A program made the translations under genes and the position numbers. Below the pieces are notes generated by a model that was not told the DNA's origin, made no database searches, and saw only the letters and a program-made list of their open reading frames with translations. Below are positions 1 through 64,000 of a stretch of DNA of 64,000 nucleotides, one piece after another. Origin of the DNA: Gemmatimonadales bacterium (GTDB lineage: Bacteria > Gemmatimonadota > Gemmatimonadetes > Gemmatimonadales > GWC2-71-9); assembly GCA_036279355.1 (NCBI GenBank), contig DASUJH010000019.1, positions 1-64,000 on the forward strand. Direction: 5' to 3'. The number at the start of each line of letters is the position of its first letter. Within the stretch, counting starts at the first letter, position 1.

Positions 1-282
1 GGCGCCGCCCGCACCATCGCCCGCAGCCGCGATCTGCGCCCGCGCCCGCGCGAGCTCGGCTTCGTCACGTGCGCAGATGGCCACCCGCGCGCCGGCCCGG
101 GCCAACTGGCGCGCCAATACCAGGCCCAGGCCGCGCGAGCCGCCGGTCACGAGCGCCACCTTGCCGCGGAAACTGAACCACCGTCGCGCCCGCCGCTCCG
201 CGGCGAATGCGGCACCGGCCGCGCCCGCAAGCACCAGCCCTGCGGCAGCGGCGCCGGCGGCGAGCATCCGTCGGCCGTTCAT
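1..282 (-). CDS. SDR-family oxidoreductase, N-terminal part (runs off the left edge)
   Basis: The first 94 residues of a short-chain dehydrogenase/reductase are visible. An N-terminal hydrophobic stretch (residues 6-28) acts as a membrane anchor or signal. A Rossmann fold follows, with the cofactor motif TGGSRGLG at about residues 46-53. That motif is the classical SDR glycine signature, so an NAD(P)-dependent oxidation/reduction is expected; the substrate cannot be told because the Tyr-Lys active site lies outside the window. The ATG is preceded by a GGGAGAG ribosome-binding site. It is divergent from the pilB-his operon and shares a 166-bp intergenic region that holds a CRP/FNR-like palindrome. 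Membrane-anchored SDRs are less common than soluble ones. Confidence 0.85.
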   Translation of the reverse strand, partial: MNGRRMLAAGAAAAGLVLAGAAGAAFAAERRARRWFSFRGKVALVTGGSRGLGLVLARQLARAGARVAICARDEAELARARAQIAAAGDGAGGA

Positions 283-340
283 CGTATCTCTCCCGGTCTG
301 AGGTCCATGCGCACGGTCGCGCAACGTTGAACATGCGTCG

Positions 341-354
341 GTGACTTCGGTCAC
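341..354. promoter_or_regulatory. CRP/FNR-type palindrome (GTGA-N6-TCAC)
   Basis: GTGACTTCGGTCAC is a perfect 5-bp palindrome around TTCG and fits the CRP/FNR-superfamily half-site pattern GTGA-N6-TCAC. It sits between the divergent SDR and pilB genes. A near-identical copy, with the same flanking TCG and GC, occurs upstream of the unknown gene ending at 20922. It could also form a 5-bp UUCG hairpin in RNA. No binding protein is encoded in the window. Confidence 0.4.
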
Positions 355-448
355 GCCCTACCCCGCGCGCCGCATGCGGCCTTATCTTTCGCGTCCGGTT
401 CCCCCAAGCCGCTTCGCCTGTTTCCCCACTGCCGCATCGAGCCGCGCC

Positions 449-2707
449 ATGCAGTTCACCGATGAATGGTTGGTGCCGATCGTCGAACCGTTGCTGGCGG
501 CGGACGCGGTGCACGCGCTCCGCCAGGCCGACGGCACCGCACCGGTCTCCCTCTGGGAGCTGCTGCTCACGCGCCGGCTCGTAAGCGACGCAAAGATCCT
601 CGCCGCCGTCGCGGCCCGGTTCCGGTTTCCCGTGGCCGACGTGACCAAGCTCGACCCGGCGCTCAAGACCGCCGTGCCGGAGCAACTGGTCCGCAAGTTC
701 CACGTGCTGCCGGTCCGGATCACCGACGCCGTGCTCGAGGTGGCCACCGCCAACCCCTTCGACCTCGACGCCGAGAAGACGCTGGCGTTCGCCACCGGGC
801 GCGAGGTGCGGCTGCTGCTCGGCTCGCCGCTCACCATCCGCGAGAAGCTCGACGAGCTGTACCGGGCGGAGGACGTGGTGAACAAGCTGCTCGAGGGCAT
901 CGGCACCACTTTCGACGTCGCGGAACTCAAGGACGACGACGAGGCGGCGGCCACCGCCGAGGAGGCGAGCCAGCGGCCCATCATCCGCCTGGTGGACATG
1001 ATGCTCGCCGACGGTGCCACCAGCCGCGCGAGCGACATCCACGTCGAGCCGATCGAGGGCGGCGTCGCCGTGCGCTACCGCATCGACGGCGTGCTGCGCC
1101 AGGTCATGAAGCTCCCGCGCTCGGCCGGGCTGCCACTCATCTCGCGCATCAAGATCATGTCCGGCCTCGACATCGCCGACCGGCTGCGGCCCCAGGACGG
1201 CCGCGCCCGAATTTCGGTGAACGGCGAAGCGCTCGATCTCCGCATCTCGACCCTCCCGGCCACGCTGGGCGAGAAGGTCGTGATCCGCATCCTGAGCAGC
1301 CGCACCACCGTGCTCGCGCTGGATGGCCTCGGCCTCCACCCGGACGAGGCGGAGCAAATCGCGCGGCTCCTGCGCCACAAGGAGGGCATCGTCCTGGTCA
1401 CCGGACCCACCGGCTCCGGCAAGACGACGACGCTCTATTCGGCGCTCCGGCTGGTGCAGCACGAGGGCGTGAACATCGTGACGGTGGAGGACCCGGTCGA
1501 ATATCGGCTGGGGCAGAACATCGTCCAGGTGCAGGTGCAGGAGAAGACCGGGCTCACGTTCGCCTCCGCGCTCCGGTCGATCTTGCGGCAGGACCCCGAC
1601 GTGCTGCTGGTGGGCGAGATCCGCGACCGCGAAACCGCGCAGATCGCGCTGCAGGCGTCGCTGACAGGCCACCTGGTGCTCTCGACGCTGCACACGAATG
1701 ACGCGGCCAGCTCGGTCACCCGCCTGCTCGACATGGGGCTCGAGGCGTACAAGATCGCCTCCGCGCTACGCGGCGTCGTGGCGCAGCGGCTGCTCCGCCG
1801 ACTCTGCACCTCGTGTCGGGCGCCGAGCACCGAGCTGCCGCCGGACCGGGTGGCGCGTCTCCTGCCGCCCGGTACCACGCTCTTTCGCGCGGTGGGATGT
1901 CCCGAGTGCACTATGACCGGATACAAGGGCCGCTTCGGCGTAGTCGAGGTGCTCACGATGACGCCCGAGCTCGAGCGGGAGATCGGCGCCGGCGCCGGCG
2001 CGGACCGCGTCGCGGAGTTGGCCGGGAAGGGGGGGATGCGGAGCCTCTGGGAGAGCGCGCTGCGCCACGTGATATCCGGCGAGACGAGCGTGGACGAGTT
2101 GCTCCGGGTCACGGACGTGCCGGAGCCCGACGCTCGCGCGGCCCAAGCTCCCGTGCCGGCAGCACCCCCACGCCCGCGGCGCAACGCGCCGGCTTCGCCC
2201 GGCAACGGACCGGCCGCCCCGGTTTCCGCGGCCCCTCCGGCGCCGGCTCCCCCGCTCTCCGGCGTCTCTATGGAGATGGAGCTGCTCGACGAGCCGGTCG
2301 AGCCGGCGGAGCAGGCTGACGGGCGTCGGCGCGGCATCTCGGTGTTGCTGGTGGACGACGAGGACCAGTTGCGCCGCGTAATGCGCGATCTGCTCGAGCG
2401 CGAGGGCTACACGGTGTACGAGGCGGCGGACGGCGTGCGCGCGCTCGACGAAGTGGATCGCCGCGCCCCGGACATCATCGTGCTCGACCTCAACCTCCCG
2501 GGGCTCGACGGCTATGACGTCCTCGCGCGCTTGCGCTCGCGTCCCGCCACCCGCGAGATCCCGGTCGTGGTGCTCACCGCCAAGGGAGACGAGGATAATG
2601 AGGTCCGCGTCTTCGACCTGGGCGCCGATGATTTCCTGAGCAAGCCGTTCCGCGCGCGCTCCCTCGCGTCCCGGCTGGAGGCCGTCCTCGGCCGCCGCGG
2701 CCGATGA
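449..2707 (+). CDS. pilB: Type IV pilus / type II secretion ATPase fused to a C-terminal response-regulator receiver domain
   Basis: This 752-residue protein is a GspE/PilB-family hexameric ATPase, which powers pilus or pseudopilus assembly at the inner membrane. Residues about 40-140 match the MshEN (GspE N-terminal) domain. The P-loop GPTGSGKT lies at 319-326, the Walker B/Asp-box region at about 385-395, and the His box after it (STLHTNDA). A tetracysteine zinc site (CTSC near 452, CPEC near 484) is typical of the family. After a Pro/Ala-rich linker (about 555-630) comes a complete CheY-like receiver domain, with acidic pair DD, phospho-acceptor Asp near 683 (LDLNLPG), a Thr, and Lys in SKPF. 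I chose the ATG at 449 because the MshEN homology begins there; GTG 341 lies inside a palindrome. It overlaps hisC by 4 bp. The receiver fusion suggests phosphorylation control of the motor. Confidence 0.9.
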   Translation: MQFTDEWLVPIVEPLLAADAVHALRQADGTAPVSLWELLLTRRLVSDAKILAAVAARFRFPVADVTKLDPALKTAVPEQLVRKFHVLPVRITDAVLEVATANPFDLDAEKTLAFATGREVRLLLGSPLTIREKLDELYRAEDVVNKLLEGIGTTFDVAELKDDDEAAATAEEASQRPIIRLVDMMLADGATSRASDIHVEPIEGGVAVRYRIDGVLRQVMKLPRSAGLPLISRIKIMSGLDIADRLRPQDGRARISVNGEALDLRISTLPATLGEKVVIRILSSRTTVLALDGLGLHPDEAEQIARLLRHKEGIVLVTGPTGSGKTTTLYSALRLVQHEGVNIVTVEDPVEYRLGQNIVQVQVQEKTGLTFASALRSILRQDPDVLLVGEIRDRETAQIALQASLTGHLVLSTLHTNDAASSVTRLLDMGLEAYKIASALRGVVAQRLLRRLCTSCRAPSTELPPDRVARLLPPGTTLFRAVGCPECTMTGYKGRFGVVEVLTMTPELEREIGAGAGADRVAELAGKGGMRSLWESALRHVISGETSVDELLRVTDVPEPDARAAQAPVPAAPPRPRRNAPASPGNGPAAPVSAAPPAPAPPLSGVSMEMELLDEPVEPAEQADGRRRGISVLLVDDEDQLRRVMRDLLEREGYTVYEAADGVRALDEVDRRAPDIIVLDLNLPGLDGYDVLARLRSRPATREIPVVVLTAKGDEDNEVRVFDLGADDFLSKPFRARSLASRLEAVLGRRGR

Positions 2708-3807
2708 AAGCCCCGCTCACCGACGCCGGCGCCGGTCTCGCGCAGATCAAGGCCGCCGTGCGCGGCCAGGCGGCCTACACGCTCACCGCGCCCGGCTCCC
2801 GCCGCAAGCTCAACCAGAACGAAAACCCGTACGACCTGCCGGCCGCGCTCAAGCGCGAGATCCTCGACCGCGCGGCCGCGCTGCCCTGGAACCGCTACCC
2901 GGAGTTCGCGCCGACGAGCCTCCTCGCCGCACTCGCCGCGCGCTACGACTGGCCGGCTGACGGCATTCTCACCGGCAACGGCTCGAACGAGCTGATCCAG
3001 GCGACGCTCGCGACGGCGCTCGACGCCGGCGACCGCGTCGTGGCTCCGACGCCCACATTCTCCCTCTACCGGCTGCTCACCAACGTGCTCGGCGGGCGCT
3101 ACGTGCCCGTCGCGTTCGGCCCGGAGTTTCGCTACGGAATCGAGTCGCTGATCGCCGTGGCAGTGCGCGAGCAGGCGCGCGTCATCGTGCTCAACTCGCC
3201 CAACAACCCCACCGGCTCCGCGCTCCCCGACGACGGCGTGGAGCGCATCCTCGATGCCACCGACGCGCTCGTCGTCTGCGACGAGGCGTATCAGGATTTC
3301 GGCGGCCCCACGGCGCTCGGACTGCTTGCATCGTCGCCGCGCGTCGTCGTGCTGCGCACGTTCTCGAAGGCGTATGGTGCGGCCGGGCTCCGGTTCGGCG
3401 TGGCGCTCGCGCACCCGGCCGTCGCGCGCGAGATCGCCAAGGCCAAGCTCCCCTACAACGTGAACACGATCACGCTCGCCGCGGCCGAGGTGCTGCTCCG
3501 GCATCCCGAGGTGCGCGAAGCGCAGATCGGTGAGATCGTCGCCACGCGCGACCGGACGGTTGCGCGGCTCCGCGCCATCGGCGGCCTCACCGTGTATCCC
3601 TCGGCCGCCAACTTCGTTCTCATCCGCTGCCACGCGGTGCCGGCGGCCGAGGTGTTCCGCCGCCTGGTCGAGGAGCACGGGATCCTCGTGCGCGACGTGT
3701 CCGCCGCGGCGGAATTGGCCGAGTGCCTCCGCATCTCGATCGGCACGCCGGACGATATGGACGCCGTGGTCGCGGCGCTCACCGCGGTTTTCGAGGGGGG
3801 CCCGTGA
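2704..3807 (+). CDS. hisC: Histidinol-phosphate aminotransferase
   Basis: This 367-residue class I/II PLP-dependent aminotransferase converts imidazole-acetol phosphate and glutamate to histidinol phosphate in the cytoplasm. Visible marks are the N-terminal LNQNENPYDLP (HisC substrate-binding NENP), NSPNNPTGS, CDEAY, and the PLP lysine in FSKAYGAAG near residue 222. Length is normal. Its ATG overlaps the stop of the pilus ATPase gene (ATGA), and its own stop overlaps the GTG of hisB, so it is translationally coupled on both sides. Confidence 0.97.
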   Translation: MKAPLTDAGAGLAQIKAAVRGQAAYTLTAPGSRRKLNQNENPYDLPAALKREILDRAAALPWNRYPEFAPTSLLAALAARYDWPADGILTGNGSNELIQATLATALDAGDRVVAPTPTFSLYRLLTNVLGGRYVPVAFGPEFRYGIESLIAVAVREQARVIVLNSPNNPTGSALPDDGVERILDATDALVVCDEAYQDFGGPTALGLLASSPRVVVLRTFSKAYGAAGLRFGVALAHPAVAREIAKAKLPYNVNTITLAAAEVLLRHPEVREAQIGEIVATRDRTVARLRAIGGLTVYPSAANFVLIRCHAVPAAEVFRRLVEEHGILVRDVSAAAELAECLRISIGTPDDMDAVVAALTAVFEGGP

Positions 3808-4406
3808 GCGCCGCCGCGCCGCGCGTGGCGGACATCACCCGCACCACCAAGGAAACCGATCTCCGCGTGCGGCTCGACCTCGACGGACGTGGCAAGGTCG
3901 AGGCGCGCACCGGTATCGGCTTCTTCGACCACATGCTCGAGGCGCTCGGCCGGCACGCGCTGCTCGACCTGAGCATCGTCGCCGAAGGCGATCTACACGT
4001 CGATGGGCACCACACCGTCGAGGACACCGGCATCGCGCTGGGCCAGGCCATCGCGCGGGCGCTGGGCTCGCGCGCCGGCATCCGCCGCTACGCCGACGCG
4101 CTGGTGCCGCTCGACGAAGCGCTGGTACGGGCGGTGGTCGACGTCTCCGGCCGGCCGTTTCTCTCGTACAACATCGACATCCCCAAGTGGCAGATGCTGG
4201 GCGACTACGACGTGTTTCTCACGCCGGAGTTCTTCCGCGCCCTCGTGCTCAACGCCGGGCTCACCTGTCACCTCGACCTCATCCGCGGCGACAACCCGCA
4301 CCACATCGTCGAGGCCGCGGTCAAGGCGTTCGCGCGCGCGCTCGACGGCGCCACGCAGCTCGATGCGCGCGTCGAGGGCATCCCGTCGACCAAGGGCGTC
4401 CTGTGA
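3804..4406 (+). CDS. hisB: Imidazoleglycerol-phosphate dehydratase
   Basis: This 200-residue monofunctional HisB removes water from imidazole glycerol phosphate to give imidazole-acetol phosphate. The two manganese-binding histidine motifs are present: FFDHMLEALGRH, and GDLHVDGHHTVEDTG near residues 63-77. The C-terminal half repeats the pattern (DNPHHIVEAAVKAFARAL). The GTG start inside the hisC stop (GTGA) gives the usual HisB N-terminus (RVADITRTTKET). No fused phosphatase domain is present, as in most non-enteric bacteria. Confidence 0.97.
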   Translation: MSAAAPRVADITRTTKETDLRVRLDLDGRGKVEARTGIGFFDHMLEALGRHALLDLSIVAEGDLHVDGHHTVEDTGIALGQAIARALGSRAGIRRYADALVPLDEALVRAVVDVSGRPFLSYNIDIPKWQMLGDYDVFLTPEFFRALVLNAGLTCHLDLIRGDNPHHIVEAAVKAFARALDGATQLDARVEGIPSTKGVL

Positions 4407-5020
4407 TCGCGGTGGTGGACTACGGGGTGAACAACCTGCGCAGCGTCGTGCGGGCGCTTGCCGCTGGCGGCCATCCGGCCGAGCTCACTACCGACCCGGC
4501 CCGGGTGCGTGCCGCGGACCGCGTGGTGATTCCCGGCGTCGGCCACTTCGGCCAGGGCTCGCGCAATCTCCGCGACTCAGGGCTGGGCGACGCGGTGCGC
4601 GAGGTGGCGCGCGCCGGACGCCCTGTGTTCGGCATCTGCCTCGGCATGCAGCTTTGCTTCAGCGAAAGCGAGGAGGCGCCGGCCGCGCGCGGCTTGGGAC
4701 TCCTGCCGGGACGCGTCCGCCGCCTTGCCGTGGATCTGCCGATCCCGCACGTGGGATGGGCCCGGGTGACGCCGACGGATGCCGGGCGAAAGCATGCGCT
4801 CGTGTGCGCCGCGCTGCCCGATGGGGAGTTCTACTACCACGTGCACAGCTACCACCCCGCGGAACTGCCTGACGACGAGGTGCTCGCCACGGCGGACTAC
4901 GACTACGCGTTCCCCACGCTCGTCGGTCGCGACAACGTGCTCGGCGCGCAGTTCCACCCGGAGAAATCGCAGCGCGCCGGCGTCGCCCTCCTCGCCGCGT
5001 TCGCCGGATGGACTCCGTGA
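4403..5020 (+). CDS. hisH: Imidazole glycerol phosphate synthase, glutamine amidotransferase subunit
   Basis: This 205-residue class I glutaminase hydrolyses glutamine and channels ammonia to HisF. The nucleophile elbow GICLGMQ places the catalytic Cys near residue 79. The His-Glu pair is in QFHPEKS near 185-187, and the N-terminus has the expected DYGVNNLRSV. GTG at 4403 overlaps the hisB stop by 4 bp. Its 3' end overlaps the following NUDIX gene by 13 bp. HisH works as a heterodimer with HisF, whose gene here lies one gene further on instead of after hisA. Confidence 0.97.
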   Translation: MIAVVDYGVNNLRSVVRALAAGGHPAELTTDPARVRAADRVVIPGVGHFGQGSRNLRDSGLGDAVREVARAGRPVFGICLGMQLCFSESEEAPAARGLGLLPGRVRRLAVDLPIPHVGWARVTPTDAGRKHALVCAALPDGEFYYHVHSYHPAELPDDEVLATADYDYAFPTLVGRDNVLGAQFHPEKSQRAGVALLAAFAGWTP

Positions 5021-5502
5021 CCACGACCCGCGTGTCGCTGGTCGATGTGTACGTGGTCCGCGCCGCTGCCGCCGGACTCGAGCTGCTGGCACTCCGGCGC
5101 GCGCCCGGCGGGCGCTGCCCGGGCTCCTGGGAGACGGTGCACGGCCACATCGAGGCCGGTGAGACCCCGGCCGACGCGGCGCGGCGCGAGCTCACGGAAG
5201 AGACCGGCTTCGCGCCGCTCCGGCTCTACAACCTGAGCCGGGTGGAGCTGTTCTATCAGCACCGGATCGACGAGGTGGCGCTGGTGCCGGTGTTCGCCGC
5301 GTTCGTCGAGGCGGCCGCCGCCGCGCGGCTCGGGCGCGAGCACGATGCGTCGGCCTGGCTCACGCCCGATGCGGCCCGGCAGCGGTTCACCTGGCCGCGC
5401 GAGCGGCGCGCCGTGGACGATGTCCTCGTCCTGCTCGGCGGTGGCGACGCGGGCGCGGTGGAGGACGTGCTCCGCGTGGGCGGCGGCCGGCGCGGCGCGT
5501 AA
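5008..5502 (+). CDS. NUDIX hydrolase embedded in the histidine operon
   Basis: A 164-residue protein with a complete Nudix box at residues 46-68 (G-x5-E-x7-REL-x-EE-x-GF), the Mg-binding loop that cleaves nucleoside diphosphates linked to another moiety. The fold outside the box resembles the NudB/dihydroneopterin-triphosphate pyrophosphatase group, but substrate cannot be assigned from sequence. It starts 13 bp inside hisH and ends 6 bp before hisF, in the slot where hisA is normally found. Because PR-ATP is a pyrophosphate substrate, a HisE-like role is conceivable, but this is only a hypothesis; a house-cleaning or folate role is equally possible. Confidence 0.92.
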
Positions 5503-5508
5503 GGTCGC

Positions 5509-6261
5509 ATGCTCGCGCGCCGGATCATCCCCTGCCTCGATGTGGCGGGGGGACGGGTGGTGAAGGGCGTGCACTTCGAGTCGCTGCGTGACGCCGGCGA
5601 TCCCGTCGCCCAAGCCGCGCGGTACGACGCCGAAGGCGCCGACGAGCTGGTCTTCCTCGACATCTCCGCAAGCCACGAAGACCGTCGCACCACGCTCGAC
5701 ATGGTAAGCCGGGTGGCGGATAGCATCTTCATCCCGTTCACCGTGGGCGGCGGCATCCGGTCGGTGGACGACGCCGGCCGTGCACTCCGCGCCGGCGCCG
5801 ACAAGATCGCCGTCAACACCGCCGCGGTGCGTGACCCCTCGCTGGTCGACCGGCTCGCCGCGAGCTTCGGCTCGCAGTGCATCGTGGCCGCGGTCGACGT
5901 GAAGCGGGTCGACGGAAAGCTCACGGTGATGGTGACGGGCGGCCGGGAACCGACGCCGCGCGAGGCCGTCGAGTGGATCGGCGAGCTGGAGCGCCTCGGC
6001 GCCGGCGAAATCCTGCTGACCTCGATGGACCGCGACGGCACGCAGTTGGGCTACGACCTGCCGCTCCTCGAGACTGCGGCCGCCGCGGTGCGGATTCCGG
6101 TGATCGCGTCGGGCGGCGCCGGGTCGCTCGCCCATCTGGCAGACGCACTCGAGGCGGGAGCACATGGCGTGCTCGCCGCCTCGATCTTTCACTTCGCGGG
6201 CTCGACTATTCCCGAAGCGCGCGCCTATCTCAGGTCGCGCGGGTTCGCCGTCCGCCCGTAG
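5509..6261 (+). CDS. hisF: Imidazole glycerol phosphate synthase, cyclase subunit
   Basis: This 250-residue TIM barrel combines PRFAR with ammonia from HisH to give imidazole glycerol phosphate and AICAR. The first catalytic Asp is in IIPCLDV and the second in VAAVDVKRV. Phosphate-binding glycines are in FTVGGGIRS and IASGGAGS. Length matches the family (about 250-258). An AAGG Shine-Dalgarno lies 5 nt before the ATG. It is the last gene of the operon; the next gene is convergent with only 22 bp between. Confidence 0.97.
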
Positions 6262-6283
6262 GCGGCGCCGGGCCGCGCCGCGC

Positions 6284-7234
6284 TCACTCGAGCGGAATCC
6301 GCTCCTTGTTCTCGGCGAGCCACTCATCGAGGGTCTGCAACGCGGGATTCAGCGCGCGCGACACGCCGGGGTCGCGCGACGCCATGAACTCCGGCTCGAA
6401 CTCGGCGTAGTACTGGAACATGTTGCCGAGATCCTCGGCGCCCGGAAACCCGAACCCCCGGTACGTCGCCGGCGACACCGCGTTGTAGCGCACCTCGCGG
6501 CCGAGCGCCTTCCCGAGCGACGCCGCCATCTGCGTCCCCGTCAGGAACTCGCCCACGATACCGACGGTCTTGCCGATATACCTGCGGCCGGCCTTGAAAA
6601 TGCCGTAGGCGCACCGGCCGATGTCCTCCGAAGCGATGCCCGCGAGGCGCTTGTCGGCCATCGGCATCGTGAGCAGCAGCGTCCCATCCGGCCCGGGCTT
6701 CGGGCCCGAGCCGAAGTAGATGAAGTTCTCCCAATAGAACGACGTGAGCAGAAAGGTCACCGGCACGCCGAGGTCGGTGAAGTAGTGGTTCGACGCGCCC
6801 TTGGCATCAAAGTGCGGCACCTTGTAGTGCTCCATGAGGGTTGGCATCCTGTTGTCACTGAGTGGGACCAGGATCCGGGTGTCCTCGAGCGTCGACCAGA
6901 TGGCGTGCTGAACCCCGGCATCCCTCGCTGCCGTCGCCATCGTCTTCGCCTCGGCGGCTTCGCGCTCGGGCGAAAAGTGATCCCAGAAAAACGTCACGCA
7001 GAACGCGCCGTACGCGCCGTCGAATGCGCGCCGCACGCTGGCGGGATCGTCGACGTCGGCCGCCACCACTTCCGCGCCCAGCTTGGCGAGCGCGCGCGCC
7101 TTCTCAGAATCAGTGTTGCGGGTGATGGCCCGCGCCCGGAACCCGCCGCCCGGGTCCGCCTGAATCGCGCGGACCAGTCCGCCGCCCTGCGCGCCCGTCG
7201 CACCTATCACCGCGATGATCTTCGGCTCGGCCAT
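6284..7234 (-). CDS. NmrA/HSCARG-family NAD(P)-binding protein
   Basis: A 316-residue atypical short-chain dehydrogenase-like protein with the dinucleotide motif GATGAQG at residues 11-17. Residues 95-130 carry the family pattern (AKTMATAARDAGVQHAIWSTLED). Members of the NmrA/HSCARG group often bind NADP(H) as redox sensors and frequently lack the SDR catalytic Tyr-Lys pair; I see no clear YxxxK here. It stands alone, convergent with hisF and 44 bp downstream of the hybrid kinase on the same strand. The role is unknown. Confidence 0.85.
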   Translation of the reverse strand: MAEPKIIAVIGATGAQGGGLVRAIQADPGGGFRARAITRNTDSEKARALAKLGAEVVAADVDDPASVRRAFDGAYGAFCVTFFWDHFSPEREAAEAKTMATAARDAGVQHAIWSTLEDTRILVPLSDNRMPTLMEHYKVPHFDAKGASNHYFTDLGVPVTFLLTSFYWENFIYFGSGPKPGPDGTLLLTMPMADKRLAGIASEDIGRCAYGIFKAGRRYIGKTVGIVGEFLTGTQMAASLGKALGREVRYNAVSPATYRGFGFPGAEDLGNMFQYYAEFEPEFMASRDPGVSRALNPALQTLDEWLAENKERIPLE

Positions 7235-7278
7235 GATCGCCTCGTCAAGTCAATGGAAGCTGGATGTAGGGATCCATC

Positions 7279-9540
7279 CTAGCCCTCCAGGATGCGTCCC
7301 GCCAGCGCGCGCAGATCGCGCAGGTTGAACGGCTTGGCCATCCAGTGGATCACGGCAGCCGAATGTGCCCCCGAGGCGCGCGGATCTCCGGTCACGACCA
7401 GGCGTTCGCGCCACTCGGGCCGGAGCTCGAGCAGCGCGCGCACGAACGAGCGGCTGCCGTCGGCCGTGAGCTGACCATCGGCGATCACCAGATCGTAGGA
7501 TTGCGCGCGCGCGAGCCGCAGGGCCTGCTCACCCGTGCGCGCCGCTTCGATGATGTGGCCGTCGGGAGCGAGCAGCGCGCCCACCGTCCGCTGCACGCCA
7601 ACATCGTCGTCTGCCACGAGGATCCGACGCCGGCCACCCTCGGCGGTCCCCGCGGCACCAGCCGCCTGCGCCCGCTCCAGTGCGCCGCCCTCGTGCGCCG
7701 GCAGCGTGACGACGAATTCGGCGCCGCCTTCCGGTGCCGGGCCGTAATCCAGACGTCCGCCGTGCGACTCGATCAATCCGTAGCTCAGCGATAGCCCGAG
7801 CCCGGTGCCGTGGCCCGGCGCCTTGGTCGTGAAGAACGGCGTGAAAAGATGCGGCACGTGCGCGGCTGGCACGCCCGGTCCGGTGTCGGCCACGCGCAGC
7901 TCCGCGCGGCTGTCGCTGCCGGCGGTGACGAGCGTGATCCGGCGCGCGCGGCCCGGCGCGAGCTCGCTCACGGCCTGCACGGCGTTGGTGAGCAGGTTGA
8001 GGAGTACCTGCTGCAGCTCATAGCGGTCGGCCAGCACTAACACGGGCGCCGGCGCGAGGCGCGCGTCCAGCTCGATGCCGCGCAGCTCGAGCTCGTACGC
8101 GACGAGCAGCGAGGTGCGCGCGACCACGTCGTTCAAATCGACGGCGGTCTTCTCCGGCGTCCCCTTCCGCGCAAAGGTGAGCAGGTTCCGCACGATGCGG
8201 CTCGCCCGCTCGGCCTGCTCGTGGATCACGCGCAGGTGCTCGCGCGGGGCCTCGGGCAGGCGGTTGGGCTCGAGCAGCAGCTCCGCGAGCCCGGCGATCG
8301 AGGTGAGCGGGTTGTTGAGCTCGTGCGCCACGCCCGACACGAGCTGGCCCACCAGCGCCATCTTCTCGTTCTGGATCACCTGAGCCTCGAGCGCGCGCTG
8401 CTCGGTCACATCTTCGACCAGGATCACGGCCGCGCCCCCCATGGCCGAGCCGGCGATCGGCGCGGCGGTGAGCCGCAACGTGTGCCGGTCGCGCTCGCGC
8501 CGCACCTCGACCGGCGCCGGACGCTCGGGGCCGGCGGCACGCTGCAAGAGCCCGTCCTTCAGTTCCGCCGAGCCACCCACGATTTCGAAAAAGTTGCGGC
8601 CGACCAGCTCCGCCTCGCCCACGCCGGCAAGCGCGGCAAGGGCGCGATTCGCCCGAATCACCGTGCCGTCGTTGCCCACCACGGCGATCCCCTCGGCGAG
8701 GGCGTTGAAGGCCGTTTCCCACGCCTCGGTGCTGCGCCGGACCATCTCGAACAGCCGGCCGTTGGCGGCCACGACCGAGGTCTGCGTCGCCACCGTCGAG
8801 AGGAGCCAGAGGTCTTCGGTGGTGAACGGCCCCTCGCGCCGGTCGACCACCGCGAGCGCACCCAGGCTCACGCCCTGCGCCCGGAGCGGGGCGACGGCCG
8901 CCGAGCGCACCGTGATCCCGCCGAGCAGGTGGACGTTCGGAGCGGCCACGCCCTGGGCCACTTGGATCCGCTCGAGCGCAATCGCGTGCTGCACGAGCGC
9001 CGTGTCGGACGGCTCAGCGAGGCGGCCCTGAAAGCGCGCGAGCGAACCTACGGCAGCCGCAACGCGCAGCCGTCCAGCTTCGGCATCGTCGGCGAGGGCC
9101 ACGAGCGCGCCGTCAGCTTGCAGGAAGCGCGACGCATAGCGGGCCACCTGGTCGGCGATGCGGTCGAGTTGGATGGATTCGGAGAGGACGAAGCTCAGCT
9201 CCTGGAGGGAGAAGAGCTCGCTGATGCGGCGGTCGAGTTGGCTCGCGGCGGCGTCGCGGCGCGCATCGGCCGCCTGAGCGTGGGTCCAGTGCCGGTACGC
9301 AAAGGCCGCGGCTCCGCCGGCCACGAGGGCGGCGCCGACGAGTGCGAGCACCACGCGAGCGGCTCCGCCCGTGCCTGACGCAGCGAGCGCGAGCAGCAGG
9401 CAGCCGGCGATGGCGCCCGCGGCCGCAAAGGCGAGGGCCGGGGCGGAGGCGGAGGCGGGGCGGGATTGAAATGGGAGCTGCACGCGGCCGGTTCCCAGAA
9501 GTGTGTCAGCAATTTCGGCGGGTGGCGAGTTGACAGGCAA
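7279..9540 (-). CDS. Hybrid sensor histidine kinase (2 TM, GAF, PAS, HisKA, HATPase, receiver)
   Basis: This 753-residue membrane-bound hybrid kinase has TM helices at about 34-54 and 61-81, a GAF domain at 118-262, and a PAS domain at 270-385. HisKA follows with the phospho-accepting His406 (VAHELNNPLTS), then HATPase_c at about 500-620 (DTGPGVP, GTGLGLS). A C-terminal receiver (about 637-753) keeps the acidic DDD, an Asp acceptor (VIADGQL), Thr and Lys (MAKPF). The reading frame opens with TTG at 9540; GTG at 9483 is an alternative that would remove 19 unstructured residues, and neither has a clear Shine-Dalgarno. It is divergent from the TonB receptor. Its phosphotransfer output partner is not visible here. 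Confidence 0.92.
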   Translation of the reverse strand: MPVNSPPAEIADTLLGTGRVQLPFQSRPASASAPALAFAAAGAIAGCLLLALAASGTGGAARVVLALVGAALVAGGAAAFAYRHWTHAQAADARRDAAASQLDRRISELFSLQELSFVLSESIQLDRIADQVARYASRFLQADGALVALADDAEAGRLRVAAAVGSLARFQGRLAEPSDTALVQHAIALERIQVAQGVAAPNVHLLGGITVRSAAVAPLRAQGVSLGALAVVDRREGPFTTEDLWLLSTVATQTSVVAANGRLFEMVRRSTEAWETAFNALAEGIAVVGNDGTVIRANRALAALAGVGEAELVGRNFFEIVGGSAELKDGLLQRAAGPERPAPVEVRRERDRHTLRLTAAPIAGSAMGGAAVILVEDVTEQRALEAQVIQNEKMALVGQLVSGVAHELNNPLTSIAGLAELLLEPNRLPEAPREHLRVIHEQAERASRIVRNLLTFARKGTPEKTAVDLNDVVARTSLLVAYELELRGIELDARLAPAPVLVLADRYELQQVLLNLLTNAVQAVSELAPGRARRITLVTAGSDSRAELRVADTGPGVPAAHVPHLFTPFFTTKAPGHGTGLGLSLSYGLIESHGGRLDYGPAPEGGAEFVVTLPAHEGGALERAQAAGAAGTAEGGRRRILVADDDVGVQRTVGALLAPDGHIIEAARTGEQALRLARAQSYDLVIADGQLTADGSRSFVRALLELRPEWRERLVVTGDPRASGAHSAAVIHWMAKPFNLRDLRALAGRILEG

Positions 9541-9567
9541 GGGAATGGGGAATACGTTGTTAGGGAA

Positions 9568-9573
9568 TATACT
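9568..9573 (+). promoter_or_regulatory. Candidate -10 element of the TonB-receptor promoter
   Basis: TATACT matches 5 of 6 positions of the sigma-70 TATAAT box and lies 45 bp upstream of the receptor ATG, directly before the Fur-like palindrome. No good -35 stands 16-18 bp upstream; TTGACA at 9530-9535 is a perfect -35 sequence but is 32 bp away. This is a weak call by itself. Confidence 0.3.
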
Positions 9574-9578
9574 TGCAG

Positions 9579-9599
9579 TTGAGTTTCATTCTCACTCAA
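9579..9599. promoter_or_regulatory. Fur-like operator upstream of the TonB-dependent receptor
   Basis: The 21-bp stretch has perfect 6-bp inverted arms, TTGAGT and ACTCAA, around a 9-bp centre. Its inner 15 bp (TGAGTTTCATTCTCA) match about 11 of 15 positions of the Fur 7-1-7 consensus TGATAATGATTATCA. It overlaps the expected transcription start of a FecA-like receptor, where a Fur repressor would block RNA polymerase. It is unusually AT-rich for this chromosome. A fur gene is not in the window. Confidence 0.5.
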
Positions 9600-9612
9600 T
9601 CAACTCCAGTCG

Positions 9613-12030
9613 ATGCGCCGACTCGACCGTCTCGCAACGCTCCTCGCCGCCGCAGCGATCACCCTTGCGCGCCCCGCACACTCGCTGGCGCAGCGACCCG
9701 CGCAGCAGCCGGCGCCCGGCGCCATCGAGGGCGTGGTGAGCGGTCCGACCGGCGCGGTCAGCGACGCGGAAGTGGTGCTCGACCGCACCGTCGCGGCAGC
9801 CCGTACCGACAGCACCGGTCACTTCCGCATCGAAAACGTCGCCCCCGGCTCCTACCGCCTCTCGGTCAATGCCATAGGCTTGGCACCGGTGCAGACGAAG
9901 GTTCAGGTGACCGCCGGCGAATCGGCGCACGTCGACGTCGCCCTCGCGCGCGCGGTGCAGCGGCTTGCCGATCTCAGCGTCACGACCGACGCGCCCGCTC
10001 GGCGCCGGCCGGAGCACGCGGTCGGCCGAATGGACGACGTGAGCGGCGGCGCGATCTACGCCGGCAAGAAGACCGAGGTGCTGGCACTCGACTCGCTCGA
10101 CGTGAACGCGGCGCAAAATGTCTCCCGCCAGATCCTGGGCCGCGTGCCCGGGCTCACCGTCGCGGAAACCGAAGGTGCCGGATTCCCGTCGAACGGCATC
10201 GGCTTCCGCGGGCTCAACCCGACGCAGTCGGTCGAGGTAAACGTTCGGCAGGACGGCTACAACATCGCGGCCGATCCGTACGGCTATCCCGAGACGTACT
10301 TCCTTCCGCCCGCCGAAGCGCTCGACCGGGTCGAGCTCGTGCGCGGCGCGTCGTCGCTCGACTTCGGTTCCCAGTTCGGCGGCATGGTAAACTACGTGAT
10401 CCGCGACGGCGTGCCCGGGCCGCCTGAGATCCGGACCCGGCTCACCGGCGGCAGCTTCGAGACGCTGAACGGCTTTGCCGATGTCGGCGGTGGCGCCGGG
10501 TCGGTCACGTACTACGGCTTTCTCCAGGCGCGGACCCAGGACGGCTGGCGCCCCAACAATTCGACGCGGCAGATCACCGGCTTCGGCCGCATCCGCTGGC
10601 GGCCGTCGCATAATTGGAGGCTGGGCGCCGAGTACACGCTGTTCCGCAACCGCATCCGGATGCCGGGCGGGCTCACCAACGCGGAGTTTGCCGCCGACCC
10701 GCGCAGCTCCTTCCGCTTCCGCAACTGGCTCGGGAGTCCCTGGAACATCCTCGCGCTCACGGCCGACTACTCGCCCAATCCCAACCTGACCCTGCATACG
10801 ACGGCGTGGGGCAACCTGAGCCAGCGCTACCTCGTCTGGCGCAACGAAGACGGCGGCGCCGGCGCCGTGGACGCCGTGGACCCAAGCACCGGCCAGTTCG
10901 TTCCGCGCGAAGTCGAGCGTGAGCGGTTCACCAACGCGACGCTCGAGTCGCGCCTCGCGTACTCGTTCCCGCTTCTGGGCCGCACCGGCACCTTTGCCGC
11001 CGGTGTGCGCGCCTTCACCGGCCGGATGCACCGGCAGAGCGGTGGGCCGGGCTCGACCGGGTCCGACTTCGACCTCGGCCTCTACGGCGGGCCGTTTGAG
11101 AAAGACATTCAGTTCTACAACACCAATCTGGCGGCTCACGTCGAGCAGCTCGTGCGCCTGGGCGAACGCGTCACGGTGACGCCGGGTATCCGGTTCGAGT
11201 ACCTCCGCTCCTCCGCGACCGGCTACACCGACACCACGTTTTCGGGACTTGCCCGGAGCCGGACCTTTGCGCTGCCCGGCGTGGCGGCCGAGGTCCGCAC
11301 CACGCCCACGACGTCGCTCTACGGGAGCATCTCCCGCTCGTACCGCCCGATCGAGTACTCGTCGCTCACGCCGTTTGCCACGGTGAGCCGCATCGATCCC
11401 AACCTGCACGACGCGAGCGGCATGACCGCGGACCTGGGCTGGCGCGGCACGCTCGGCTCGCTGCTCAGGTTCGACGTCGGCCTCTTCCGCATCGAGTACG
11501 GCGATCGCATCGGGCTCGTCTCGGCTACCGACCCGGACGGTACGCCGTTCACGCTCCGCACCAACGTGGCGACCAGCGTGCACCGCGGCGTCGAGAGCTA
11601 CATCGAGCTGAGTCCGATCGCCGAGCTGTCGCTCTTCGACGCGTTCGCCTTCACCGATGCCAGGTATGTCGAAGGCGAATTCGCCGGCAACCGGGTGGAG
11701 TACGCGCCGAAGTACGTGAATCGGGTGGGCGCACGCTACGCGCGCGGGTCGGCATCGGGCGCGGTGCAGCTTTCGACGGTGAGCCAGGCGTTCGGGGACG
11801 CGAACAACACGATCGGTGGCAACGATGCCAACGTGGGGCTCGTGCCGGCGTACGCGCTGCTCGATGTATCGGGCCAGATGCGCGTGGGCCCCCGCTACAC
11901 GCTCGGCGCCGGCGTCAACAACCTGACCGACGAACGCTACTTCACCCGCCGCACCGACGAGTATCCGGGGCCGGGCATTCTGCCCTCGCCCGGGCGGAGC
12001 TTTTACCTCACCATCGGCGCGGACTTCTAG
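9613..12030 (+). CDS. TonB-dependent outer-membrane receptor, FecA-like (Fe(III)-siderophore/dicitrate class)
   Basis: This 805-residue protein has a Sec signal peptide (about 1-27, ending SLAQ). A carboxypeptidase-regulatory-like beta-sandwich follows (about 37-112), then a plug domain (about 135-255) and a 22-strand barrel ending in aromatic Phe, as OMPs do. The plug segments NVRQDGYNIAADPYGYPE and VELVRGASSLDFGSQFGG are close to those of FecA-type ferric-dicitrate receptors. It would import an iron chelate using TonB-ExbBD energy. A Fur-like box lies directly upstream, which agrees with an iron-regulated role. The substrate class is inferred. A weak hairpin (GGGCGC...GCGCCC, about 12031-12053) separates it from the convergent engB. 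Confidence 0.9.
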   Translation: MRRLDRLATLLAAAAITLARPAHSLAQRPAQQPAPGAIEGVVSGPTGAVSDAEVVLDRTVAAARTDSTGHFRIENVAPGSYRLSVNAIGLAPVQTKVQVTAGESAHVDVALARAVQRLADLSVTTDAPARRRPEHAVGRMDDVSGGAIYAGKKTEVLALDSLDVNAAQNVSRQILGRVPGLTVAETEGAGFPSNGIGFRGLNPTQSVEVNVRQDGYNIAADPYGYPETYFLPPAEALDRVELVRGASSLDFGSQFGGMVNYVIRDGVPGPPEIRTRLTGGSFETLNGFADVGGGAGSVTYYGFLQARTQDGWRPNNSTRQITGFGRIRWRPSHNWRLGAEYTLFRNRIRMPGGLTNAEFAADPRSSFRFRNWLGSPWNILALTADYSPNPNLTLHTTAWGNLSQRYLVWRNEDGGAGAVDAVDPSTGQFVPREVERERFTNATLESRLAYSFPLLGRTGTFAAGVRAFTGRMHRQSGGPGSTGSDFDLGLYGGPFEKDIQFYNTNLAAHVEQLVRLGERVTVTPGIRFEYLRSSATGYTDTTFSGLARSRTFALPGVAAEVRTTPTTSLYGSISRSYRPIEYSSLTPFATVSRIDPNLHDASGMTADLGWRGTLGSLLRFDVGLFRIEYGDRIGLVSATDPDGTPFTLRTNVATSVHRGVESYIELSPIAELSLFDAFAFTDARYVEGEFAGNRVEYAPKYVNRVGARYARGSASGAVQLSTVSQAFGDANNTIGGNDANVGLVPAYALLDVSGQMRVGPRYTLGAGVNNLTDERYFTRRTDEYPGPGILPSPGRSFYLTIGADF

Positions 12031-12054
12031 GGGCGCTCGAGCGGCGTGCGCCCG

Positions 12055-12654
12055 CTACGCCGCTCTCCGCACCAGCTCCACGATCGCCGATCCCAGCTCA
12101 CCCAGCCCCTCGCCGAGCCGGGCACTCGTGAGCTGCACCTGGTCGTCGGGCAGGCCGAGATCCCGGGCAAGCGCGCTTGCCCGCGCGCGCTGCGCGCCCC
12201 GGCCCAGCTTGTCAGCCTTGGTGAGCGCCGCGAGCACCGGGCGCCCGCTCTCGATGAGCAGCGCCTGCATCGCGAGGTCCTGCGCCGACGGTGCGTGGCG
12301 CGCGTCGAGCAGCCAGACCACGCCGGCCAGGCGCGGGCGCTCGCGAAGGTAGCCGTTGACGAGGCGGGCGTAGCCCGCGCGCGCCGCCTTGCTCGCCCGC
12401 GCAAAGCCGTAGCCGGGCAAATCCACCAGATAAAACGCGGGCAGTCTGAAGGCGTTGAGCAGAGTGGTCTTGCCCGGCGTTCCGCTCACCCGCGCGAGCC
12501 CCGGGCGCCCCACCAGGGCGTTGAGCAGACTCGACTTGCCGACGTTGGATCGCCCGATCAGGGCGACCTCCGGCAGCGGCGGAACGAACGGTGTAAGGGG
12601 ATCGGGAAAGGAGCCGACGAACTCGATCGGCAGGCCGGCGAGCGGGTTGCTCAA
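12055..12654 (-). CDS. engB: Ribosome biogenesis GTPase EngB (YsxC/YihA)
   Basis: This 199-residue small GTPase acts in 50S subunit assembly. G1 is GRSNVGKSS near residues 34-42, the G2 threonine is in GTPGKT, G3 is DLPGYG and G4 is TKAD. Length is normal (about 195-210). Its ATG overlaps the clpX stop by 4 bp, so it is the last gene of a tig-clpP-clpX-engB unit, an arrangement close to that in many bacteria (clpX-lon-engB). Confidence 0.96.
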
Positions 12655-13898
12655 GCCTCCCGCTTGGTGCGCGCGCGCTCGGTGACGATCATCGGGGTGA
12701 CCGATTCGTTGATCGACTCCCGGGTGATGATGACCTCGCGCACGTCGTCCCGCGTGGGCAGGTCGAACATGATGTCGGTCATCATCGTCTCGAGGATGGA
12801 GCGGAGCCCGCGCGCGCCGGTGCCGCGCTTGAGCGCCTTCTGCGCCACGGCGCGGAGCGCCTCGTTGTCGAAGGTGAGCCCCACGTTCTCCAGCTCGAAG
12901 AGCTTCCGGTACTGCTTGGTGAGCGCGTTCTTGGGCTCCACCAGGATCCGCATCAGCGCGTTCTCGTCCAACGCCTCGAGCGCCACCACGACCGGCAGCC
13001 GGCCCACCAGCTCGGGGATGAGCCCGAACCGGAGGAGGTCGTCCGGCTCGACGTCGGCGTAGGGGTTCTGCTTGTCCGGCTCGTGGCCCCGGCCATTGCC
13101 GTCGGTGCTGAAGCCGATCTGCTGCCGGCCGGTACGGGCCTGGATGATCTTCTCCAGCCCGTCGAACGCGCCGCCGCAGATGAACAGGATGTCCTTGGTG
13201 TTGATCTGGATGTATTCCTGCTGCGGATGCTTGCGGCCGCCCTGGGGCGGCACCGACGCCACGGTGCCCTCGAGAATCTTGAGCAGCGCCTGCTGCACCC
13301 CCTCGCCCGACACATCGCGCGTGATGCTCGGGTTCTCGCTCTTCCGGGCGATCTTATCGATCTCATCGATGTAGACGATGCCGCGCTCGCACTCGGCGAC
13401 GTTGAAGTCGCCGGCCTGGAGCAGCCGAACCAGGATGTTCTCCACGTCTTCACCCACGTAGCCCGCCTCGGTGAGCGTGGTGGCGTCGGCGATGGTGAAG
13501 GGGACGTCGAGAATGCGGGCGAGCGTCTGCGCGAGCAGCGTCTTGCCGACGCCGGTCGGACCCAGCAGCAGGATGTTGGACTTGTCCAGCTCGACCTCGG
13601 CCTCCCGGCTGCCCGAGGCGTTGATGCGCTTATAGTGGTTGTACACTGCGACAGCCAGCGTCCGCTTGGCCCGCTCCTGCCCGATCACGTACTGGTCGAG
13701 GACGTCCTTGATTTCCTGCGGCGTCGGAACCTGGGTGATGCTGTCGGCGACTTCGCGCTCTTCATCCTCGGCCAGGATCTCATTGCAGAGCGTGATGCAC
13801 TCGTTGCAGATGTAAACCGACGGGCCGGAGATGAATTTCCGGACCGAGTCCTTGGACTTCCCGCAGAAGGAGCACCGAAGATGCTTGTCGTTCGACAT
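12651..13898 (-). CDS. clpX: ATP-dependent Clp protease ATP-binding subunit ClpX
   Basis: This 415-residue AAA+ unfoldase feeds tagged substrates into ClpP. The N-terminal C4 zinc domain has Cys9, Cys12, Cys31 and Cys34. Other marks are Walker A GPTGVGKT, the pore loop GYVGEDVEN, Walker [11 protein letters not shown], sensor [10 protein letters not shown], and an IGF-type ClpP-docking loop (QIGFSTD). It lies 71 bp downstream of clpP on the same strand and overlaps engB by 4 bp. Confidence 0.98.
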
Positions 13899-13969
13899 GA
13901 CGCCGGGTCGTGCTCAGGTGGAAAGGTTCGGAGGGCCGGCCGGAAAACTGGCCGCCGCCCGCGGGAGCG

Positions 13970-14596
13970 TCAAGTCTCGTGTCCGTTGCCGTCGTGCGGC
14001 ACCAGCTCCCGCCGCGGCGTGAACACGCTGTCGATGAGGCCGTACGCCTTGGCTTCCTCGGCGCTCATGAAGCGGTCGCGGTCCATGTCGCGCTCGATCG
14101 TCTCGACCGACTGGCCGGTGTGCTCGGCGTACAGCTTGTTGAGCTTGGAGCGGAGGTACAGGATCTCGCGGGCCTGGATCTCGATGTCGGCCGCGGTGCC
14201 CTGCGCGCCGCCCGACGGCTGGTGGATCATGATCCGCGAGTGGGGCAGGGCGCTCCGCCGACCCTTGGTGCCCGCCGCGAGCAGGAATGAGCCCATCGAA
14301 GCCGCCATGCCCATGCAGATCGTGTTCACCGGCGCGCGGAGGTGCTGCATCGTGTCGTAGATCGCCATGCCGGAGGAGACGATGCCGCCCGGCGAATTGA
14401 TGTACAGGTAGATGTCCTTCTCGGGGTTGTCCGCCTCGAGAAAGAGCAGCTGCGCGATGATGATGTTGGAGACGTCATCGTTGATCGGCGCACCGAGGAA
14501 GACGATGCGGTCCATCAGCAGCCGGGAGAAGATGTCGTAGGTCCGCTCTCCGCGGCTCGATCGCTCGATGATGTACGGTGGATACAGCGTGGCCAT
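13970..14596 (-). CDS. clpP: ATP-dependent Clp protease proteolytic subunit ClpP
   Basis: This 208-residue self-compartmentalised serine protease has the catalytic Ser in GMAASMGS and the His in MIHQPSGG. The Asp lies in the [17 protein letters not shown] segment. Length and the short propeptide-like N-terminus are standard. Its ATG abuts the stop of trigger factor with no gap. Confidence 0.98.
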
Positions 14597-15850
14597 TCAA
14601 GCCCCTGCCTCTTCAACGGTGGACTGCTGGAGGAGAAACTCGAACATCTTCTCCTCGGTGAGGGAGCGCTCGAGCTCGGGCAGCCGGTTGGCCTTCTGCA
14701 GGGTCGCGTACAACTCGCCCGCAGGCAGATTCCGTGCCGCCGCCATGCTCGCAATGCGCTGATCGAGGTCGGCCTCGGTGGCCCGCAGGTTCTGCTGCGT
14801 GGCGAGCGTCTCGAGCACCAGGTCGCGTTGCACCTGGCTCACGGCAACCGGCCGGAACTGCGCCTCGAACCCCGCGAGCTGGTCGGGCGGAACCTTGTAC
14901 ATGTCCGCGTAAGCATGGAGGAAGCGGTGGACCAGCGATTCCGGCGCCGGGACGTTGTTGGCGTCGACCACCTGCTTGATGAGCTGCTGGCGCACGCTCG
15001 CATCGGCTTCATGCTCGGCGGCACGCTCGAGGTCGGCTCGCACGGCGGCACGCAGGCCAGCGAGGTCCTCGAATTCGCCTACCTCGCGCGCGAAGGCGTC
15101 GTCGAGCGGAGCAAGCTCCTGGCGCTTCACCTCGTGCAGCGTGACGCGCACCCGCCGGGTCTGTCCCCGCCGGCTCGCGTCCGGATGGTCGTCGGGAAAG
15201 CGCACCTCGGCATCCACGCTCTCCCCGGGGAGAAGCGTCATGATCTTCTCTTCGAGATCGGGAATCGCCTGCCCCTGGCCGAGGATTACGGAGTATGGCT
15301 GCGAGGTGGCGCTCGGCTCCTGGTCGAGCGGCACGACGTCCACGCGCACGAGCTGGCCCGGCACCGGCTTCATTCCCTCGACCGGAAGCCATGCGGCCTT
15401 CTCCTCGCGCAACTGCTCAAGTTGCTCGTCGACCGCTGCATCGGTCACGGTGGCCGCCGGGCGCGTCACCCGGAAGCCGCCGGTGCGCGCGAGGTTGAGC
15501 TCGGGCCGCACCTCGACCAGAAGCTCGAACTCGACGGGCCTCCCTTCCTCGAACTTGAGATTCCGGATGGAGGGATCGGCGACGGGCTGGAGCGATTCGC
15601 TGTTGCGGGCTGTCTCCCAACTCTCACGAATGATTTCCTCGAGCACCGATTGCCGGATGGCGTCGGTGTATCGCTTGCGCACGACACCCTCCGGCGCCTT
15701 GCCCGGCCGGAACCCCGGCAGCCGCGCGCGCCGCGCGAAGTACTGGACCGCCCGGGTCTCCGCCTGGCGCACCCGATCCACCGGCACGGTGACGTGGAGC
15801 GACTTGGACGCGGCGTCTTCGGAGGTTTTTTCGACTAAGATGTCCGCCAT
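14597..15850 (-). CDS. tig: Trigger factor (ribosome-associated chaperone / prolyl isomerase)
   Basis: This 417-residue chaperone binds at the ribosome exit tunnel. The ribosome-docking signature GFRPGKAPEGVVRKRY lies near residues 46-61. A PPIase (FKBP-like) domain spans about 150-240, and C-terminal helical arms follow. It is the first gene of tig-clpP-clpX-engB, a common chaperone-protease cluster. The 71 bp upstream hold a GGCGGTA-type hairpin repeat, which probably ends the PHP gene transcript. Confidence 0.95.
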   Translation of the reverse strand: MADILVEKTSEDAASKSLHVTVPVDRVRQAETRAVQYFARRARLPGFRPGKAPEGVVRKRYTDAIRQSVLEEIIRESWETARNSESLQPVADPSIRNLKFEEGRPVEFELLVEVRPELNLARTGGFRVTRPAATVTDAAVDEQLEQLREEKAAWLPVEGMKPVPGQLVRVDVVPLDQEPSATSQPYSVILGQGQAIPDLEEKIMTLLPGESVDAEVRFPDDHPDASRRGQTRRVRVTLHEVKRQELAPLDDAFAREVGEFEDLAGLRAAVRADLERAAEHEADASVRQQLIKQVVDANNVPAPESLVHRFLHAYADMYKVPPDQLAGFEAQFRPVAVSQVQRDLVLETLATQQNLRATEADLDQRIASMAAARNLPAGELYATLQKANRLPELERSLTEEKMFEFLLQQSTVEEAGA

Positions 15851-15859
15851 GGGCAGGAA

Positions 15860-15930
15860 TCTAAGCGGGAAGGGCGGGAAAGCGGAAAGGCGGTAGGGGC
15901 GTCCCTAACGCCTCTACCGCTTTACCGTCG
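15860..15930. repeat. GGCGGTA-family inverted repeat, copy A
   Basis: Purine-rich left arm (AAGCGGAAAGGCGGTAGGGG) and pyrimidine-rich right arm (CGCCTCTACCGCTTTACCG) can pair into an imperfect hairpin of about 16 bp. It straddles the stop codon of the PHP gene and precedes tig. The right arm shares the unit CGCCTCTACCGC with the copy at 17153. It probably acts as a transcription terminator of the PHP gene. Confidence 0.5.
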
Positions 15931-16932
15931 TTGCTGCGCGTCCTCCCGAGCCTCTGCCTCGAGCAGCCGGCGGCGGTATGCGGCGAGCGGATCCGCGGGC
16001 GCGGCGCGCTCGGTGTTGAGCGCCCCGGCCTTGGCGAGCAGTGCCGCGCGCCGCGCGAGGCGGGTGCTGCGCGCGCGCGCGGCGCGGTCCTGGAACCGCT
16101 CGACCCGGTCGTAGATGGCGCGCACCGCGTACAGCAGCCCGAGACGAACCGGGTCCCATGCGGTGGCACCCGAGAACCGCATGGTGCGGCCCTCGTTGGT
16201 GAAGCGCCCCGCGCGGAGCTCGTCGAGGGGTTCGGCGTCCGGACGGTCGAGGACGACGCGGGTCTGGCGGTCGTTGCTGCCGTCGTGCTGGTCCAGGCCG
16301 GCAAACCCGACCACGTTGGTCCGTTCGCGCCGAATGCGCCTCAAGAGCGCGATGGCCTTGGGGTCGGGGAGGTACCTGGTGTTGTAGGCAGCGTTCCAGA
16401 CCTCCACCGCATCCACGCCCGTCAGGACCGTCCTTGGCGGCTCGGCCCGGCAGAGCTTGGGGTGGGCCAGCGCAAGGAAGTCGGCGCGCGAGCGGGCGAG
16501 CGCCACGAACTCTTCCGGCGTGGCCGGCGCGATCCATTCGCGGAGCCCGAACGCGAGGAGGTGGAGGCCGCGGAACCCGGCAAAGCGGAACTCGAGCCCG
16601 GGGATGATCCGCACAGCCGAGTCGGATTGCTCCCTGCATTCGCGGCAGAGCTCGGCAAACCGCTGGGCGTCGAGGTCTTCGGCGTGATCGGTGAGACCGA
16701 CGAACCCGATGCCTCGCGTGAGCGCCAGCGCGCGCAGCCGGGCGATGGAATCGCGCCCGTCGTGGGAATAGGTGCTGTGGACGTGGAGAATGCCGGTGCG
16801 GCGTGCGCCCGGCCGCGGCGAGCGTTGCATCAGGGAAACATCGGCGCGCTGCGTCACGCCGGATTGTTCGGCGTGTATCGCCTGAGTCACCGCCTCGCGC
16901 GGGTTGTCCGCGCGGAACGCCGGCTCCGACAC
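15922..16932 (-). CDS. PHP-domain metal-dependent phosphoesterase-like protein
   Basis: This 336-residue protein has the polymerase-and-histidinol-phosphatase fold. Motif I is HVHSTYSHDG near residues 50-59, motif II is GLTDHAED, and further metal ligands lie in LALAHPK and FAGLDQHDGSN. Residues about 40-265 form the domain. The C-terminal 70 residues are Arg/Ala-rich and helical. The PHP fold holds two or three metal ions and cleaves phosphoesters; the substrate is unknown. GTG at 16932 is used; ATG at 16830 is possible and would still keep motif I. It is a single gene; an SOS-box-like site lies about 95 bp upstream. Confidence 0.85.
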   Translation of the reverse strand: MSEPAFRADNPREAVTQAIHAEQSGVTQRADVSLMQRSPRPGARRTGILHVHSTYSHDGRDSIARLRALALTRGIGFVGLTDHAEDLDAQRFAELCRECREQSDSAVRIIPGLEFRFAGFRGLHLLAFGLREWIAPATPEEFVALARSRADFLALAHPKLCRAEPPRTVLTGVDAVEVWNAAYNTRYLPDPKAIALLRRIRRERTNVVGFAGLDQHDGSNDRQTRVVLDRPDAEPLDELRAGRFTNEGRTMRFSGATAWDPVRLGLLYAVRAIYDRVERFQDRAARARSTRLARRAALLAKAGALNTERAAPADPLAAYRRRLLEAEAREDAQQRR

Positions 16933-17026
16933 CGTTACACCTATCCTGCCCGAAGTCCCAGCGCTCCACTACCGCCCCCGCCCTGGGTGCGTGTGGTGAT
17001 CAGGCCACGACTAGCGCCGTACTACG

Positions 17027-17038
17027 ACAACAATTGTT
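17027..17038 (-). promoter_or_regulatory. LexA-like half-perfect site
   Basis: Read on the minus strand the site is GAACAATTGTTG. It differs at one position from the GAAC-N4-GTTC LexA box of Gram-positives and several other phyla, and contains the 10-bp palindrome AACAATTGTT (17029-17038). It lies about 95 bp upstream of the PHP gene start in an otherwise featureless intergenic region. It is a single match only. Confidence 0.25.
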
Positions 17039-17152
17039 CGAGAGAATCAAGGAGTTCGTCCGCGCGACGCCGTTCAGTCATCGCTGCCGGCACCATACGA
17101 CGCGGACGCAAATACTTTCAGCAGCTTCCATGCCTGCCGGCGCCGGAAAAAT

Positions 17153-17193
17153 GGCGGTAAAGAGGGTACGTCCTTACCGCCTCTACCGCCCTT
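17153..17193. repeat. GGCGGTA-family inverted repeat, copy B
   Basis: The left arm GGCGGTAAAGAGGGTA pairs imperfectly with the right arm TACCGCCTCTACCGCC. The core CCTTACCGCC plus TACCGCCCTT is shared with the copy at 23189-23281. It lies 5 bp downstream of tRNA-Leu (minus strand) and could end its transcript. Confidence 0.5.
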
Positions 17194-17197
17194 CGCA

Positions 17198-17279
17198 TGC
17201 GAACGCCGGGAGTCGAACCCGGACCCCTTGCGGGACAGGATCCTAAGTCCTGCGCGTCTGCCGATTCCGCCACGTTCGC
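17198..17279 (-). tRNA. tRNA-Leu (anticodon UAG)
   Basis: The sequence folds as a class II tRNA. The acceptor GCGAACG pairs with CGTTCGC, the D-loop contains GGCAGACGC, and the anticodon stem GGACT/AATCC-type surrounds UAG (CTTAGGA). A variable arm follows (about CCCGCAAGGGG), then T-arm GGGTTCGACTCCC. Discriminator A is present and the 3' CCA is not encoded. It reads CUA/CUN leucine codons. Confidence 0.95.
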
Positions 17280-17413
17280 GCGCGGCGCCCAAAGATAGCT
17301 GCGCGTGCGCTGCCTCACCGCGCGGCGGCAGCGTGGCGCATGGCAACCCGGCGGCCCCCGGCTTACCTTGGCGACGTTGGTCGATGCATAAACGCAGGCG
17401 CAGGAGAAAAAAT

Positions 17414-17815
17414 ATGCGACCCCTCCATGGACTTGCTGCCCTCGCGAGTTTCGCTGCGGTCATGGCCGCCGGCCCGGCATGCGCGCGCAACCCCGATCCG
17501 CTCGCCTTCGGCGGCGCCCTCGCCGCCGGGGCGCCGATCCAGGTCGATGTCGCCAATCACGGCTGGGCCGATGCAGCGGTGTACGTGCTGAGCGGCGGTA
17601 TCTCGCAGCGCATCGGTTTCGTGAACGGCTTTAGCGAGCAGACGTTCAACATTCCCGCAGCCTACCTGAGCGACAGCGGGGACTTTCAGCTCCAGGCCCA
17701 CCCGATCGGGAGCCCCGGCGGGCTCACGACCGACCGGCTGACGATCCACTCCGGGCAGTTCATCCGCTTCACGATCGAGAATCAATTGGCGAATTCGAGC
17801 GCCGGCGTCTATTAG
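17414..17815 (+). CDS. Small secreted protein of unknown function
   Basis: A 133-residue protein with a Sec signal peptide (residues 1-26, ending ACA before RNPDP). The mature part is rich in beta-forming residues and has no cysteine. I do not recognise a named domain; the pattern (VDVANHGWADAAVYVLSGG, then HSGQFIRFTIENQL) suggests a single beta-sandwich in the periplasm or cell surface. ATG 17414 is chosen for its AGGAG ribosome-binding site 8 nt upstream. It stands alone and is followed by a strong hairpin terminator. Confidence 0.75.
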   Translation: MRPLHGLAALASFAAVMAAGPACARNPDPLAFGGALAAGAPIQVDVANHGWADAAVYVLSGGISQRIGFVNGFSEQTFNIPAAYLSDSGDFQLQAHPIGSPGGLTTDRLTIHSGQFIRFTIENQLANSSAGVY

Positions 17816-17820
17816 GCCTG

Positions 17821-17845
17821 GGCGGGCGCGGGATCCGCGCCCGCC
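17821..17845 (+). terminator. Perfect 11-bp hairpin terminator
   Basis: GGCGGGCGCGG, loop GAT, CCGCGCCCGCC form a perfect stem 6 bp after the stop of the small secreted protein. No T-tract follows, as is frequent in high-GC genomes, so the stem alone, or with Rho, would end transcription before the FAD oxidoreductase gene. Confidence 0.65.
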
Positions 17846-17911
17846 GGTCGCTACCGCCTCCGCGCGGGCGCGCCTACAATTCCGCCGACTCGCTTCCGGG
17901 TCGGCGTTTTG

Positions 17912-19588
17912 ATGATTTCGACACACGATACGGCGACATACGACCTCATTGTAATCGGCGCCGGGCACAACGGGCTGGTCACCGCTGCTTACGCCGCCCG
18001 CGCAGGACTTCGCGTGCTCGTGCTCGAGCGGCGCGAGGTGCTGGGCGGCGCGTGCGTCACGGAAGAACTCTGGCCCGGCTTCAAAGTGTCGACCGGCGCC
18101 TACGTCAACAGCCTGCTCCGTCCCGAGGTGATCCGCGATCTTGAGCTCAAGCGGCACGGCTTTGCCATGCTGCCGCGGAATCCCTCGTCGTTCACGCCCT
18201 TCCCCGATCAGCGCTACCTCCTGCTCGGCCCCGACAAGGCGCTCACCCGCCGCGAGGTCGCGAAATTCTCGGCCGCCGACGCAGAGGCGTTACCGGCCTA
18301 CGAGGCGATGCTCGAGCGGGTGGCCGCGTTCATCGAGCCGACGTTGCTTCGGCCGCCCCCCAATCCCTGGTCGTATCACCCCCGCGACCTGGCACAGCTC
18401 GCGCGGCTCGCGTGGGGCTTCCGACGCCTCGGGCCCGACGCGCCGCGCGCCGCCGAAATCCTCACCGGCGCCGCGCAGCCCATCCTCGACCGCTGGTTCG
18501 AGTCGGAGCAGCTCAAGGTCACTCTCGCCACCGACGCGATCATCGGGGCGATGGCCTCGCCGTCGATGCCGGGCACGGCGTACGTGCTCTTTCACCACGT
18601 GATGGGCGAGTGCGACGGCGCGCGCGGCGTATGGGGCTACGTGCGGGGAGGCATGGGCGGGATCAGCCAGGCCATTGCCGCGGCGGCGCGCGAGCACGGC
18701 GCGGACATCCGGACGGGGAGCTCGGTGGCGCAGATCGCCGTGCGCGACGGGGTGGCCACGGGCGTCGTGCTTGCCGACGGCAGCAAGATTTCCGCAACGC
18801 GGGTGGCGTCCGGGGCCGACGCGCACACCACGTTTCTCCGGCTGCTCGACCCGGCGGAGCTCCCGGCCGATTTCGCCGCGGCGGTGCGCGCCATCGACTA
18901 TGCGAGCGGGAGCTGCAAGATCAACCTCGCGCTGAGCGAGTTGCCGGACTTCTCATGCCTGCCCGGTGCCGCGCCGGGCCCGCAGCACCGCGGCACCATT
19001 CACCTCTGCCCCACGCTCGCCTACATCGAGGAGGCGTACGACGACGCGAAGCACGGCCGGCCCTCGCGCCACCCGGTCATCGAGGCGACGATCCCGTCGG
19101 TGCTCGACGACACCGTGGCGCCGCCAGGTCGCCACGTGATGTCGATGTTCACCCAGTATTTCCCGTACGAGGTGCGCGAGGGGTCGCACGACTACTGGAA
19201 GGAGCGCTACGCGGACCGCTGCATCGAGATCATGAACGACTACGCGCCGAACTTTGCGCGGAGCGTGACGGCGCGGCAGGTGCTCACGCCGAAGGACCTC
19301 GAGGCGCGCTTCGGGCTCACGGGCGGCAACATCATGCAAGGGGCGATGACGCTCTCGAGCCTCTCGTTCCTGCGCCCCGTCCCCGGCTACGCCGATTACC
19401 GCACGCCGATCCGGAACCTCTATCTCTGCGGCGCCGCAACTCATCCGGGTGGCGGGGTGATGGGCGCCTGCGGTTACAACGCGGCCCGCGAAATCCTGCG
19501 CGATGCGAAGCGCTATTCTGCCACGCGCCCCAGGGCCATGAGCACCTCGCGATCGACGCCGGCCGCGAGCCCCTCGCGCCGAGAGTAG
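17912..19588 (+). CDS. FAD-dependent oxidoreductase of the phytoene-desaturase / PYROXD2 type
   Basis: A 558-residue protein with the FAD dinucleotide motif GAGHNGL at about residues 16-22 and the companion VLERREVLGGACVTEE. The C-terminal FAD signature of carotenoid-desaturase relatives (NLYLCGAATHPGGGVMGACGYNAA) is near 500-525. Such enzymes oxidise or isomerise lipid-like substrates; the PYROXD2 branch has no firm bacterial function. ATG 17912 is used, with TTG one codon upstream as an alternative. The last 25 codons run past the usual family end and overlap the convergent Rieske gene by 76 bp. Confidence 0.88.
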   Translation: MISTHDTATYDLIVIGAGHNGLVTAAYAARAGLRVLVLERREVLGGACVTEELWPGFKVSTGAYVNSLLRPEVIRDLELKRHGFAMLPRNPSSFTPFPDQRYLLLGPDKALTRREVAKFSAADAEALPAYEAMLERVAAFIEPTLLRPPPNPWSYHPRDLAQLARLAWGFRRLGPDAPRAAEILTGAAQPILDRWFESEQLKVTLATDAIIGAMASPSMPGTAYVLFHHVMGECDGARGVWGYVRGGMGGISQAIAAAAREHGADIRTGSSVAQIAVRDGVATGVVLADGSKISATRVASGADAHTTFLRLLDPAELPADFAAAVRAIDYASGSCKINLALSELPDFSCLPGAAPGPQHRGTIHLCPTLAYIEEAYDDAKHGRPSRHPVIEATIPSVLDDTVAPPGRHVMSMFTQYFPYEVREGSHDYWKERYADRCIEIMNDYAPNFARSVTARQVLTPKDLEARFGLTGGNIMQGAMTLSSLSFLRPVPGYADYRTPIRNLYLCGAATHPGGGVMGACGYNAAREILRDAKRYSATRPRAMSTSRSTPAASPSRRE

Positions 19589-20640
19589 GGCCCCGGACTG
19601 TAGGCGCGCGACTGTACCCCGAGCTGCGCGCGCTCGCAGATGTGCCAGTCCTGCCGATTGATCTGATCCCAGAACTCGACCGCGTCATCGGGCGAGAAAC
19701 GCGCGTCGCCCAGAGTTTCGGGCGCAAACAGCCATTCGCACACCACCCGGGTCCGTCCAGGCGCCTCCGGCCACACCGCGTGGTACATGACATAGTCGGG
19801 GTGGAGGCTCAGGAGCAGGTTGGGAAAGAGCGAGTAGTAGTACACCCGGTGCCGGTCCTCCGGGGGGAGCGGTCCGACCGGCAGCCCGGCCGCGCGACCG
19901 CTGAGCGAGAGGCTCTCGCAGCCCTCCACGATCTCCATGTAGCCGCCGAGAAAGGGCCCGCTCACGAGGTCATTCTCGCCGCTCGTGGGCGGCGAGAGCT
20001 TGACGAGCGGCGGATGGACCGTCGGGCAGTGATAGCACTCGGAGTAGTTCTGGAGGATGAGCTTCCAATTGCAGGCCACATCGTAGGTCGTTCGGCGCGC
20101 CGGCACGAGACGCGGCAGGCGGAACCGGCTGAAGCGGGTGAGCACCGGCGCGAACGCGTTTTCGAAGGGCTCCGGGTCGCGGGCGAGATTGATGAAGACG
20201 AACCCCTCCCAAGCCGCGCTCGCCACCGGATGCAACGGCCAGTCCCCCGGCTCGAAATTCTCGATCGTTTCGGCCGAGGGCGCCGCCACGAGCCGTCCGT
20301 CGAGCGACCAGGTCCAGCCGTGGTAGGGGCACTGGATCGTGGCGCCGAGTCGGCCGCGCGGCGCCTCGCAGAGGCGGGTGCCGCGATGCCGGCAAACGTT
20401 GTGGAAGGCTCTGATCGCGCCGGCCCGGTCCCTCAGCACGATCACGCTGTCGGGCCCCACCTCCTGGAGCAGGTACTCACCGGCGGCCTCGAGCTCGGCC
20501 GCGCGGCCGACGCAGAGCCAGCGGCGGGCGAAGATCCGCTCTTCCTCCTCCGCAAAAATTTCCGGCGAGCTGAAATACCGGCCCGGCAAGGTGCGCGCGC
20601 CGCCCAGCGCCACGTCCGTGCGCTTGACGAACGGCGTCAC
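19513..20640 (-). CDS. Rieske non-heme iron oxygenase, alpha subunit
   Basis: A 375-residue aromatic-ring-hydroxylating-dioxygenase-like oxygenase. The Rieske [2Fe-2S] ligands are Cys83, His85, Cys104 and His107 (CRHRG, CPYHGW). The mononuclear iron histidines are His204 and His209 in ECYHCPTVH, and the acidic ligand probably lies in SPDDAVEFWDQ. The length and the SECYHCP motif are closest to the quaternary-amine type (choline/glycine-betaine/carnitine monooxygenase) and not to ring dioxygenases, but substrate is inferred. The partner reductase is not adjacent. The gene lies 10 bp downstream of a DUF6494 gene and is convergent with the FAD oxidoreductase. Confidence 0.92.
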   Translation of the reverse strand: MTPFVKRTDVALGGARTLPGRYFSSPEIFAEEEERIFARRWLCVGRAAELEAAGEYLLQEVGPDSVIVLRDRAGAIRAFHNVCRHRGTRLCEAPRGRLGATIQCPYHGWTWSLDGRLVAAPSAETIENFEPGDWPLHPVASAAWEGFVFINLARDPEPFENAFAPVLTRFSRFRLPRLVPARRTTYDVACNWKLILQNYSECYHCPTVHPPLVKLSPPTSGENDLVSGPFLGGYMEIVEGCESLSLSGRAAGLPVGPLPPEDRHRVYYYSLFPNLLLSLHPDYVMYHAVWPEAPGRTRVVCEWLFAPETLGDARFSPDDAVEFWDQINRQDWHICERAQLGVQSRAYSPGPYSRREGLAAGVDREVLMALGRVAE

Positions 20641-20650
20641 GCGGCGGTGC

Positions 20651-20857
20651 TCACCCGAGGTTGATGCGGCCCTCGACGACGATCTCCGCGTCGAGGCCGG
20701 CGATCGTCATCGTGGCGCGCGCCGGCAGCGATTCGATGCCGCGGATCGCGCCCGATTTGATTCCGGCGTCGACCGCGCGCTCGACCTCGCGCTGGGCGGT
20801 GACCCCGAACTGCTTGAGCAACTTGCGCAGCGATAGGTTGAATGCCTCCTCGTTCAT
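20651..20857 (-). CDS. DUF6494-family small protein
   Basis: A 68-residue protein (MNEEAFNLSLRKLLKQFG...) matching the DUF6494 pattern of N-terminal helix plus a C-terminal beta hairpin. The function of the family is unknown. The ATG at 20857 has GAGGAG 8 nt upstream; a GTG three codons earlier would be too close to that site. It sits 10 bp before the Rieske oxygenase on the same strand, so the two are probably co-transcribed. Confidence 0.85.
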   Translation of the reverse strand: MNEEAFNLSLRKLLKQFGVTAQREVERAVDAGIKSGAIRGIESLPARATMTIAGLDAEIVVEGRINLG

Positions 20858-20921
20858 GGGCGGCACTCCTCGGGTTATGGGGTGGTGTCGATCCGGCGCG
20901 TCCGGGCTGCTGCCCGTGCGG

Positions 20922-21440
20922 CTATTGCCAGCTTCGGACGTGCCCGTCCCAGAAGAATACCGAGACCGTGGGATAGAGCCACTGCTCGACCGGCCGCAGG
21001 CCGTCGAGCGACGGCACGATGTGGCGCGGCGGCCCGAGCGCCGCCCGGACCTGCGCGGGTGTCATCCACGGGGCCACGCGCCGGCATGCGGCGGCGGAGA
21101 GCATCCCGTCGTCCCACTCGGGAAAGGAGTCGAGCAAGGTGTTGATGCGGACCCGCGGCGCATTGCTGCAGTTGTGGGCGAGCGCAGCGGCGCGTTGTCC
21201 GCGCAGCGCCGCGAGCTGGCCCGGGGGGGCGCCATCGGCAACCGCGGTGTGGTAGGCGAACCCCACATCCATCGGAGGCAGACCTTCGAAGGGGCGCCCG
21301 AAGTTGGGCAGGGATGCGTAGTGGAGCACCACGCCCGCAGCCGTGGCGACGATGGTCGCCGCCACAAACGTCTTCACGATCGAAAATGTCCTGGGTCGCG
21401 AACGGCGGGTCCGACCGCTCGGGATGAGCATCGCCGGCAT
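20922..21440 (-). CDS. Membrane-anchored protein of unknown function with a BamE/SmpA-like C-terminal motif
   Basis: A 172-residue product with one N-terminal hydrophobic segment (about 24-42) followed by a periplasmic part. The C-terminus reads MTPAQVRAALGPPRHI, a short gap, then EQWLYP. This pattern of a helix ending in LG-x-P and then a W-x-Y strand recalls the BamE/SmpA fold, a weak resemblance. Four cysteines in the mature region could form disulfides. The start is uncertain: ATG 21440, ATG 21431 or GTG 21377. A CRP/FNR-like palindrome lies 36 bp upstream of the first ATG. Confidence 0.65.
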   Translation of the reverse strand: MPAMLIPSGRTRRSRPRTFSIVKTFVAATIVATAAGVVLHYASLPNFGRPFEGLPPMDVGFAYHTAVADGAPPGQLAALRGQRAAALAHNCSNAPRVRINTLLDSFPEWDDGMLSAAACRRVAPWMTPAQVRAALGPPRHIVPSLDGLRPVEQWLYPTVSVFFWDGHVRSWQ

Positions 21441-21475
21441 GGCACTGAACTTACGCCGTGCCGGACGCCTCCTCG

Positions 21476-21489
21476 GTGACTGCGCTCAC
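21476..21489. promoter_or_regulatory. Second CRP/FNR-type palindrome (GTGA-N6-TCAC)
   Basis: The site is GTGACTGCGCTCAC. With flanks it agrees with the site at 341-354 at 17 of 19 positions (TCGGTGACTnCGnTCACGC). It stands between htrA and the unknown gene 20922-21440, in the promoter region of the latter. Confidence 0.4.
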
Positions 21490-21497
21490 GCGACGCG

Positions 21498-23078
21498 TTA
21501 CTGGGCGTCGCTCAGCTTGATTCGTTCCACCCGCCGAAGATGCGCGCTCGGGCTGTAGACCCGGAGTGAAATCACGCTGCCGGGCTTCTGCGCCTTGACG
21601 GCCGCCCGAAGATCGGCCTCCGATTTTACCGGCTTGCCCTCAACCGCAACGATCACGTCGGGCCCACCGGTCTCCTCGTCGAACAGCACGTCCCACGACG
21701 GGCCGCCCGGCACGACGTTGGTGACCAGCACGCCGCGCGCGTCCGCCGGAATCTGCAGCTCCTGGGCGATCTGGGGTGTCAGCGCCTGGACGCTCACGCC
21801 CATCCGGCGGGTGAGCAGGCTGCCGCCCGCTTCCACGGCCTCGGTGTCGATGGTGGGCGCGTTCATCCGATCCGCGACCTGCGGCTCGTCCTCCAATGCC
21901 TCCAGCTTCACATCGAACGTCTTCCGCACGCCGCCCTTCCGCGCCACCTCCACCTTCACGACGTCGCCGGGCTTGCGGAAGCCGACCACCTGCTGGAGCT
22001 GGCCGACGTACTCGACCGGTTTCCCATCGATCGCGATGATGATGTCCCCCGCCTCGATGCCCGCCTTCTTTGCGGGCGAGTCCGCGTTCGGGATGTCCTT
22101 CACCACGACGCCGCGGATCTCGGGCAGACCGACGTACTGCGCGTCGTTGAGCGAGACGTTGGCGATCGAGACGCCGAGTGCCGCGCGGTGCACCTTGCCG
22201 TCGGTGATGAGCTGATTCATCACGGTGCGCACGAGGTTGATGGGGATCGCGAAGCCGTACCCCGAGTAGAACCCGGTCTGGCTCGCGATCGCCGAGTTGA
22301 TGCCGATGACCTCGCCGCGCACGCTCACGAGCGGGCCGCCCGAATTGCCCGGGTTGATCGCGGCGTCGGTCTGGATGAAGTCCTGGATGCTCCCGACCCC
22401 GCGGTTCGGCAGGCTCTGCAGCGCGCGCCCCTTGGCGCTTACGATGCCGGACGTCACCGTGAAGGTGAGCCCCTCACCGAGCGGATTGCCGATGGCCAGC
22501 ACCCAGCTCCCCACCCGGGCATCGTCGCTATTGCCGAGCGCCACCGGGGGGAGTCCCTTGGCATCGATCCGGAGAACGGCCACGTCGGTGTTGGGGTCCG
22601 TGCCCACGACCTTGGCCTTGAACTCCCGGTGGTCCAGCAGCCGGACGATCACCGTCTCGGCGCCTTCGACCACGTGGTTGTTGGTGAGGATGTATCCGTC
22701 GGAGGAGACGATGAAACCCGAGCCACTCCCTTGCTCGAGCTCGGGGTGCTGGGGTTGGCCGAAGTGCGGAAAGAACCGCTCCATGCCGGGCGGCAGCCGT
22801 TGCTGAGTCGGCTTTTCGGTGTGCTGCGCCTTGATGTAAACCACGCTCGGCCGCACGTGATCGGCGACGGCGGCAAACGCCTCGCTCAGATCGATGAGCG
22901 GCTTGGCGGCCGGAATGCTCGGGGCCTGCACGGTGGGGATGGCGCTGGCGAGCCGGGCCTTCTCCTGGGCGGAAGTGCGGCTGGGTAAATCGAGAAGGCC
23001 GGCAAAGAGGAGGCCGAGCGCGAAAGCAAATGCGACCAGACCACCGAACTTGAGCCAGTTGAGGGAGCGAGTGGACAT
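21498..23078 (-). CDS. degP: Periplasmic serine protease, HtrA/DegP (Do) family
   Basis: This 526-residue protease and chaperone acts on misfolded envelope proteins. An N-terminal signal anchor spans about 10-30. The trypsin-like domain has His135 (NNHVVEGAE), Asp165 (NTDVAVL) and Ser246 (NPGNSGGPL). Two PDZ domains follow at about 300-390 and 420-520. The ATG at 23078 gives a normal signal; an in-frame ATG 10 codons upstream (23108) is possible. It lies 228 bp downstream of dnaK on the same strand, separated by the large GGCGGTAA repeat, so it probably has its own promoter. Confidence 0.95.
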   Translation of the reverse strand: MSTRSLNWLKFGGLVAFAFALGLLFAGLLDLPSRTSAQEKARLASAIPTVQAPSIPAAKPLIDLSEAFAAVADHVRPSVVYIKAQHTEKPTQQRLPPGMERFFPHFGQPQHPELEQGSGSGFIVSSDGYILTNNHVVEGAETVIVRLLDHREFKAKVVGTDPNTDVAVLRIDAKGLPPVALGNSDDARVGSWVLAIGNPLGEGLTFTVTSGIVSAKGRALQSLPNRGVGSIQDFIQTDAAINPGNSGGPLVSVRGEVIGINSAIASQTGFYSGYGFAIPINLVRTVMNQLITDGKVHRAALGVSIANVSLNDAQYVGLPEIRGVVVKDIPNADSPAKKAGIEAGDIIIAIDGKPVEYVGQLQQVVGFRKPGDVVKVEVARKGGVRKTFDVKLEALEDEPQVADRMNAPTIDTEAVEAGGSLLTRRMGVSVQALTPQIAQELQIPADARGVLVTNVVPGGPSWDVLFDEETGGPDVIVAVEGKPVKSEADLRAAVKAQKPGSVISLRVYSPSAHLRRVERIKLSDAQ

Positions 23079-23188
23079 GGAGCCCTGAGGGGAAAGGTGG
23101 AACCGCATGGCTATCTAAGATATCGGGGTTTGTGGGCCCTTGGGGTAGAGGAGGGGGTAAAACGGACGGTAAGGGCGGTACAGAACGG

Positions 23189-23281
23189 GCGGTAAGGGCG
23201 GTAAAGGCGGTAAAGGCGGTAAAGGCGGTAAAGTGCTCGCCGGCCGAGTCCTTACCGCCTTTACCGCCCTTACCGCCTACC
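23189..23281. repeat. 9-bp GGCGGTAAR tandem array facing an inverted array (copy C)
   Basis: Five tandem 9-bp units GGCGGTAA(G/A) run from 23189 to about 23233. A 17-nt spacer follows, then three inverted units TTACCGCC(T/C) to about 23275, ending CCTTACCGCCTACCT. The arms can pair in several registers to make a long hairpin between dnaK and htrA. Related copies are at 15860, 17153 and 50173. It probably ends the dnaK transcript and can slip by 9 bp. Confidence 0.75.
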
Positions 23282-23306
23282 TATCTCCCCCATTACACAC
23301 TCTTGC

Positions 23307-25235
23307 TCACTTCTTCCCCTCATCCACTATCTCGTAGTCTGCATCCACCACATCCCCCTGGGCCGCGGGTTCCTGTGGCTGGCCGCCGGCTTCGGGGCCG
23401 GCGCCAGCACCGGCGCCCTGACCTGTGCCCCCACCCTGCGCCTGGTAAAGCGCGGCGCCAGCCGCCGAGTAAGCGGCGTTCAGCTCGTCCAGCGCGCGGC
23501 GGATGCCATCGGCCTCACCGGTGCGGAGCGCCTGCTTGCCGGCGTCGAGCGCCGAGTCGAGCCGGGTCTTGGCGTCGGCCGGGAGCCGGTCGACCCACTC
23601 CTTGCTGTCCTTCTCGACCCGATACAGCATGCCGTCGAGTTGGTTGCGGGCCTCGATCTGGTCGCGCCGCTGCTGATCCTCCGACGCGTGCTGCTCGGCG
23701 GCCTTCACCATCTTGTCGATCTCGGTCTCGCTCAGGCCCGACGAGGCCTCGATCCGGATCTTCTGCTCCTTGTTCGTCGCCTTGTCCTTGGCCGAGACGT
23801 GGAGGATGCCGTTGGCATCGATGTCGAACGCCACCTCGACCTGCGGCATGCCGCGGGGTGCCGGCGGGATGCCGGTGAGCTGGAACTTGCCGATGGTGCG
23901 GTTATCCGTCGCCATCTGCCGTTCGCCCTGGAGCACGTGGATTTCGACCGTGGTCTGGTTGTCCTCCGCGGTCGAGAAGGTCTCCGACTTCTTGGTCGGG
24001 ATCGTCGTGTTCCGCGGGATGAGCACGGTGGTGACGCCGCCCAGCGTCTCGATGCCGAGCGAGAGCGGGGTCACGTCGAGCAGGAGCACGTCCTTCACCT
24101 CGCCGCCGAGCACGCCGCCCTGGATTGCGGCGCCGATGGCCACGACCTCGTCCGGGTTCACCGAGCGGTTGGGCTCCTTGCCGAAGAAGTCCTTCACGAT
24201 CTGCTGGATCTTCGGGATGCGGGTCGAGCCGCCGACGAGGATGACTTCGTCGATCTGATTCGGCTTGATGTTGGCATCCTTGAGCGCCTGCTCCATCGGC
24301 GGAATGGTCCGCTGGATCAGGTCGTCCACCAGTTGCTCGAACTTGGCCCGGGTGAGCGAGTAGTTGAGGTGCTTGGGCCCGCTCTGGTCCGCCGTGATGA
24401 ACGGCAGATTGATGTCGGTCTGCTGGGTGCTCGACAGCTCCATCTTGGCCTTTTCCGCCGCCTCCTTGAGGCGCTGGAGGGCCATGGGGTCCTTGGAGAG
24501 ATCGATGCCCTGGTCGCGGCGAAACTCGGCCACGAGCCAGTCGATCACCCGCTGGTCGAAGTCGTCGCCGCCCAGGTGGGTGTCGCCGTTGGTGCTCTTC
24601 ACCTCGAAGACACCCTCGGCCAGCTCGAGGACGGAGATATCGTAGGTGCCGCCGCCCAGGTCGAACACCGCGACCTTCTCGTCCTTTTTCTTGTCGAGCC
24701 CGTAGGCGAGCGCCGCGGCAGTGGGCTCGTTGATGATGCGCTTCACCTCGAGCCCGGCGATGCGGCCGGCATCCTTGGTGGCCTGGCGCTGGGCGTCGTT
24801 GAAGTAGGCCGGCACCGTGATGACGGCGTCGGTGACGGTGCTGCCGAGGTAGTCTTCGGCGGTCTGCTTCATCTTCTGGAGGATCATCGCGGAGATTTCG
24901 GGCGGCGTGTAGGTCTTGCCCGCGATCTCGACCGCAGCCATGCCGTTGGGGCCGGCCGCGATCTTGTATGGGACGCGCTTGGTCTCCTCGGTCACCTCAT
25001 TCATTCGGCGACCCATGAAGCGTTTGATGGAGAAAATGGTCTGCTTGGGATTGGTCACGGCTTGGCGCTTGGCCACCTGGCCCACGAGCCGCTCGCCGTC
25101 CTTGGTGAAGGCGACGACCGAAGGTGTGGTCCGTCCGCCCTCGGCGTTCGGGATCACTACCGGGTCGCCGCCCTCCATGACGGCGACAACCGAGTTGGTC
25201 GTGCCCAGGTCGATGCCGATGATCTTGGAAGCCAT
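23307..25235 (-). CDS. dnaK: Molecular chaperone DnaK (Hsp70)
   Basis: This 642-residue Hsp70 has N-terminal GIDLGTTNS, the phosphate-2 motif [10 protein letters not shown], the adenosine motif LVGGSTRIP, the linker [13 protein letters not shown], and the substrate-binding domain with a lid. The tail ends [10 protein letters not shown], close to the EEVD-like bacterial ending. A Gly/Ala-rich linker of about 20 residues precedes the tail. GAAAGGACC serves as the ribosome-binding site. No grpE or dnaJ is adjacent, and I find no CIRCE element or convincing sigma-32 promoter in the 127 bp upstream. Confidence 0.98.
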
Positions 25236-25328
25236 GTTGCTCTAGGTCCTTTCGTTTGAGCGTGCGCCGCGCCGGGCGGCCCGGGGCACGCGACGCGGGG
25301 CCCACGGGCAAGTGCCGTACCCCCAATC

Positions 25329-25345
25329 GCTGCCACATTGGCAGC
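25329..25345. promoter_or_regulatory. Perfect 17-bp palindrome between dnaK and the LigD-polymerase gene
   Basis: GCTGCCA-CAT-TGGCAGC has perfect 7-bp arms. It lies 18 bp before the ATG of the LigD-Pol gene and 94 bp before dnaK, in the divergent promoter region. It could be an operator or a 5'-UTR hairpin just ahead of the ribosome-binding site of the LigD-Pol gene. Confidence 0.35.
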
Positions 25346-25362
25346 TGAGAGGCATATCTCTG

Positions 25363-26250
25363 ATGGCTGGCAACGTCAAAGTGAGGGTGACGCACCCGGA
25401 GCGGGTGCTCTTTCCGGCTGACGGGATCACCAAGGGCAATGTGGTTTCCTACTACCTCGCCGTGGCACCGGCGATGGTGCCGCACCTGCGCGATCGGCCG
25501 GCCAACCTGCAGCGATTTCCCGGGGGGATCGACGAGCCCGGATTTTTCCAGCAGGCGCGGCCGGACTATTTCCCCTCGTGGGTGCCCGGTGCGGTGGTGA
25601 AAAAGGAAGGTGGCCGGATTGAGCATCCGCTGATTCAGACGGCGGCGGCCCTGGCGTACGTGGCCAATCAGGGGTGCATCACGCCGCACGTCTGGCTGAG
25701 CCGAGTGGACCGGATCGATCGGCCCGATCAGCTCATCTTCGATCTCGATCCGTCGGAGAAGACCCTGGCGCGGGTGGGCGAGGCGGCGCGGCGGGTGCGC
25801 GAGCTGTTGGCGGAGCTCGGGCTCACCGCGTTCCTCAAGACCACGGGCTCGCGGGGCTATCACGTCACGGTGCCGCTCGACCGGCGGGCGGATTTCGAGG
25901 CCGCGCGGGAGTTCGCGCAGGCGGTGGCGGCGCTCCTCGTGCGGCGACATCCCGCTCTCCTCACGGTCGAGCCGCGAAAAGCCGACCGCGGCGAGCGCAT
26001 CTACATCGATACGCTGCGCAACGCGTACGGTCAGACGGCGGTGCCGCCCTATGCGATTCGCGCCCGGCCCGGTGCGCCGGTGGCGACGCCGATCGCGTGG
26101 GACGAGCTGGGCGCGCGCGGGATGCGCGCGGACCGGTTCACCATTCGCGACGTGCCGAGTCGGCTTGCCGCCGGCATCGATCCGTGGCGCGGGTGGCGGC
26201 GCGCGGCGCGGGGGGTGGCGGGGGCTGCGCGGCGGCTGGCCGCGTTGTAA
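25363..26250 (+). CDS. Stand-alone LigD-type DNA polymerase/primase domain (NHEJ)
   Basis: This 295-residue protein corresponds to the archaeo-eukaryotic-primase polymerase domain of LigD, which fills in ends during Ku-dependent non-homologous end joining. Visible marks are THPERVLFP at the N-terminus, FFQQARPDYFPSWV, the catalytic metal motif FDLDPSE, TTGSRGYHVTVPL, and YIDTLRNAYGQTAVPPYAIRA. Length equals the isolated PolDom. No ligase, nuclease or Ku gene is adjacent. ATG 25363 has a GAGAGG site about 10 nt upstream. The gene is divergent from dnaK and 16 bp from a rhomboid gene. Confidence 0.92.
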   Translation: MAGNVKVRVTHPERVLFPADGITKGNVVSYYLAVAPAMVPHLRDRPANLQRFPGGIDEPGFFQQARPDYFPSWVPGAVVKKEGGRIEHPLIQTAAALAYVANQGCITPHVWLSRVDRIDRPDQLIFDLDPSEKTLARVGEAARRVRELLAELGLTAFLKTTGSRGYHVTVPLDRRADFEAAREFAQAVAALLVRRHPALLTVEPRKADRGERIYIDTLRNAYGQTAVPPYAIRARPGAPVATPIAWDELGARGMRADRFTIRDVPSRLAAGIDPWRGWRRAARGVAGAARRLAAL

Positions 26251-26266
26251 TCGATATATTGACCCC

Positions 26267-27007
26267 ATGTTCCCCTACCGCGACGACAACCCCACGCTGC
26301 GGACGCCGGTCGTCACCCTCGCGATCATCGCACTCAACGCGGCGGTGTGGGTGCTGGTGCAGGGGGCGGGCACCGAGCCGGCGCTCTCGCGCTCGGTCTG
26401 CGAGCTGGGCCTCATTCCGGCCGAGTTCCTCCACATCGTGCGGCCGGGCTCCACGCTCCGGCTCGCGCCCAACGTGGCCTGCGTGCTGGGCTACGGCGAG
26501 TCGTGGTACACGCCGCTCACCTCGATGTTCCTCCACGGAAGCTGGTTCCACATCCTCGGCAACATGTGGTTCTTCTGGATTTTCGGAAACAATGTCGAGG
26601 ACTCGATGGGCCGCGGGCGCTTCTTTGCGTTCTACACCATTTGCGGGCTCGCCGCGGCGGCGGTGCAGACGTTCCTCAATCAGGGGAGCGCCATCCCGAT
26701 GATCGGCGCCTCGGGGGCGATCAGCGGGGTGATGGGCGCCTACGTGCTGCTCTATCCGCGCGTCAAGGTGCACATGCTCGTGATCCTCGTCGTGTTCGTC
26801 ACCACCATCGCGGTGCCGGCGTATCTCATGCTCGGCTACTGGTTCTTCATTCAGCTTCTGGGCGGCACGGCGGCGCTCGGCTCCGACCAGGGCGGCGTGG
26901 CGTTCTGGGCGCACGTGGGCGGGTTCATCGCGGGGGCGCTGCTCATCGTGCCGTTTCAGGACCGCGCGCTCGTGGCGCGGCACCGCCAGCTCGCGCAGAC
27001 GTTTTGA
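26267..27007 (+). CDS. Rhomboid-family intramembrane serine protease
   Basis: A 246-residue polytopic membrane protein with six hydrophobic segments. The active-site Ser149 is in GASGAISG and His216 in AHVGGF, with the rhomboid HGSWFHILGNMWFFWIFG region in TM2 (residues 90-107). It would cleave transmembrane substrates in the inner membrane. The ATG is 16 bp after the LigD-Pol stop, and its stop overlaps the TTG start of deoC. Confidence 0.94.
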   Translation: MFPYRDDNPTLRTPVVTLAIIALNAAVWVLVQGAGTEPALSRSVCELGLIPAEFLHIVRPGSTLRLAPNVACVLGYGESWYTPLTSMFLHGSWFHILGNMWFFWIFGNNVEDSMGRGRFFAFYTICGLAAAAVQTFLNQGSAIPMIGASGAISGVMGAYVLLYPRVKVHMLVILVVFVTTIAVPAYLMLGYWFFIQLLGGTAALGSDQGGVAFWAHVGGFIAGALLIVPFQDRALVARHRQLAQTF

Positions 27008-27756
27008 GCCCGCTGCCGCCGTGGCTGAGTGCGGGGGCGGGGCGCGCGCATGGCATCGGACGACTGCTGGACTACACGCTGCTCAAACCGGATGCGCGCC
27101 GAGACGATCTGCTCCGCTTGGCCGATGAGGCAGTGCGGATCAGCGCGTGGGCGGTGTGCGTGAACGGGGCGTGGGTGGCGACCTGCGCCGAGCGGATAGC
27201 CGGGACTGACGTGCGTGTGGTGTCGGTCGTCGATTTCCCACTCGGCGCGGGCAGCGCTGCGGCGAAGGCGGCGGAGGCGGCGGAGGCGGTGGCGGACGGG
27301 GCAGCCGAGATCGACGTGGTGCTCTCGCCGTTACACGCGCGAAGCGGCAACTGGGCCGCGGCGGCTGACGAGGTAGGGCAGGTCGTCGCGGCGACCCACG
27401 GTGCCCTCGTCAAGGTCATCATCGAGAGCGCAGCGTTGGATGCACACGAGATCGAGCGGGCGTGCCGCGCGGCGGTGGCCGGCGGCGCAGCGTTCGTGAA
27501 GACATCGACCGGTTTTCACGCCGCTGGTGGTGCCACGATTGACGCCGTGCGGCTCATGCGCGGGGCGGTGGGATCGGGCGTTGGCGTCAAGGCGTCGGGC
27601 GGGGTTCGTGGCCGGGAGCAGGCGCTCGCGATGATCGCGGCGGGCGCCAACCGGCTCGGGCTCTCGAGCCTCGCCGGGCTCGAGGCGATCGTCGGGCCGG
27701 GCGCGCCGCCGTTCGGCGAGCTGTTGGGCCGGCATGCGGAGGAAGTCACGGGATGA
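27004..27756 (+). CDS. deoC: Deoxyribose-phosphate aldolase
   Basis: A 250-residue class I aldolase that splits deoxyribose-5-phosphate to glyceraldehyde-3-phosphate and acetaldehyde. Marks are DYTLLKPDA, VVDFPLGAGS, and the Schiff-base lysine in FVKTSTGF, with a proton-relay Lys in GVKASGGVR. The only upstream in-frame start that keeps the DYTLL motif with a normal leader is TTG 27004, overlapping the rhomboid stop (TTGA). The stop overlaps the next ATG by 4 bp. Purine salvage genes (add, punA) occur elsewhere in the window. Confidence 0.94.
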   Translation: MSPLPPWLSAGAGRAHGIGRLLDYTLLKPDARRDDLLRLADEAVRISAWAVCVNGAWVATCAERIAGTDVRVVSVVDFPLGAGSAAAKAAEAAEAVADGAAEIDVVLSPLHARSGNWAAAADEVGQVVAATHGALVKVIIESAALDAHEIERACRAAVAGGAAFVKTSTGFHAAGGATIDAVRLMRGAVGSGVGVKASGGVRGREQALAMIAAGANRLGLSSLAGLEAIVGPGAPPFGELLGRHAEEVTG

Positions 27757-28598
27757 GCGACGTCGTCTGTCTCAATGGCAATTATCTCAGGCGCGACGAG
27801 GCGCGGGTTTCGATCGACGACCGCGGGTTTCTCTTCGGCGACGCCGTGTACGAGGTGATCCGGGTGGCGCGGGGGCGATTCGTCGAGGCCGAGCGGCACC
27901 TCACGCGCCTCGCAAATAGTCTGCGCGAGGTCATGCTCGCGCCGCCCGACCTCGATCTGCTTGCCGTCGCCACCGAGCTGCTCGGCCGGAATGGCCTCGC
28001 CGGCGGCGACGCGGTGGTCTACGCGCAGGTAAGCCGCGGCGCGGCCCCGCGCCAGCACAGCTTTCCGGCGGCCGGCGTGCCGCCGACGGTATTGGTGGCC
28101 GTCTCGCCGTTCTCGCCGCGCGCCGACCTCGCGGAGCGGGGCGCCAGGGCAATCACGCACCCCGACCTCCGCTGGTCGCGCTGCGACATCAAGTCGGTGA
28201 ACCTCCTGCCCAACGTGCTCGCGGGCCAGCGCGCGAGCGAGCAGGGTGCGTTCGAGGCGATCCTGGTGCGTGACGGGCAGGTCACCGAGGCGACGCGGAG
28301 CAACATGTTCGCGGTGGCGGGCGGCGTGCTGTTCACGCACCCCACGGGGCCGCGCATCCTGCCGGGTGTGACACGCGCGGTAGTGCTCGAGCTGGCGCGG
28401 GCGGCTGGGGTGCCGGTGCGCGAGGAGGCGATCGCGGCGGAGGCGCTCGCCGATGCAGACGAGGTCTTTCTCACGGGAACGACGGCCGACGTGCTGCCGG
28501 TCGTGGAGATCGATCGTCGGGCGGTGGGGAAGGGAGAGCCGGGGCCGGTGGCGCGGCGGCTCGGGGGGATGCTGGTTGAACGACTGGGAATCGGCTAA
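27753..28598 (+). CDS. dat: Class IV PLP aminotransferase, probably D-amino-acid transaminase
   Basis: A 281-residue fold-type IV aminotransferase. The PLP lysine is in CDIKSVNLLPNVLA, a segment more typical of D-amino-acid transaminase than of branched-chain aminotransferase. Other marks are DRGFLFGDAVYEVIRV, VTEATRSNMF and LTGTTADVLPV. It would interconvert D-alanine and D-glutamate for peptidoglycan. It is coupled to deoC by ATGA and convergent with ppx (4-bp overlap of the 3' ends). Confidence 0.88.
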   Translation: MSDVVCLNGNYLRRDEARVSIDDRGFLFGDAVYEVIRVARGRFVEAERHLTRLANSLREVMLAPPDLDLLAVATELLGRNGLAGGDAVVYAQVSRGAAPRQHSFPAAGVPPTVLVAVSPFSPRADLAERGARAITHPDLRWSRCDIKSVNLLPNVLAGQRASEQGAFEAILVRDGQVTEATRSNMFAVAGGVLFTHPTGPRILPGVTRAVVLELARAAGVPVREEAIAAEALADADEVFLTGTTADVLPVVEIDRRAVGKGEPGPVARRLGGMLVERLGIG

Positions 28599-30142
28599 CG
28601 CGAGCTCGGCTCGACCGGGCCGACCACCACCACGCGGCCGAGCAATTTGCCCAGCACATCTGCTTTCCGCTCCGCGCCCCAACACTCAAGCGAGACATCA
28701 CCCTCCGGCGCGCGCGGCGCCACCCCGAGCACGAGCCGCTCCGGCTCCAGCCGCGCGCATACCCGCTCTACCGCCGAGGTGTGGCCCCGGTCGAGCCCAT
28801 CGGCCACGCGGAGCAGCGCGCTCATCCGCCGCACCACGGCCTGATCCGCCGCGGTTAGCGCCGCGAACTCCGCATGCTTCCGGCGGGGTCCGCTCTTCCG
28901 ATGATACCGGCTCACCAGCGCGACCAGCCGGCGATCGCGCGCGGAGAGATTGAGCCGGTCGGCGTGCATGATGAGCTGATAACTGTGCCGGTGATGCGTC
29001 CGGTAGCTCACCAGTTGCCCCACATCATGCAGCAGGCTCGCCGCCTCGAGCACCGCCCACTCCTCGGGCGCCGCGCCGAGCGGCTCCGCGAGTTGATCGA
29101 ACAATTGCCGCGCCAGCACCCGCACCTGCTCCACATGCCGGCGGTCGCCCTGGCAGCGCTCGACGAACTCGCGCATGAGCCGGAGCGGGTCGGCCGCGGG
29201 CGTGGCGCCATTGCCCGTCATCGCGAGCAGGAGTCCCTCGCGCAAACCGAACGCGCTCACCGCGAGGGTGCGCGCGCCGATCAGTGCCAGTAACTCCGCC
29301 GTCACCGCGAGCCCCGCCACGATGATATCGGCGCGCGTCGGAGAGAGGCCGGGGACCGCCCGGCGCTGCTCGGGCGTCAAGGTGACCAGCCAGTCGAGCA
29401 GCATCTCGACTTCCCCGGCCGCCACGCTCACGCCGTGGATCGTCTCGGGCACCGGGAGCCCGCGCCGCGCCACCGCCATGCGGCCCAGGCTCGTGAACGT
29501 GCCGCCCGAGCCGATGACCGTGGCGGCGGTCCACTCGCGCGCGCTGAACGCGCGCTTGAGCAGCTTCCGCACCTGGGTCCGGAGGCGCGCCACTGCACGC
29601 CGCTGGTCGGAGCGCCCCGTGAGGTGCAGCTCGGTGAGCCGCACCGCGCCGAGCGGGAGCGAGAGTGTCAGCTCGACCAGCCCGTCGACCGCGCCGATCA
29701 GCTCCAGGCTCCCACCGCCGATGTCGGCCACGAGCGCGCGCGCGCCGGTCAGCGCGAAGTGGTGCGCGACGGATCGGTAGCTGAGTGCCGCCTCGGTCTC
29801 GGCGTCGATGATGCGAAGGGGAAGGCCCAGCTCGTCGCGCACCCGGCGCACGAACTCCTCGCCGTTCACGGCCTCGCGCACGGCCGCAGTGGCGACGGCC
29901 GCGATACGGCTCACCTCTCGGCGCCGGCAGACCTCGGCCATACGGGCGAGCACCTCGAAGGCGCGCGCCATCGCGTCGTCATCGAGGCGGCCGGTGGCGG
30001 CGAGCCCTTGCGCGAGCCGCGGCTGAGCCTTGACCTCGTCGACCACGGTGAGCCCGGCGGCCGGGTCCCAGTCGGCGACGAGCAGGCGAATGGAATTGGA
30101 GCCCACGTCGAGCGCGGCGAGGCGCTCGCGGGCGTCGGTCAC
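28595..30142 (-). CDS. ppx: Exopolyphosphatase / guanosine-pentaphosphate phosphohydrolase with C-terminal HD domain
   Basis: This 515-residue Ppx/GppA protein has the ASKHA N-terminal motif ALDVGSNSIRLLVADW, a second phosphate motif VADIGGGSLEL and IGSGGTFTS. A C-terminal HD-like domain (LLHDVGQLVSYRTHHRHS) covers about 315-515. It releases phosphate from polyphosphate or from pppGpp. The GTG at 30142 overlaps the phoU stop (GTGA), so it is the last gene of the pst operon and links phosphate import with polyphosphate turnover. Confidence 0.94.
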   Translation of the reverse strand: MTDARERLAALDVGSNSIRLLVADWDPAAGLTVVDEVKAQPRLAQGLAATGRLDDDAMARAFEVLARMAEVCRRREVSRIAAVATAAVREAVNGEEFVRRVRDELGLPLRIIDAETEAALSYRSVAHHFALTGARALVADIGGGSLELIGAVDGLVELTLSLPLGAVRLTELHLTGRSDQRRAVARLRTQVRKLLKRAFSAREWTAATVIGSGGTFTSLGRMAVARRGLPVPETIHGVSVAAGEVEMLLDWLVTLTPEQRRAVPGLSPTRADIIVAGLAVTAELLALIGARTLAVSAFGLREGLLLAMTGNGATPAADPLRLMREFVERCQGDRRHVEQVRVLARQLFDQLAEPLGAAPEEWAVLEAASLLHDVGQLVSYRTHHRHSYQLIMHADRLNLSARDRRLVALVSRYHRKSGPRRKHAEFAALTAADQAVVRRMSALLRVADGLDRGHTSAVERVCARLEPERLVLGVAPRAPEGDVSLECWGAERKADVLGKLLGRVVVVGPVEPSSR

Positions 30143-30870
30143 CGGCCGCTCGTGGCCGGCGTGGGGCCGGTCGGCCGACCTTCGTCGCGGTCTTCGCCGC
30201 GATCTTCCGCGTGATGCTTGATCGACTTCCCCTCGACCAGAAACACCACGTCCTCGCCGATGTTGGTGGCGAGGTCGGCCACGCGCTCGAGATTCCGGCT
30301 CACCAGAAACAGCTCCATCCCCGCGCCGATCGTGTGCGGGTCTTCCATCATGTGGGTGAGCAGGATGCGGAAGACCGACTTGTGCAGCACGTCCACCTTG
30401 TCGTCCCGGCGGCAGACCTCGCGGCCCGCGGCGGCATCGCCGCGGATGAAGCTCTCCAGCGCATCGGCCAGCATCTCGCGGGCGAGCCGCGCCATCTCGA
30501 TGATCTCGGGCTCCGGCGCGATCGGCCGGCTCTGGATCAAGCGCTCCGCCGACTGGGCGATGTTGACGGCGTGATCCCCCACGCGCTCCAGGTCGTTCGC
30601 GATCTTGAGCGCAGAGAGGAGCATGCGGAGGTCGCGCGCCATCGGCTGCTGCAAGGCGAGCAGGTTGGCGCACATCTCTTCGATCTCGACTTCCATGCTG
30701 TCGATCACGCGGTCGCCGTGGATCACCTGCGCCGCCTTTTCCTGGTCTCGCTCGAGCAGCGCCTCGACCGCAAGGCCGAGCGCCGCCTCCGCCTCGCCCG
30801 ACATGGTGAGGAGACGGACCTTCACATGGCTCAGGTCGTCGTGAAAATGGCGATGAACGTCGAGGCTCAT
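30139..30870 (-). CDS. phoU: Phosphate uptake regulator PhoU
   Basis: A 243-residue protein of two three-helix PhoU repeats; the metal-binding [11 protein letters not shown] and [13 protein letters not shown] motifs occur near residues 88-98 and 192-204. It transmits the state of the Pst transporter to PhoR. The last 30 residues ([14 protein letters not shown]) are a charged extension beyond the usual end. The ATG overlaps the pstB stop by 4 bp. Confidence 0.97.
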
Positions 30871-31769
30871 CCGAACCTCCCAGTGATGTAGGCCTCGGTC
30901 CGCTCGTTGGCGGGCGCCGTGAAAATACGGTCGGTCTCGTCGAATTCGACGAGGTCGCCGCGGTCGAAGAACCCGGTCCAGTCGGAGACGCGGGCCGCCT
31001 GCTGCATGTTGTGGGTGACGATCACGATCGTGTAGTGCTGCTTCAAGTCCACGATCAGCTCCTCCACCCGCTGGGTCGCGATCGGGTCCAGCGCCGAGCA
31101 GGGCTCGTCCATGAGGAGCACCTCGGGCTGGTTGCCGAGCGCGCGCGCGATGCAGAGCCGCTGCTGCTGGCCACCCGAGAGCCCCGTGCCCGGCTTGTCC
31201 AACCGGTCCTTCACCTCGTCCCAGAGCGCCGCCTGCTGCAGGCAGCGCTCGACCAGGTCGGGGAGATCGCGCCGGGAGACGAGCCCGTTGAGTGCGGGGC
31301 CGTACGCGACGTTGTCGAAGACCGACTTGGGAAACGGATTCGGCCGCTGGAAGACCATGCCGACGCGCTGCCGCAGCGCCACCAGATCGGTGCCGGGCGC
31401 CGTCACCGAAACACCTTGCACCCGTATGTCGCCGGTGTGGCGCGCGCCGGGAATGAGGTCGTTGAGCCGGTTGATCGAGCGGAGAAACGTGCTCTTGCCG
31501 CACCCCGAGGGGCCGATGATGGCGGTCACGGCCTTGTGCGGAATCGCGAACGTAAGGTCGCGGAGCACCTGCCGCGGCCCGTACCAGAAATTGAAGTCGC
31601 GCACCTCGATGGCGGGCGGTCCGTCGCCGGCCACGCGGGGCGCGTCCGGACGGCGCGCGAGCGTGGCGCGCACCACGGGCGCGAACGGACGCGGGCCCGC
31701 ATGCGCGTCGAAGCCGTGCGTGCCCGGAGGCTCGGTGCCTGAAGCGTGGGTTCCGAACGTAAAGCTCAT
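30867..31769 (-). CDS. pstB: Phosphate ABC transporter ATP-binding protein PstB, second copy
   Basis: A 300-residue PstB with Walker [10 protein letters not shown], signature LSGGQQQRL and Walker [14 protein letters not shown]. It is 40-50 residues longer than usual because of a low-complexity N-terminal extension (1-50) before the ABC domain. It follows immediately after another complete pstB with a 4-bp overlap, so the operon encodes two distinct PstB subunits. Confidence 0.96.
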
Positions 31770-32599
31770 CCGAAGCGCCCCGTGATGTATGCCTCGGTCT
31801 GCGCTTCCCGGGGCGCCGTGAAGATCTGGCGGGTGGCGCCGGTCTCGATCATGGATCCAAGATAGAAGAGCGTCGTGGTATCCGAGACCCGCGCGGCCTG
31901 CTGCAAGTTGTGGGTGACGATCACGATGGTGTAGTCCTGTTTCAGCTCGAACAACAGCTCCTCGATGCGCTGGGTTCCCTGCGGGTCGAGTGACGCGGTG
32001 GGCTCGTCGAGCAGCACGACTTCGGGCGACGGCGCGATGGTGCGCGCGAGGCATAGCCGTTGCTGCTGCCCGCCGGAGAGGCCGGTGGCCGGCGCCTTGA
32101 GGCGATCCTTCACCTCGTCCCAGAGCGCGGCCTGGCGCAGCGAGCGCTCGACGATTTCGCTCAGGGCCGACCGCGCGATCCGCCCGTTCACCCGGAGCCC
32201 TGCCGCGACATTGTCGAAGATCGACATGGCGGGAAACGGCGTCGGGCGCTGGAACACCATCCCGACCCGGCGCCGCAACTGCATCGCGTTCACCCGCGGG
32301 TCGTAGATGTTCTCGCCGTCGAGCAGCACCCGCCCCGTGATCCAACCCCCCTCCGACAGCTCGTGCATCCGGTTGAGCGTGCGAAGAAAGGTGCTCTTGC
32401 CGCAGCCGGAGGGGCCGATGAGCGCGTGCACCCGGTTCGAGCGGAAGCGGAGCGAGACGTTCTTCACCGCGGTGAACTTGCCGTACATGGCGGTGAGGCG
32501 GTCGGTCTCGATCCGGACCGGCGGTGCCGCGACGGCACCGGCGGGCGCGGGTTGGCCGAACGCAGCGGGGGTCGGACCCGTCGTCACCGGCTCAGCCAT
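31766..32599 (-). CDS. pstB: Phosphate ABC transporter ATP-binding protein PstB, first copy
   Basis: A 277-residue PstB with Walker [10 protein letters not shown], signature LSGGQQQRL and Walker [14 protein letters not shown]. It shares the C-terminal motif EAYITGRFG with the second copy but differs in many other places, so the duplication is not recent. It overlaps pstA by 8 bp. Confidence 0.96.
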
Positions 32600-33431
32600 G
32601 CGCCCGACTCCGGATCGCGAGCCGCGCGCCTACGCTCAGCACCAGCACGATGATGATGAGGACCAGCGCCGCCGCCCACGCATACGCGTGCCACTGCTCG
32701 TACGGTCCGGTGGCGTAGTTGTAGACCACGAGCGGGAGCGCCGCCGTGGGCTGCGAGAGCCGGAAGGAGAAGTACTGGCTGCCGAGCGCGGTGAAGAGCA
32801 GCGGCGCCGTCTCGCCCGCGATGCGCGCCACCGCGAGCAGGCTGCCGGTCACGATACCGGGCATCGCGGTGCGGATCACGACGGTGAGGCTGGTGCGCCA
32901 GCGCGGATAGCCGAGTGCCAGCGCGGCCTCGCGCAGCGAGTTCGGCACCAGCGTGATCATCTCCTCGGCGGTCCGGAGCACCATCGGGATCATGAGCAGC
33001 GCCAGCGCCACGCTCCCGGCGAAGGCAGAGAAATGCTTCTGCCGAGCGACGATCCAGGCCCATGCGAAGACGCCAACGACGATGGACGGCGTGCCGTTCA
33101 GCACGTCCGCCACGAAGCGCGTGGCCCAGGTGAGCCGGTGCGCCGGGTACTCGGCGCAGAAGACGCCGGCCGCGATGCCGACCGGGAGCCCGATGAGCGC
33201 GGCGGTGCCCACGATCTCGAGCGTGCCCACGATCGCCTGCGCCACGCCGCCACCCGGCTCCCCCGGGGGCGCCGGAAGCCGGGTGAAGAATGCCCACGAG
33301 AGGCTGCTCGCGCCCCTGGCCACGAGGTCTGCGAGGATGATGAACAGCGGCAAGAGGGCGATGATGACCGCAACCACCATGAGCCCCACCATGATGCGGC
33401 TCCGTGCCCGGCGCACGATTCGCCGCCTCAC
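32592..33431 (-). CDS. pstA: Phosphate ABC transporter permease PstA
   Basis: A 279-residue inner-membrane permease with six hydrophobic segments and the binding-protein-dependent transport loop ([26 protein letters not shown]) that contacts PstB. The GTG at 33431 overlaps the pstC stop (GTGA). It pairs with PstC to form the channel. Confidence 0.95.
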
Positions 33432-34426
33432 AGCGCCTTGCTCCCGACGGCCGACCCGCGCGCCACCCGCCAGATGAGGAGCCGCGCGCCGGCGTTCACG
33501 ATGACGGTGAGCCCGAAGAGCGTCAGCGCGACGTAGGCCAGCGCGGAGAGATGCAGGTCGGTCACAGCCTCGGCGAACTCGTTGGCGATCGCCGCCGCCA
33601 TCGTGTAGCCGGGCGCGAAGAGCGACGCGGCGATGGCGTGCCGGTTGCCGATCACCATCGTCACCGCCATCGTCTCGCCCAGCGCTCGGCCCAAGCCCAG
33701 GATCACGGCGCCGATGATGCCGGAACGCGCGTAGGGAAGCACCGTCGTCTGAACGGCCTCCCAACGCGTGGCGCCGAGCGCGAGCGACGCTTCGCGCTGG
33801 CTGGAGGGCACCGCGAGCAGCACCTCGCGCGAGACCGACATGATGTACGGCATCACCATGATGGCGAGAATGATGCCGGCCGTGAGCATCGACGGGCCGT
33901 AGATCGGCCCTTGAAAGATGGGCAGCACGCCGAACGTGCTGCGGAGCAGGGGGAACGCCGTCGTCCGGAGCAGGGGGATCAACACGAAGATGCCCCAGAG
34001 TCCGTACACTACGCTCGGGATCGCCGCAAGAAGGCCGATGAGAAAGGCGACGGGCTGCCGGAGTACGTTCGGTGCAAACTCGGTGAGATAGATGGCGACG
34101 CCGAGCGAGAGGGGCACGGCGATCACGAGCGCGATGAGCGACGACACCACCGTACCGTAGATGAGCGGCAGGGCGCCGAACTCGCCGGCTACCGGATCCC
34201 ATGCGCTCGAGGTGATGAACTGGAGCCCGAACTTGCCGATGGCGAGCCGCGAGCCTGAAATGAGCTCCACGAGCAGGAACGCGAGGATGATCGGCAGGAG
34301 CGCCGCGCCCGCCGTGAGCACCAGTTTGAACACCTGGTCGCCGTAACTCGCACCGTGGAGCGACAGCGGCAGTCGCGCCCGGGCGGTGCCGAGGCGAGTG
34401 GCGCCCTCGGGAGGAGCGGTGATCAT
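33428..34426 (-). CDS. pstC: Phosphate ABC transporter permease PstC
   Basis: A 332-residue permease with the EAA loop EASLALGATRWEAVQTTVLPYARSGI, six or more TM segments and GRALGETMAVTMVIGN, typical of PstC. The ATG at 34426 is preferred over an in-frame GTG 60 bp upstream, because the GTG lies inside a Pho-box-like array. No Shine-Dalgarno precedes this ATG, and a -10-like TACACT ends 7 bp before it, so the mRNA could be leaderless. It is the first gene of pstC-pstA-pstB-pstB-phoU-ppx; pstS has its own upstream unit. Confidence 0.94.
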   Translation of the reverse strand: MITAPPEGATRLGTARARLPLSLHGASYGDQVFKLVLTAGAALLPIILAFLLVELISGSRLAIGKFGLQFITSSAWDPVAGEFGALPLIYGTVVSSLIALVIAVPLSLGVAIYLTEFAPNVLRQPVAFLIGLLAAIPSVVYGLWGIFVLIPLLRTTAFPLLRSTFGVLPIFQGPIYGPSMLTAGIILAIMVMPYIMSVSREVLLAVPSSQREASLALGATRWEAVQTTVLPYARSGIIGAVILGLGRALGETMAVTMVIGNRHAIAASLFAPGYTMAAAIANEFAEAVTDLHLSALAYVALTLFGLTVIVNAGARLLIWRVARGSAVGSKAL

Positions 34427-34432
34427 CGCGGG

Positions 34433-34438
34433 AGTGTA
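34433..34438 (-). promoter_or_regulatory. Candidate -10 element of the pstC promoter
   Basis: TACACT (minus strand) lies 17 bp after the last Pho-box unit and 6 bp before the pstC ATG. Transcription would then begin at or next to the A of the ATG. Match to TATAAT is only 4 of 6, so this is a tentative call. Confidence 0.3.
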
Positions 34439-34455
34439 GATCCGGCCGGCTCCGG

Positions 34456-34488
34456 AGCCGTCACGGACTTGTAACGGAGAGGTCACAG
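34456..34488 (-). promoter_or_regulatory. Pho box upstream of pstC
   Basis: Three 11-bp units read CTGTGAC-N4, CCGTTAC-N4 and CCGTGAC-N4 on the minus strand. The 7+4 architecture is that of PhoB-binding Pho boxes (CTGTCAT plus a 4-bp spacer). The first two units recur with the same spacing upstream of the porin gene at 36955-36994. It lies 30 bp before the pstC ATG, and phoB is in the same cluster. Confidence 0.7.
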
Positions 34489-34525
34489 CGGCCGCGCCGG
34501 CCGGAGCGCCGGGGGGCTCGCCCGT

Positions 34526-35614
34526 TCAGGGCACGGTGATGCGGCGGCGCTCGAGTGCGATCACGTCCGTGGGGAGCGGTGCGTAGCCGATCGCCAGGGC
34601 CATCTGCTGGGCTTCGGGCGTCAACATCCACGCGAGAAAGCCATCGAGCTTCCGCGCCTTGGCGGTGTCCACCGGCGTGGGGCGCACGAGGAGCCAGGTG
34701 AAGGAGGAGATCGGGTACGAGTCCGCGCCCGGCGCGTTGGTGATGGACACACGGAAATCGGTGTCGGATCCGAGATGCGCACTCGCGGCGGCGGCGGTGA
34801 CCGACTTGAGCGTGGGTTCGACAAAGTTGCCCGCGCGGTTTCGCACCGTGGCCACGGGCAGGTGATTCGACTGCGCGTAGATCAGCTCGACGTAACCGAC
34901 GGCGCCCTCGAGCTGCTTCACCTGCTGGGTCACGCCCTCGTTACCCTTGCCACCGAGCCCGATGGGCCAATCCACCGACGTGCTCCGGCCGACGGACGTG
35001 GCCCAGCGGGGCGAGACCTTGGCGAGATAGTCGGTGAAGATGAAGCTCGTGCCCGAGCCGTCGGAGCGGTGGATCACGAGGACGTCGGTGGTGGGGAGCG
35101 TGACGCCCGGGTTGAGCGAGCCGATGTGCGGGTCGTTCCAGCGGGTGATCTCGCCCTGGAAGATGGCGGCGATCACGGGCCCATCGAGCCGGAGGCGCGT
35201 GGCTCCAAGCGACGGCAGGTTATAAGTGAGCACCACCGCGCCGAGCACCGTCGGCAGGTGGCGCACGTTGCCGTGCACGGCGGCGACCTGCGCGTCGGTC
35301 ATCGGGCTGTCGGTGGCGCCGAAGTCGATGGTGCCCTCGGTGAACTGCCGGATGCCGCCGCCCGAGCCGATCGCCTGGAAGTTGATGCGCACGCCGATCT
35401 GCTTGGCGTAGGCGTCGAACCAGCGGGCGTAAATGGGATAGGGAAACGTGGCGCCGGCTCCGGTGAGATCGGCGCCGGTGCGGTTGCCGGACGCGGCGCC
35501 CGGCGCGTGCCCGCCGCCTTCGCCGGCGGGGCCGCACGCGAGGGGGCCGGCCAGCGTCACCGCGAGAAGGCCGCGAAGTACTCGGCTCCACAACCGGGAA
35601 CGCCGGCGCGGCAT
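34526..35614 (-). CDS. pstS: Phosphate-binding lipoprotein PstS
   Basis: A 362-residue substrate-binding protein for phosphate. A lipoprotein signal ends at LAGPLAC, so it is anchored in the inner membrane. Phosphate-binding segments are GAGATFPYPIY, GATDSPMTD and RSDGSGTSFIFTDYL. ATG 35614 has GGAG 7 nt upstream and overlaps the stop of a 41-codon frame (TGATG). It ends about 100 bp before pstC, with a Pho box between them. Confidence 0.96.
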   Translation of the reverse strand: MPRRRSRLWSRVLRGLLAVTLAGPLACGPAGEGGGHAPGAASGNRTGADLTGAGATFPYPIYARWFDAYAKQIGVRINFQAIGSGGGIRQFTEGTIDFGATDSPMTDAQVAAVHGNVRHLPTVLGAVVLTYNLPSLGATRLRLDGPVIAAIFQGEITRWNDPHIGSLNPGVTLPTTDVLVIHRSDGSGTSFIFTDYLAKVSPRWATSVGRSTSVDWPIGLGGKGNEGVTQQVKQLEGAVGYVELIYAQSNHLPVATVRNRAGNFVEPTLKSVTAAAASAHLGSDTDFRVSITNAPGADSYPISSFTWLLVRPTPVDTAKARKLDGFLAWMLTPEAQQMALAIGYAPLPTDVIALERRRITVP

Positions 35615-35739
35615 CACTGCTCCGGAGGAAGGGCGGACGGAAGGCAATGTCGCCGGCGCCACCGGGCCTTGGCCAGCGGCGCCAGGCCAGCGAGGATGCC
35701 GGCCGCGAGCGCGATGACGATGGCAAGGTGCTTCTGCAT
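35614..35739 (-). CDS. 41-residue single-pass membrane peptide, coupled to pstS
   Basis: A short open frame has a GAAAGG ribosome-binding site 9 nt before its ATG, a hydrophobic segment (residues 5-22, LAIVIALAAGILAGLAPL) and a basic/Cys-containing tail. Its stop overlaps the pstS ATG as TGATG, which is translational coupling. It lies between the porin gene and pstS. I know no family. It may be a small inner-membrane peptide or a translational leader controlling pstS. Confidence 0.5.
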   Translation of the reverse strand: MQKHLAIVIALAAGILAGLAPLAKARWRRRHCLPSALPPEQ

Positions 35740-35763
35740 GGCGTTCATCCTTTCCGGTCGGGG

Positions 35764-36840
35764 TCAGAAGGCGAACTGCATCTGGAAGAGCCCCTGCGTG
35801 CGGGTGGACTCGATCGCATTGGGGTACACGCGCGACTCGAACGAGAGGTCGTCCACGTCCGCGAGGACGCGCAGGTTCTGATTGAGCTGGTATGACGCCC
35901 CCGCGATGAAACGGGTCTGGCGGTTGTTGGCGACGGAGATATCTGGCTTCTGCACGTCCACGCGCCCGATGAGCGCGGCGCGTGTGTGCGGGATGTGGAA
36001 CACGCCAAAGAAGCTCCAGATGTCGGCGTCGGTGGTCGGGACCGGTGTGCCGCTCGCCGGCGGCAGGTTGTCGAGGCGGTCGCGGGTGCGGGCGTACTCG
36101 CCGGCAAGGGTGAAGAGTCTGGACTTGTACGATAGCATCGCGATGTAACGGTTGCGGCGGCCTCCGCCCGTGGGCTCACCGATCTGGCCGTAGCCGGTGA
36201 CGCGGAGGCCGCCCATCCGGCTGCTGTCGTCGCTTTCGAGCAGGCGGACCGAGAGCCGCCCGCTCACGTCCTTGTGCTGGTCGCCCTCGCTCGACTTGTA
36301 GGTCTCGCCGTTGTACGCACCGAGCTCAAAGCTCACGCGCTCGGAGGCGAACTTGCCGTCCACGCCGAACCCGAGGTCGGACGACGAGAGATACGATCCA
36401 CTCGGTCCCCTGAACCGCTCGAGCGCCATCGTGCCCTGCATGCGGTAATCCCAGAGCGCCTCCTCCCAATCCAGCCACGGAGTGTGAATCTGGCCCAGCT
36501 CGAGCGTGAGCGGGCTTGGCCCGGGGGTCCACGTCGCATAGGCGTACTTGAGGCGATACGCGAGCGAGCCGTCGGTGCTGCGGTAGATGTCCGGCGTGAT
36601 GCGCGCGCCGACACCGAGCGGAAACCTGGCCGTGATGGTGATGTAGGCGCGGGTGATGTCGAACGCGTTCAGGTGACTGCCCGTCACCGAGTCGCCGTGG
36701 AACTGGTAGGCGTACTGCGCGTATGCGAGTCCGCCCACGCTGACGGTGGGAATCTGCGCGCGCGCGGCGCCAGCGCCGCGCGTGACGCCGAGGGCGAGGA
36801 GCAGCACTCCGACAGCGAGGCGACCAGCAAGGGGATGCAT
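35764..36840 (-). CDS. Outer-membrane porin of the phosphate regulon (OprO/OprP-like)
   Basis: A 358-residue protein with a signal peptide (about 1-28, ending ARAQ) and alternating beta strands ending in a C-terminal Phe, as in trimeric porins. Segments such as TPDIYRSTDGSLAYRLKYAY and LELGQIHTPWLDWEE resemble the phosphate-selective porin O/P family. Its position just before pstS and behind a Pho box supports phosphate or polyphosphate uptake. ATG 36840 has a GAGGAAAGGAA site. Specificity is inferred. Confidence 0.8.
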   Translation of the reverse strand: MHPLAGRLAVGVLLLALGVTRGAGAARAQIPTVSVGGLAYAQYAYQFHGDSVTGSHLNAFDITRAYITITARFPLGVGARITPDIYRSTDGSLAYRLKYAYATWTPGPSPLTLELGQIHTPWLDWEEALWDYRMQGTMALERFRGPSGSYLSSSDLGFGVDGKFASERVSFELGAYNGETYKSSEGDQHKDVSGRLSVRLLESDDSSRMGGLRVTGYGQIGEPTGGGRRNRYIAMLSYKSRLFTLAGEYARTRDRLDNLPPASGTPVPTTDADIWSFFGVFHIPHTRAALIGRVDVQKPDISVANNRQTRFIAGASYQLNQNLRVLADVDDLSFESRVYPNAIESTRTQGLFQMQFAF

Positions 36841-36954
36841 TTCCTTTCCTCGTGAGCCGCGTTGTGGCGCGGGCAGCGCATTGGGAATCGCACGACGCGA
36901 TCGAGTCTCAACACACCTCGAGTGCATGGCGCACGTGAAAGAGCGCGCCGGCCG

Positions 36955-36994
36955 GTCACGGCGGCTCGCGCGCGCGGTAACGGCCGCGTCACAG
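36955..36994 (-). promoter_or_regulatory. Pho box upstream of the porin-pstS unit
   Basis: On the minus strand the units are CTGTGAC-N4, CCGTTAC-N4, one degenerate 11-bp unit, then CCGTGAC. The order and the 11-bp phase are the same as in the site before pstC. It lies 115-155 bp upstream of the porin ATG and about 80 bp after phoR, so PhoB probably activates this promoter. Confidence 0.65.
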
Positions 36995-37075
36995 GCTTGT
37001 TTCGATGGGTCGTCGGGGGGATACGCCCGGAGGATTACTCCGGATGGGAGGCAGACGCGTCAGCGCCCATGCGGC

Positions 37076-38794
37076 TCAGGCATCGGGAAACCAGCAGCGC
37101 ACCGTCGTGCCCCGGCCGCGCTCGCTCTCGGCCGTCACGCGACCACCGTGCGCCTCGACCAGGTGCTTCACGATCGCGAGCCCGAGCCCGGTGCCGCCCT
37201 CACCACGCGTGCGCCCGGGGTCGGCGCGGTAGAAGCGCTCGAAGATGCGCGGCAGGTGCTCGCGCGCGATGCCCCGGCCGGTGTCCTGCACTGCGATCGA
37301 CACACCGGCGCCCTCACGTCGGGCGATGCACGCGATCCTGCCGCCGGCCGGCGTGTGGCGCAGCGAGTTGTCCAGCAGGTTGCCGAGCACCTGGCGCAGT
37401 GCATCGGGATCGGCGCTCACGGTGGCGGCGTCGGGCGCCACGTCGACGGCAAAGGCGACGCCGCCCTGCGCCGCGCGGTCGGCCAGCGGGCTCCATGCTT
37501 CCTCCGCGGCGGCCGCGACGTTCACCGGCTCGACCGCCGGCTGCCAGCCGCCCCGCTCGATGCGCGAGAGGTCGAGCAGATCGTCCACCAGCCGCTGCAT
37601 GCGGCGGGCATTCGCGAGAATGGTCGTGAGAAAGCGGCGCGACGTCTCTCCGTCCGGCGCGTCGGTGAGCAGCGTCTCGGCGTAGCCCGAGATCGAGGTG
37701 AGCGGCGTCTTGAGCTCGTGGGAGACGTTGGCGACGAAGTCGCGCCGGACCGCCTCGAGCCGGCGCAGTTCCGAGAGATCGAGCAGCACGAGCAGCGCGC
37801 CGCGCGACGGCATCGGACGCGCGGTCACCAGGAGCGCGCTGCCGGCCAGCTCGATCTCCCGGCCCTCGACCGCGCGGCCCGCGAGGGCGGCGTCCACAAT
37901 TTCGCGCGCCGCCTTGGCGCGGAAGAGCTCGGGCAGATCGGGCAGCGGCTCATCGGCCTCGTAACCCAGCAGGCGCCGGGCGGCCTCGTTGGCGGTCACG
38001 ATTCGCCCGCGCCCGTCAGCGGCGATCACACCTTCGATCATCGATTCGCTCAGCGCCGCGATCTCGCCGCGCTCGCGCCGCAACTCCTCGAACCGTTCGG
38101 CGAGCTGGCGGTGCATGTCGCGCAACGCCGAAACCAGGCCGTCGATCTCGGGAATGCCCGAGCGGGGAAACCGGGGCAACGAGCCGGCTGCGATGTCACG
38201 AGCCGCGCCCGCGAGTCCGGTGAGCGGTAGTGTGATCGACCGCGCCGCGACGAAGGCGAGCAGCGTCCCGACCACGAGTGCCAACACCGCGGCGCCCAGC
38301 ATCGCGGCCCGCGCCCGGTGCACGGCATCGTCCACCTTGTCGAGAGCGGCGGAGACGCGGATGACACCGGGGCCGCCGGGCAGCGTCACACGGAGCGTCG
38401 GCCGTCCCGACGATCCGCGCCGGATGTCCACGCCGTGCCCGCCTGCCAGAGCGGCCTTCACGTCGGGCGCCGCGAGCAGCGAATCGGCGCGCGCCGAATC
38501 GGCAGCGGGCGGGAGCCCGCGCGGATAGTCGCTATCGGCGCGCACCCGCCCGGCCTGATCGATGAGCGTGATGCGGATCCCATTCTCGCGGGCGAAACGG
38601 CGCACGGCCGCGGGCCACGAGAGCGAGTCGGGTGAAATCGCCGCGCGCACGAGCCGGGCCGAGCGCTCGAGCGAGCTTGCGAGCTCCGCCTCGAGGCCGT
38701 GCCGGAGCGAGCGCTCGGCGCCCCAGACGAGCACGGCGATGGTGGAGATGAGGACGAAGAGTGTGCCGAGGATCAGCCGCTTGGCGAAGCTCAC
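37076..38794 (-). CDS. phoR: Phosphate-regulon sensor histidine kinase PhoR
   Basis: A 572-residue sensor kinase with TM helices at about 8-25 and 164-184 around an extracytoplasmic loop. A HAMP-like linker, a PAS domain (about 245-345), HisKA with His359 (NVSHELKTPLTSI), and HATPase_c (LLDNSLRHTP, DTGRGI, GGTGLGLAI) follow. The PAS-HisKA order is that of PhoR. The GTG at 38794 overlaps the phoB stop (GTGA). The unusually long periplasmic loop differs from E. coli PhoR but is common in other phyla. Confidence 0.9.
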   Translation of the reverse strand: MSFAKRLILGTLFVLISTIAVLVWGAERSLRHGLEAELASSLERSARLVRAAISPDSLSWPAAVRRFARENGIRITLIDQAGRVRADSDYPRGLPPAADSARADSLLAAPDVKAALAGGHGVDIRRGSSGRPTLRVTLPGGPGVIRVSAALDKVDDAVHRARAAMLGAAVLALVVGTLLAFVAARSITLPLTGLAGAARDIAAGSLPRFPRSGIPEIDGLVSALRDMHRQLAERFEELRRERGEIAALSESMIEGVIAADGRGRIVTANEAARRLLGYEADEPLPDLPELFRAKAAREIVDAALAGRAVEGREIELAGSALLVTARPMPSRGALLVLLDLSELRRLEAVRRDFVANVSHELKTPLTSISGYAETLLTDAPDGETSRRFLTTILANARRMQRLVDDLLDLSRIERGGWQPAVEPVNVAAAAEEAWSPLADRAAQGGVAFAVDVAPDAATVSADPDALRQVLGNLLDNSLRHTPAGGRIACIARREGAGVSIAVQDTGRGIAREHLPRIFERFYRADPGRTRGEGGTGLGLAIVKHLVEAHGGRVTAESERGRGTTVRCWFPDA

Positions 38795-39498
38795 CGGGCG
38801 CGGCCCGCCCGCTCGAGGGCGCGCAAGCGATAGCCGAATCCGCGCACCGTTTCGATGAGCGCCCCCGCCGCGCCGAGCTTGGTGCGGAGCCGCTGCACGT
38901 GCATGTCCACCGTGCGGGTCTGGATGTCGGGCTGCGCGTCCCACACCGCCTCGAGCAGTTGGGGACGGCTCTGCACCCGCCCGCGGCGCTCGACCAGGGT
39001 GAGCAGCAGGCGGTATTCGGTGGCGGTGAGGGTGAGCTCCGCGCCATCCACGGTGACGCGATGCTCCGAGCGGTCGATGGCGATGGGGCCGGCGGCGAGC
39101 GTGGCCCCCGCGGCGACCGCGGGCGCGCCGAGGCGGCGGAGCAGTGCGCCCACGCGGAGCGTCAGCTCCTGAGGCGAGAAGGGCTTGGTGAGATAGTCGT
39201 CCGCGCCGAGCGAGAGGCCGCGGATCCGGTCGACCTCCTCGCGGCGCGCGGTGAGCAGGATGACGCCGACATCGCGGGTCTCGTCGCGCCGGCGCATCTC
39301 GGCGAGGACATCATAGCCCGAGATGCCCGGCAGCATGAGGTCGAGCACGACGAGGTCGGGGCGCTCGTCGCGCGCGGCCTTGAGCGCGTCGGCGCCGGTG
39401 GTGGCGGTCGAGACGCGGAAGCCGGCCTTGGCGAGGTGATACGCCACGAGCGCGGTGATGTCGGGCTCGTCGTCCACCACCAGGATGCGATGCGTCAT
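38791..39498 (-). CDS. phoB: Phosphate-regulon response regulator PhoB (OmpR family)
   Basis: A 235-residue regulator with a receiver domain (DDE at 9-11, phospho-acceptor Asp53 in VLDLMLPG, Lys in TKPF) and an OmpR-type winged helix (TEYRLLLTLVERRG, RTVDMHVQRLRTKLG, RGFGYRL). Together with the adjacent kinase and the pst operon it is assigned as PhoB. The predicted targets are the 11-bp-repeat boxes before pstC and the porin. Its own promoter region (39499-39733) holds no such box but has a 12-bp inverted pair. Confidence 0.93.
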   Translation of the reverse strand: MTHRILVVDDEPDITALVAYHLAKAGFRVSTATTGADALKAARDERPDLVVLDLMLPGISGYDVLAEMRRRDETRDVGVILLTARREEVDRIRGLSLGADDYLTKPFSPQELTLRVGALLRRLGAPAVAAGATLAAGPIAIDRSEHRVTVDGAELTLTATEYRLLLTLVERRGRVQSRPQLLEAVWDAQPDIQTRTVDMHVQRLRTKLGAAGALIETVRGFGYRLRALERAGRAR

Positions 39499-39594
39499 GC
39501 GCCTCCCGGCGCCTCGTGGTCAGCCGCCGATGATGGCTTGGAGATCGGAGATGACGAGCGGCGCCGTGGCAGATGGTGATCGGTTCGGGGGGAC

Positions 39595-39727
39595 ATATAT
39601 GCGGGCGTGGGGGGTGGCGCAAGGAGGAGCGTCGCCCGACCGGCGGCCAAAGGAGATCGCCCACACGGATCAGTCGATGTTTGCGCTCTCAATGGCTGCC
39701 CGCCCGCGGCTGCCCGCCCGCATATAT
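39595..39727. repeat. 12-bp inverted repeat pair in the phoB / adenosine-deaminase intergenic region
   Basis: ATATATGCGGGC (39595-39606) and its perfect reverse complement GCCCGCATATAT (39716-39727) lie 109 bp apart in the divergent promoter region. Both contain a CATATAT core that stands out in this GC-rich sequence. Each could hold a -10 element (for example TATATT at 39723-39728) or be paired operator half-sites. Confidence 0.55.
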
Positions 39728-39733
39728 TTGGCC

Positions 39734-39976
39734 ATGCTTCATGACAGCATGCGGGTGTATGTGAACGAGCGGCCGCTCGAGATGCCGCCCGGGGCTGACG
39801 TGCGGGCGGCGGTGCGCACGGCCGACGCCGCGCTCGCGGACGCGGTCGAGGCGGGGCGCGCCCGCGTGAGCGACGGGCGCGGCATCGACGTCGCGCTCGA
39901 CGCACCGCTCGCCGCCGGCAGCATTCTCCGCGTCGTCCTCTCCGCCCGTCGCGCCGATGCCGACGCTCACGCGTGA
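39734..39976 (+). CDS. Small protein, possibly beta-grasp (ubiquitin-like), upstream of adenosine deaminase
   Basis: An 80-residue protein (or 75 from the ATG at 39749). It begins with a beta-hairpin-like MRVYVNERPLEMPPGADV and ends with a strand SILRVVLSARR. The layout resembles ThiS/MoaD-like beta-grasp proteins, but the conserved C-terminal GG is missing. The stop overlaps the add start by 20 bp, so the two are translated together. Function is unknown. Confidence 0.65.
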   Translation: MLHDSMRVYVNERPLEMPPGADVRAAVRTADAALADAVEAGRARVSDGRGIDVALDAPLAAGSILRVVLSARRADADAHA

Positions 39977-40988
39977 GTTGGTCGCTCGGCTGCCCAAAGC
40001 CGAGCTGCACGTGCATCTCGACGGCTCGCTCCGGCCCGAGACGATGCTCGAGCTCGCGCGGAAGGCGCGGGTGACGCTTCCGGCGAGCGATCCCGAGGCG
40101 CTCCGGCGGTTCATGGTGGTGAACGACGGACGCGATCTCGAGGACTACTTGCGCCGCTTCGACCTCACCGTGGCGCTCCTGCAGACACCGGAAGCGATCG
40201 AGCGGGTCGCCTACGAGATGGTGGAGGAGGCGGCGGCCGACAACGTCCGTTACCTGGAGGTGCGCTACTGCCCGGCGCTGAGCCGCGGGCAAGGGCTTTC
40301 ACTCGACGACGTCACCGCCGCCGAGATGCGCGGCCTCGCGCGCGGGGAGCGGGATTTCGGCGTCGTGGCCCGCGCGATCCACTGCTCGCTGCGCCACTTC
40401 TCGCCGGAGGTCTCGGACGAGATCGCGCAGCACGCCGCTGGATGGCACGGCCGCGGGGTCGTGGGCTTCGACCTCGCGGGCGGCGAGGCGGGGCGGCCGC
40501 CGGAGCCGCACCAGCAAGCCTTCGAGTTCGCGATCGAAGGCGGCCTCGGCATCACCTGCCATGCGGGCGAGGCGGCGGGCGCGGAGTCGCTCTGGGAAGC
40601 GATCCACATCTGCCACGCCAACCGGCTCGGCCACGGCACGCGGCTGTGCGAGGATCCCGATCTGCAGGACTGGGTGCGCGACCGGCGCATCCTCCTCGAG
40701 ATCAACATCACGAGCAACGTGCAGACCCATGTGGTCGATCGCGCCGAATGGCACCCGGTACGCCGCTACTTCGACGAGGGGCTCGCGGTCTCGCTTTCGA
40801 GCGACAACTGGCTCATCAGCGGCGTTCGCCTGAGCGACGAGTACTGGCTCGCGCACACCGCGCTCGGGTTCACCCGTCCCGAGATCGATCGCATGATTCT
40901 CGACGGGTTCGCCGCGTCGTTCCTGCCGTGGCCCGAGCGCGCGGTGCTGCTCGAGCGCGCGCGGGACGAGCTGGCGTCGCTTGGGTGA
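39957..40988 (+). CDS. add: Adenosine deaminase
   Basis: A 343-residue zinc enzyme that converts (deoxy)adenosine to (deoxy)inosine. Metal ligands are in LHVHLDGSLR, ITCHAGEA and the catalytic Asp region SLSSDNWLISG, with NRLGHGTRL. Length is typical. It overlaps the small upstream gene by 20 bp and the nucleoside phosphorylase by 8 bp; together they form a purine nucleoside salvage unit. It could belong to the adenine-deaminase-like subgroup, but the residues favour adenosine. Confidence 0.93.
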   Translation: MPTLTRELVARLPKAELHVHLDGSLRPETMLELARKARVTLPASDPEALRRFMVVNDGRDLEDYLRRFDLTVALLQTPEAIERVAYEMVEEAAADNVRYLEVRYCPALSRGQGLSLDDVTAAEMRGLARGERDFGVVARAIHCSLRHFSPEVSDEIAQHAAGWHGRGVVGFDLAGGEAGRPPEPHQQAFEFAIEGGLGITCHAGEAAGAESLWEAIHICHANRLGHGTRLCEDPDLQDWVRDRRILLEINITSNVQTHVVDRAEWHPVRRYFDEGLAVSLSSDNWLISGVRLSDEYWLAHTALGFTRPEIDRMILDGFAASFLPWPERAVLLERARDELASLG

Positions 40989-41817
40989 GAGCGCGGCGCC
41001 GGCCGGCGCTCCGGTCGCGCTGCATTCCGCGGCCGATGCGATTCGCCGTCGACTCGATCCGCTCGCGCCATCGATCGCCATCGTGCTTGGCTCCGGACTC
41101 GGCGGCGTGGCGGAACGGATCGCGGGGGCAATCCGGATTCCGTTCGCCGGCGTGCCGGGCCTCCCGCCGGCCACTGTCGCCGGGCACGCGGGCGAATTCA
41201 TCGCCGGGAATCTCGCGGGGCGGGCGGTGCTGGCGCAGCGCGGGCGCACTCACCTCTATGAAGGAAGCGCCGCCATGGCCCTGCCGCCGCGGCTCTTTGC
41301 GGCGCTCGGCATCGGAGTCATGGTCGTCACGAACGCCGCAGGCGGCATCCGGCCCGGATTTGCGAGCGGCACGCTCATGCTCATCGCCGATCACCTGAAC
41401 CTGAGCTTTCGCAATCCGCTGCTCGGCGCCGTCTGGTCGGGCGAGGCGCGGTTTCCCGACATGTCCGATCCCTACGATGCCGATCTCCGGAACAGCGCGC
41501 GCCGCATCGCGTGCGAGCGGGCGATCGCGCTCGAGGAGGGCGTGTACGCCGGCGTGCTGGGCCCGAGCTACGAGACGCCCGCCGAAATCCGGATGTTGGC
41601 GCGGCTCGGCGCCGACGCGGTCGGGATGTCGACGGTGGCCGAGGTGATCGCCGCGCGCGCAGCGGGGCTCCGGTGCCTCGGCCTCAGCGTCGTGACCAAC
41701 CGCGCGGCGGGCCTCGGCGCCGGCATCACGTCGCACACCGAGGTCGTGGACGCCGCCGGGCGCGCGGGTGCCACGCTCGGTGCGCTGCTGGAGGCCGTGG
41801 TTGCCGAAATCGCGTGA
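40981..41817 (+). CDS. punA: Purine nucleoside phosphorylase
   Basis: A 278-residue PNP of the trimeric family (VLGSGLGGV, GHAGEFIAG, GRTHLYEG, TNAAGGI, SYETPAEIR, VGMSTVAEVIAA). It phosphorolyses inosine and guanosine to the base and ribose-1-phosphate. The start appears to be TTG 40981, 8 bp inside add. It takes the inosine made by Add, and DeoC would process deoxyribose phosphate from deoxynucleosides. The TTG start of the following gene lies 17 bp before its stop. Confidence 0.94.
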   Translation: MGESAAPAGAPVALHSAADAIRRRLDPLAPSIAIVLGSGLGGVAERIAGAIRIPFAGVPGLPPATVAGHAGEFIAGNLAGRAVLAQRGRTHLYEGSAAMALPPRLFAALGIGVMVVTNAAGGIRPGFASGTLMLIADHLNLSFRNPLLGAVWSGEARFPDMSDPYDADLRNSARRIACERAIALEEGVYAGVLGPSYETPAEIRMLARLGADAVGMSTVAEVIAARAAGLRCLGLSVVTNRAAGLGAGITSHTEVVDAAGRAGATLGALLEAVVAEIA

Positions 41818-42706
41818 GCCCGCGCGGCGCGGGATTCTGTCCGCGCAGGTCGGGTTGCTGGTCAATACCGCGCTCGCGGCCATCAAGATCGTGGCCGGCA
41901 TCGCCGGGCGCTCGCAAGCACTCATTGCCGACGGGATCGAGTCCACGGCCGACGTCTTCTCGTCGATGGTCGTCTGGAGCGGACTGCGCATCGCTTCCCG
42001 CTCGGCCGACGAGGAATATCCCTTCGGCTACGGGAAGGCCGAGGCGCTGGCCGCCGCCGTCGTCGGGCTGCTGCTGCTCGCTGCCGCGCTCGCCATCGCG
42101 GTCGAGTCTATTCGCCAGATCATGATTCCGCACCTCACGCCGAGGCCGTTCACCCTCGGAGTGCTGGTGGGCGTGATGCTGGTGAAGGAGGTGCTCTTCC
42201 GCCGCGTGCTCCGGGTGGGCGCGGACGTGGGCAGCACGGCGGTGCAGGCCGACGCCTGGCACCACCGGAGCGACGTCATCACCTCCGGCGCGGCGTTCAT
42301 CGGCATCAGCATCGCGCTCATCGGCGGCCCCGGGTGGGAGTCGGCCGACGACTGGGCCGCGCTCGTCGCCTCGACCATCATCGCCTACAACGGGATCGGC
42401 GTGCTGCGTCCAGCGGTACACGATCTGATGGACCGCGCGCCGGGCGAAGAGATGCTCGCGCGGGTGCGCCACGCCGCGACGGCGGTGGGGGGCGTCCGCG
42501 CCATCGAGAAGCTCAAGGTGCGCAAGGCCGGCCTGGGCTACTGGGTGGACCTGCACGTGCAAGCCGATCCGGGCATGCCGCTCGAGGACGCGCACGTGCT
42601 GAGCGGAATGGTGAAGTCCGCGATCCGCGACGCGGTGCCCGAGGTCTCGGGCGCGCTCATCCACATGGAGCCGTTCGAGGGAGAGGGCAGCGGCGCCGGC
42701 GAGTAG
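41801..42706 (+). CDS. Cation diffusion facilitator (CDF) transporter
   Basis: A 301-residue inner-membrane exporter of divalent metals (Zn, Co, Fe or Mn). It has six TM segments, the metal-site motifs ADGIESTADV in TM2 and DAWHHRSDVITS in TM5, and a C-terminal cytoplasmic ferredoxin-like domain from about residue 210. TTG 41801 is chosen because GGAGG lies 6 nt upstream, inside punA. It is convergent with thiD with no gap. Confidence 0.93.
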   Translation: MPKSREPARRGILSAQVGLLVNTALAAIKIVAGIAGRSQALIADGIESTADVFSSMVVWSGLRIASRSADEEYPFGYGKAEALAAAVVGLLLLAAALAIAVESIRQIMIPHLTPRPFTLGVLVGVMLVKEVLFRRVLRVGADVGSTAVQADAWHHRSDVITSGAAFIGISIALIGGPGWESADDWAALVASTIIAYNGIGVLRPAVHDLMDRAPGEEMLARVRHAATAVGGVRAIEKLKVRKAGLGYWVDLHVQADPGMPLEDAHVLSGMVKSAIRDAVPEVSGALIHMEPFEGEGSGAGE

Positions 42707-43522
42707 CTACTGTTCAGCCGGCCCGGCGCTGCGCGGTGTGCGCGGAGGCACGGTGTGGTCGAGCGGCGTTGCCCCGGAGCCGAGTCCCGGCGCAGAGGCG
42801 ATGGCGCGGCGGACAAAGTCGAGGCCGTCGGCCACTGCGGTCTCGAGATCGCGGCCGAGCGCGAGGCCGGCGGTGATCGCGGCGGAGAGCGTGCAGCCGG
42901 TGCCGTGGAGCGGGCGCCTGCCGTGGCGCGGCGCGGTGAAGCGACGGACGCCGGTGCTCGTCACCAGCACGTCGGTGACCACGTCGCCGGCGAGGTGGCC
43001 GCCCTTGACGAGCGCGGCACGCGCGCCAAGGGCGAGGAGGTCGGCGCCGGCTCGTTCCATCGCGGCAACGTCCTCCACCGCGTGGCCGGTCAGCGCCGCG
43101 GCCTCGTCGAGGTTGGGGGTGACGAGCGCGGCGAGCGGCAGCAGCTCGTCGCGCAACGTGTGCGCGGCCTCGGCGGTGAGCAGCGCGTGGCCCGAGGTGG
43201 ACACCATCACCGGGTCCACGACGAGCGGCCGCCAGCCGTTCGCGCGCACTGCGGCGGCCACGAGCCGCACGAGCCCTGCCTCGGCAAGCATGCCCGTCTT
43301 GAGGGCATCGGGCGGGAGGTCGCCGGCGAGCGCATCGAGCTGCGCGGAGACCATTGTGTCCGGCACCGGCTGGGCCGCGAGTACACCGCGGGTGTTCTGC
43401 GCCGTGAGCGCCACGACGACCGACGTGCCGAACACACCGAACTGATGAAAGGTCTTGAGGTCCGCCTGGATTCCCGCGCCGCCTCCGGAATCGGAGCCGG
43501 CGATGGTGAGCGCGATTTTCAC
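42707..43522 (-). CDS. thiD: Hydroxymethylpyrimidine / phosphomethylpyrimidine kinase
   Basis: A 271-residue ribokinase-fold enzyme that phosphorylates HMP and HMP-phosphate in thiamine synthesis. Marks are [29 protein letters not shown], the VTPNLDEA motif, and [17 protein letters not shown] with the anion hole. GTG 43522 gives the normal N-terminus. No TPP riboswitch is visible in the 57 bp upstream, which it shares with the divergent methyltransferase gene. Confidence 0.95.
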
Positions 43523-43579
43523 GCGGCCCCGAGCGGCGGGGCGCTCGCGACGGACGAGTTCCGGGGGACGACGCGCGGC

Positions 43580-44353
43580 ATGCCTCACTCCTTGCAGACG
43601 GTGATTCGCGACCTGCACCGGCGCCGCGGGCGCGAGCGGCGCGGGCTCACGCTGGCGGAGGGTGTGCGCCTCATCGAGGATGCGCTCTCGGCGGGCATCG
43701 CGATTCGCGGTGCCGCCGTGTCGCCTGCTCTCGAAGCTACCACCCGCGGGCGCGCGCTCAAGACGGCGCTCGAGCGCGACGCGGTGCGGCTCGAAGCGGT
43801 GACGGACCGGGAGCTCGCCGCGCTGGCCGACACCGATTCACCCCAGGGTGTCGTCGCGCTGATCGAGCCGCGGCGCTGGACGTGGAGCGATGTGCGCCTC
43901 GAGCGCGGAGCCATAGTGGCGGCGCTCGCCGGCGTGCAGGACCCCGGAAACGTGGGCACGATTCTGCGCACCGCGCTCGGGCTCGGCGCCGCGGCCGTCG
44001 TGGCGCTCGAAGGAACGGCCGAATTGCACAACCCGAAGGTGGTGCGCGGCAGCATGGGCGCGCTCTTCCGGCTCCCGGCTGTCGCGGCCCGTAGCGACGA
44101 GTTCCTCGCATGGGCGGCCGAGCACGGGGTTACGCTCTGGGCCGCGGCGGCTGACGGCGAGCCCGTGGCGCGCAGCGCGGCGCCCGCGGGCCCGCTCGCG
44201 CTGGTGGTGGGCAACGAGGGCGCGGGTATTGCTCCGGCGCTCGCCGAGCGTGCCGCCCGGCGCGTCGCCGTGCCGCTCGCGCCGGGCGCCGAATCGCTCA
44301 ACGTGGCGGTGGCGACCGGCATTCTCCTGCATGAGGTGACGCGTGGCCGATGA
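43580..44353 (+). CDS. TrmH/SpoU-family RNA 2'-O-methyltransferase
   Basis: A 257-residue SPOUT methyltransferase with an N-terminal substrate-binding (L30e-like) domain and the C-terminal knot. SPOUT motifs are [29 protein letters not shown] and [20 protein letters not shown]. It methylates a ribose in rRNA or tRNA with SAM; the target base is unknown. The stop overlaps the GTG of the prepilin peptidase by 11 bp. Confidence 0.93.
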
Positions 44354-45134
44354 GCTGGTGGGGCTCGGACCTCTCGTCGTGATCTTCGCCGCTCTCTTCG
44401 GCGCGATGTTCGGCAGCTTTCTCAATGTGTGCATTCTGCGGCTCCCCGCCGACCAATCGGTGGTGCGCCCGCCGTCGCGCTGCCCGAGTTGCGGCAAAGG
44501 CGTCGCGTGGTACGACAATGTTCCGGTGCTCTCCTGGCTCGCGCTCCGGGGACGCTGCCGCCACTGCGGCGCGCCGATCTCGATGCAGTATCCCCTGGTC
44601 GAGCTTGCGACGGCGGCGCTCTGGGCGCTCGCGTTCTGGCGTCTGGGCCCGACGCTCGAAGCGCTTCGCGCCGCGGTCTTCGGCACCATCCTGCTCGGCA
44701 TCGCGATGACCGACGCGCGCGAGTACATCATCCCCGACGAATTCACCTGGGGCGGACTCGCCATCGGACTTCTCTTCAGCCTCGCCGGCGGGCTCGCCGG
44801 GTTGGGCCATGCCGTGCTCGGCGCGGCGGTCGGGTTCGGGTTGCTCTGGGCATTCGGTGCGCTCGGCACCTGGATGCTCAAGCAGGACGCGATGGGGGGC
44901 GGCGACGTGAAGATGATGGCGATGGTAGGCGCGTTCCTCGGTTGGCAGGGCGTGCCGGTGACGGTGTTCCTCGGCGCGCTGATCGGCAGTCTCATCTACG
45001 CGCCGCTCGCGCTGTTCGGGCGGAAGCGGCTCGTGCCGTTCGGCGTCTTTCTCGCACTCGGCGCGGCGGCGACGTACGTCGCGGGGCCGGCGATCTACGC
45101 CTGGTACATGGGGGCGCTCTGGGGGCCCGCATGA
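44343..45134 (+). CDS. pilD: Prepilin peptidase / N-methyltransferase
   Basis: A 263-residue polytopic aspartic protease that cleaves and methylates type IV prepilins. It has the N-terminal FGSFLNVCILRLP, a zinc/tetracysteine loop (CPSC, CRHC) of the methyltransferase domain, and the aspartates in TDAREYIIPDE and GGGDVKMMAM. GTG 44343 starts inside the previous gene; the stop overlaps the next ATG (ATGA). It would serve the pilus system whose ATPase lies at 449-2707. Confidence 0.95.
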   Translation: MADELVGLGPLVVIFAALFGAMFGSFLNVCILRLPADQSVVRPPSRCPSCGKGVAWYDNVPVLSWLALRGRCRHCGAPISMQYPLVELATAALWALAFWRLGPTLEALRAAVFGTILLGIAMTDAREYIIPDEFTWGGLAIGLLFSLAGGLAGLGHAVLGAAVGFGLLWAFGALGTWMLKQDAMGGGDVKMMAMVGAFLGWQGVPVTVFLGALIGSLIYAPLALFGRKRLVPFGVFLALGAAATYVAGPAIYAWYMGALWGPA

Positions 45135-46399
45135 GCGCGGGCACGCGCGGGTCGGCTGCCGTTGCCTGCGCGGCCTCCCTGGCAGTTGCCTGCGCCGCGC
45201 TCGTGAGCGCCACCGCCTGCCGCGGCGAACCGGTGCAGCGCCCCGGCGACGTCGCCATCAGCCGACTGGTCGACAGCCTCAAGGCGCCGGTGGAGCGCGC
45301 CGCCGGGCTCCGATTCAAGTCCACGCCGCGCTCCGCCATGCGAAGCAAGGCGCAGGTGCACGACTATCTCGTGCGCAAGCTCCACGAGGAGCTGCCGCCC
45401 GAGCGAATGCACGGGGTCGAGTCGACGTATCGGCTCTTCGGCCTGCTGCCCGACACGCTCGAGCTCGAGCCCTTGCTGGTGAACCTCTACACCGAGCAGG
45501 TCGCCGGCTACTACGACCCGGACTCCACAACGTTCTTCGGCGTCGCCGGCAGTGACCCGACGCAGCTCCGACTCGTGCTCGCCCACGAGATGGTGCACGC
45601 GCTGCAGGGGCAGTACCTCCCGCTCGATTCGATCCTGCACGCGGGCCGCAGCAACGACCGCATGTCCGCCGCGCAGGCCGTGCTCGAGGGGCAGGCGACG
45701 CTGGTCTCGATCCGCGTGCTCTCGCCCGACATGGACGTGACGGCGCTGCCCGGCTTCTGGGAAACCTATCGCTCGCAGGTGGCGCAGCAGCAGACGGCGA
45801 TGCCGGTCTTCGCCCGCGCGCCGCTCATCGTGCGCGAGACGCTGCTCTTTCCCTATCTCGACGGCGCGGAGTTCATGCAGTGGTGGGGGACGTCGGCGCT
45901 CAAGGACACGGTGCCGTTCGGTCCGCGCATGCCGCTCTCGACCGAGCAGATCATGCACCCCGATCGCTATCTCGCCGCCGACCGGCCGGTCGAGCTCAAC
46001 TTCACCTCGGGTCCGAAGCCCACGTACGAGGACGGGCTTGGCGAGGTCGAGATCCGGGTGCTCGAGGCCCGGCTCGGGGGCGCCGATACGCTCATCGGCG
46101 GCGGCGACGCGATCGGCTGGGGCGGCGATCGATATCGGCTCTACGACACGCCGGCGGGGCCGGCGCTCGTGTGGTACGCCGTGTGGGACGATGCCGGCGC
46201 GGCCGACCGCTTTGCCCGCGGCCCCGCGGCGCGCCTCGCAGCCAATCCGCGGCGGGGCTATCGGGCCGCCGCCGATCGCCTCGACGTGAGCGGAAGGCCC
46301 GGCGTGCGCCTGATCGTCGCGCCGGCGGCGTGGAGCGGCTGGGCCGACCCGCCGCGCGCCGGCATCGCATCCGGCGGCGCTACCGCACGGCCAGGTTGA
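45131..46399 (+). CDS. Secreted/lipid-anchored HExxH putative zinc metallopeptidase
   Basis: A 422-residue product with a signal sequence ending near SATAC (weak lipobox; -3 is Ala instead of Leu). The active site is LAHEMVHALQGQY (His152, Glu153, His156), with a third ligand probably Glu186 in VLEGQAT. I do not recognise a named peptidase family. It is joined to the prepilin peptidase by ATGA. Its 3' end overlaps the convergent DUF445 gene by 20 bp. Envelope or pilus-related proteolysis is a guess from context. Confidence 0.75.
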   Translation: MSAGTRGSAAVACAASLAVACAALVSATACRGEPVQRPGDVAISRLVDSLKAPVERAAGLRFKSTPRSAMRSKAQVHDYLVRKLHEELPPERMHGVESTYRLFGLLPDTLELEPLLVNLYTEQVAGYYDPDSTTFFGVAGSDPTQLRLVLAHEMVHALQGQYLPLDSILHAGRSNDRMSAAQAVLEGQATLVSIRVLSPDMDVTALPGFWETYRSQVAQQQTAMPVFARAPLIVRETLLFPYLDGAEFMQWWGTSALKDTVPFGPRMPLSTEQIMHPDRYLAADRPVELNFTSGPKPTYEDGLGEVEIRVLEARLGGADTLIGGGDAIGWGGDRYRLYDTPAGPALVWYAVWDDAGAADRFARGPAARLAANPRRGYRAAADRLDVSGRPGVRLIVAPAAWSGWADPPRAGIASGGATARPG

Positions 46400-47942
46400 C
46401 GAGAAAGGCGAAGAGCCCCACGATGCCGCCCAGCACGTAACCGAGCTGCACGATGAGGTCCAGCTCGCGCTGGGTCACGGTACGCACGATCTCCTCCATC
46501 CGCTCGGTCGAGAAGCCGAGCACCTTCTGCTCCACCATCTCGTGCACGTCGAGCTGCTCCACGATCCTCGGCACCTGCTGCTGCACGCCTTCCCACGCGG
46601 CGTCGGCCACCGCGCGGCGGAGCGCGCGTCCCGTATCCGCCTCGAGCCACGCTTCACCCTGGCCGAGGGGCCGGTCGAGCAGATGGTCGGCGATCTGGCG
46701 CACCGCGCGCACGACCGACGCCTGGCCCTCGGCGCCCGCGAGCGCTTCGCCCATGAGCCCTGCCACCTGCGCCGGCGGCACCACGCCCAGCAGCTCACCC
46801 CAGGTCCGCCCCTCCGCGGCGTCGAGCACCCGGCCGAGGGTGCGCGCGATGACGGCGCGCGTCGCAGGCTCGCGGGTGACGCGTACGATCCAGTCGCCCA
46901 CGGTCGCGGCCAGCGCATCGCGGCGCGCGGGGCTCATGGCGCGGAGCCGCTCGCCGAGCGGGCGCCGGAGGAAGCGCACCACGGCCTCGTTCACCGCGCG
47001 GCTCACGTGCGCCTTCATCGCCGGATCGGACACGGCGAGCGCGAACCGGTCGAAGCCGTCGCGCTCGAAGCCGTCGACCAGCCGCTCGATCGTGCGGTCG
47101 GTCACGACGAGCCGCGCGAGCAGCCGCTCGTGCAGCAGCAGGTCGCGCACGGCCTGATCGAAGGCGTCGCGCAGCGCGTCCTCGACCAGTTGCCGCGCCC
47201 CGGGATCGGCGAGCAGCGCGCCGAGCCGCTCGAGTGCGACCGGGAGATAGTCGCTGATCGCCTGCTCCACCGCGTCCACCACGCCGGGCGGGAGACGGTC
47301 GAGCAGCGGGCGGTTGTCAGCCGCGAGATGGTCGAGCCGATCGCGAACGAAGTGACGGAGCGCCGCCTCCAGCTCCTCGCCCTCGGTGAGCTGCGCCACC
47401 CAGCCATCCACCGCGTCGCGCAGCGCGGCGCGGCGCGGCTCGGTGAGCGCGGCGCCGATCGGCTTGCCGTCGAGGTCGGCGCGGAGGCGGGTGAGCCAGT
47501 TCGTCGCCAGCGTCTCGAACCCGGGCGATGCGGCGTAGCGCGCGAGTGCGGATGCGAACCGCGGTGCCATCTCATCCGTGGTCTCGTCCAGGGAGCGCAC
47601 CAGCGCCGGGCTCAATCGCGCGCGGAGCGGCCCGCCCTCGCGCGCCAGCATGTCGCCCAAGATTCCATCGAGCGCGCCCGCAAAGGTCTCCCGCGCGGCG
47701 GGCGTCGAGAGCCGGCCGGTCAGGTCCTCCGCCGTGAGCAGCCGGTCGCCCACCGTGCGGCCGATCGCCTTGGCCAGGCGTGCCTTGTTCTTGGGAATTG
47801 CGCCCTGGATCACGAACGGCCCGATGCCCCGCCGCTCGTACGGATGGAAGAGCATCCAGATCGCCACGGCGTTGGTGATGCCGCCCGACAGGATCCCGCC
47901 GCCGATCGTAAAGACGGCGGAGAGCAGGGTCTGGTGGTCCAT
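46380..47942 (-). CDS. DUF445-family membrane protein
   Basis: A 520-residue protein with an N-terminal hydrophobic region (about 5-32: FTIGGGILSGGITNAVAIWMLFHP), a long helical middle part and a C-terminal TM segment (about 498-518). The N-terminal NAVAIWMLFHPYER and GAIPKNKARLAKAIG are DUF445 signatures. Function is unknown; it is likely anchored in the inner membrane with a coiled, charged interior. It is divergent from the kinase-TPR gene (42 bp between). Confidence 0.88.
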   Translation of the reverse strand: MDHQTLLSAVFTIGGGILSGGITNAVAIWMLFHPYERRGIGPFVIQGAIPKNKARLAKAIGRTVGDRLLTAEDLTGRLSTPAARETFAGALDGILGDMLAREGGPLRARLSPALVRSLDETTDEMAPRFASALARYAASPGFETLATNWLTRLRADLDGKPIGAALTEPRRAALRDAVDGWVAQLTEGEELEAALRHFVRDRLDHLAADNRPLLDRLPPGVVDAVEQAISDYLPVALERLGALLADPGARQLVEDALRDAFDQAVRDLLLHERLLARLVVTDRTIERLVDGFERDGFDRFALAVSDPAMKAHVSRAVNEAVVRFLRRPLGERLRAMSPARRDALAATVGDWIVRVTREPATRAVIARTLGRVLDAAEGRTWGELLGVVPPAQVAGLMGEALAGAEGQASVVRAVRQIADHLLDRPLGQGEAWLEADTGRALRRAVADAAWEGVQQQVPRIVEQLDVHEMVEQKVLGFSTERMEEIVRTVTQRELDLIVQLGYVLGGIVGLFAFLVNLAVR

Positions 47943-47984
47943 GGGGGAGAAGGGTAGCCGAAGCGTTTCCCCGTCGGTATCCTT

Positions 47985-50171
47985 GTGATTCCTCCGGCGG
48001 ATCACCTCGTGGACGCGCTCTCGGATCAGCTTCGCGGTACGCTCGCCGGTCGCTATGCGATCGAGCGCGAGCTCGGCCGTGGCGGCATGGCCACGGTCTA
48101 TCTCGCGCGCGATCTCAAGCACAGCCGGCCGGTCGCGCTCAAGGTGCTGCACCCGCACCTCGCCGCGAACGTCGGGTCGGACCGCTTCCTGCGCGAAATC
48201 GAGATTGCCGCCCGGTTGAGCCACCCGCACATCCTGACGCTCATCGATTCGGGCGCAGCCGGCGCCCTTCTCTACTACGTCATGCCCTACGTCGAGGGCG
48301 AATCGCTTCGCAGCCGGCTCGAACGTGAGCCGCGCGTGCCGCTCGCCGAGGCGCTCGCAATCATCCGGCAGGTGGCGGGCGCGCTGGCCTACGCCCACGC
48401 CCGCGGCGTCGTCCATCGCGACATCAAGCCGGAGAACGTGATGCTGCACGAGGGCGGCGCCATCGTCACCGACTTCGGCATCGCGAAGGCGCTGAGCGCG
48501 GGCGCCGCGGAGAGCCTCACCCAGACCGGCACCGCGCTCGGCACGCCGGCGTACATGAGCCCCGAGCAGGCCGCGGGCGAATCGGAGCTGGACGGGCGGA
48601 GCGACGTGTACAGCCTGGGATGCATGGTGTTCGAGATGCTGGCGGGAGCGCCCCCGTTCACCGGCCCCACCGCGCAGGCGGTGATGGTCCGGCGGATTAC
48701 CGATTCGGCGCCGTCCATTCGCACGGCGTGGGCCTCGGCGCCCGCGGAAATCGATCGCGCAGTGAGCCGAGCGCTGGCGCGGGAGCCGGCGGCGCGCTTC
48801 GCCACGACGCTGGAGTTCGCCCAGGCACTCGCGGCGGCGCCCGAGCGGCCGCGTTCGACGCCCACGGTGCTCACGGCGCACACCGCCGGCCCGCGATCCA
48901 TCGCCGTGCTTCCGTTCGCGGACATGAGTCCCCAGAAGGATCAGGACTACTTCTGCGAGGGGATCGCGGAGGAGATCATCAACGCGCTCACCAAGATCCA
49001 GGCGCTCCGGGTGGCGTCGCGGTCATCCGCCTTCGCGTTCAAGGGCAAGAATCAGGACATCCGGCAGGTGGGCGAGCAGCTCGGTGCCGGAAGCGTGCTC
49101 GAGGGGAGCGTGCGCAAGGCGGGCAACCGGATCCGGATCACCGCGCAGCTCATCAATGTGAGCGACGGTTATCACCTCTGGTCCGAGCGCTACGACCGCG
49201 AGCTGGAGGACGTATTCGCCGTGCAGGACGAGATTGCGGAGAACATCGTGCGCGCGCTTCGCATCGTGCTCACCGAAGACGAGAAGCGCGCCATCGAAAA
49301 TCCGCGCACCGAAAACGTTCAGGCGTACGACTACTACCTGCGCGGCCGGCAGTTCTTCCACCAGTTCCGCGAGAAGGGCATTCAGTTCGCCCGCCGCATG
49401 TTCGCCCGCGCGATCGAGATCGATCCGCAGTTCGTGCTGGCCTATGCCGGCACCGCCGACTGCAGCTCGTTTCTCTACATGTACTGGGACGCGAGCGCGG
49501 CGAATCTGGAGCAGGCCAACGCGGCGAGCCGCCAAGCGCTCGAGCTGGACCCCGGAGTGGCCGCGGCCCACGCATCGCGGGGGCTGGCGCTCACCCTGAG
49601 CAAGCGGTTCGATGAGGCGCAGCAGGAGTTCGAGACGGCCATCCGGCTCGATCCGCGGCTCTTCGAGAGCTACTACTTCTACGCCCGCGCCTGCTTTCAG
49701 CAGGGCCGCCTCGACGAAGCGGCGCACTGGTTCACCCGCGCTGGCGACGTCCGGCCGGAGGATTATCAGACGCGAAGCCTGCTAGCGGCCACCTACAGCG
49801 GGATGGGCCGGGAGACGGAGGCGAACCAGGCGCGCCGCGAGTCGGTGCGCATCATCGAACAGCATCTCGAGCTCAATCCCGATGACGCGCGCGCCCTGTA
49901 CTTCGGCGCGATCGATCTCGCGGCCCTCGGCGAGCGAGGCCGCGCCCTCGACTGGGCCAATCGCGCGCTGGCCCTCGACCCGGAAGACTCCGGCGTGCTG
50001 TACAACGTCGGCTGCGTGTACGCCAAGCTCGACCGCAACGACGAGGCGCTCGACTGCCTGGAGCGCGCGGTGCAGAATGGGTTTGGGCATCGCGAGTGGA
50101 TCGAGAATGACAGCGATCTGGCGGGGTTGAAAGGGGAGGGGCGGTTCCAGGCTTTGTTGTCGAAGTTGTAA
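47985..50171 (+). CDS. Serine/threonine protein kinase with TolB-like domain and C-terminal TPRs
   Basis: A 728-residue protein. The Hanks-type kinase domain (about 23-285) has the Gly loop GRGGMATVY, Lys53, HRDIKPEN with Asp146, DFG at 163-165 and APE-like MSPEQ. A TolB-like/FlgO segment begins near 305 (SIAVLPFADMSP). TPR repeats fill about 470-720. No TM helix is visible, so it is probably cytoplasmic. GTG 47985 is used; GTG 48009 is also possible. This architecture is very frequent in Gemmatimonadota and Acidobacteriota. Targets are unknown. Confidence 0.9.
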   Translation: MIPPADHLVDALSDQLRGTLAGRYAIERELGRGGMATVYLARDLKHSRPVALKVLHPHLAANVGSDRFLREIEIAARLSHPHILTLIDSGAAGALLYYVMPYVEGESLRSRLEREPRVPLAEALAIIRQVAGALAYAHARGVVHRDIKPENVMLHEGGAIVTDFGIAKALSAGAAESLTQTGTALGTPAYMSPEQAAGESELDGRSDVYSLGCMVFEMLAGAPPFTGPTAQAVMVRRITDSAPSIRTAWASAPAEIDRAVSRALAREPAARFATTLEFAQALAAAPERPRSTPTVLTAHTAGPRSIAVLPFADMSPQKDQDYFCEGIAEEIINALTKIQALRVASRSSAFAFKGKNQDIRQVGEQLGAGSVLEGSVRKAGNRIRITAQLINVSDGYHLWSERYDRELEDVFAVQDEIAENIVRALRIVLTEDEKRAIENPRTENVQAYDYYLRGRQFFHQFREKGIQFARRMFARAIEIDPQFVLAYAGTADCSSFLYMYWDASAANLEQANAASRQALELDPGVAAAHASRGLALTLSKRFDEAQQEFETAIRLDPRLFESYYFYARACFQQGRLDEAAHWFTRAGDVRPEDYQTRSLLAATYSGMGRETEANQARRESVRIIEQHLELNPDDARALYFGAIDLAALGERGRALDWANRALALDPEDSGVLYNVGCVYAKLDRNDEALDCLERAVQNGFGHREWIENDSDLAGLKGEGRFQALLSKL

Positions 50172-50172
50172 G

Positions 50173-50187
50173 GCCTTACCGCCTACC
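50173..50187 (+). repeat. GGCGGTA-family half-repeat, copy D
   Basis: The 15-mer CCTTACCGCCTACCT is identical to the end of the large repeat at 23189-23281, and stands directly after the kinase-TPR stop codon. It lacks the inverted arm and so cannot form the same hairpin; it may be a decayed or truncated copy. Confidence 0.4.
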
Positions 50188-50233
50188 TGCTCGCCTTGCT
50201 CCAACCCTCACCCCTGATTACTTTTGCGGGCTT

Positions 50234-51574
<1,341 letters not shown>

Positions 51575-51598
51575 CCCGCGACCCAAGAGACACGAACC

Positions 51599-51862
51599 AT
51601 GGCCACCCGCATCCGCCTGCGCCGCATCGGCCGCACCAAGCTGCCCCTCTACCGCATCGTCGTGGCCGACAAGCAGTCGCCCCGCGACGGGCGCTTCATC
51701 GCGGTGCTCGGCACCTACAACCCGAAGGGGCGCACCGCGGCGGACAAGGTGCAGGTCGACATCGAGAAGGCGCGGAACTGGCTGGCCCGGGGTGCCACGG
51801 CCACCGACACGGTGGAGTCGCTCCTCAAGGCCGCGGGGGTGATTCCGCCGACCGCGGTGTGA
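51599..51862 (+). CDS. rpsP: 30S ribosomal protein bS16
   Basis: An 87-residue ribosomal protein (MATRIRLRRIGRTKLPLYRIVVAD) of normal length, 24 bp after ffh. The classical KH-domain gene that often follows rpsP is missing; rimM follows after 37 bp. Confidence 0.98.
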   Translation: MATRIRLRRIGRTKLPLYRIVVADKQSPRDGRFIAVLGTYNPKGRTAADKVQVDIEKARNWLARGATATDTVESLLKAAGVIPPTAV

Positions 51863-51899
51863 GCGGTCCGGCGCCCGGCACGACGCCCCACTCGGCGCC

Positions 51900-52433
51900 G
51901 TGACCGACGCGGCGCCGCCGCTCGTCGCGGTGGGGCGGCTCAGGAAGCCGCACGGGCTCAAGGGCGAGATGACGCTCTTTCCGCTCACCGATGATCCGGC
52001 CATGGTGCTCGCCGCCGGACGCACGGTGTGGGTCATCGATCTCGAGGGGCGCACGGTCGGCGGGCCGCTCGAGATCGAACGCAGCCGGAGCTACCACCGC
52101 GCGTGGCTGCTCAAGTTTCGCGGCGTGGACGAGCGCGATGCGCTGGACCCATGGCGAGATCGCTTTCTCGGCGCCCCGGCCGCCGAGCTGGCGCCGCCGG
52201 CCGACGGCGAGGTGTACCTCCACGAGCTCGAGGGCTTTGCCGTGAAGCTCGCCGACGGCACGCCGCTCGGCCTCGTGAGCGGCGTGTACGACCTGCCGGC
52301 CGGCGTGATGCTCGAGGTGCAGGGGCCGGAGCGCGAGTTCCTGCTGCCGTTCAAGCGGGAATTCGTGCGCGAGGTGGATCGCGCGGGGCGCCGCCTCGTG
52401 GTGGCGCTGCCGGACGGGTTGCTCGACCTCTGA
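51900..52433 (+). CDS. rimM: Ribosome maturation factor RimM
   Basis: A 177-residue protein with the RimM N-terminal barrel (VGRLRKPHGLKGEMTLFPLTDDP) and the PRC-barrel C-domain (LHELEGFAVKLADGTPLGLV). It assists 30S head assembly and binds uS19. It starts with GTG. Confidence 0.95.
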   Translation: MTDAAPPLVAVGRLRKPHGLKGEMTLFPLTDDPAMVLAAGRTVWVIDLEGRTVGGPLEIERSRSYHRAWLLKFRGVDERDALDPWRDRFLGAPAAELAPPADGEVYLHELEGFAVKLADGTPLGLVSGVYDLPAGVMLEVQGPEREFLLPFKREFVREVDRAGRRLVVALPDGLLDL

Positions 52434-52455
52434 CCCTAGGCCGCGTGCCGCTGCC

Positions 52456-53148
52456 GTGCTGACGATCGACGTGGTGACGCTGTTTCCCGAGACGATCGCG
52501 CCGTTCGTCTCGACCAGCATCCCGGCGCGGGCGGCGGCGGCCGGGCTGGTGCGGTTCCGCCTGGTGCAGCTCCGGGATTTCGCCCGCGACCGGCATCGCA
52601 CCGTGGACGACGCGCCGTACGGCGGCGGCGCCGGCATGGTGATGAAGCCCGAGCCGTTCTTCGAGGCGGTGGAGACGTTGAGGCCCACGGGGCACGTCGT
52701 CCTCCTCTCCGCCCGCGGCCGGCGGTTCGGCCACGACGACGCGGTGCGGTTCTCGCTCGGCGAGCGGCTCACGCTCCTGTGCGGGCACTACAAGGACGTG
52801 GACCAGCGCGTGGCCGGCGGGCTCGCCACCGACGAGATCTCGGTTGGCGACTTCGTGCTCTCGGGCGGCGAGCCGGCGGCGCTCTGCGTGCTCGATGCGG
52901 TGGTGCGGCTGCTGCCGGGCGCGCTGGGCGATCACGAGTCCGCGAGCGGCGACTCGCACTACGACGGGCTCCTGAGCCCGCCGAGCTACACCCGGCCTCC
53001 CGAATATCGGGGGCTCGCCGTGCCCGAGGTGCTTCGCTCGGGCGACCATGCCGAAATCGCCGCGTGGCGCGAGGCCGAAGCTGAACGATTGACGCGGGAA
53101 CGCCGCCCGGATCTGTGGGCGCGGTACGAAGAAGGGCAGTCATCCTGA
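52456..53148 (+). CDS. trmD: tRNA (guanine-37-N1)-methyltransferase
   Basis: A 230-residue SPOUT methyltransferase with [43 protein letters not shown] and the C-terminal [10 protein letters not shown]. It makes m1G37, which prevents +1 frameshifting. GTG start; 32 bp before rplS. Confidence 0.97.
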
Positions 53149-53179
53149 GGCAGCGCCCGACGGCGCGGAGGGTAATGCG

Positions 53180-53527
53180 ATGGAGCGATTGGCAGAGGCG
53201 GCCCGCACGGGCCTCCGATCGGACATCCCCCCGTTCGAGCCGGGCGACACGATCCGCGTGATGGTGCGCGTGCGCGAGGGCGACAAGGAGCGGATTCAGG
53301 CCTTCGAGGGTCTCGTGATCGCGCGGCGCGGCGGTGGCATCAGTGAGAATTTCACGGTGCGAAAGGTGTCGGCCGGCGTCGGCGTCGAGCGCATCTTCCC
53401 GCTGCACAGCCCGACGATCGCCGCCGTCGAGGTGGTGCGCCGCGGCCGGGTGCGCCGCGCCAAGCTCTACTATCTCAGGGCGCTGAGTGGCAAGGCCGCG
53501 CGCATCCGGGAGAAGCGCGAAGGCTGA
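53180..53527 (+). CDS. rplS: 50S ribosomal protein bL19
   Basis: A 115-residue ribosomal protein of normal length ([44 protein letters not shown]). It lies at the 30S-50S interface. It ends 17 bp before rnhB. Confidence 0.98.
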
Positions 53528-53543
53528 GCCCCGGAGCCCCGCG

Positions 53544-54173
53544 ATGGCGCCCCTGGTTCCCACGCTCGCCCGCGAAGCGGCGGCGTGGGCCCAGGGACAG
53601 CTCCTCGTCGGGGTGGATGAAGTCGGCCGCGGCCCGCTGGCGGGACCGGTGGTGGCCGCGGCCGTGGTGTTTCCGGCCGGCTGCCCGTGCATCGAGGGGC
53701 TCCGCGACAGCAAGACGCTTCCTGCCAATGCCCGCCAAACACTCGCCGCCGCCATCCGCGCCGCGGCGCTCGCTATCGGGCTCGGTGCCGCGTCGGCCGC
53801 GGAAATCGACCGGCTCAACATTCGCATCGCCTCCGCCGTCGCGATGCGGCGCGCGCTCGGCCGGGTCTTGCCACGGGTCGGTACCGCGTGCGTACTTATC
53901 GATGGGCTTCCGCTTCCCGAGCTCGGCCTCACGCACGACGCGCTGGTGGACGGTGACGCGCTCTGCCACTCGGTCGCGGCGGCGGGCGTCGTCGCCAAGA
54001 CGGTGCGCGACGCACTCATGCACCGCCTCGCCGTTCGGCACCCGGGCTACGGGTGGGAGACCAACGTGGGCTACGGAACCGACGCGCACCACGCCGGATT
54101 GGCTGCGCTCGGCGCCACGCCCCATCACCGCCGCAGCTTTGCGCCCGTGGCGCAGCTTTTCCTCACGCTCTGA
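53544..54173 (+). CDS. rnhB: Ribonuclease HII
   Basis: A 209-residue RNase H-fold enzyme that nicks RNA in RNA-DNA hybrids and at single ribonucleotides. The catalytic acidic residues are in VGVDEVGRGPLAG, the next Asp in LIDGLPLP, and further ones in the SVAAAGVVAKTVRD region. ATG 53544 has GGAG 8 nt upstream; an in-frame start upstream would overlap rplS. The linkage rplS-rnhB is widely conserved. Confidence 0.96.
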   Translation: MAPLVPTLAREAAAWAQGQLLVGVDEVGRGPLAGPVVAAAVVFPAGCPCIEGLRDSKTLPANARQTLAAAIRAAALAIGLGAASAAEIDRLNIRIASAVAMRRALGRVLPRVGTACVLIDGLPLPELGLTHDALVDGDALCHSVAAAGVVAKTVRDALMHRLAVRHPGYGWETNVGYGTDAHHAGLAALGATPHHRRSFAPVAQLFLTL

Positions 54174-54191
54174 TTCGCTGATCGGCCGCCG

Positions 54192-56747
<2,556 letters not shown>

Positions 56748-56758
56748 CCGTCGGCGGG

Positions 56759-57565
56759 CTAGCGCCCGTGCGAAAATCTCATATTCAAGAATCCCCGCAC
56801 CGCCTGCCAGTATCCCTCCTGGCCGCTGGTGCGCTTCCAGAGCGCGCTGGATCCGTGACGCCCCGGCGAGTCGGGCAGGTACCTGCGCCGGAGGGACGGC
56901 GAAATCGCCGCGTAGATCTCCCTCCAGTCGCCTTCCTCCGAGCGCGCCGAGGTGATGAGCACCGGCACCACGATGTGCTTGGCGGCGTCGGCCACGTAGT
57001 GCGGCTCGCCCGGCGGATCGGTGAAGTATTCGCCGGGCGAGAACGCCACCACGCCGTTCACGAGCCACGGCTTGGTCCCCGCGAGCCGCAGTACCAGCGA
57101 CGCCGAGTACGAGCTGCCCCACGCGACGAGCGCACCGTGCGCCCAGTGCCGGCGCGCGTATCGCACGCCCGCCTCGATGTCCTGCGCCGCGTCGAGCATA
57201 TCGTGCGGCCGGCCTGCGGCCTCCGCGCGGCGCGCCGTCTCGTTGACGACGCCCTCGACCGCATCACCGGCTCGTGCGTCCACGGCCATGCAGTTGAAGC
57301 CCATCTCGACCAGCCGGGGTGCGATTTCGCGGTACTCGCCGCGACTCCACTCCGCCTGGTGGAAGAGCACGATGAACGGCGCCGTCGGCGGGTGCGGCGC
57401 GTAGAGATCGGCGGTGATGGGGAGGCTGTCCGCCGATGGGAAGGTGATGGTCTGAAGCGCCGGCGGGTCCTGAGCCCGCGCGGATGGCGCTGCGGCGAGC
57501 GCCGCGAGGCACGTGAGCGCGGCGCCCGTGCGGACGAGCCGGGCGGGCGCGCGCGTCAGAGCCAC
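56759..57565 (-). CDS. Exported alpha/beta hydrolase (dienelactone-hydrolase-like), coupled to bioD
   Basis: A 268-residue protein with a signal peptide (about 1-32, ending SARAQ) and an alpha/beta-hydrolase fold. The nucleophile Ser sits in GSSYS, where the usual GxSxG has Ser in place of the last Gly. The acid and His residues lie in the C-terminal half (SARSEEGD, GRHG). It overlaps the bioD stop by 10 bp. Being exported it cannot be the cytoplasmic BioH esterase. GTG 57565 has GAGG 7 nt upstream; a GTG at 57586 is possible. Confidence 0.8.
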   Translation of the reverse strand: MALTRAPARLVRTGAALTCLAALAAAPSARAQDPPALQTITFPSADSLPITADLYAPHPPTAPFIVLFHQAEWSRGEYREIAPRLVEMGFNCMAVDARAGDAVEGVVNETARRAEAAGRPHDMLDAAQDIEAGVRYARRHWAHGALVAWGSSYSASLVLRLAGTKPWLVNGVVAFSPGEYFTDPPGEPHYVADAAKHIVVPVLITSARSEEGDWREIYAAISPSLRRRYLPDSPGRHGSSALWKRTSGQEGYWQAVRGFLNMRFSHGR

Positions 57566-58266
57566 GACACGACCTCGCCGAACCACTCGGCCGCCGCCGC
57601 CGGATCGTCCACCCGCGGCACCGCGCGCACCCGGTCGATACCCGAGAGGCGCATGATCGCGGCCGCGTTGCCGCCGGTCGACGCGTCGGGCGCCGCCGGT
57701 GCGCTCAGCACGACGCCCGCCACGCGCACGCCGGCCAGGTCGAGCGCGCTCAGGGTGAGCAACGTGTGATTGATCGTGCCGAGTCGATCGCTCGCGATGA
57801 CGAGGGCGGAAGCATCGAGCGTGCGTGCCAGGTCCACGGCGGTCCAGTCCCAGGCCATCGGACTCAAGAGACCGCCCGCGCCCTCGACCAGCAGCACGTC
57901 CGCGTCGCCGGCCGCTGCCTCGATCTCCGCCGCGATCTGGTCGAGCTCCAGCGTCCCGGCGGCTTCGCTTGGGTTACCCGACTCGAGATCCGCCGCCGCC
58001 GCCGGCGCGATCGCAGCGCGGAACCGCCGGAGCGCGCGGCGCGGCGCGGCCTGGCCGGTTGCCGCCGCGAGGCGCTCGCCGTCTTCGCCCGCCGCCGGCT
58101 CCGCGCCGCTGTCGCCGCAGCCGCTCTCCACCGGCTTCACCGCGATGACGCGCCGCCCAACGGCCCGGAGCGCGTGCGCCAGCGCGCATCCCGCCCAGGT
58201 CTTGCCGACGCCGGTGTCCGTGCCGGTGACGAGCACGGTCGTGCGCCCCGGCGAAGGCGCACCCAT
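57556..58266 (-). CDS. bioD: Dethiobiotin synthetase
   Basis: A 236-residue ATP-dependent carboxylase with P-loop GTDTGVGKT, the switch region KPVESGC and VEGAGGLLSPM. It closes the ureido ring of dethiobiotin. The ATG overlaps the bioB stop by one base (TAATG). bioF, bioA and bioC are not here. Confidence 0.96.
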   Translation of the reverse strand: MGAPSPGRTTVLVTGTDTGVGKTWAGCALAHALRAVGRRVIAVKPVESGCGDSGAEPAAGEDGERLAAATGQAAPRRALRRFRAAIAPAAAADLESGNPSEAAGTLELDQIAAEIEAAAGDADVLLVEGAGGLLSPMAWDWTAVDLARTLDASALVIASDRLGTINHTLLTLSALDLAGVRVAGVVLSAPAAPDASTGGNAAAIMRLSGIDRVRAVPRVDDPAAAAEWFGEVVSWL

Positions 58267-59252
58267 TATGCCTCGGCCGGCACCAGCTCGGCCACGCGGA
58301 AGCCGAGGTCCGCGATCATCTTCATGTCGGCTTCGTAGCCCGCGCCCGGCGTCGTGAGGTAGCCGTTCACGAACATCGAGTTGGCGGGATAGAGCGCGAG
58401 CGGTTGCAGGTGGCGGAGGTTCACCTCGCGCCCGCCGGCCACGCGGATGTCGCGGCTCGGATTGACGAATCGCATCATCGCGAGCGCGCGGAGACAATCC
58501 TGCGGCGAGAGCCGCGGCGCCTCGCCGAGCGGCGTGCCGGGGCGCGGGTCGAGGAAGTTGACGGGAATCGATTCCACCTCGAGCGCGCGCAGCTCGAGCG
58601 CGAGCGCCACGCGGTCCTCCAGCGACTCGCCCATGCCCATGATCCCGCCGCAGCACGCTTCCATTCCCGCGGCCCGTGCGCGGCGCACCGTAGCCACCCG
58701 CTCGTCGAACCCGTGGGTACCGCAGATCTCCGGAAAAAACCGGCGCGACGCCTCGAGGTTGTGGTTGAACCGGGTAACGCCCGCCGCGGCGAGCTGCTCG
58801 GCCTGGCCCTCCTTGAGCAGCCCGAGCGAGGTGCAGACGTTGATGTTGAGCTCCGCCTTGATCTGCCGCACCGCGGCGCAGATCACGTCCAGCTCGCGCT
58901 GCGACGGCCCGCGCGTGCTCGTCACCATGCAGTACTTCACGGCCCCCATCCGCGCCGCCTCACGCGCGCCCGCCACCAGCTCCTCGGCCGATTGCAACGC
59001 GTACCGCCCCACGTTCGCATGGTGCGCCACCGACTGGCTGCAGAACGCGCAATCCTCGGGGCAGAGCCCGCTCTTGGCGTTCCTGAGCACGTGGATGCGC
59101 ACGTCGCGGCCGTGATAGCGGGCGCGCACCCGGAACGCCGCGTCGAGCACCCCGAGCAGCTCGTCGTCCGGCGAGCGCAGGACGGCGAGCGCCTCGCCGC
59201 CGGTGGCCGGGCGGCCGTCGAGCGCGCGCTCGGCCAGTTCGTGCCAGTTCAT
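58266..59252 (-). CDS. bioB: Biotin synthase
   Basis: A 328-residue radical SAM enzyme with the [4Fe-4S] motif CPEDCAFCSQS near residues 58-68 and the later Cys/Arg residues that hold the sacrificial [2Fe-2S] cluster (GLLKEGQ, CCGGIMGMGES, NFLDPRPGTPL). It inserts sulfur into dethiobiotin. No BirA-type operator or leader is apparent in the 38 bp before the start. Confidence 0.97.
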   Translation of the reverse strand: MNWHELAERALDGRPATGGEALAVLRSPDDELLGVLDAAFRVRARYHGRDVRIHVLRNAKSGLCPEDCAFCSQSVAHHANVGRYALQSAEELVAGAREAARMGAVKYCMVTSTRGPSQRELDVICAAVRQIKAELNINVCTSLGLLKEGQAEQLAAAGVTRFNHNLEASRRFFPEICGTHGFDERVATVRRARAAGMEACCGGIMGMGESLEDRVALALELRALEVESIPVNFLDPRPGTPLGEAPRLSPQDCLRALAMMRFVNPSRDIRVAGGREVNLRHLQPLALYPANSMFVNGYLTTPGAGYEADMKMIADLGFRVAELVPAEA

Positions 59253-59290
59253 CGGCGGGTCACCCGGTGCGTGGGCGGGATGGCGCGGCC

Positions 59291-59695
59291 CTACTTGGAT
59301 GTTTGCGGGGGATGGTGCAGAAAGATCTGCTGCACCACCCTGAGCCGGTCGGTGACCTCGAGCGGCGTGAGGTCGTACACCTCGTCGTCGGCGCCCATCA
59401 ATGCCTTCATCTCGCTTTCGTGGGCACCTAACGTCATCTCGGTCTTCTTGATGAGCCGGATCTCGTTCATGTGCGATACGGGCACGGTGGCGAGGGAGTC
59501 GGGCCGGGAGACCTGGAGCGAATCGTCGGCGAGGCGCACGAGCCGCACGTCCCAGAGGATGCGCCCATCGTCCATGGTCACCTGCCACCGTTCCGCGTCG
59601 GTGTAGGACTGGGCGTGGCAGGGGGCGGCGGCGGCGACGGCGAGCGCGACGAGAAGGCTTGAAGGGCGGACAATATCCATGACAATGGCGCGCAT
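59291..59695 (-). CDS. Small periplasmic protein of unknown function
   Basis: A 134-residue product (129 from the ATG at 59680) with a signal peptide ending APCHAQ. The mature part alternates short beta strands (WQVTMDDGRILWDVRLVRLADDSLQVSR) with a short helical end. I recognise no family. It lies 38 bp upstream of bioB on the same strand, so it may be co-transcribed with it. Confidence 0.65.
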   Translation of the reverse strand: MRAIVMDIVRPSSLLVALAVAAAAPCHAQSYTDAERWQVTMDDGRILWDVRLVRLADDSLQVSRPDSLATVPVSHMNEIRLIKKTEMTLGAHESEMKALMGADDEVYDLTPLEVTDRLRVVQQIFLHHPPQTSK

Positions 59696-59818
59696 GATAA
59701 GGCGATCTTGAGTTTCCGGGGAGGCCTTCCCACGTTTGGGGAGGCAGCGATACGACGCAATATGACGCCCCCGCGTGCTGCGCGCGAGCGGCGCAGGTGC
59801 GAACGGAAGGGGGATGCC

Positions 59819-62014
59819 ATGGCCCTCTTCGAGACACGGTCGCGAGCCGATCTCGAGCTCATCTGCTTCGGGCCGCCCACGGCCTGCCTGGCCGGAGCTC
59901 CCGCGCCGGCCGAGGTGCTGTGGCGCAAGCATCTCGCACTCCTCATCTACCTGGCGCTCTCGCCCACTCGCACCCGGACGCGCCAGCACCTGCTCGGGCT
60001 CCTCTGGCCCGAAAAACCCGAGCCGCAGGCCAAGCATTCATTGAACGAGGCGGTGCGCCGCCTCCGCGCCTGCCTTGGCGCCGACCGGCTCGTGTCCGTG
60101 GGCGAGTCGCTCACGCTGAGCGACGCCGGCCTTTGCGTGGACGCGCTGCGCTTCGGAGCCGCGGCGGCGAGCGATCCAGCGCAGGCGGTATCGCTCGTGA
60201 CCGGCGACTTTCTCGAGGGTTTCGCGCTTGGCGACTCCTCGCCGTTCGACGACTGGGCGACGGCCGAGCGCGCCCGCTACCGGAGCCGCGCGGCGGCGAT
60301 CCTCGTGGGCGCCGGAGAGCGCTGTCTGATCCAGGCGCAGTTCGGCGAGGCGACGGAGATGGCGCGCCGCGCCCTCGCGGCGGAACCGTACAGCGAGCCG
60401 GCGGCGCGACTGCTCATCCGTGCTTCCGCGCTCGCGGGTGATGCGGCGGGCGCGCTCGCGGCCTTTCATGAATTTCGGCGGGGCCTGGCGGACGAATTGA
60501 GCGAAATCCCAAGCCGCGAGCTGCTCGCCCTGGCTGAACGGGTGCGCGGCGGTCGCTGGCGGCACCAGGTCGTGCGCCACGCCGACAGCCGACCGCCCCT
60601 CATCATGCGCGAGCGCGTCTATCGGCTTGCCTTCGACACGGTGGCGGCCGGCCTGGCGGCTGGCCCGCGCACCCTCGTGATCACGGCGGACGGCGGCCTG
60701 GGCCGCACCCGACTCATGGCCGAGTGCGCCGACCGGCTCGCGCTCGATGGCGCGGTGGTGATCTCGGCGCAGGCACTCCGCACCGGCTACGACGCGGCAT
60801 GGAGCACGCTCAGAGGCCTCATGCGGAGCGGCCTCGCGCGCGCCCCGGGTGTGGCTGCGACCGATCCGGATGCGATCGCCGTGCTGGCGGCGCTGGTCCC
60901 TGAGCTCGGCGAGCGCACGGAGCCCCGCGCCCCGCGCGACGCGGCCGAGGTCGCGCACGCGCTCGCGTCACTCGTTCGAGCGGTCGGCGAAGAGGCGCCG
61001 CTCGGCATCGCCCTCGACGACGCGCACTTCGCAGACGGGCCGAGTCTCGGCGCGCTGCACGGTGCGCTGGCGGCGCTCGATGCGGTGCCTGTCGTGCTCA
61101 TCGTGTCCGCATTGCACGCGGCCGAGGCGGCGCCGCCCGAGCTGCTCGCCCTGCGCGCCGCGGCGGGCGGGAGCCTGCCGGGGATCGCGGTGCAGCTCGA
61201 GGCGTGGCGGCCGGACGAGCTCCGGGAGCTGGTCGGATCGTTGTCGCCCTGGTGCCGTGATGCCGCCGAGGCCGACCGCCTTGCGCGGCGCGTCGTGTTC
61301 GAGGCGTCGGGCAGTCCCTTTCTCGCGGTGACGCTGCTGCGCGGTCTCGACGAAGTTACCGCGCTTCGCGCGGACGCACTGGAGTGGCCGCCGCCGGACG
61401 CCACGTTCGATGCGCCGCTCCCGATCAGCGTCCCCAACCTCGCCCGCATGGCGATCGTCGCGCGGGTCGTGCAGCTCGCGCCGGACGACCGGAACCTCGT
61501 GGCTGCCGCCAGCGCGCTCGGATCAACGATCGACCTCGAGCTGCTGGCGCAGGTGAGCGGTGTCATGCCGCGTGCGATGGACGCGGCACTGCCCCGGATG
61601 GAGCGGCTCGACGTGTTGCGCTTCGACGGGGAGCGCTACGCCTTCACGGCGCCGCTCGTCGCCCAGGTGATCCGCACCGAGTTTCTCACCCGCGGCCAGC
61701 AATGGTTGCTCCGGCAGCAGGCGGCCGAGGCGCTCGCCTCGCGCGAAGACCTCGAATCGCGGGTTCTCAGGGTGGAGCTTCTCGCCGGCTGCCGCGCGGG
61801 AACGCCCGAGCTTGTCCGCGAGGCCGCGACCCTCACTGCGGTCGCGCTCGAGGCGGGTGCGCTTCGGGCGGCGCGACGCGCGTTGGCGGCCGCCGAACGG
61901 CTGGCCCGCGGCTCGGCCCCGGAGCCCGAAGCGATGGCCGCAACTCGTCGCGACATCGCGCAACTCAAGACCCGACTCAAGATGACGCGCCCGTCCGGCG
62001 GGGCGGGTGCCTGA
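59819..62014 (+). CDS. BTAD/STAND-type transcriptional regulator (SARP-like) with degenerate P-loop
   Basis: A 731-residue protein. An N-terminal winged-helix/BTAD region (1-245) resembles SARP activators (LLGLLWPEKPEPQAKHSLNEAVRRLR; DFLEGFALGDSSPFDDW). An AAA_16/STAND NTPase domain follows (about 265-520) and then a helical TPR-like C-terminus. The P-loop reads DGGLGRTR at 291-298, with Arg in place of the catalytic Lys; the Walker B-like LGIALDDAHFAD is intact. The ATG at 59819 is chosen because GGAAGGGGG lies 5 nt upstream; starts 19 and 37 codons upstream are possible. Targets unknown. It is convergent with a 52-aa lipoprotein gene. Confidence 0.85.
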   Translation: MALFETRSRADLELICFGPPTACLAGAPAPAEVLWRKHLALLIYLALSPTRTRTRQHLLGLLWPEKPEPQAKHSLNEAVRRLRACLGADRLVSVGESLTLSDAGLCVDALRFGAAAASDPAQAVSLVTGDFLEGFALGDSSPFDDWATAERARYRSRAAAILVGAGERCLIQAQFGEATEMARRALAAEPYSEPAARLLIRASALAGDAAGALAAFHEFRRGLADELSEIPSRELLALAERVRGGRWRHQVVRHADSRPPLIMRERVYRLAFDTVAAGLAAGPRTLVITADGGLGRTRLMAECADRLALDGAVVISAQALRTGYDAAWSTLRGLMRSGLARAPGVAATDPDAIAVLAALVPELGERTEPRAPRDAAEVAHALASLVRAVGEEAPLGIALDDAHFADGPSLGALHGALAALDAVPVVLIVSALHAAEAAPPELLALRAAAGGSLPGIAVQLEAWRPDELRELVGSLSPWCRDAAEADRLARRVVFEASGSPFLAVTLLRGLDEVTALRADALEWPPPDATFDAPLPISVPNLARMAIVARVVQLAPDDRNLVAAASALGSTIDLELLAQVSGVMPRAMDAALPRMERLDVLRFDGERYAFTAPLVAQVIRTEFLTRGQQWLLRQQAAEALASREDLESRVLRVELLAGCRAGTPELVREAATLTAVALEAGALRAARRALAAAERLARGSAPEPEAMAATRRDIAQLKTRLKMTRPSGGAGA

Positions 62015-62036
62015 GCCACCCGCCCCGTGTACGGTC

Positions 62037-62195
62037 CTACTTTGCGGCCACCGGGTGCGCGCCGGGCGGCACCACGACGGTCCCGCCGCTGCTTCCTGCC
62101 TGGCTCGCGCCCGTGCTGAGGTCGGGTCCGGTGGTGTCGCTGCACGCGGCGAGCGCCGCGATCGCGAGGGCGATGGTCCAGGTGCGGGCTGACAT
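62037..62195 (-). CDS. 52-residue lipoprotein
   Basis: A very short frame starts with ATG at 62195, has AAGGAGG 5 nt upstream and encodes a lipoprotein signal (residues 1-17, lipobox LAAC). The mature peptide begins CSDTTGPDLS. The remaining residues are small and polar (Gly, Ser, Val, Pro). Short lipoproteins beginning CSD-x-TGP are common in high-GC Gram-negatives. It ends 23 bp from the regulator stop. Function unknown. Confidence 0.8.
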   Translation of the reverse strand: MSARTWTIALAIAALAACSDTTGPDLSTGASQAGSSGGTVVVPPGAHPVAAK

Positions 62196-62368
62196 GCTAG
62201 CCTCCTTGCGAGCCCCGGAACGGGGTGACTGGGTGGTCGCGCCGACCCGAATCGGATCGGAATCGCGGAGGCCACGCTAGCGATGGAGCGGCACGTAGCG
62301 ATCAATTGCGGGCAGGCTCGGATCAATCGGGTGGGTCAGCTTGAGATTCGGCCGGCGCCGGGGCACGT

Positions 62369-62397
62369 TTGACGCGCGGCTCCGGCGCGCGTACACG
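62369..62397 (+). promoter_or_regulatory. Candidate sigma-70 promoter of tRNA-Lys
   Basis: TTGACG (62369-62374), a 17-bp spacer, then TACACG (62392-62397), 30 bp before the tRNA. The -35 match is 5 of 6 but the -10 is only 3 of 6. Confidence 0.35.
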
Positions 62398-62426
62398 CCG
62401 GTCCGGAGCACGGGGCCGCGGTCGTC

Positions 62427-62499
62427 GGGGGCGTAGCTCAATTGGTAGAGCAAGGGACTTTTAATCCCTAGGTCGTGGGTTCGATTCCCACCGCCCCCA
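62427..62499 (+). tRNA. tRNA-Lys (anticodon UUU)
   Basis: Cloverleaf with acceptor GGGGGCG/CGCCCCC, D-arm AGCTCAATTGGTAGAGC, anticodon stem GGGAC/GTCCC-like around TTT (ACTTTTAAT), and T-arm GTGGGTTCGATTCCCAC. Discriminator A; no CCA encoded. It reads AAA and AAG lysine codons. Confidence 0.97.
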
Positions 62500-62786
62500 T
62501 TGCCCGGCCGGCCACGCCTCCCTACCCCCGGCCCGGCCGACTATGTACACTTCCCGCCGATCAGTCTTCCGTACGTCACGCCCTTGGGCCCGGAGCTTCG
62601 GGCCGGAAGTTCCGCCGCCGAGCTCGGCCCATGCCGGGGCGGCGGCGCGTGCGACCGGACCGCCAGGACCGGCGGCCCGAGGTGCGGCGTGTGGCGGCTG
62701 ATTCAGCCCCGGCCGGGCAACCGGCGGGTCGGAGCAATACCATGCGTTCCCGCACCACACCAATCGTGTCACAAGGGGGTCGTGTT

Positions 62787-63704
62787 ATGAGGTACGGATG
62801 GCTTCTTCTCCCGCTCGCGCTTGCCAGCACCACGGCCTGCGACCGCAGCAAGGACCAGCTCACCGCTGCGCTCGCCGAAGCCAAGGCCGTATCGGCCGAA
62901 AAGGATAGCCTGCTGAACGAGGTGCTCGAGACCACCAAGTTCGTCAACGACCTGAACGCAGAGCTGGCCAAGGCGAAGAGCGTCGGCGTGAGCCCCGTGC
63001 TCGCCACCGAGAAGAGCGCGTCCGGCGCCGCGCAGGACCGCGCCGCCGTCGTGAGCCGGATCAAGGAAGTCGTCGAACGCCTGAACGAGAGCGAGGACAA
63101 GCTCACTGCCGCCACCGCCCGCGCCAAGAAGATGGGCGGCCGCAACCAGCGGCTCCTCGCACAGCTCGATGCCGCGAAAAAGACGATCGCCGATCTCAAG
63201 GCCACGGCCGAGCAGCAGGAAGCCGAGTACAGCGCCACCATCGAGCGCCAGAAGGTCGAGATCGCGGCACTTACGAGCAAGGTGGATACTGTCACCCAGG
63301 AAAACACCCAGCTCGTCGCGAATAACGCCGCGCTCACCGACACGGTCTCCAATCTCACCAGCTACAAGAACACCGTCTACTACGCCGTGGGCACCAAGAA
63401 AGAGTTGATGGACAAGGGCATCCTGGCGCAGGAGGGCTCCAAGTTCCTCTTCTTCGGCGGCCACCACCTGGCGCCGGCCCGGCACCTCGACCCCTCGGCG
63501 TTCACTCAGATCGACAAGTCGAAGGATCTCTCCATCGCCCTGCCGCACGACGACAAGAACTACAAGATCGTGAGCCGGCAGAGCCCGGACTATCTCGCCG
63601 CTACGTCGGTAAGCAAGGACGGCAAGGTGCATGGCGCGATCCAGATCGAGTCGCCCGAGGAGTTCTGGGCGCCGTCGAAGTACCTGATCGTCGTGCAGGA
63701 CTGA
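62787..63704 (+). CDS. Coiled-coil lipoprotein with a Cbp1-like C-terminal domain
   Basis: A 305-residue lipoprotein (signal 1-18, STTAC). A long coiled coil covers about 25-200 (heptads of Leu/Ala/Val with many Lys/Glu/Gln). A globular domain starts with YYAVGTKKELMDKGIL and ends FWAPSKYLIVVQD; this domain resembles the Cbp1-family adhesin-like proteins of Bacteroidetes. It would reach out from the outer membrane like a stalk. AAGGGGG lies 8 nt before the ATG. Two strong hairpins follow. Confidence 0.82.
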   Translation: MRYGWLLLPLALASTTACDRSKDQLTAALAEAKAVSAEKDSLLNEVLETTKFVNDLNAELAKAKSVGVSPVLATEKSASGAAQDRAAVVSRIKEVVERLNESEDKLTAATARAKKMGGRNQRLLAQLDAAKKTIADLKATAEQQEAEYSATIERQKVEIAALTSKVDTVTQENTQLVANNAALTDTVSNLTSYKNTVYYAVGTKKELMDKGILAQEGSKFLFFGGHHLAPARHLDPSAFTQIDKSKDLSIALPHDDKNYKIVSRQSPDYLAATSVSKDGKVHGAIQIESPEEFWAPSKYLIVVQD

Positions 63705-63713
63705 CCCGCCGCA

Positions 63714-63734
63714 CTGGCGCGGATTCCGCGCCAG
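63714..63734 (+). terminator. Hairpin terminator 1 after the coiled-coil lipoprotein
   Basis: CTGGCGCGG, loop ATT, CCGCGCCAG: a perfect 9-bp stem 10 bp after the stop. Confidence 0.6.
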
Positions 63735-63739
63735 CTATC

Positions 63740-63765
63740 GACGGCCATCCTCCCGGATGGCCGTC
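63740..63765 (+). terminator. Hairpin terminator 2 with short T-run
   Basis: GACGGCCATCC, loop TCCC, GGATGGCCGTC: a perfect 11-bp stem followed by GTCGTTTCCCC. Two tandem hairpins make a strong transcript end. Confidence 0.7.
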
Positions 63766-63806
63766 GTCGTTTCCCCCCCCGTCATCTTGACCGATCCCGA
63801 ATTTGG

Positions 63807-63850
63807 CCGTACGGTCAACCCGTACGGTCACGGCCGGCACGGCCGTACGA
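63807..63850. promoter_or_regulatory. Cluster of CCGTACGG palindromes (operator candidate)
   Basis: CCGTACGGTCA occurs twice in direct repeat 13 bp apart (63807-63817 and 63820-63830), and a third CCGTACG lies at 63843-63849. CCGTACGG is itself an 8-bp palindrome. The cluster lies about 75-118 bp before the ATG of the next gene, the usual place for an operator. Confidence 0.5.
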
Positions 63851-63924
63851 CTGGGTTCTCGCCCCGCCGGAGCCGCAGGCAGTCGGCCAATCCAACGCCC
63901 TCGCCCGAGGGCAGGAGGTCGTAC

Positions 63925-64000
63925 ATGAGTCTCCTCATGGCACTCGCGCTCAGCATCGGTGTCCTCATCGCCGCCTGGACCTTCATCGCGCTTGGCTCGC
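63925..64000 (+). CDS. N-terminus of a membrane or secreted protein (cut by the right edge)
   Basis: The first 25 codons (ATG with AGGAGG 7 nt upstream) are visible. They encode a hydrophobic helix of about 20 residues (LMALALSIGVLIAAWTFIAL), a TM or signal segment. The family cannot be told from this part. Confidence 0.65.
   Translation, partial: MSLLMALALSIGVLIAAWTFIALGS

What the first reader, a model, noticed from the sequence alone, without database searches (positions are those of the whole stretch)
15860..15930. Dispersed GGCGGTAA hairpin repeat family in four intergenic regions
Purine/pyrimidine units GGCGGTAR and TTACCGCC recur at 15860-15930, 17153-17193, 23189-23281 and 50173-50187, always next to a gene end. 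Three copies contain facing arms that can form hairpins; the 15-mer CCTTACCGCCTACCT is identical in two of them. The copies share no protein-coding link. They look like a mobile, REP-like or terminator family not named in my knowledge.
Basis: seen in the sequence. Interest (0 to 1): 0.65.

Follow-up and report, generated by a model that had tools for sequence, protein, structure and literature searches.

The report
Gene-end palindromes built from 9-bp units
A Gemmatimonadota bacterium carries a few dozen copies of a DNA palindrome built from repeated 9-base units, nearly always right behind the end of a gene, and in related species the same spots are filled by hairpins of quite different sequence, so the hairpin at the gene end seems to matter, or to be attracted there, more than its exact letters.

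Summary
The repeat family is real. The unit pair GGCGGTARNGGCGGTA occurs 24 times in the 3.25-Mb genome against 0 for the reversed control. The copies are palindromes: arms of 1-5 tandem 9-bp units (GGCGGTARR / YYTACCGCC) around a loop with a conserved asymmetric core (GCCGGCCGAGTCC). Stems reach about 40 bp and show covariation. A covariance model finds 17 distinct copies in the genome. Almost all sit just behind a 3' end: protein genes (22 of 25 tandem contexts), two tRNA-Leu genes and the SRP RNA. One is in-frame in the PolA linker.

The proposed transposase link fails: the only Y1/RAYT-type gene has no copy within 1.5 kb, and related genomes show no association. The copies are not members of the GTAG/CGTC REP superfamily.

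The most interesting result is slot turnover. In sister species of a related genus the secY-adk gap holds a strong hairpin in 8 of 8 genomes, from at least five unrelated sequence families.

Best reading: a REP-like dispersed palindrome acting as a 3'-end hairpin (termination, RNase III processing or protection), spread by an unknown route. New variant of a known kind.

The parts
15871..15930 (-). degenerate palindromic copy between the trigger factor gene (14597-15850 -) and the 3' end of a PHP-domain gene (about 15922-16932 -); 16-bp stem, overlaps the PHP stop codon
   Evidence: covariance model hit C19:15873-15929
17153..17193 (-). short palindromic copy about 5 bp behind the 3' end of tRNA-Leu(TAG) (17198-17279 -), followed on that strand by ATTTTT: the only classic intrinsic-terminator-like copy in the window part scanned
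23165..23281 (-). largest copy in the window: five tandem 9-bp units in the left arm, three in the right arm, core GTGCTCGCCGGCCGAGTCC, 26-nt perfectly complementary arms; at the 3' end of dnaK (23307-25235 -), upstream of an HtrA-type protease gene (21498-23078 -)
   Evidence: E 3.4e-18
50174..50189 (+). half copy (CCTTACCGCCTACCT) 2 bp behind the stop codon of a Ser/Thr kinase-TPR gene (47985-50171 +), before the SRP54-type gene ffh (50234-51574 +)

Best explanation
The repeats are copies of one dispersed palindromic DNA element, REP-like in distribution. A copy has two arms of tandem 9-bp units (GGCGGTARR and YYTACCGCC) around a short conserved core and sits immediately behind the 3' end of a transcription unit. 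Transcribed from either side it folds into one long hairpin of up to about 40 bp, which I infer acts as a 3'-end RNA structure: pausing or termination, an RNase III cut between cistrons, or protection of the upstream RNA from 3' exonucleases. Copies spread by copying of the whole palindrome (inferred from the shared core and unit order), then gain and lose units by slippage; selection removes copies except in tolerated places, gene ends and, rarely, in-frame protein linkers. The copying machine is unknown and is not an adjacent RAYT. Shown: family, architecture, covariation, 3'-end location, in-frame PolA copy, unrelated hairpins in the same slots of sister species. Inferred: RNA-level role, spreading mechanism.
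For: 24 unit pairs against 0 in the control; 17 distinct model-defined copies. Shared core and unit order. 8 pairs with changes on both sides, 0 of 500 shuffles; 92.7% of cells paired against at most 50.5% when slid (few, related sequences). 22 of 25 tandem contexts closer to a stop codon than to a start. RNA-gene 3' ends: tRNA-Leu twice, SRP RNA. In-frame PolA copy between the 5'-3' and 3'-5' exonuclease domains, not seen in PolA linkers of relatives. Hairpin kept while sequence family changes at secY-adk (8 of 8) and hutU-hutI (6 of 8).
Against: Sense-strand RNA is not preferentially preserved: G-U pairs 41 sense against 47 antisense; sense fold stronger in 8 of 20, so the palindrome may be kept at DNA level or by a two-sided role. 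Two of eight hutU-hutI gaps have no strong hairpin, so it is not essential there. No clean empty site with target duplication was found. No expression data.
Confidence: 0.6

Rival explanations
1. Intrinsic (bidirectional) transcription terminators that share sequence because they were copied around: the hairpin alone stops RNA polymerase.
For: Location behind protein, tRNA and SRP RNA genes and between convergent genes; the 17153 copy has stem plus T-run on the tRNA strand; palindromes act on both strands.
Against: Most stems have no T-run. Copies lie inside probable operons: secY-adk and hutU-hutI in G012, a phage-integrase-family gene followed by a proteasome-type (HslV-like) gene in G000. 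One copy is inside polA. Terminator-like sites are not enriched in the 20 kb scanned (4 against 8.8 in shuffles).
Confidence: 0.3
2. RAYT-mobilised REP/REPIN: the palindromes are non-autonomous elements moved by the genome's Y1 (HUH) transposase acting in trans.
For: One Y1_Tnp gene exists in G000 (C59:9598-9936, E 6e-25) and one in the element-rich G012; palindromic, extragenic, 3'-biased.
Against: No unit pair within about 1.5 kb of either Y1 gene. G029 (18 matches) and G022 (5) have no detectable Y1 gene, though both are incomplete (86%, 67%), while several genomes with 2 Y1 genes have no match. My tally: 7 of 23 family genomes with Y1 and 2 of 14 without have 5 or more matches, no clear association. 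No GTAG/CGTC foot.
Confidence: 0.12
3. Classic MITE: a deletion derivative of a DNA transposon with terminal inverted repeats, moved by its transposase with target-site duplication.
For: Dispersed palindrome of about 40-120 bp; in-frame copy in a coding linker; stop codons supplied by the copy (hutU in G012; ABC ATPase in G000).
Against: The number of 9-bp units varies freely between copies, so there are no fixed ends; no target-site duplication or cognate transposase seen. Transposase families other than Y1 were not tested.
Confidence: 0.15
4. Locally grown arrays: GC-rich short repeats that expanded by slippage and were made palindromic by template switching, independently at each site.
For: Variable unit number; 7- and 9-bp unit arrays of different sequence in sister species; palindromicity without sense-strand bias.
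Against: Separate copies in G000 share the same asymmetric core and unit order; G012 copies match each other over about 100 bp at 71-80% identity.
Confidence: 0.15

Closest known systems
REP elements of the GTAG/CGTC superfamilies (Di Nocera 2013, PMC3733652)
   Same: Dispersed extragenic palindromes, mostly just behind stop codons in tandem or convergent contexts; sometimes supply the stop codon; intragenic copies in DNA repair genes including DNA polymerase I.
   Different: Stems of 26 to about 40 bp made of tandem 9-bp units instead of 5-13 bp; no GTAG/CGTC foot; no RAYT next to copies; unit number variable.
REPIN/BIME (paired inverted REPs, PMC3116915)
   Same: Two inverted halves around a spacer, forming one long hairpin.
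   Different: Halves are tandem nonamer arrays; no RAYT link found; copy number only a few dozen.
Rickettsia palindromic elements (RPE; as discussed in PMC3733652)
   Same: Palindromes that can sit in-frame inside genes.
   Different: Mainly extragenic here; sequence relation was not tested.
Multicopy nucleotide sequences of Geobacter (PMC2996986, PMC2700814)
   Same: Families of intergenic palindromes and short direct repeats, mostly species-specific.
   Different: There palindromic and direct-repeat families are described separately; here both are combined in one element. Their supplementary alignments were not seen.

Membership tests
GTAG/CGTC REP superfamily | unpaired GTAG or CGTC tetranucleotide at one foot of the stem | tested here: not met
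   The left feet of L056, L060, L050 and L080 carry neither tag; GTAG occurs only inside or overlapping the paired units (e.g. L048)
GTAG/CGTC REP superfamily | short stem of 5-13 bp, element 20-40 bp (PMC3733652) | tested here: not met
   26-nt perfect arms at 23188-23277; about 40 pairs in L056 and L060
GTAG/CGTC REP superfamily | extragenic, close to the 3' end of upstream genes | tested here: met
   22 of 25 tandem contexts, three RNA-gene 3' ends
RAYT-associated REP/REPIN | RAYT gene flanked by the repeats | tested here: not met
MITE | fixed terminal inverted repeats and target-site duplication | tested here: inconclusive
   gaps without a strong hairpin found (G097, G095 hutU-hutI) but flanks too diverged to call a duplication
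Intrinsic terminator | G+C-rich hairpin directly followed by a T-run | tested here: not met
   met by the 17153 copy only among the window copies scanned; not a property of the family as read
Rfam RNA family | match above gathering score | tested here: not met
   no Rfam match at the copies above threshold; only sub-threshold miRNA-like hairpin noise
Rickettsia palindromic element | in-frame insertion in protein genes | tested here: met
   PolA copy L075:1923-2033; a one-armed array in a histidine kinase linker is weaker. Sequence homology to RPE not tested, so no membership is claimed

The most novel reading that the evidence does not exclude
Gene ends in this bacterial family are hairpin 'slots'. 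The slot keeps a strong palindrome while its sequence family is replaced outright between sister species, by arrays of 9-bp units (GGCGGTAAG, CACGAAGGR, CACAGAGGN), arrays of 7-bp units (AAGTGGC, GGTAAGC, AAAAGTG) or GTCACCCTGAG-type palindromes. Either selection acts on the presence of a hairpin and not on its sequence, or one general process builds and homogenises palindromes from short tandem units.
Probability: 0.3. Interest if true: 0.7.

Novelty: new variant of a known kind. Interest (0 to 1): 0.5.

Why it matters
REP-like repeats are usually explained by a dedicated transposase. Here is a palindrome family with a different build, no detectable transposase partner, and positions that sister species fill with unrelated hairpins. 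That makes it testable whether gene-end hairpins are kept for function or merely tolerated. The lineage offers natural replicates: one slot, many hairpins, in close genomes.

Tried and rejected
RAYT link: tested and not supported. RNA-only selection by G-U asymmetry: no bias. Rfam: no family. Literature search by element sequence: nothing relevant; no paper on REP elements in Gemmatimonadetes found. Plasmid and phage records: no match; 8 of 2.9 million viral contigs hold the three-unit pattern, not followed up. Weak 2-mismatch hits inside genes were treated as chance, since the reversed control gave 28-34 per strand against 62. The rpL5 N-terminal GGK repeats are coding, not the element. A target-site duplication could not be read because no congeneric genome of G000 is held.

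Full report
OBSERVATION. The four sites described are present. In the window GGCGGTAAGG with up to one mismatch occurs 15 times against 3.6 +/- 2.1 in dinucleotide shuffles. The window lies in a 3.25-Mb, 60-contig genome. Closest named records for the HtrA-type protein are Gemmatimonadales MAGs. In the whole genome GGCGGTARNGGCGGTA has 24 matches and its reversed control none. The stem-loop pattern GGCGGTAN{4,34}TACCGCC has 16 places (each seen on both strands) against 1 control place. With two mismatches the signal is 124 against 62, so weak single hits should not be trusted.

ANATOMY. About 40 fetched stretches show one architecture: a left arm of 1-5 units GGCGGTARR, a short core, a right arm of units YYTACCGCC. 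The best copies (L056, L060, window 23181-23281) fold into one stem of about 40 pairs. The core is asymmetric and shared between copies (...GCGCCGGCCGAGTCC...), and the order of unit variants is partly shared too (for example GAYGGTAAA second from the core), which points to descent from one element rather than independent growth. Seven aligned copies give 8 base pairs with changes on both sides (0 of 500 shuffles reach this) and 92.7% paired cells against 34-51% when the partner is slid. The alignment is small and the sequences related, so this is support, not proof. A covariance model finds 17 distinct copies in the genome (E-values rough; seven copies trained the model) and matches in 51 of 102 genomes of the family, most in G032, G012, G074, G079.

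LOCATION. With a simple codon-usage gene caller, 22 of 25 copies in tandem contexts lie closer to a stop codon than to the next start (one-sided binomial about 8e-5, my arithmetic). Convergent gaps are used as well. Two copies far from a protein 3' end turn out to follow RNA genes: window 17153 follows tRNA-Leu and L080 follows SRP RNA. L056, already next to a protein stop, also follows a tRNA-Leu on its other side. Some copies provide the stop codon of the upstream gene (ABC ATPase in L072; hutU in G012). One copy is inside polA, in-frame, between the 5'-3' exonuclease domain (ends residue 279) and the 3'-5' exonuclease domain (starts 355), residues about 304-341; relatives have other linkers there. 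A one-armed array in a hybrid histidine kinase linker may be chance.

TURNOVER. Within the genus of G012 (same family as the window genome, different genus) I compared two orthologous gaps. Between secY and adk all eight species compared have a strongly folding palindrome (z -3.8 to -12.1), but they fall in at least five sequence families without detectable similarity: GGCGGTAAG/GACGGGAAG units in G012; GTCACCCTGAGCGAAGCGAAGGG-like in G090, G097, G093; AAAAGTG units in G095, G098; AAGTGGC units in G094; GGTAAGC units in G092. Between hutU and hutI six of eight have a hairpin and two do not; there CACGAAGGR and CACAGAGGN 9-bp arrays replace the G012 element. The dnaK 3' end in other genera likewise shows other hairpins, though only some are stronger than shuffles.

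MECHANISM. Most likely the copies act as 3'-end RNA hairpins. That explains tRNA, SRP RNA and protein gene ends, both orientations, and conservation of hairpin but not of sequence. Pure termination is unlikely for all copies because some lie between genes that are probably in one operon (secY-adk and hutU-hutI in G012; a phage-integrase-family gene and a proteasome-type gene in G000) and most lack a T-run. RNase III processing or 3' protection would fit these better; this is inference. Against an RNA-only view, the sense strand is not favoured in G-U content (41 against 47). How the copies spread is not shown. The Y1-transposase hypothesis was tested directly: one Y1 gene in the genome, no copy in its locus; same for G012; no clear association across 37 family genomes (my tally).

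COMPARISON. The nearest described kind is the REP class. Di Nocera et al. 2013 (PMC3733652) describe the same 3'-end preference, stop-codon supply and intragenic copies in repair genes including DNA polymerase I. Their defining foot tags and short stems are not met here. Geobacter papers (PMC2996986, PMC2700814) list species-specific multicopy palindromic and direct-repeat families. I found no description of palindromes with tandem 9-bp arms or of slot turnover, but the held library lacks most subscription journals.

VERDICT. Real, ordinary in kind (REP-like dispersed palindromes), unusual in build, and with an interesting turnover pattern that deserves a systematic test.

Noticed in passing
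L070:1361-2101 (-) and L103 (G012): Ribosomal protein L5 has an N-terminal Gly-Gly-Lys-rich extension encoded by GGCGGTAAG-type units in two genera: coding, not palindromic, but the same 9-mer.
   Followed up: partly
L275:2740-3050 (G012): A nonamer palindrome whose loop contains a second, nested palindrome (TGTCATCCCGAGGAGCGTCAGCGACGAGGGATC and its complement).
   Followed up: no
L308, L309, L311, L313 (hutU-hutI gaps of G096, G094, G093, G091): Palindromes with arms of 9-bp units CACGAAGGR or CACAGAGGN: same architecture with another unit sequence.
   Followed up: partly
L088:2000-2200 (G000 C59): GTTTGCGCGCC 11-bp tandem repeats upstream of the genome's only Y1-transposase gene, which lies next to genes that read like ATP synthase subunits.
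   Followed up: no
L080:1878-2090: A copy directly behind the SRP RNA gene and before a gene whose start reads like dnaX (not tested by family search).
   Followed up: partly
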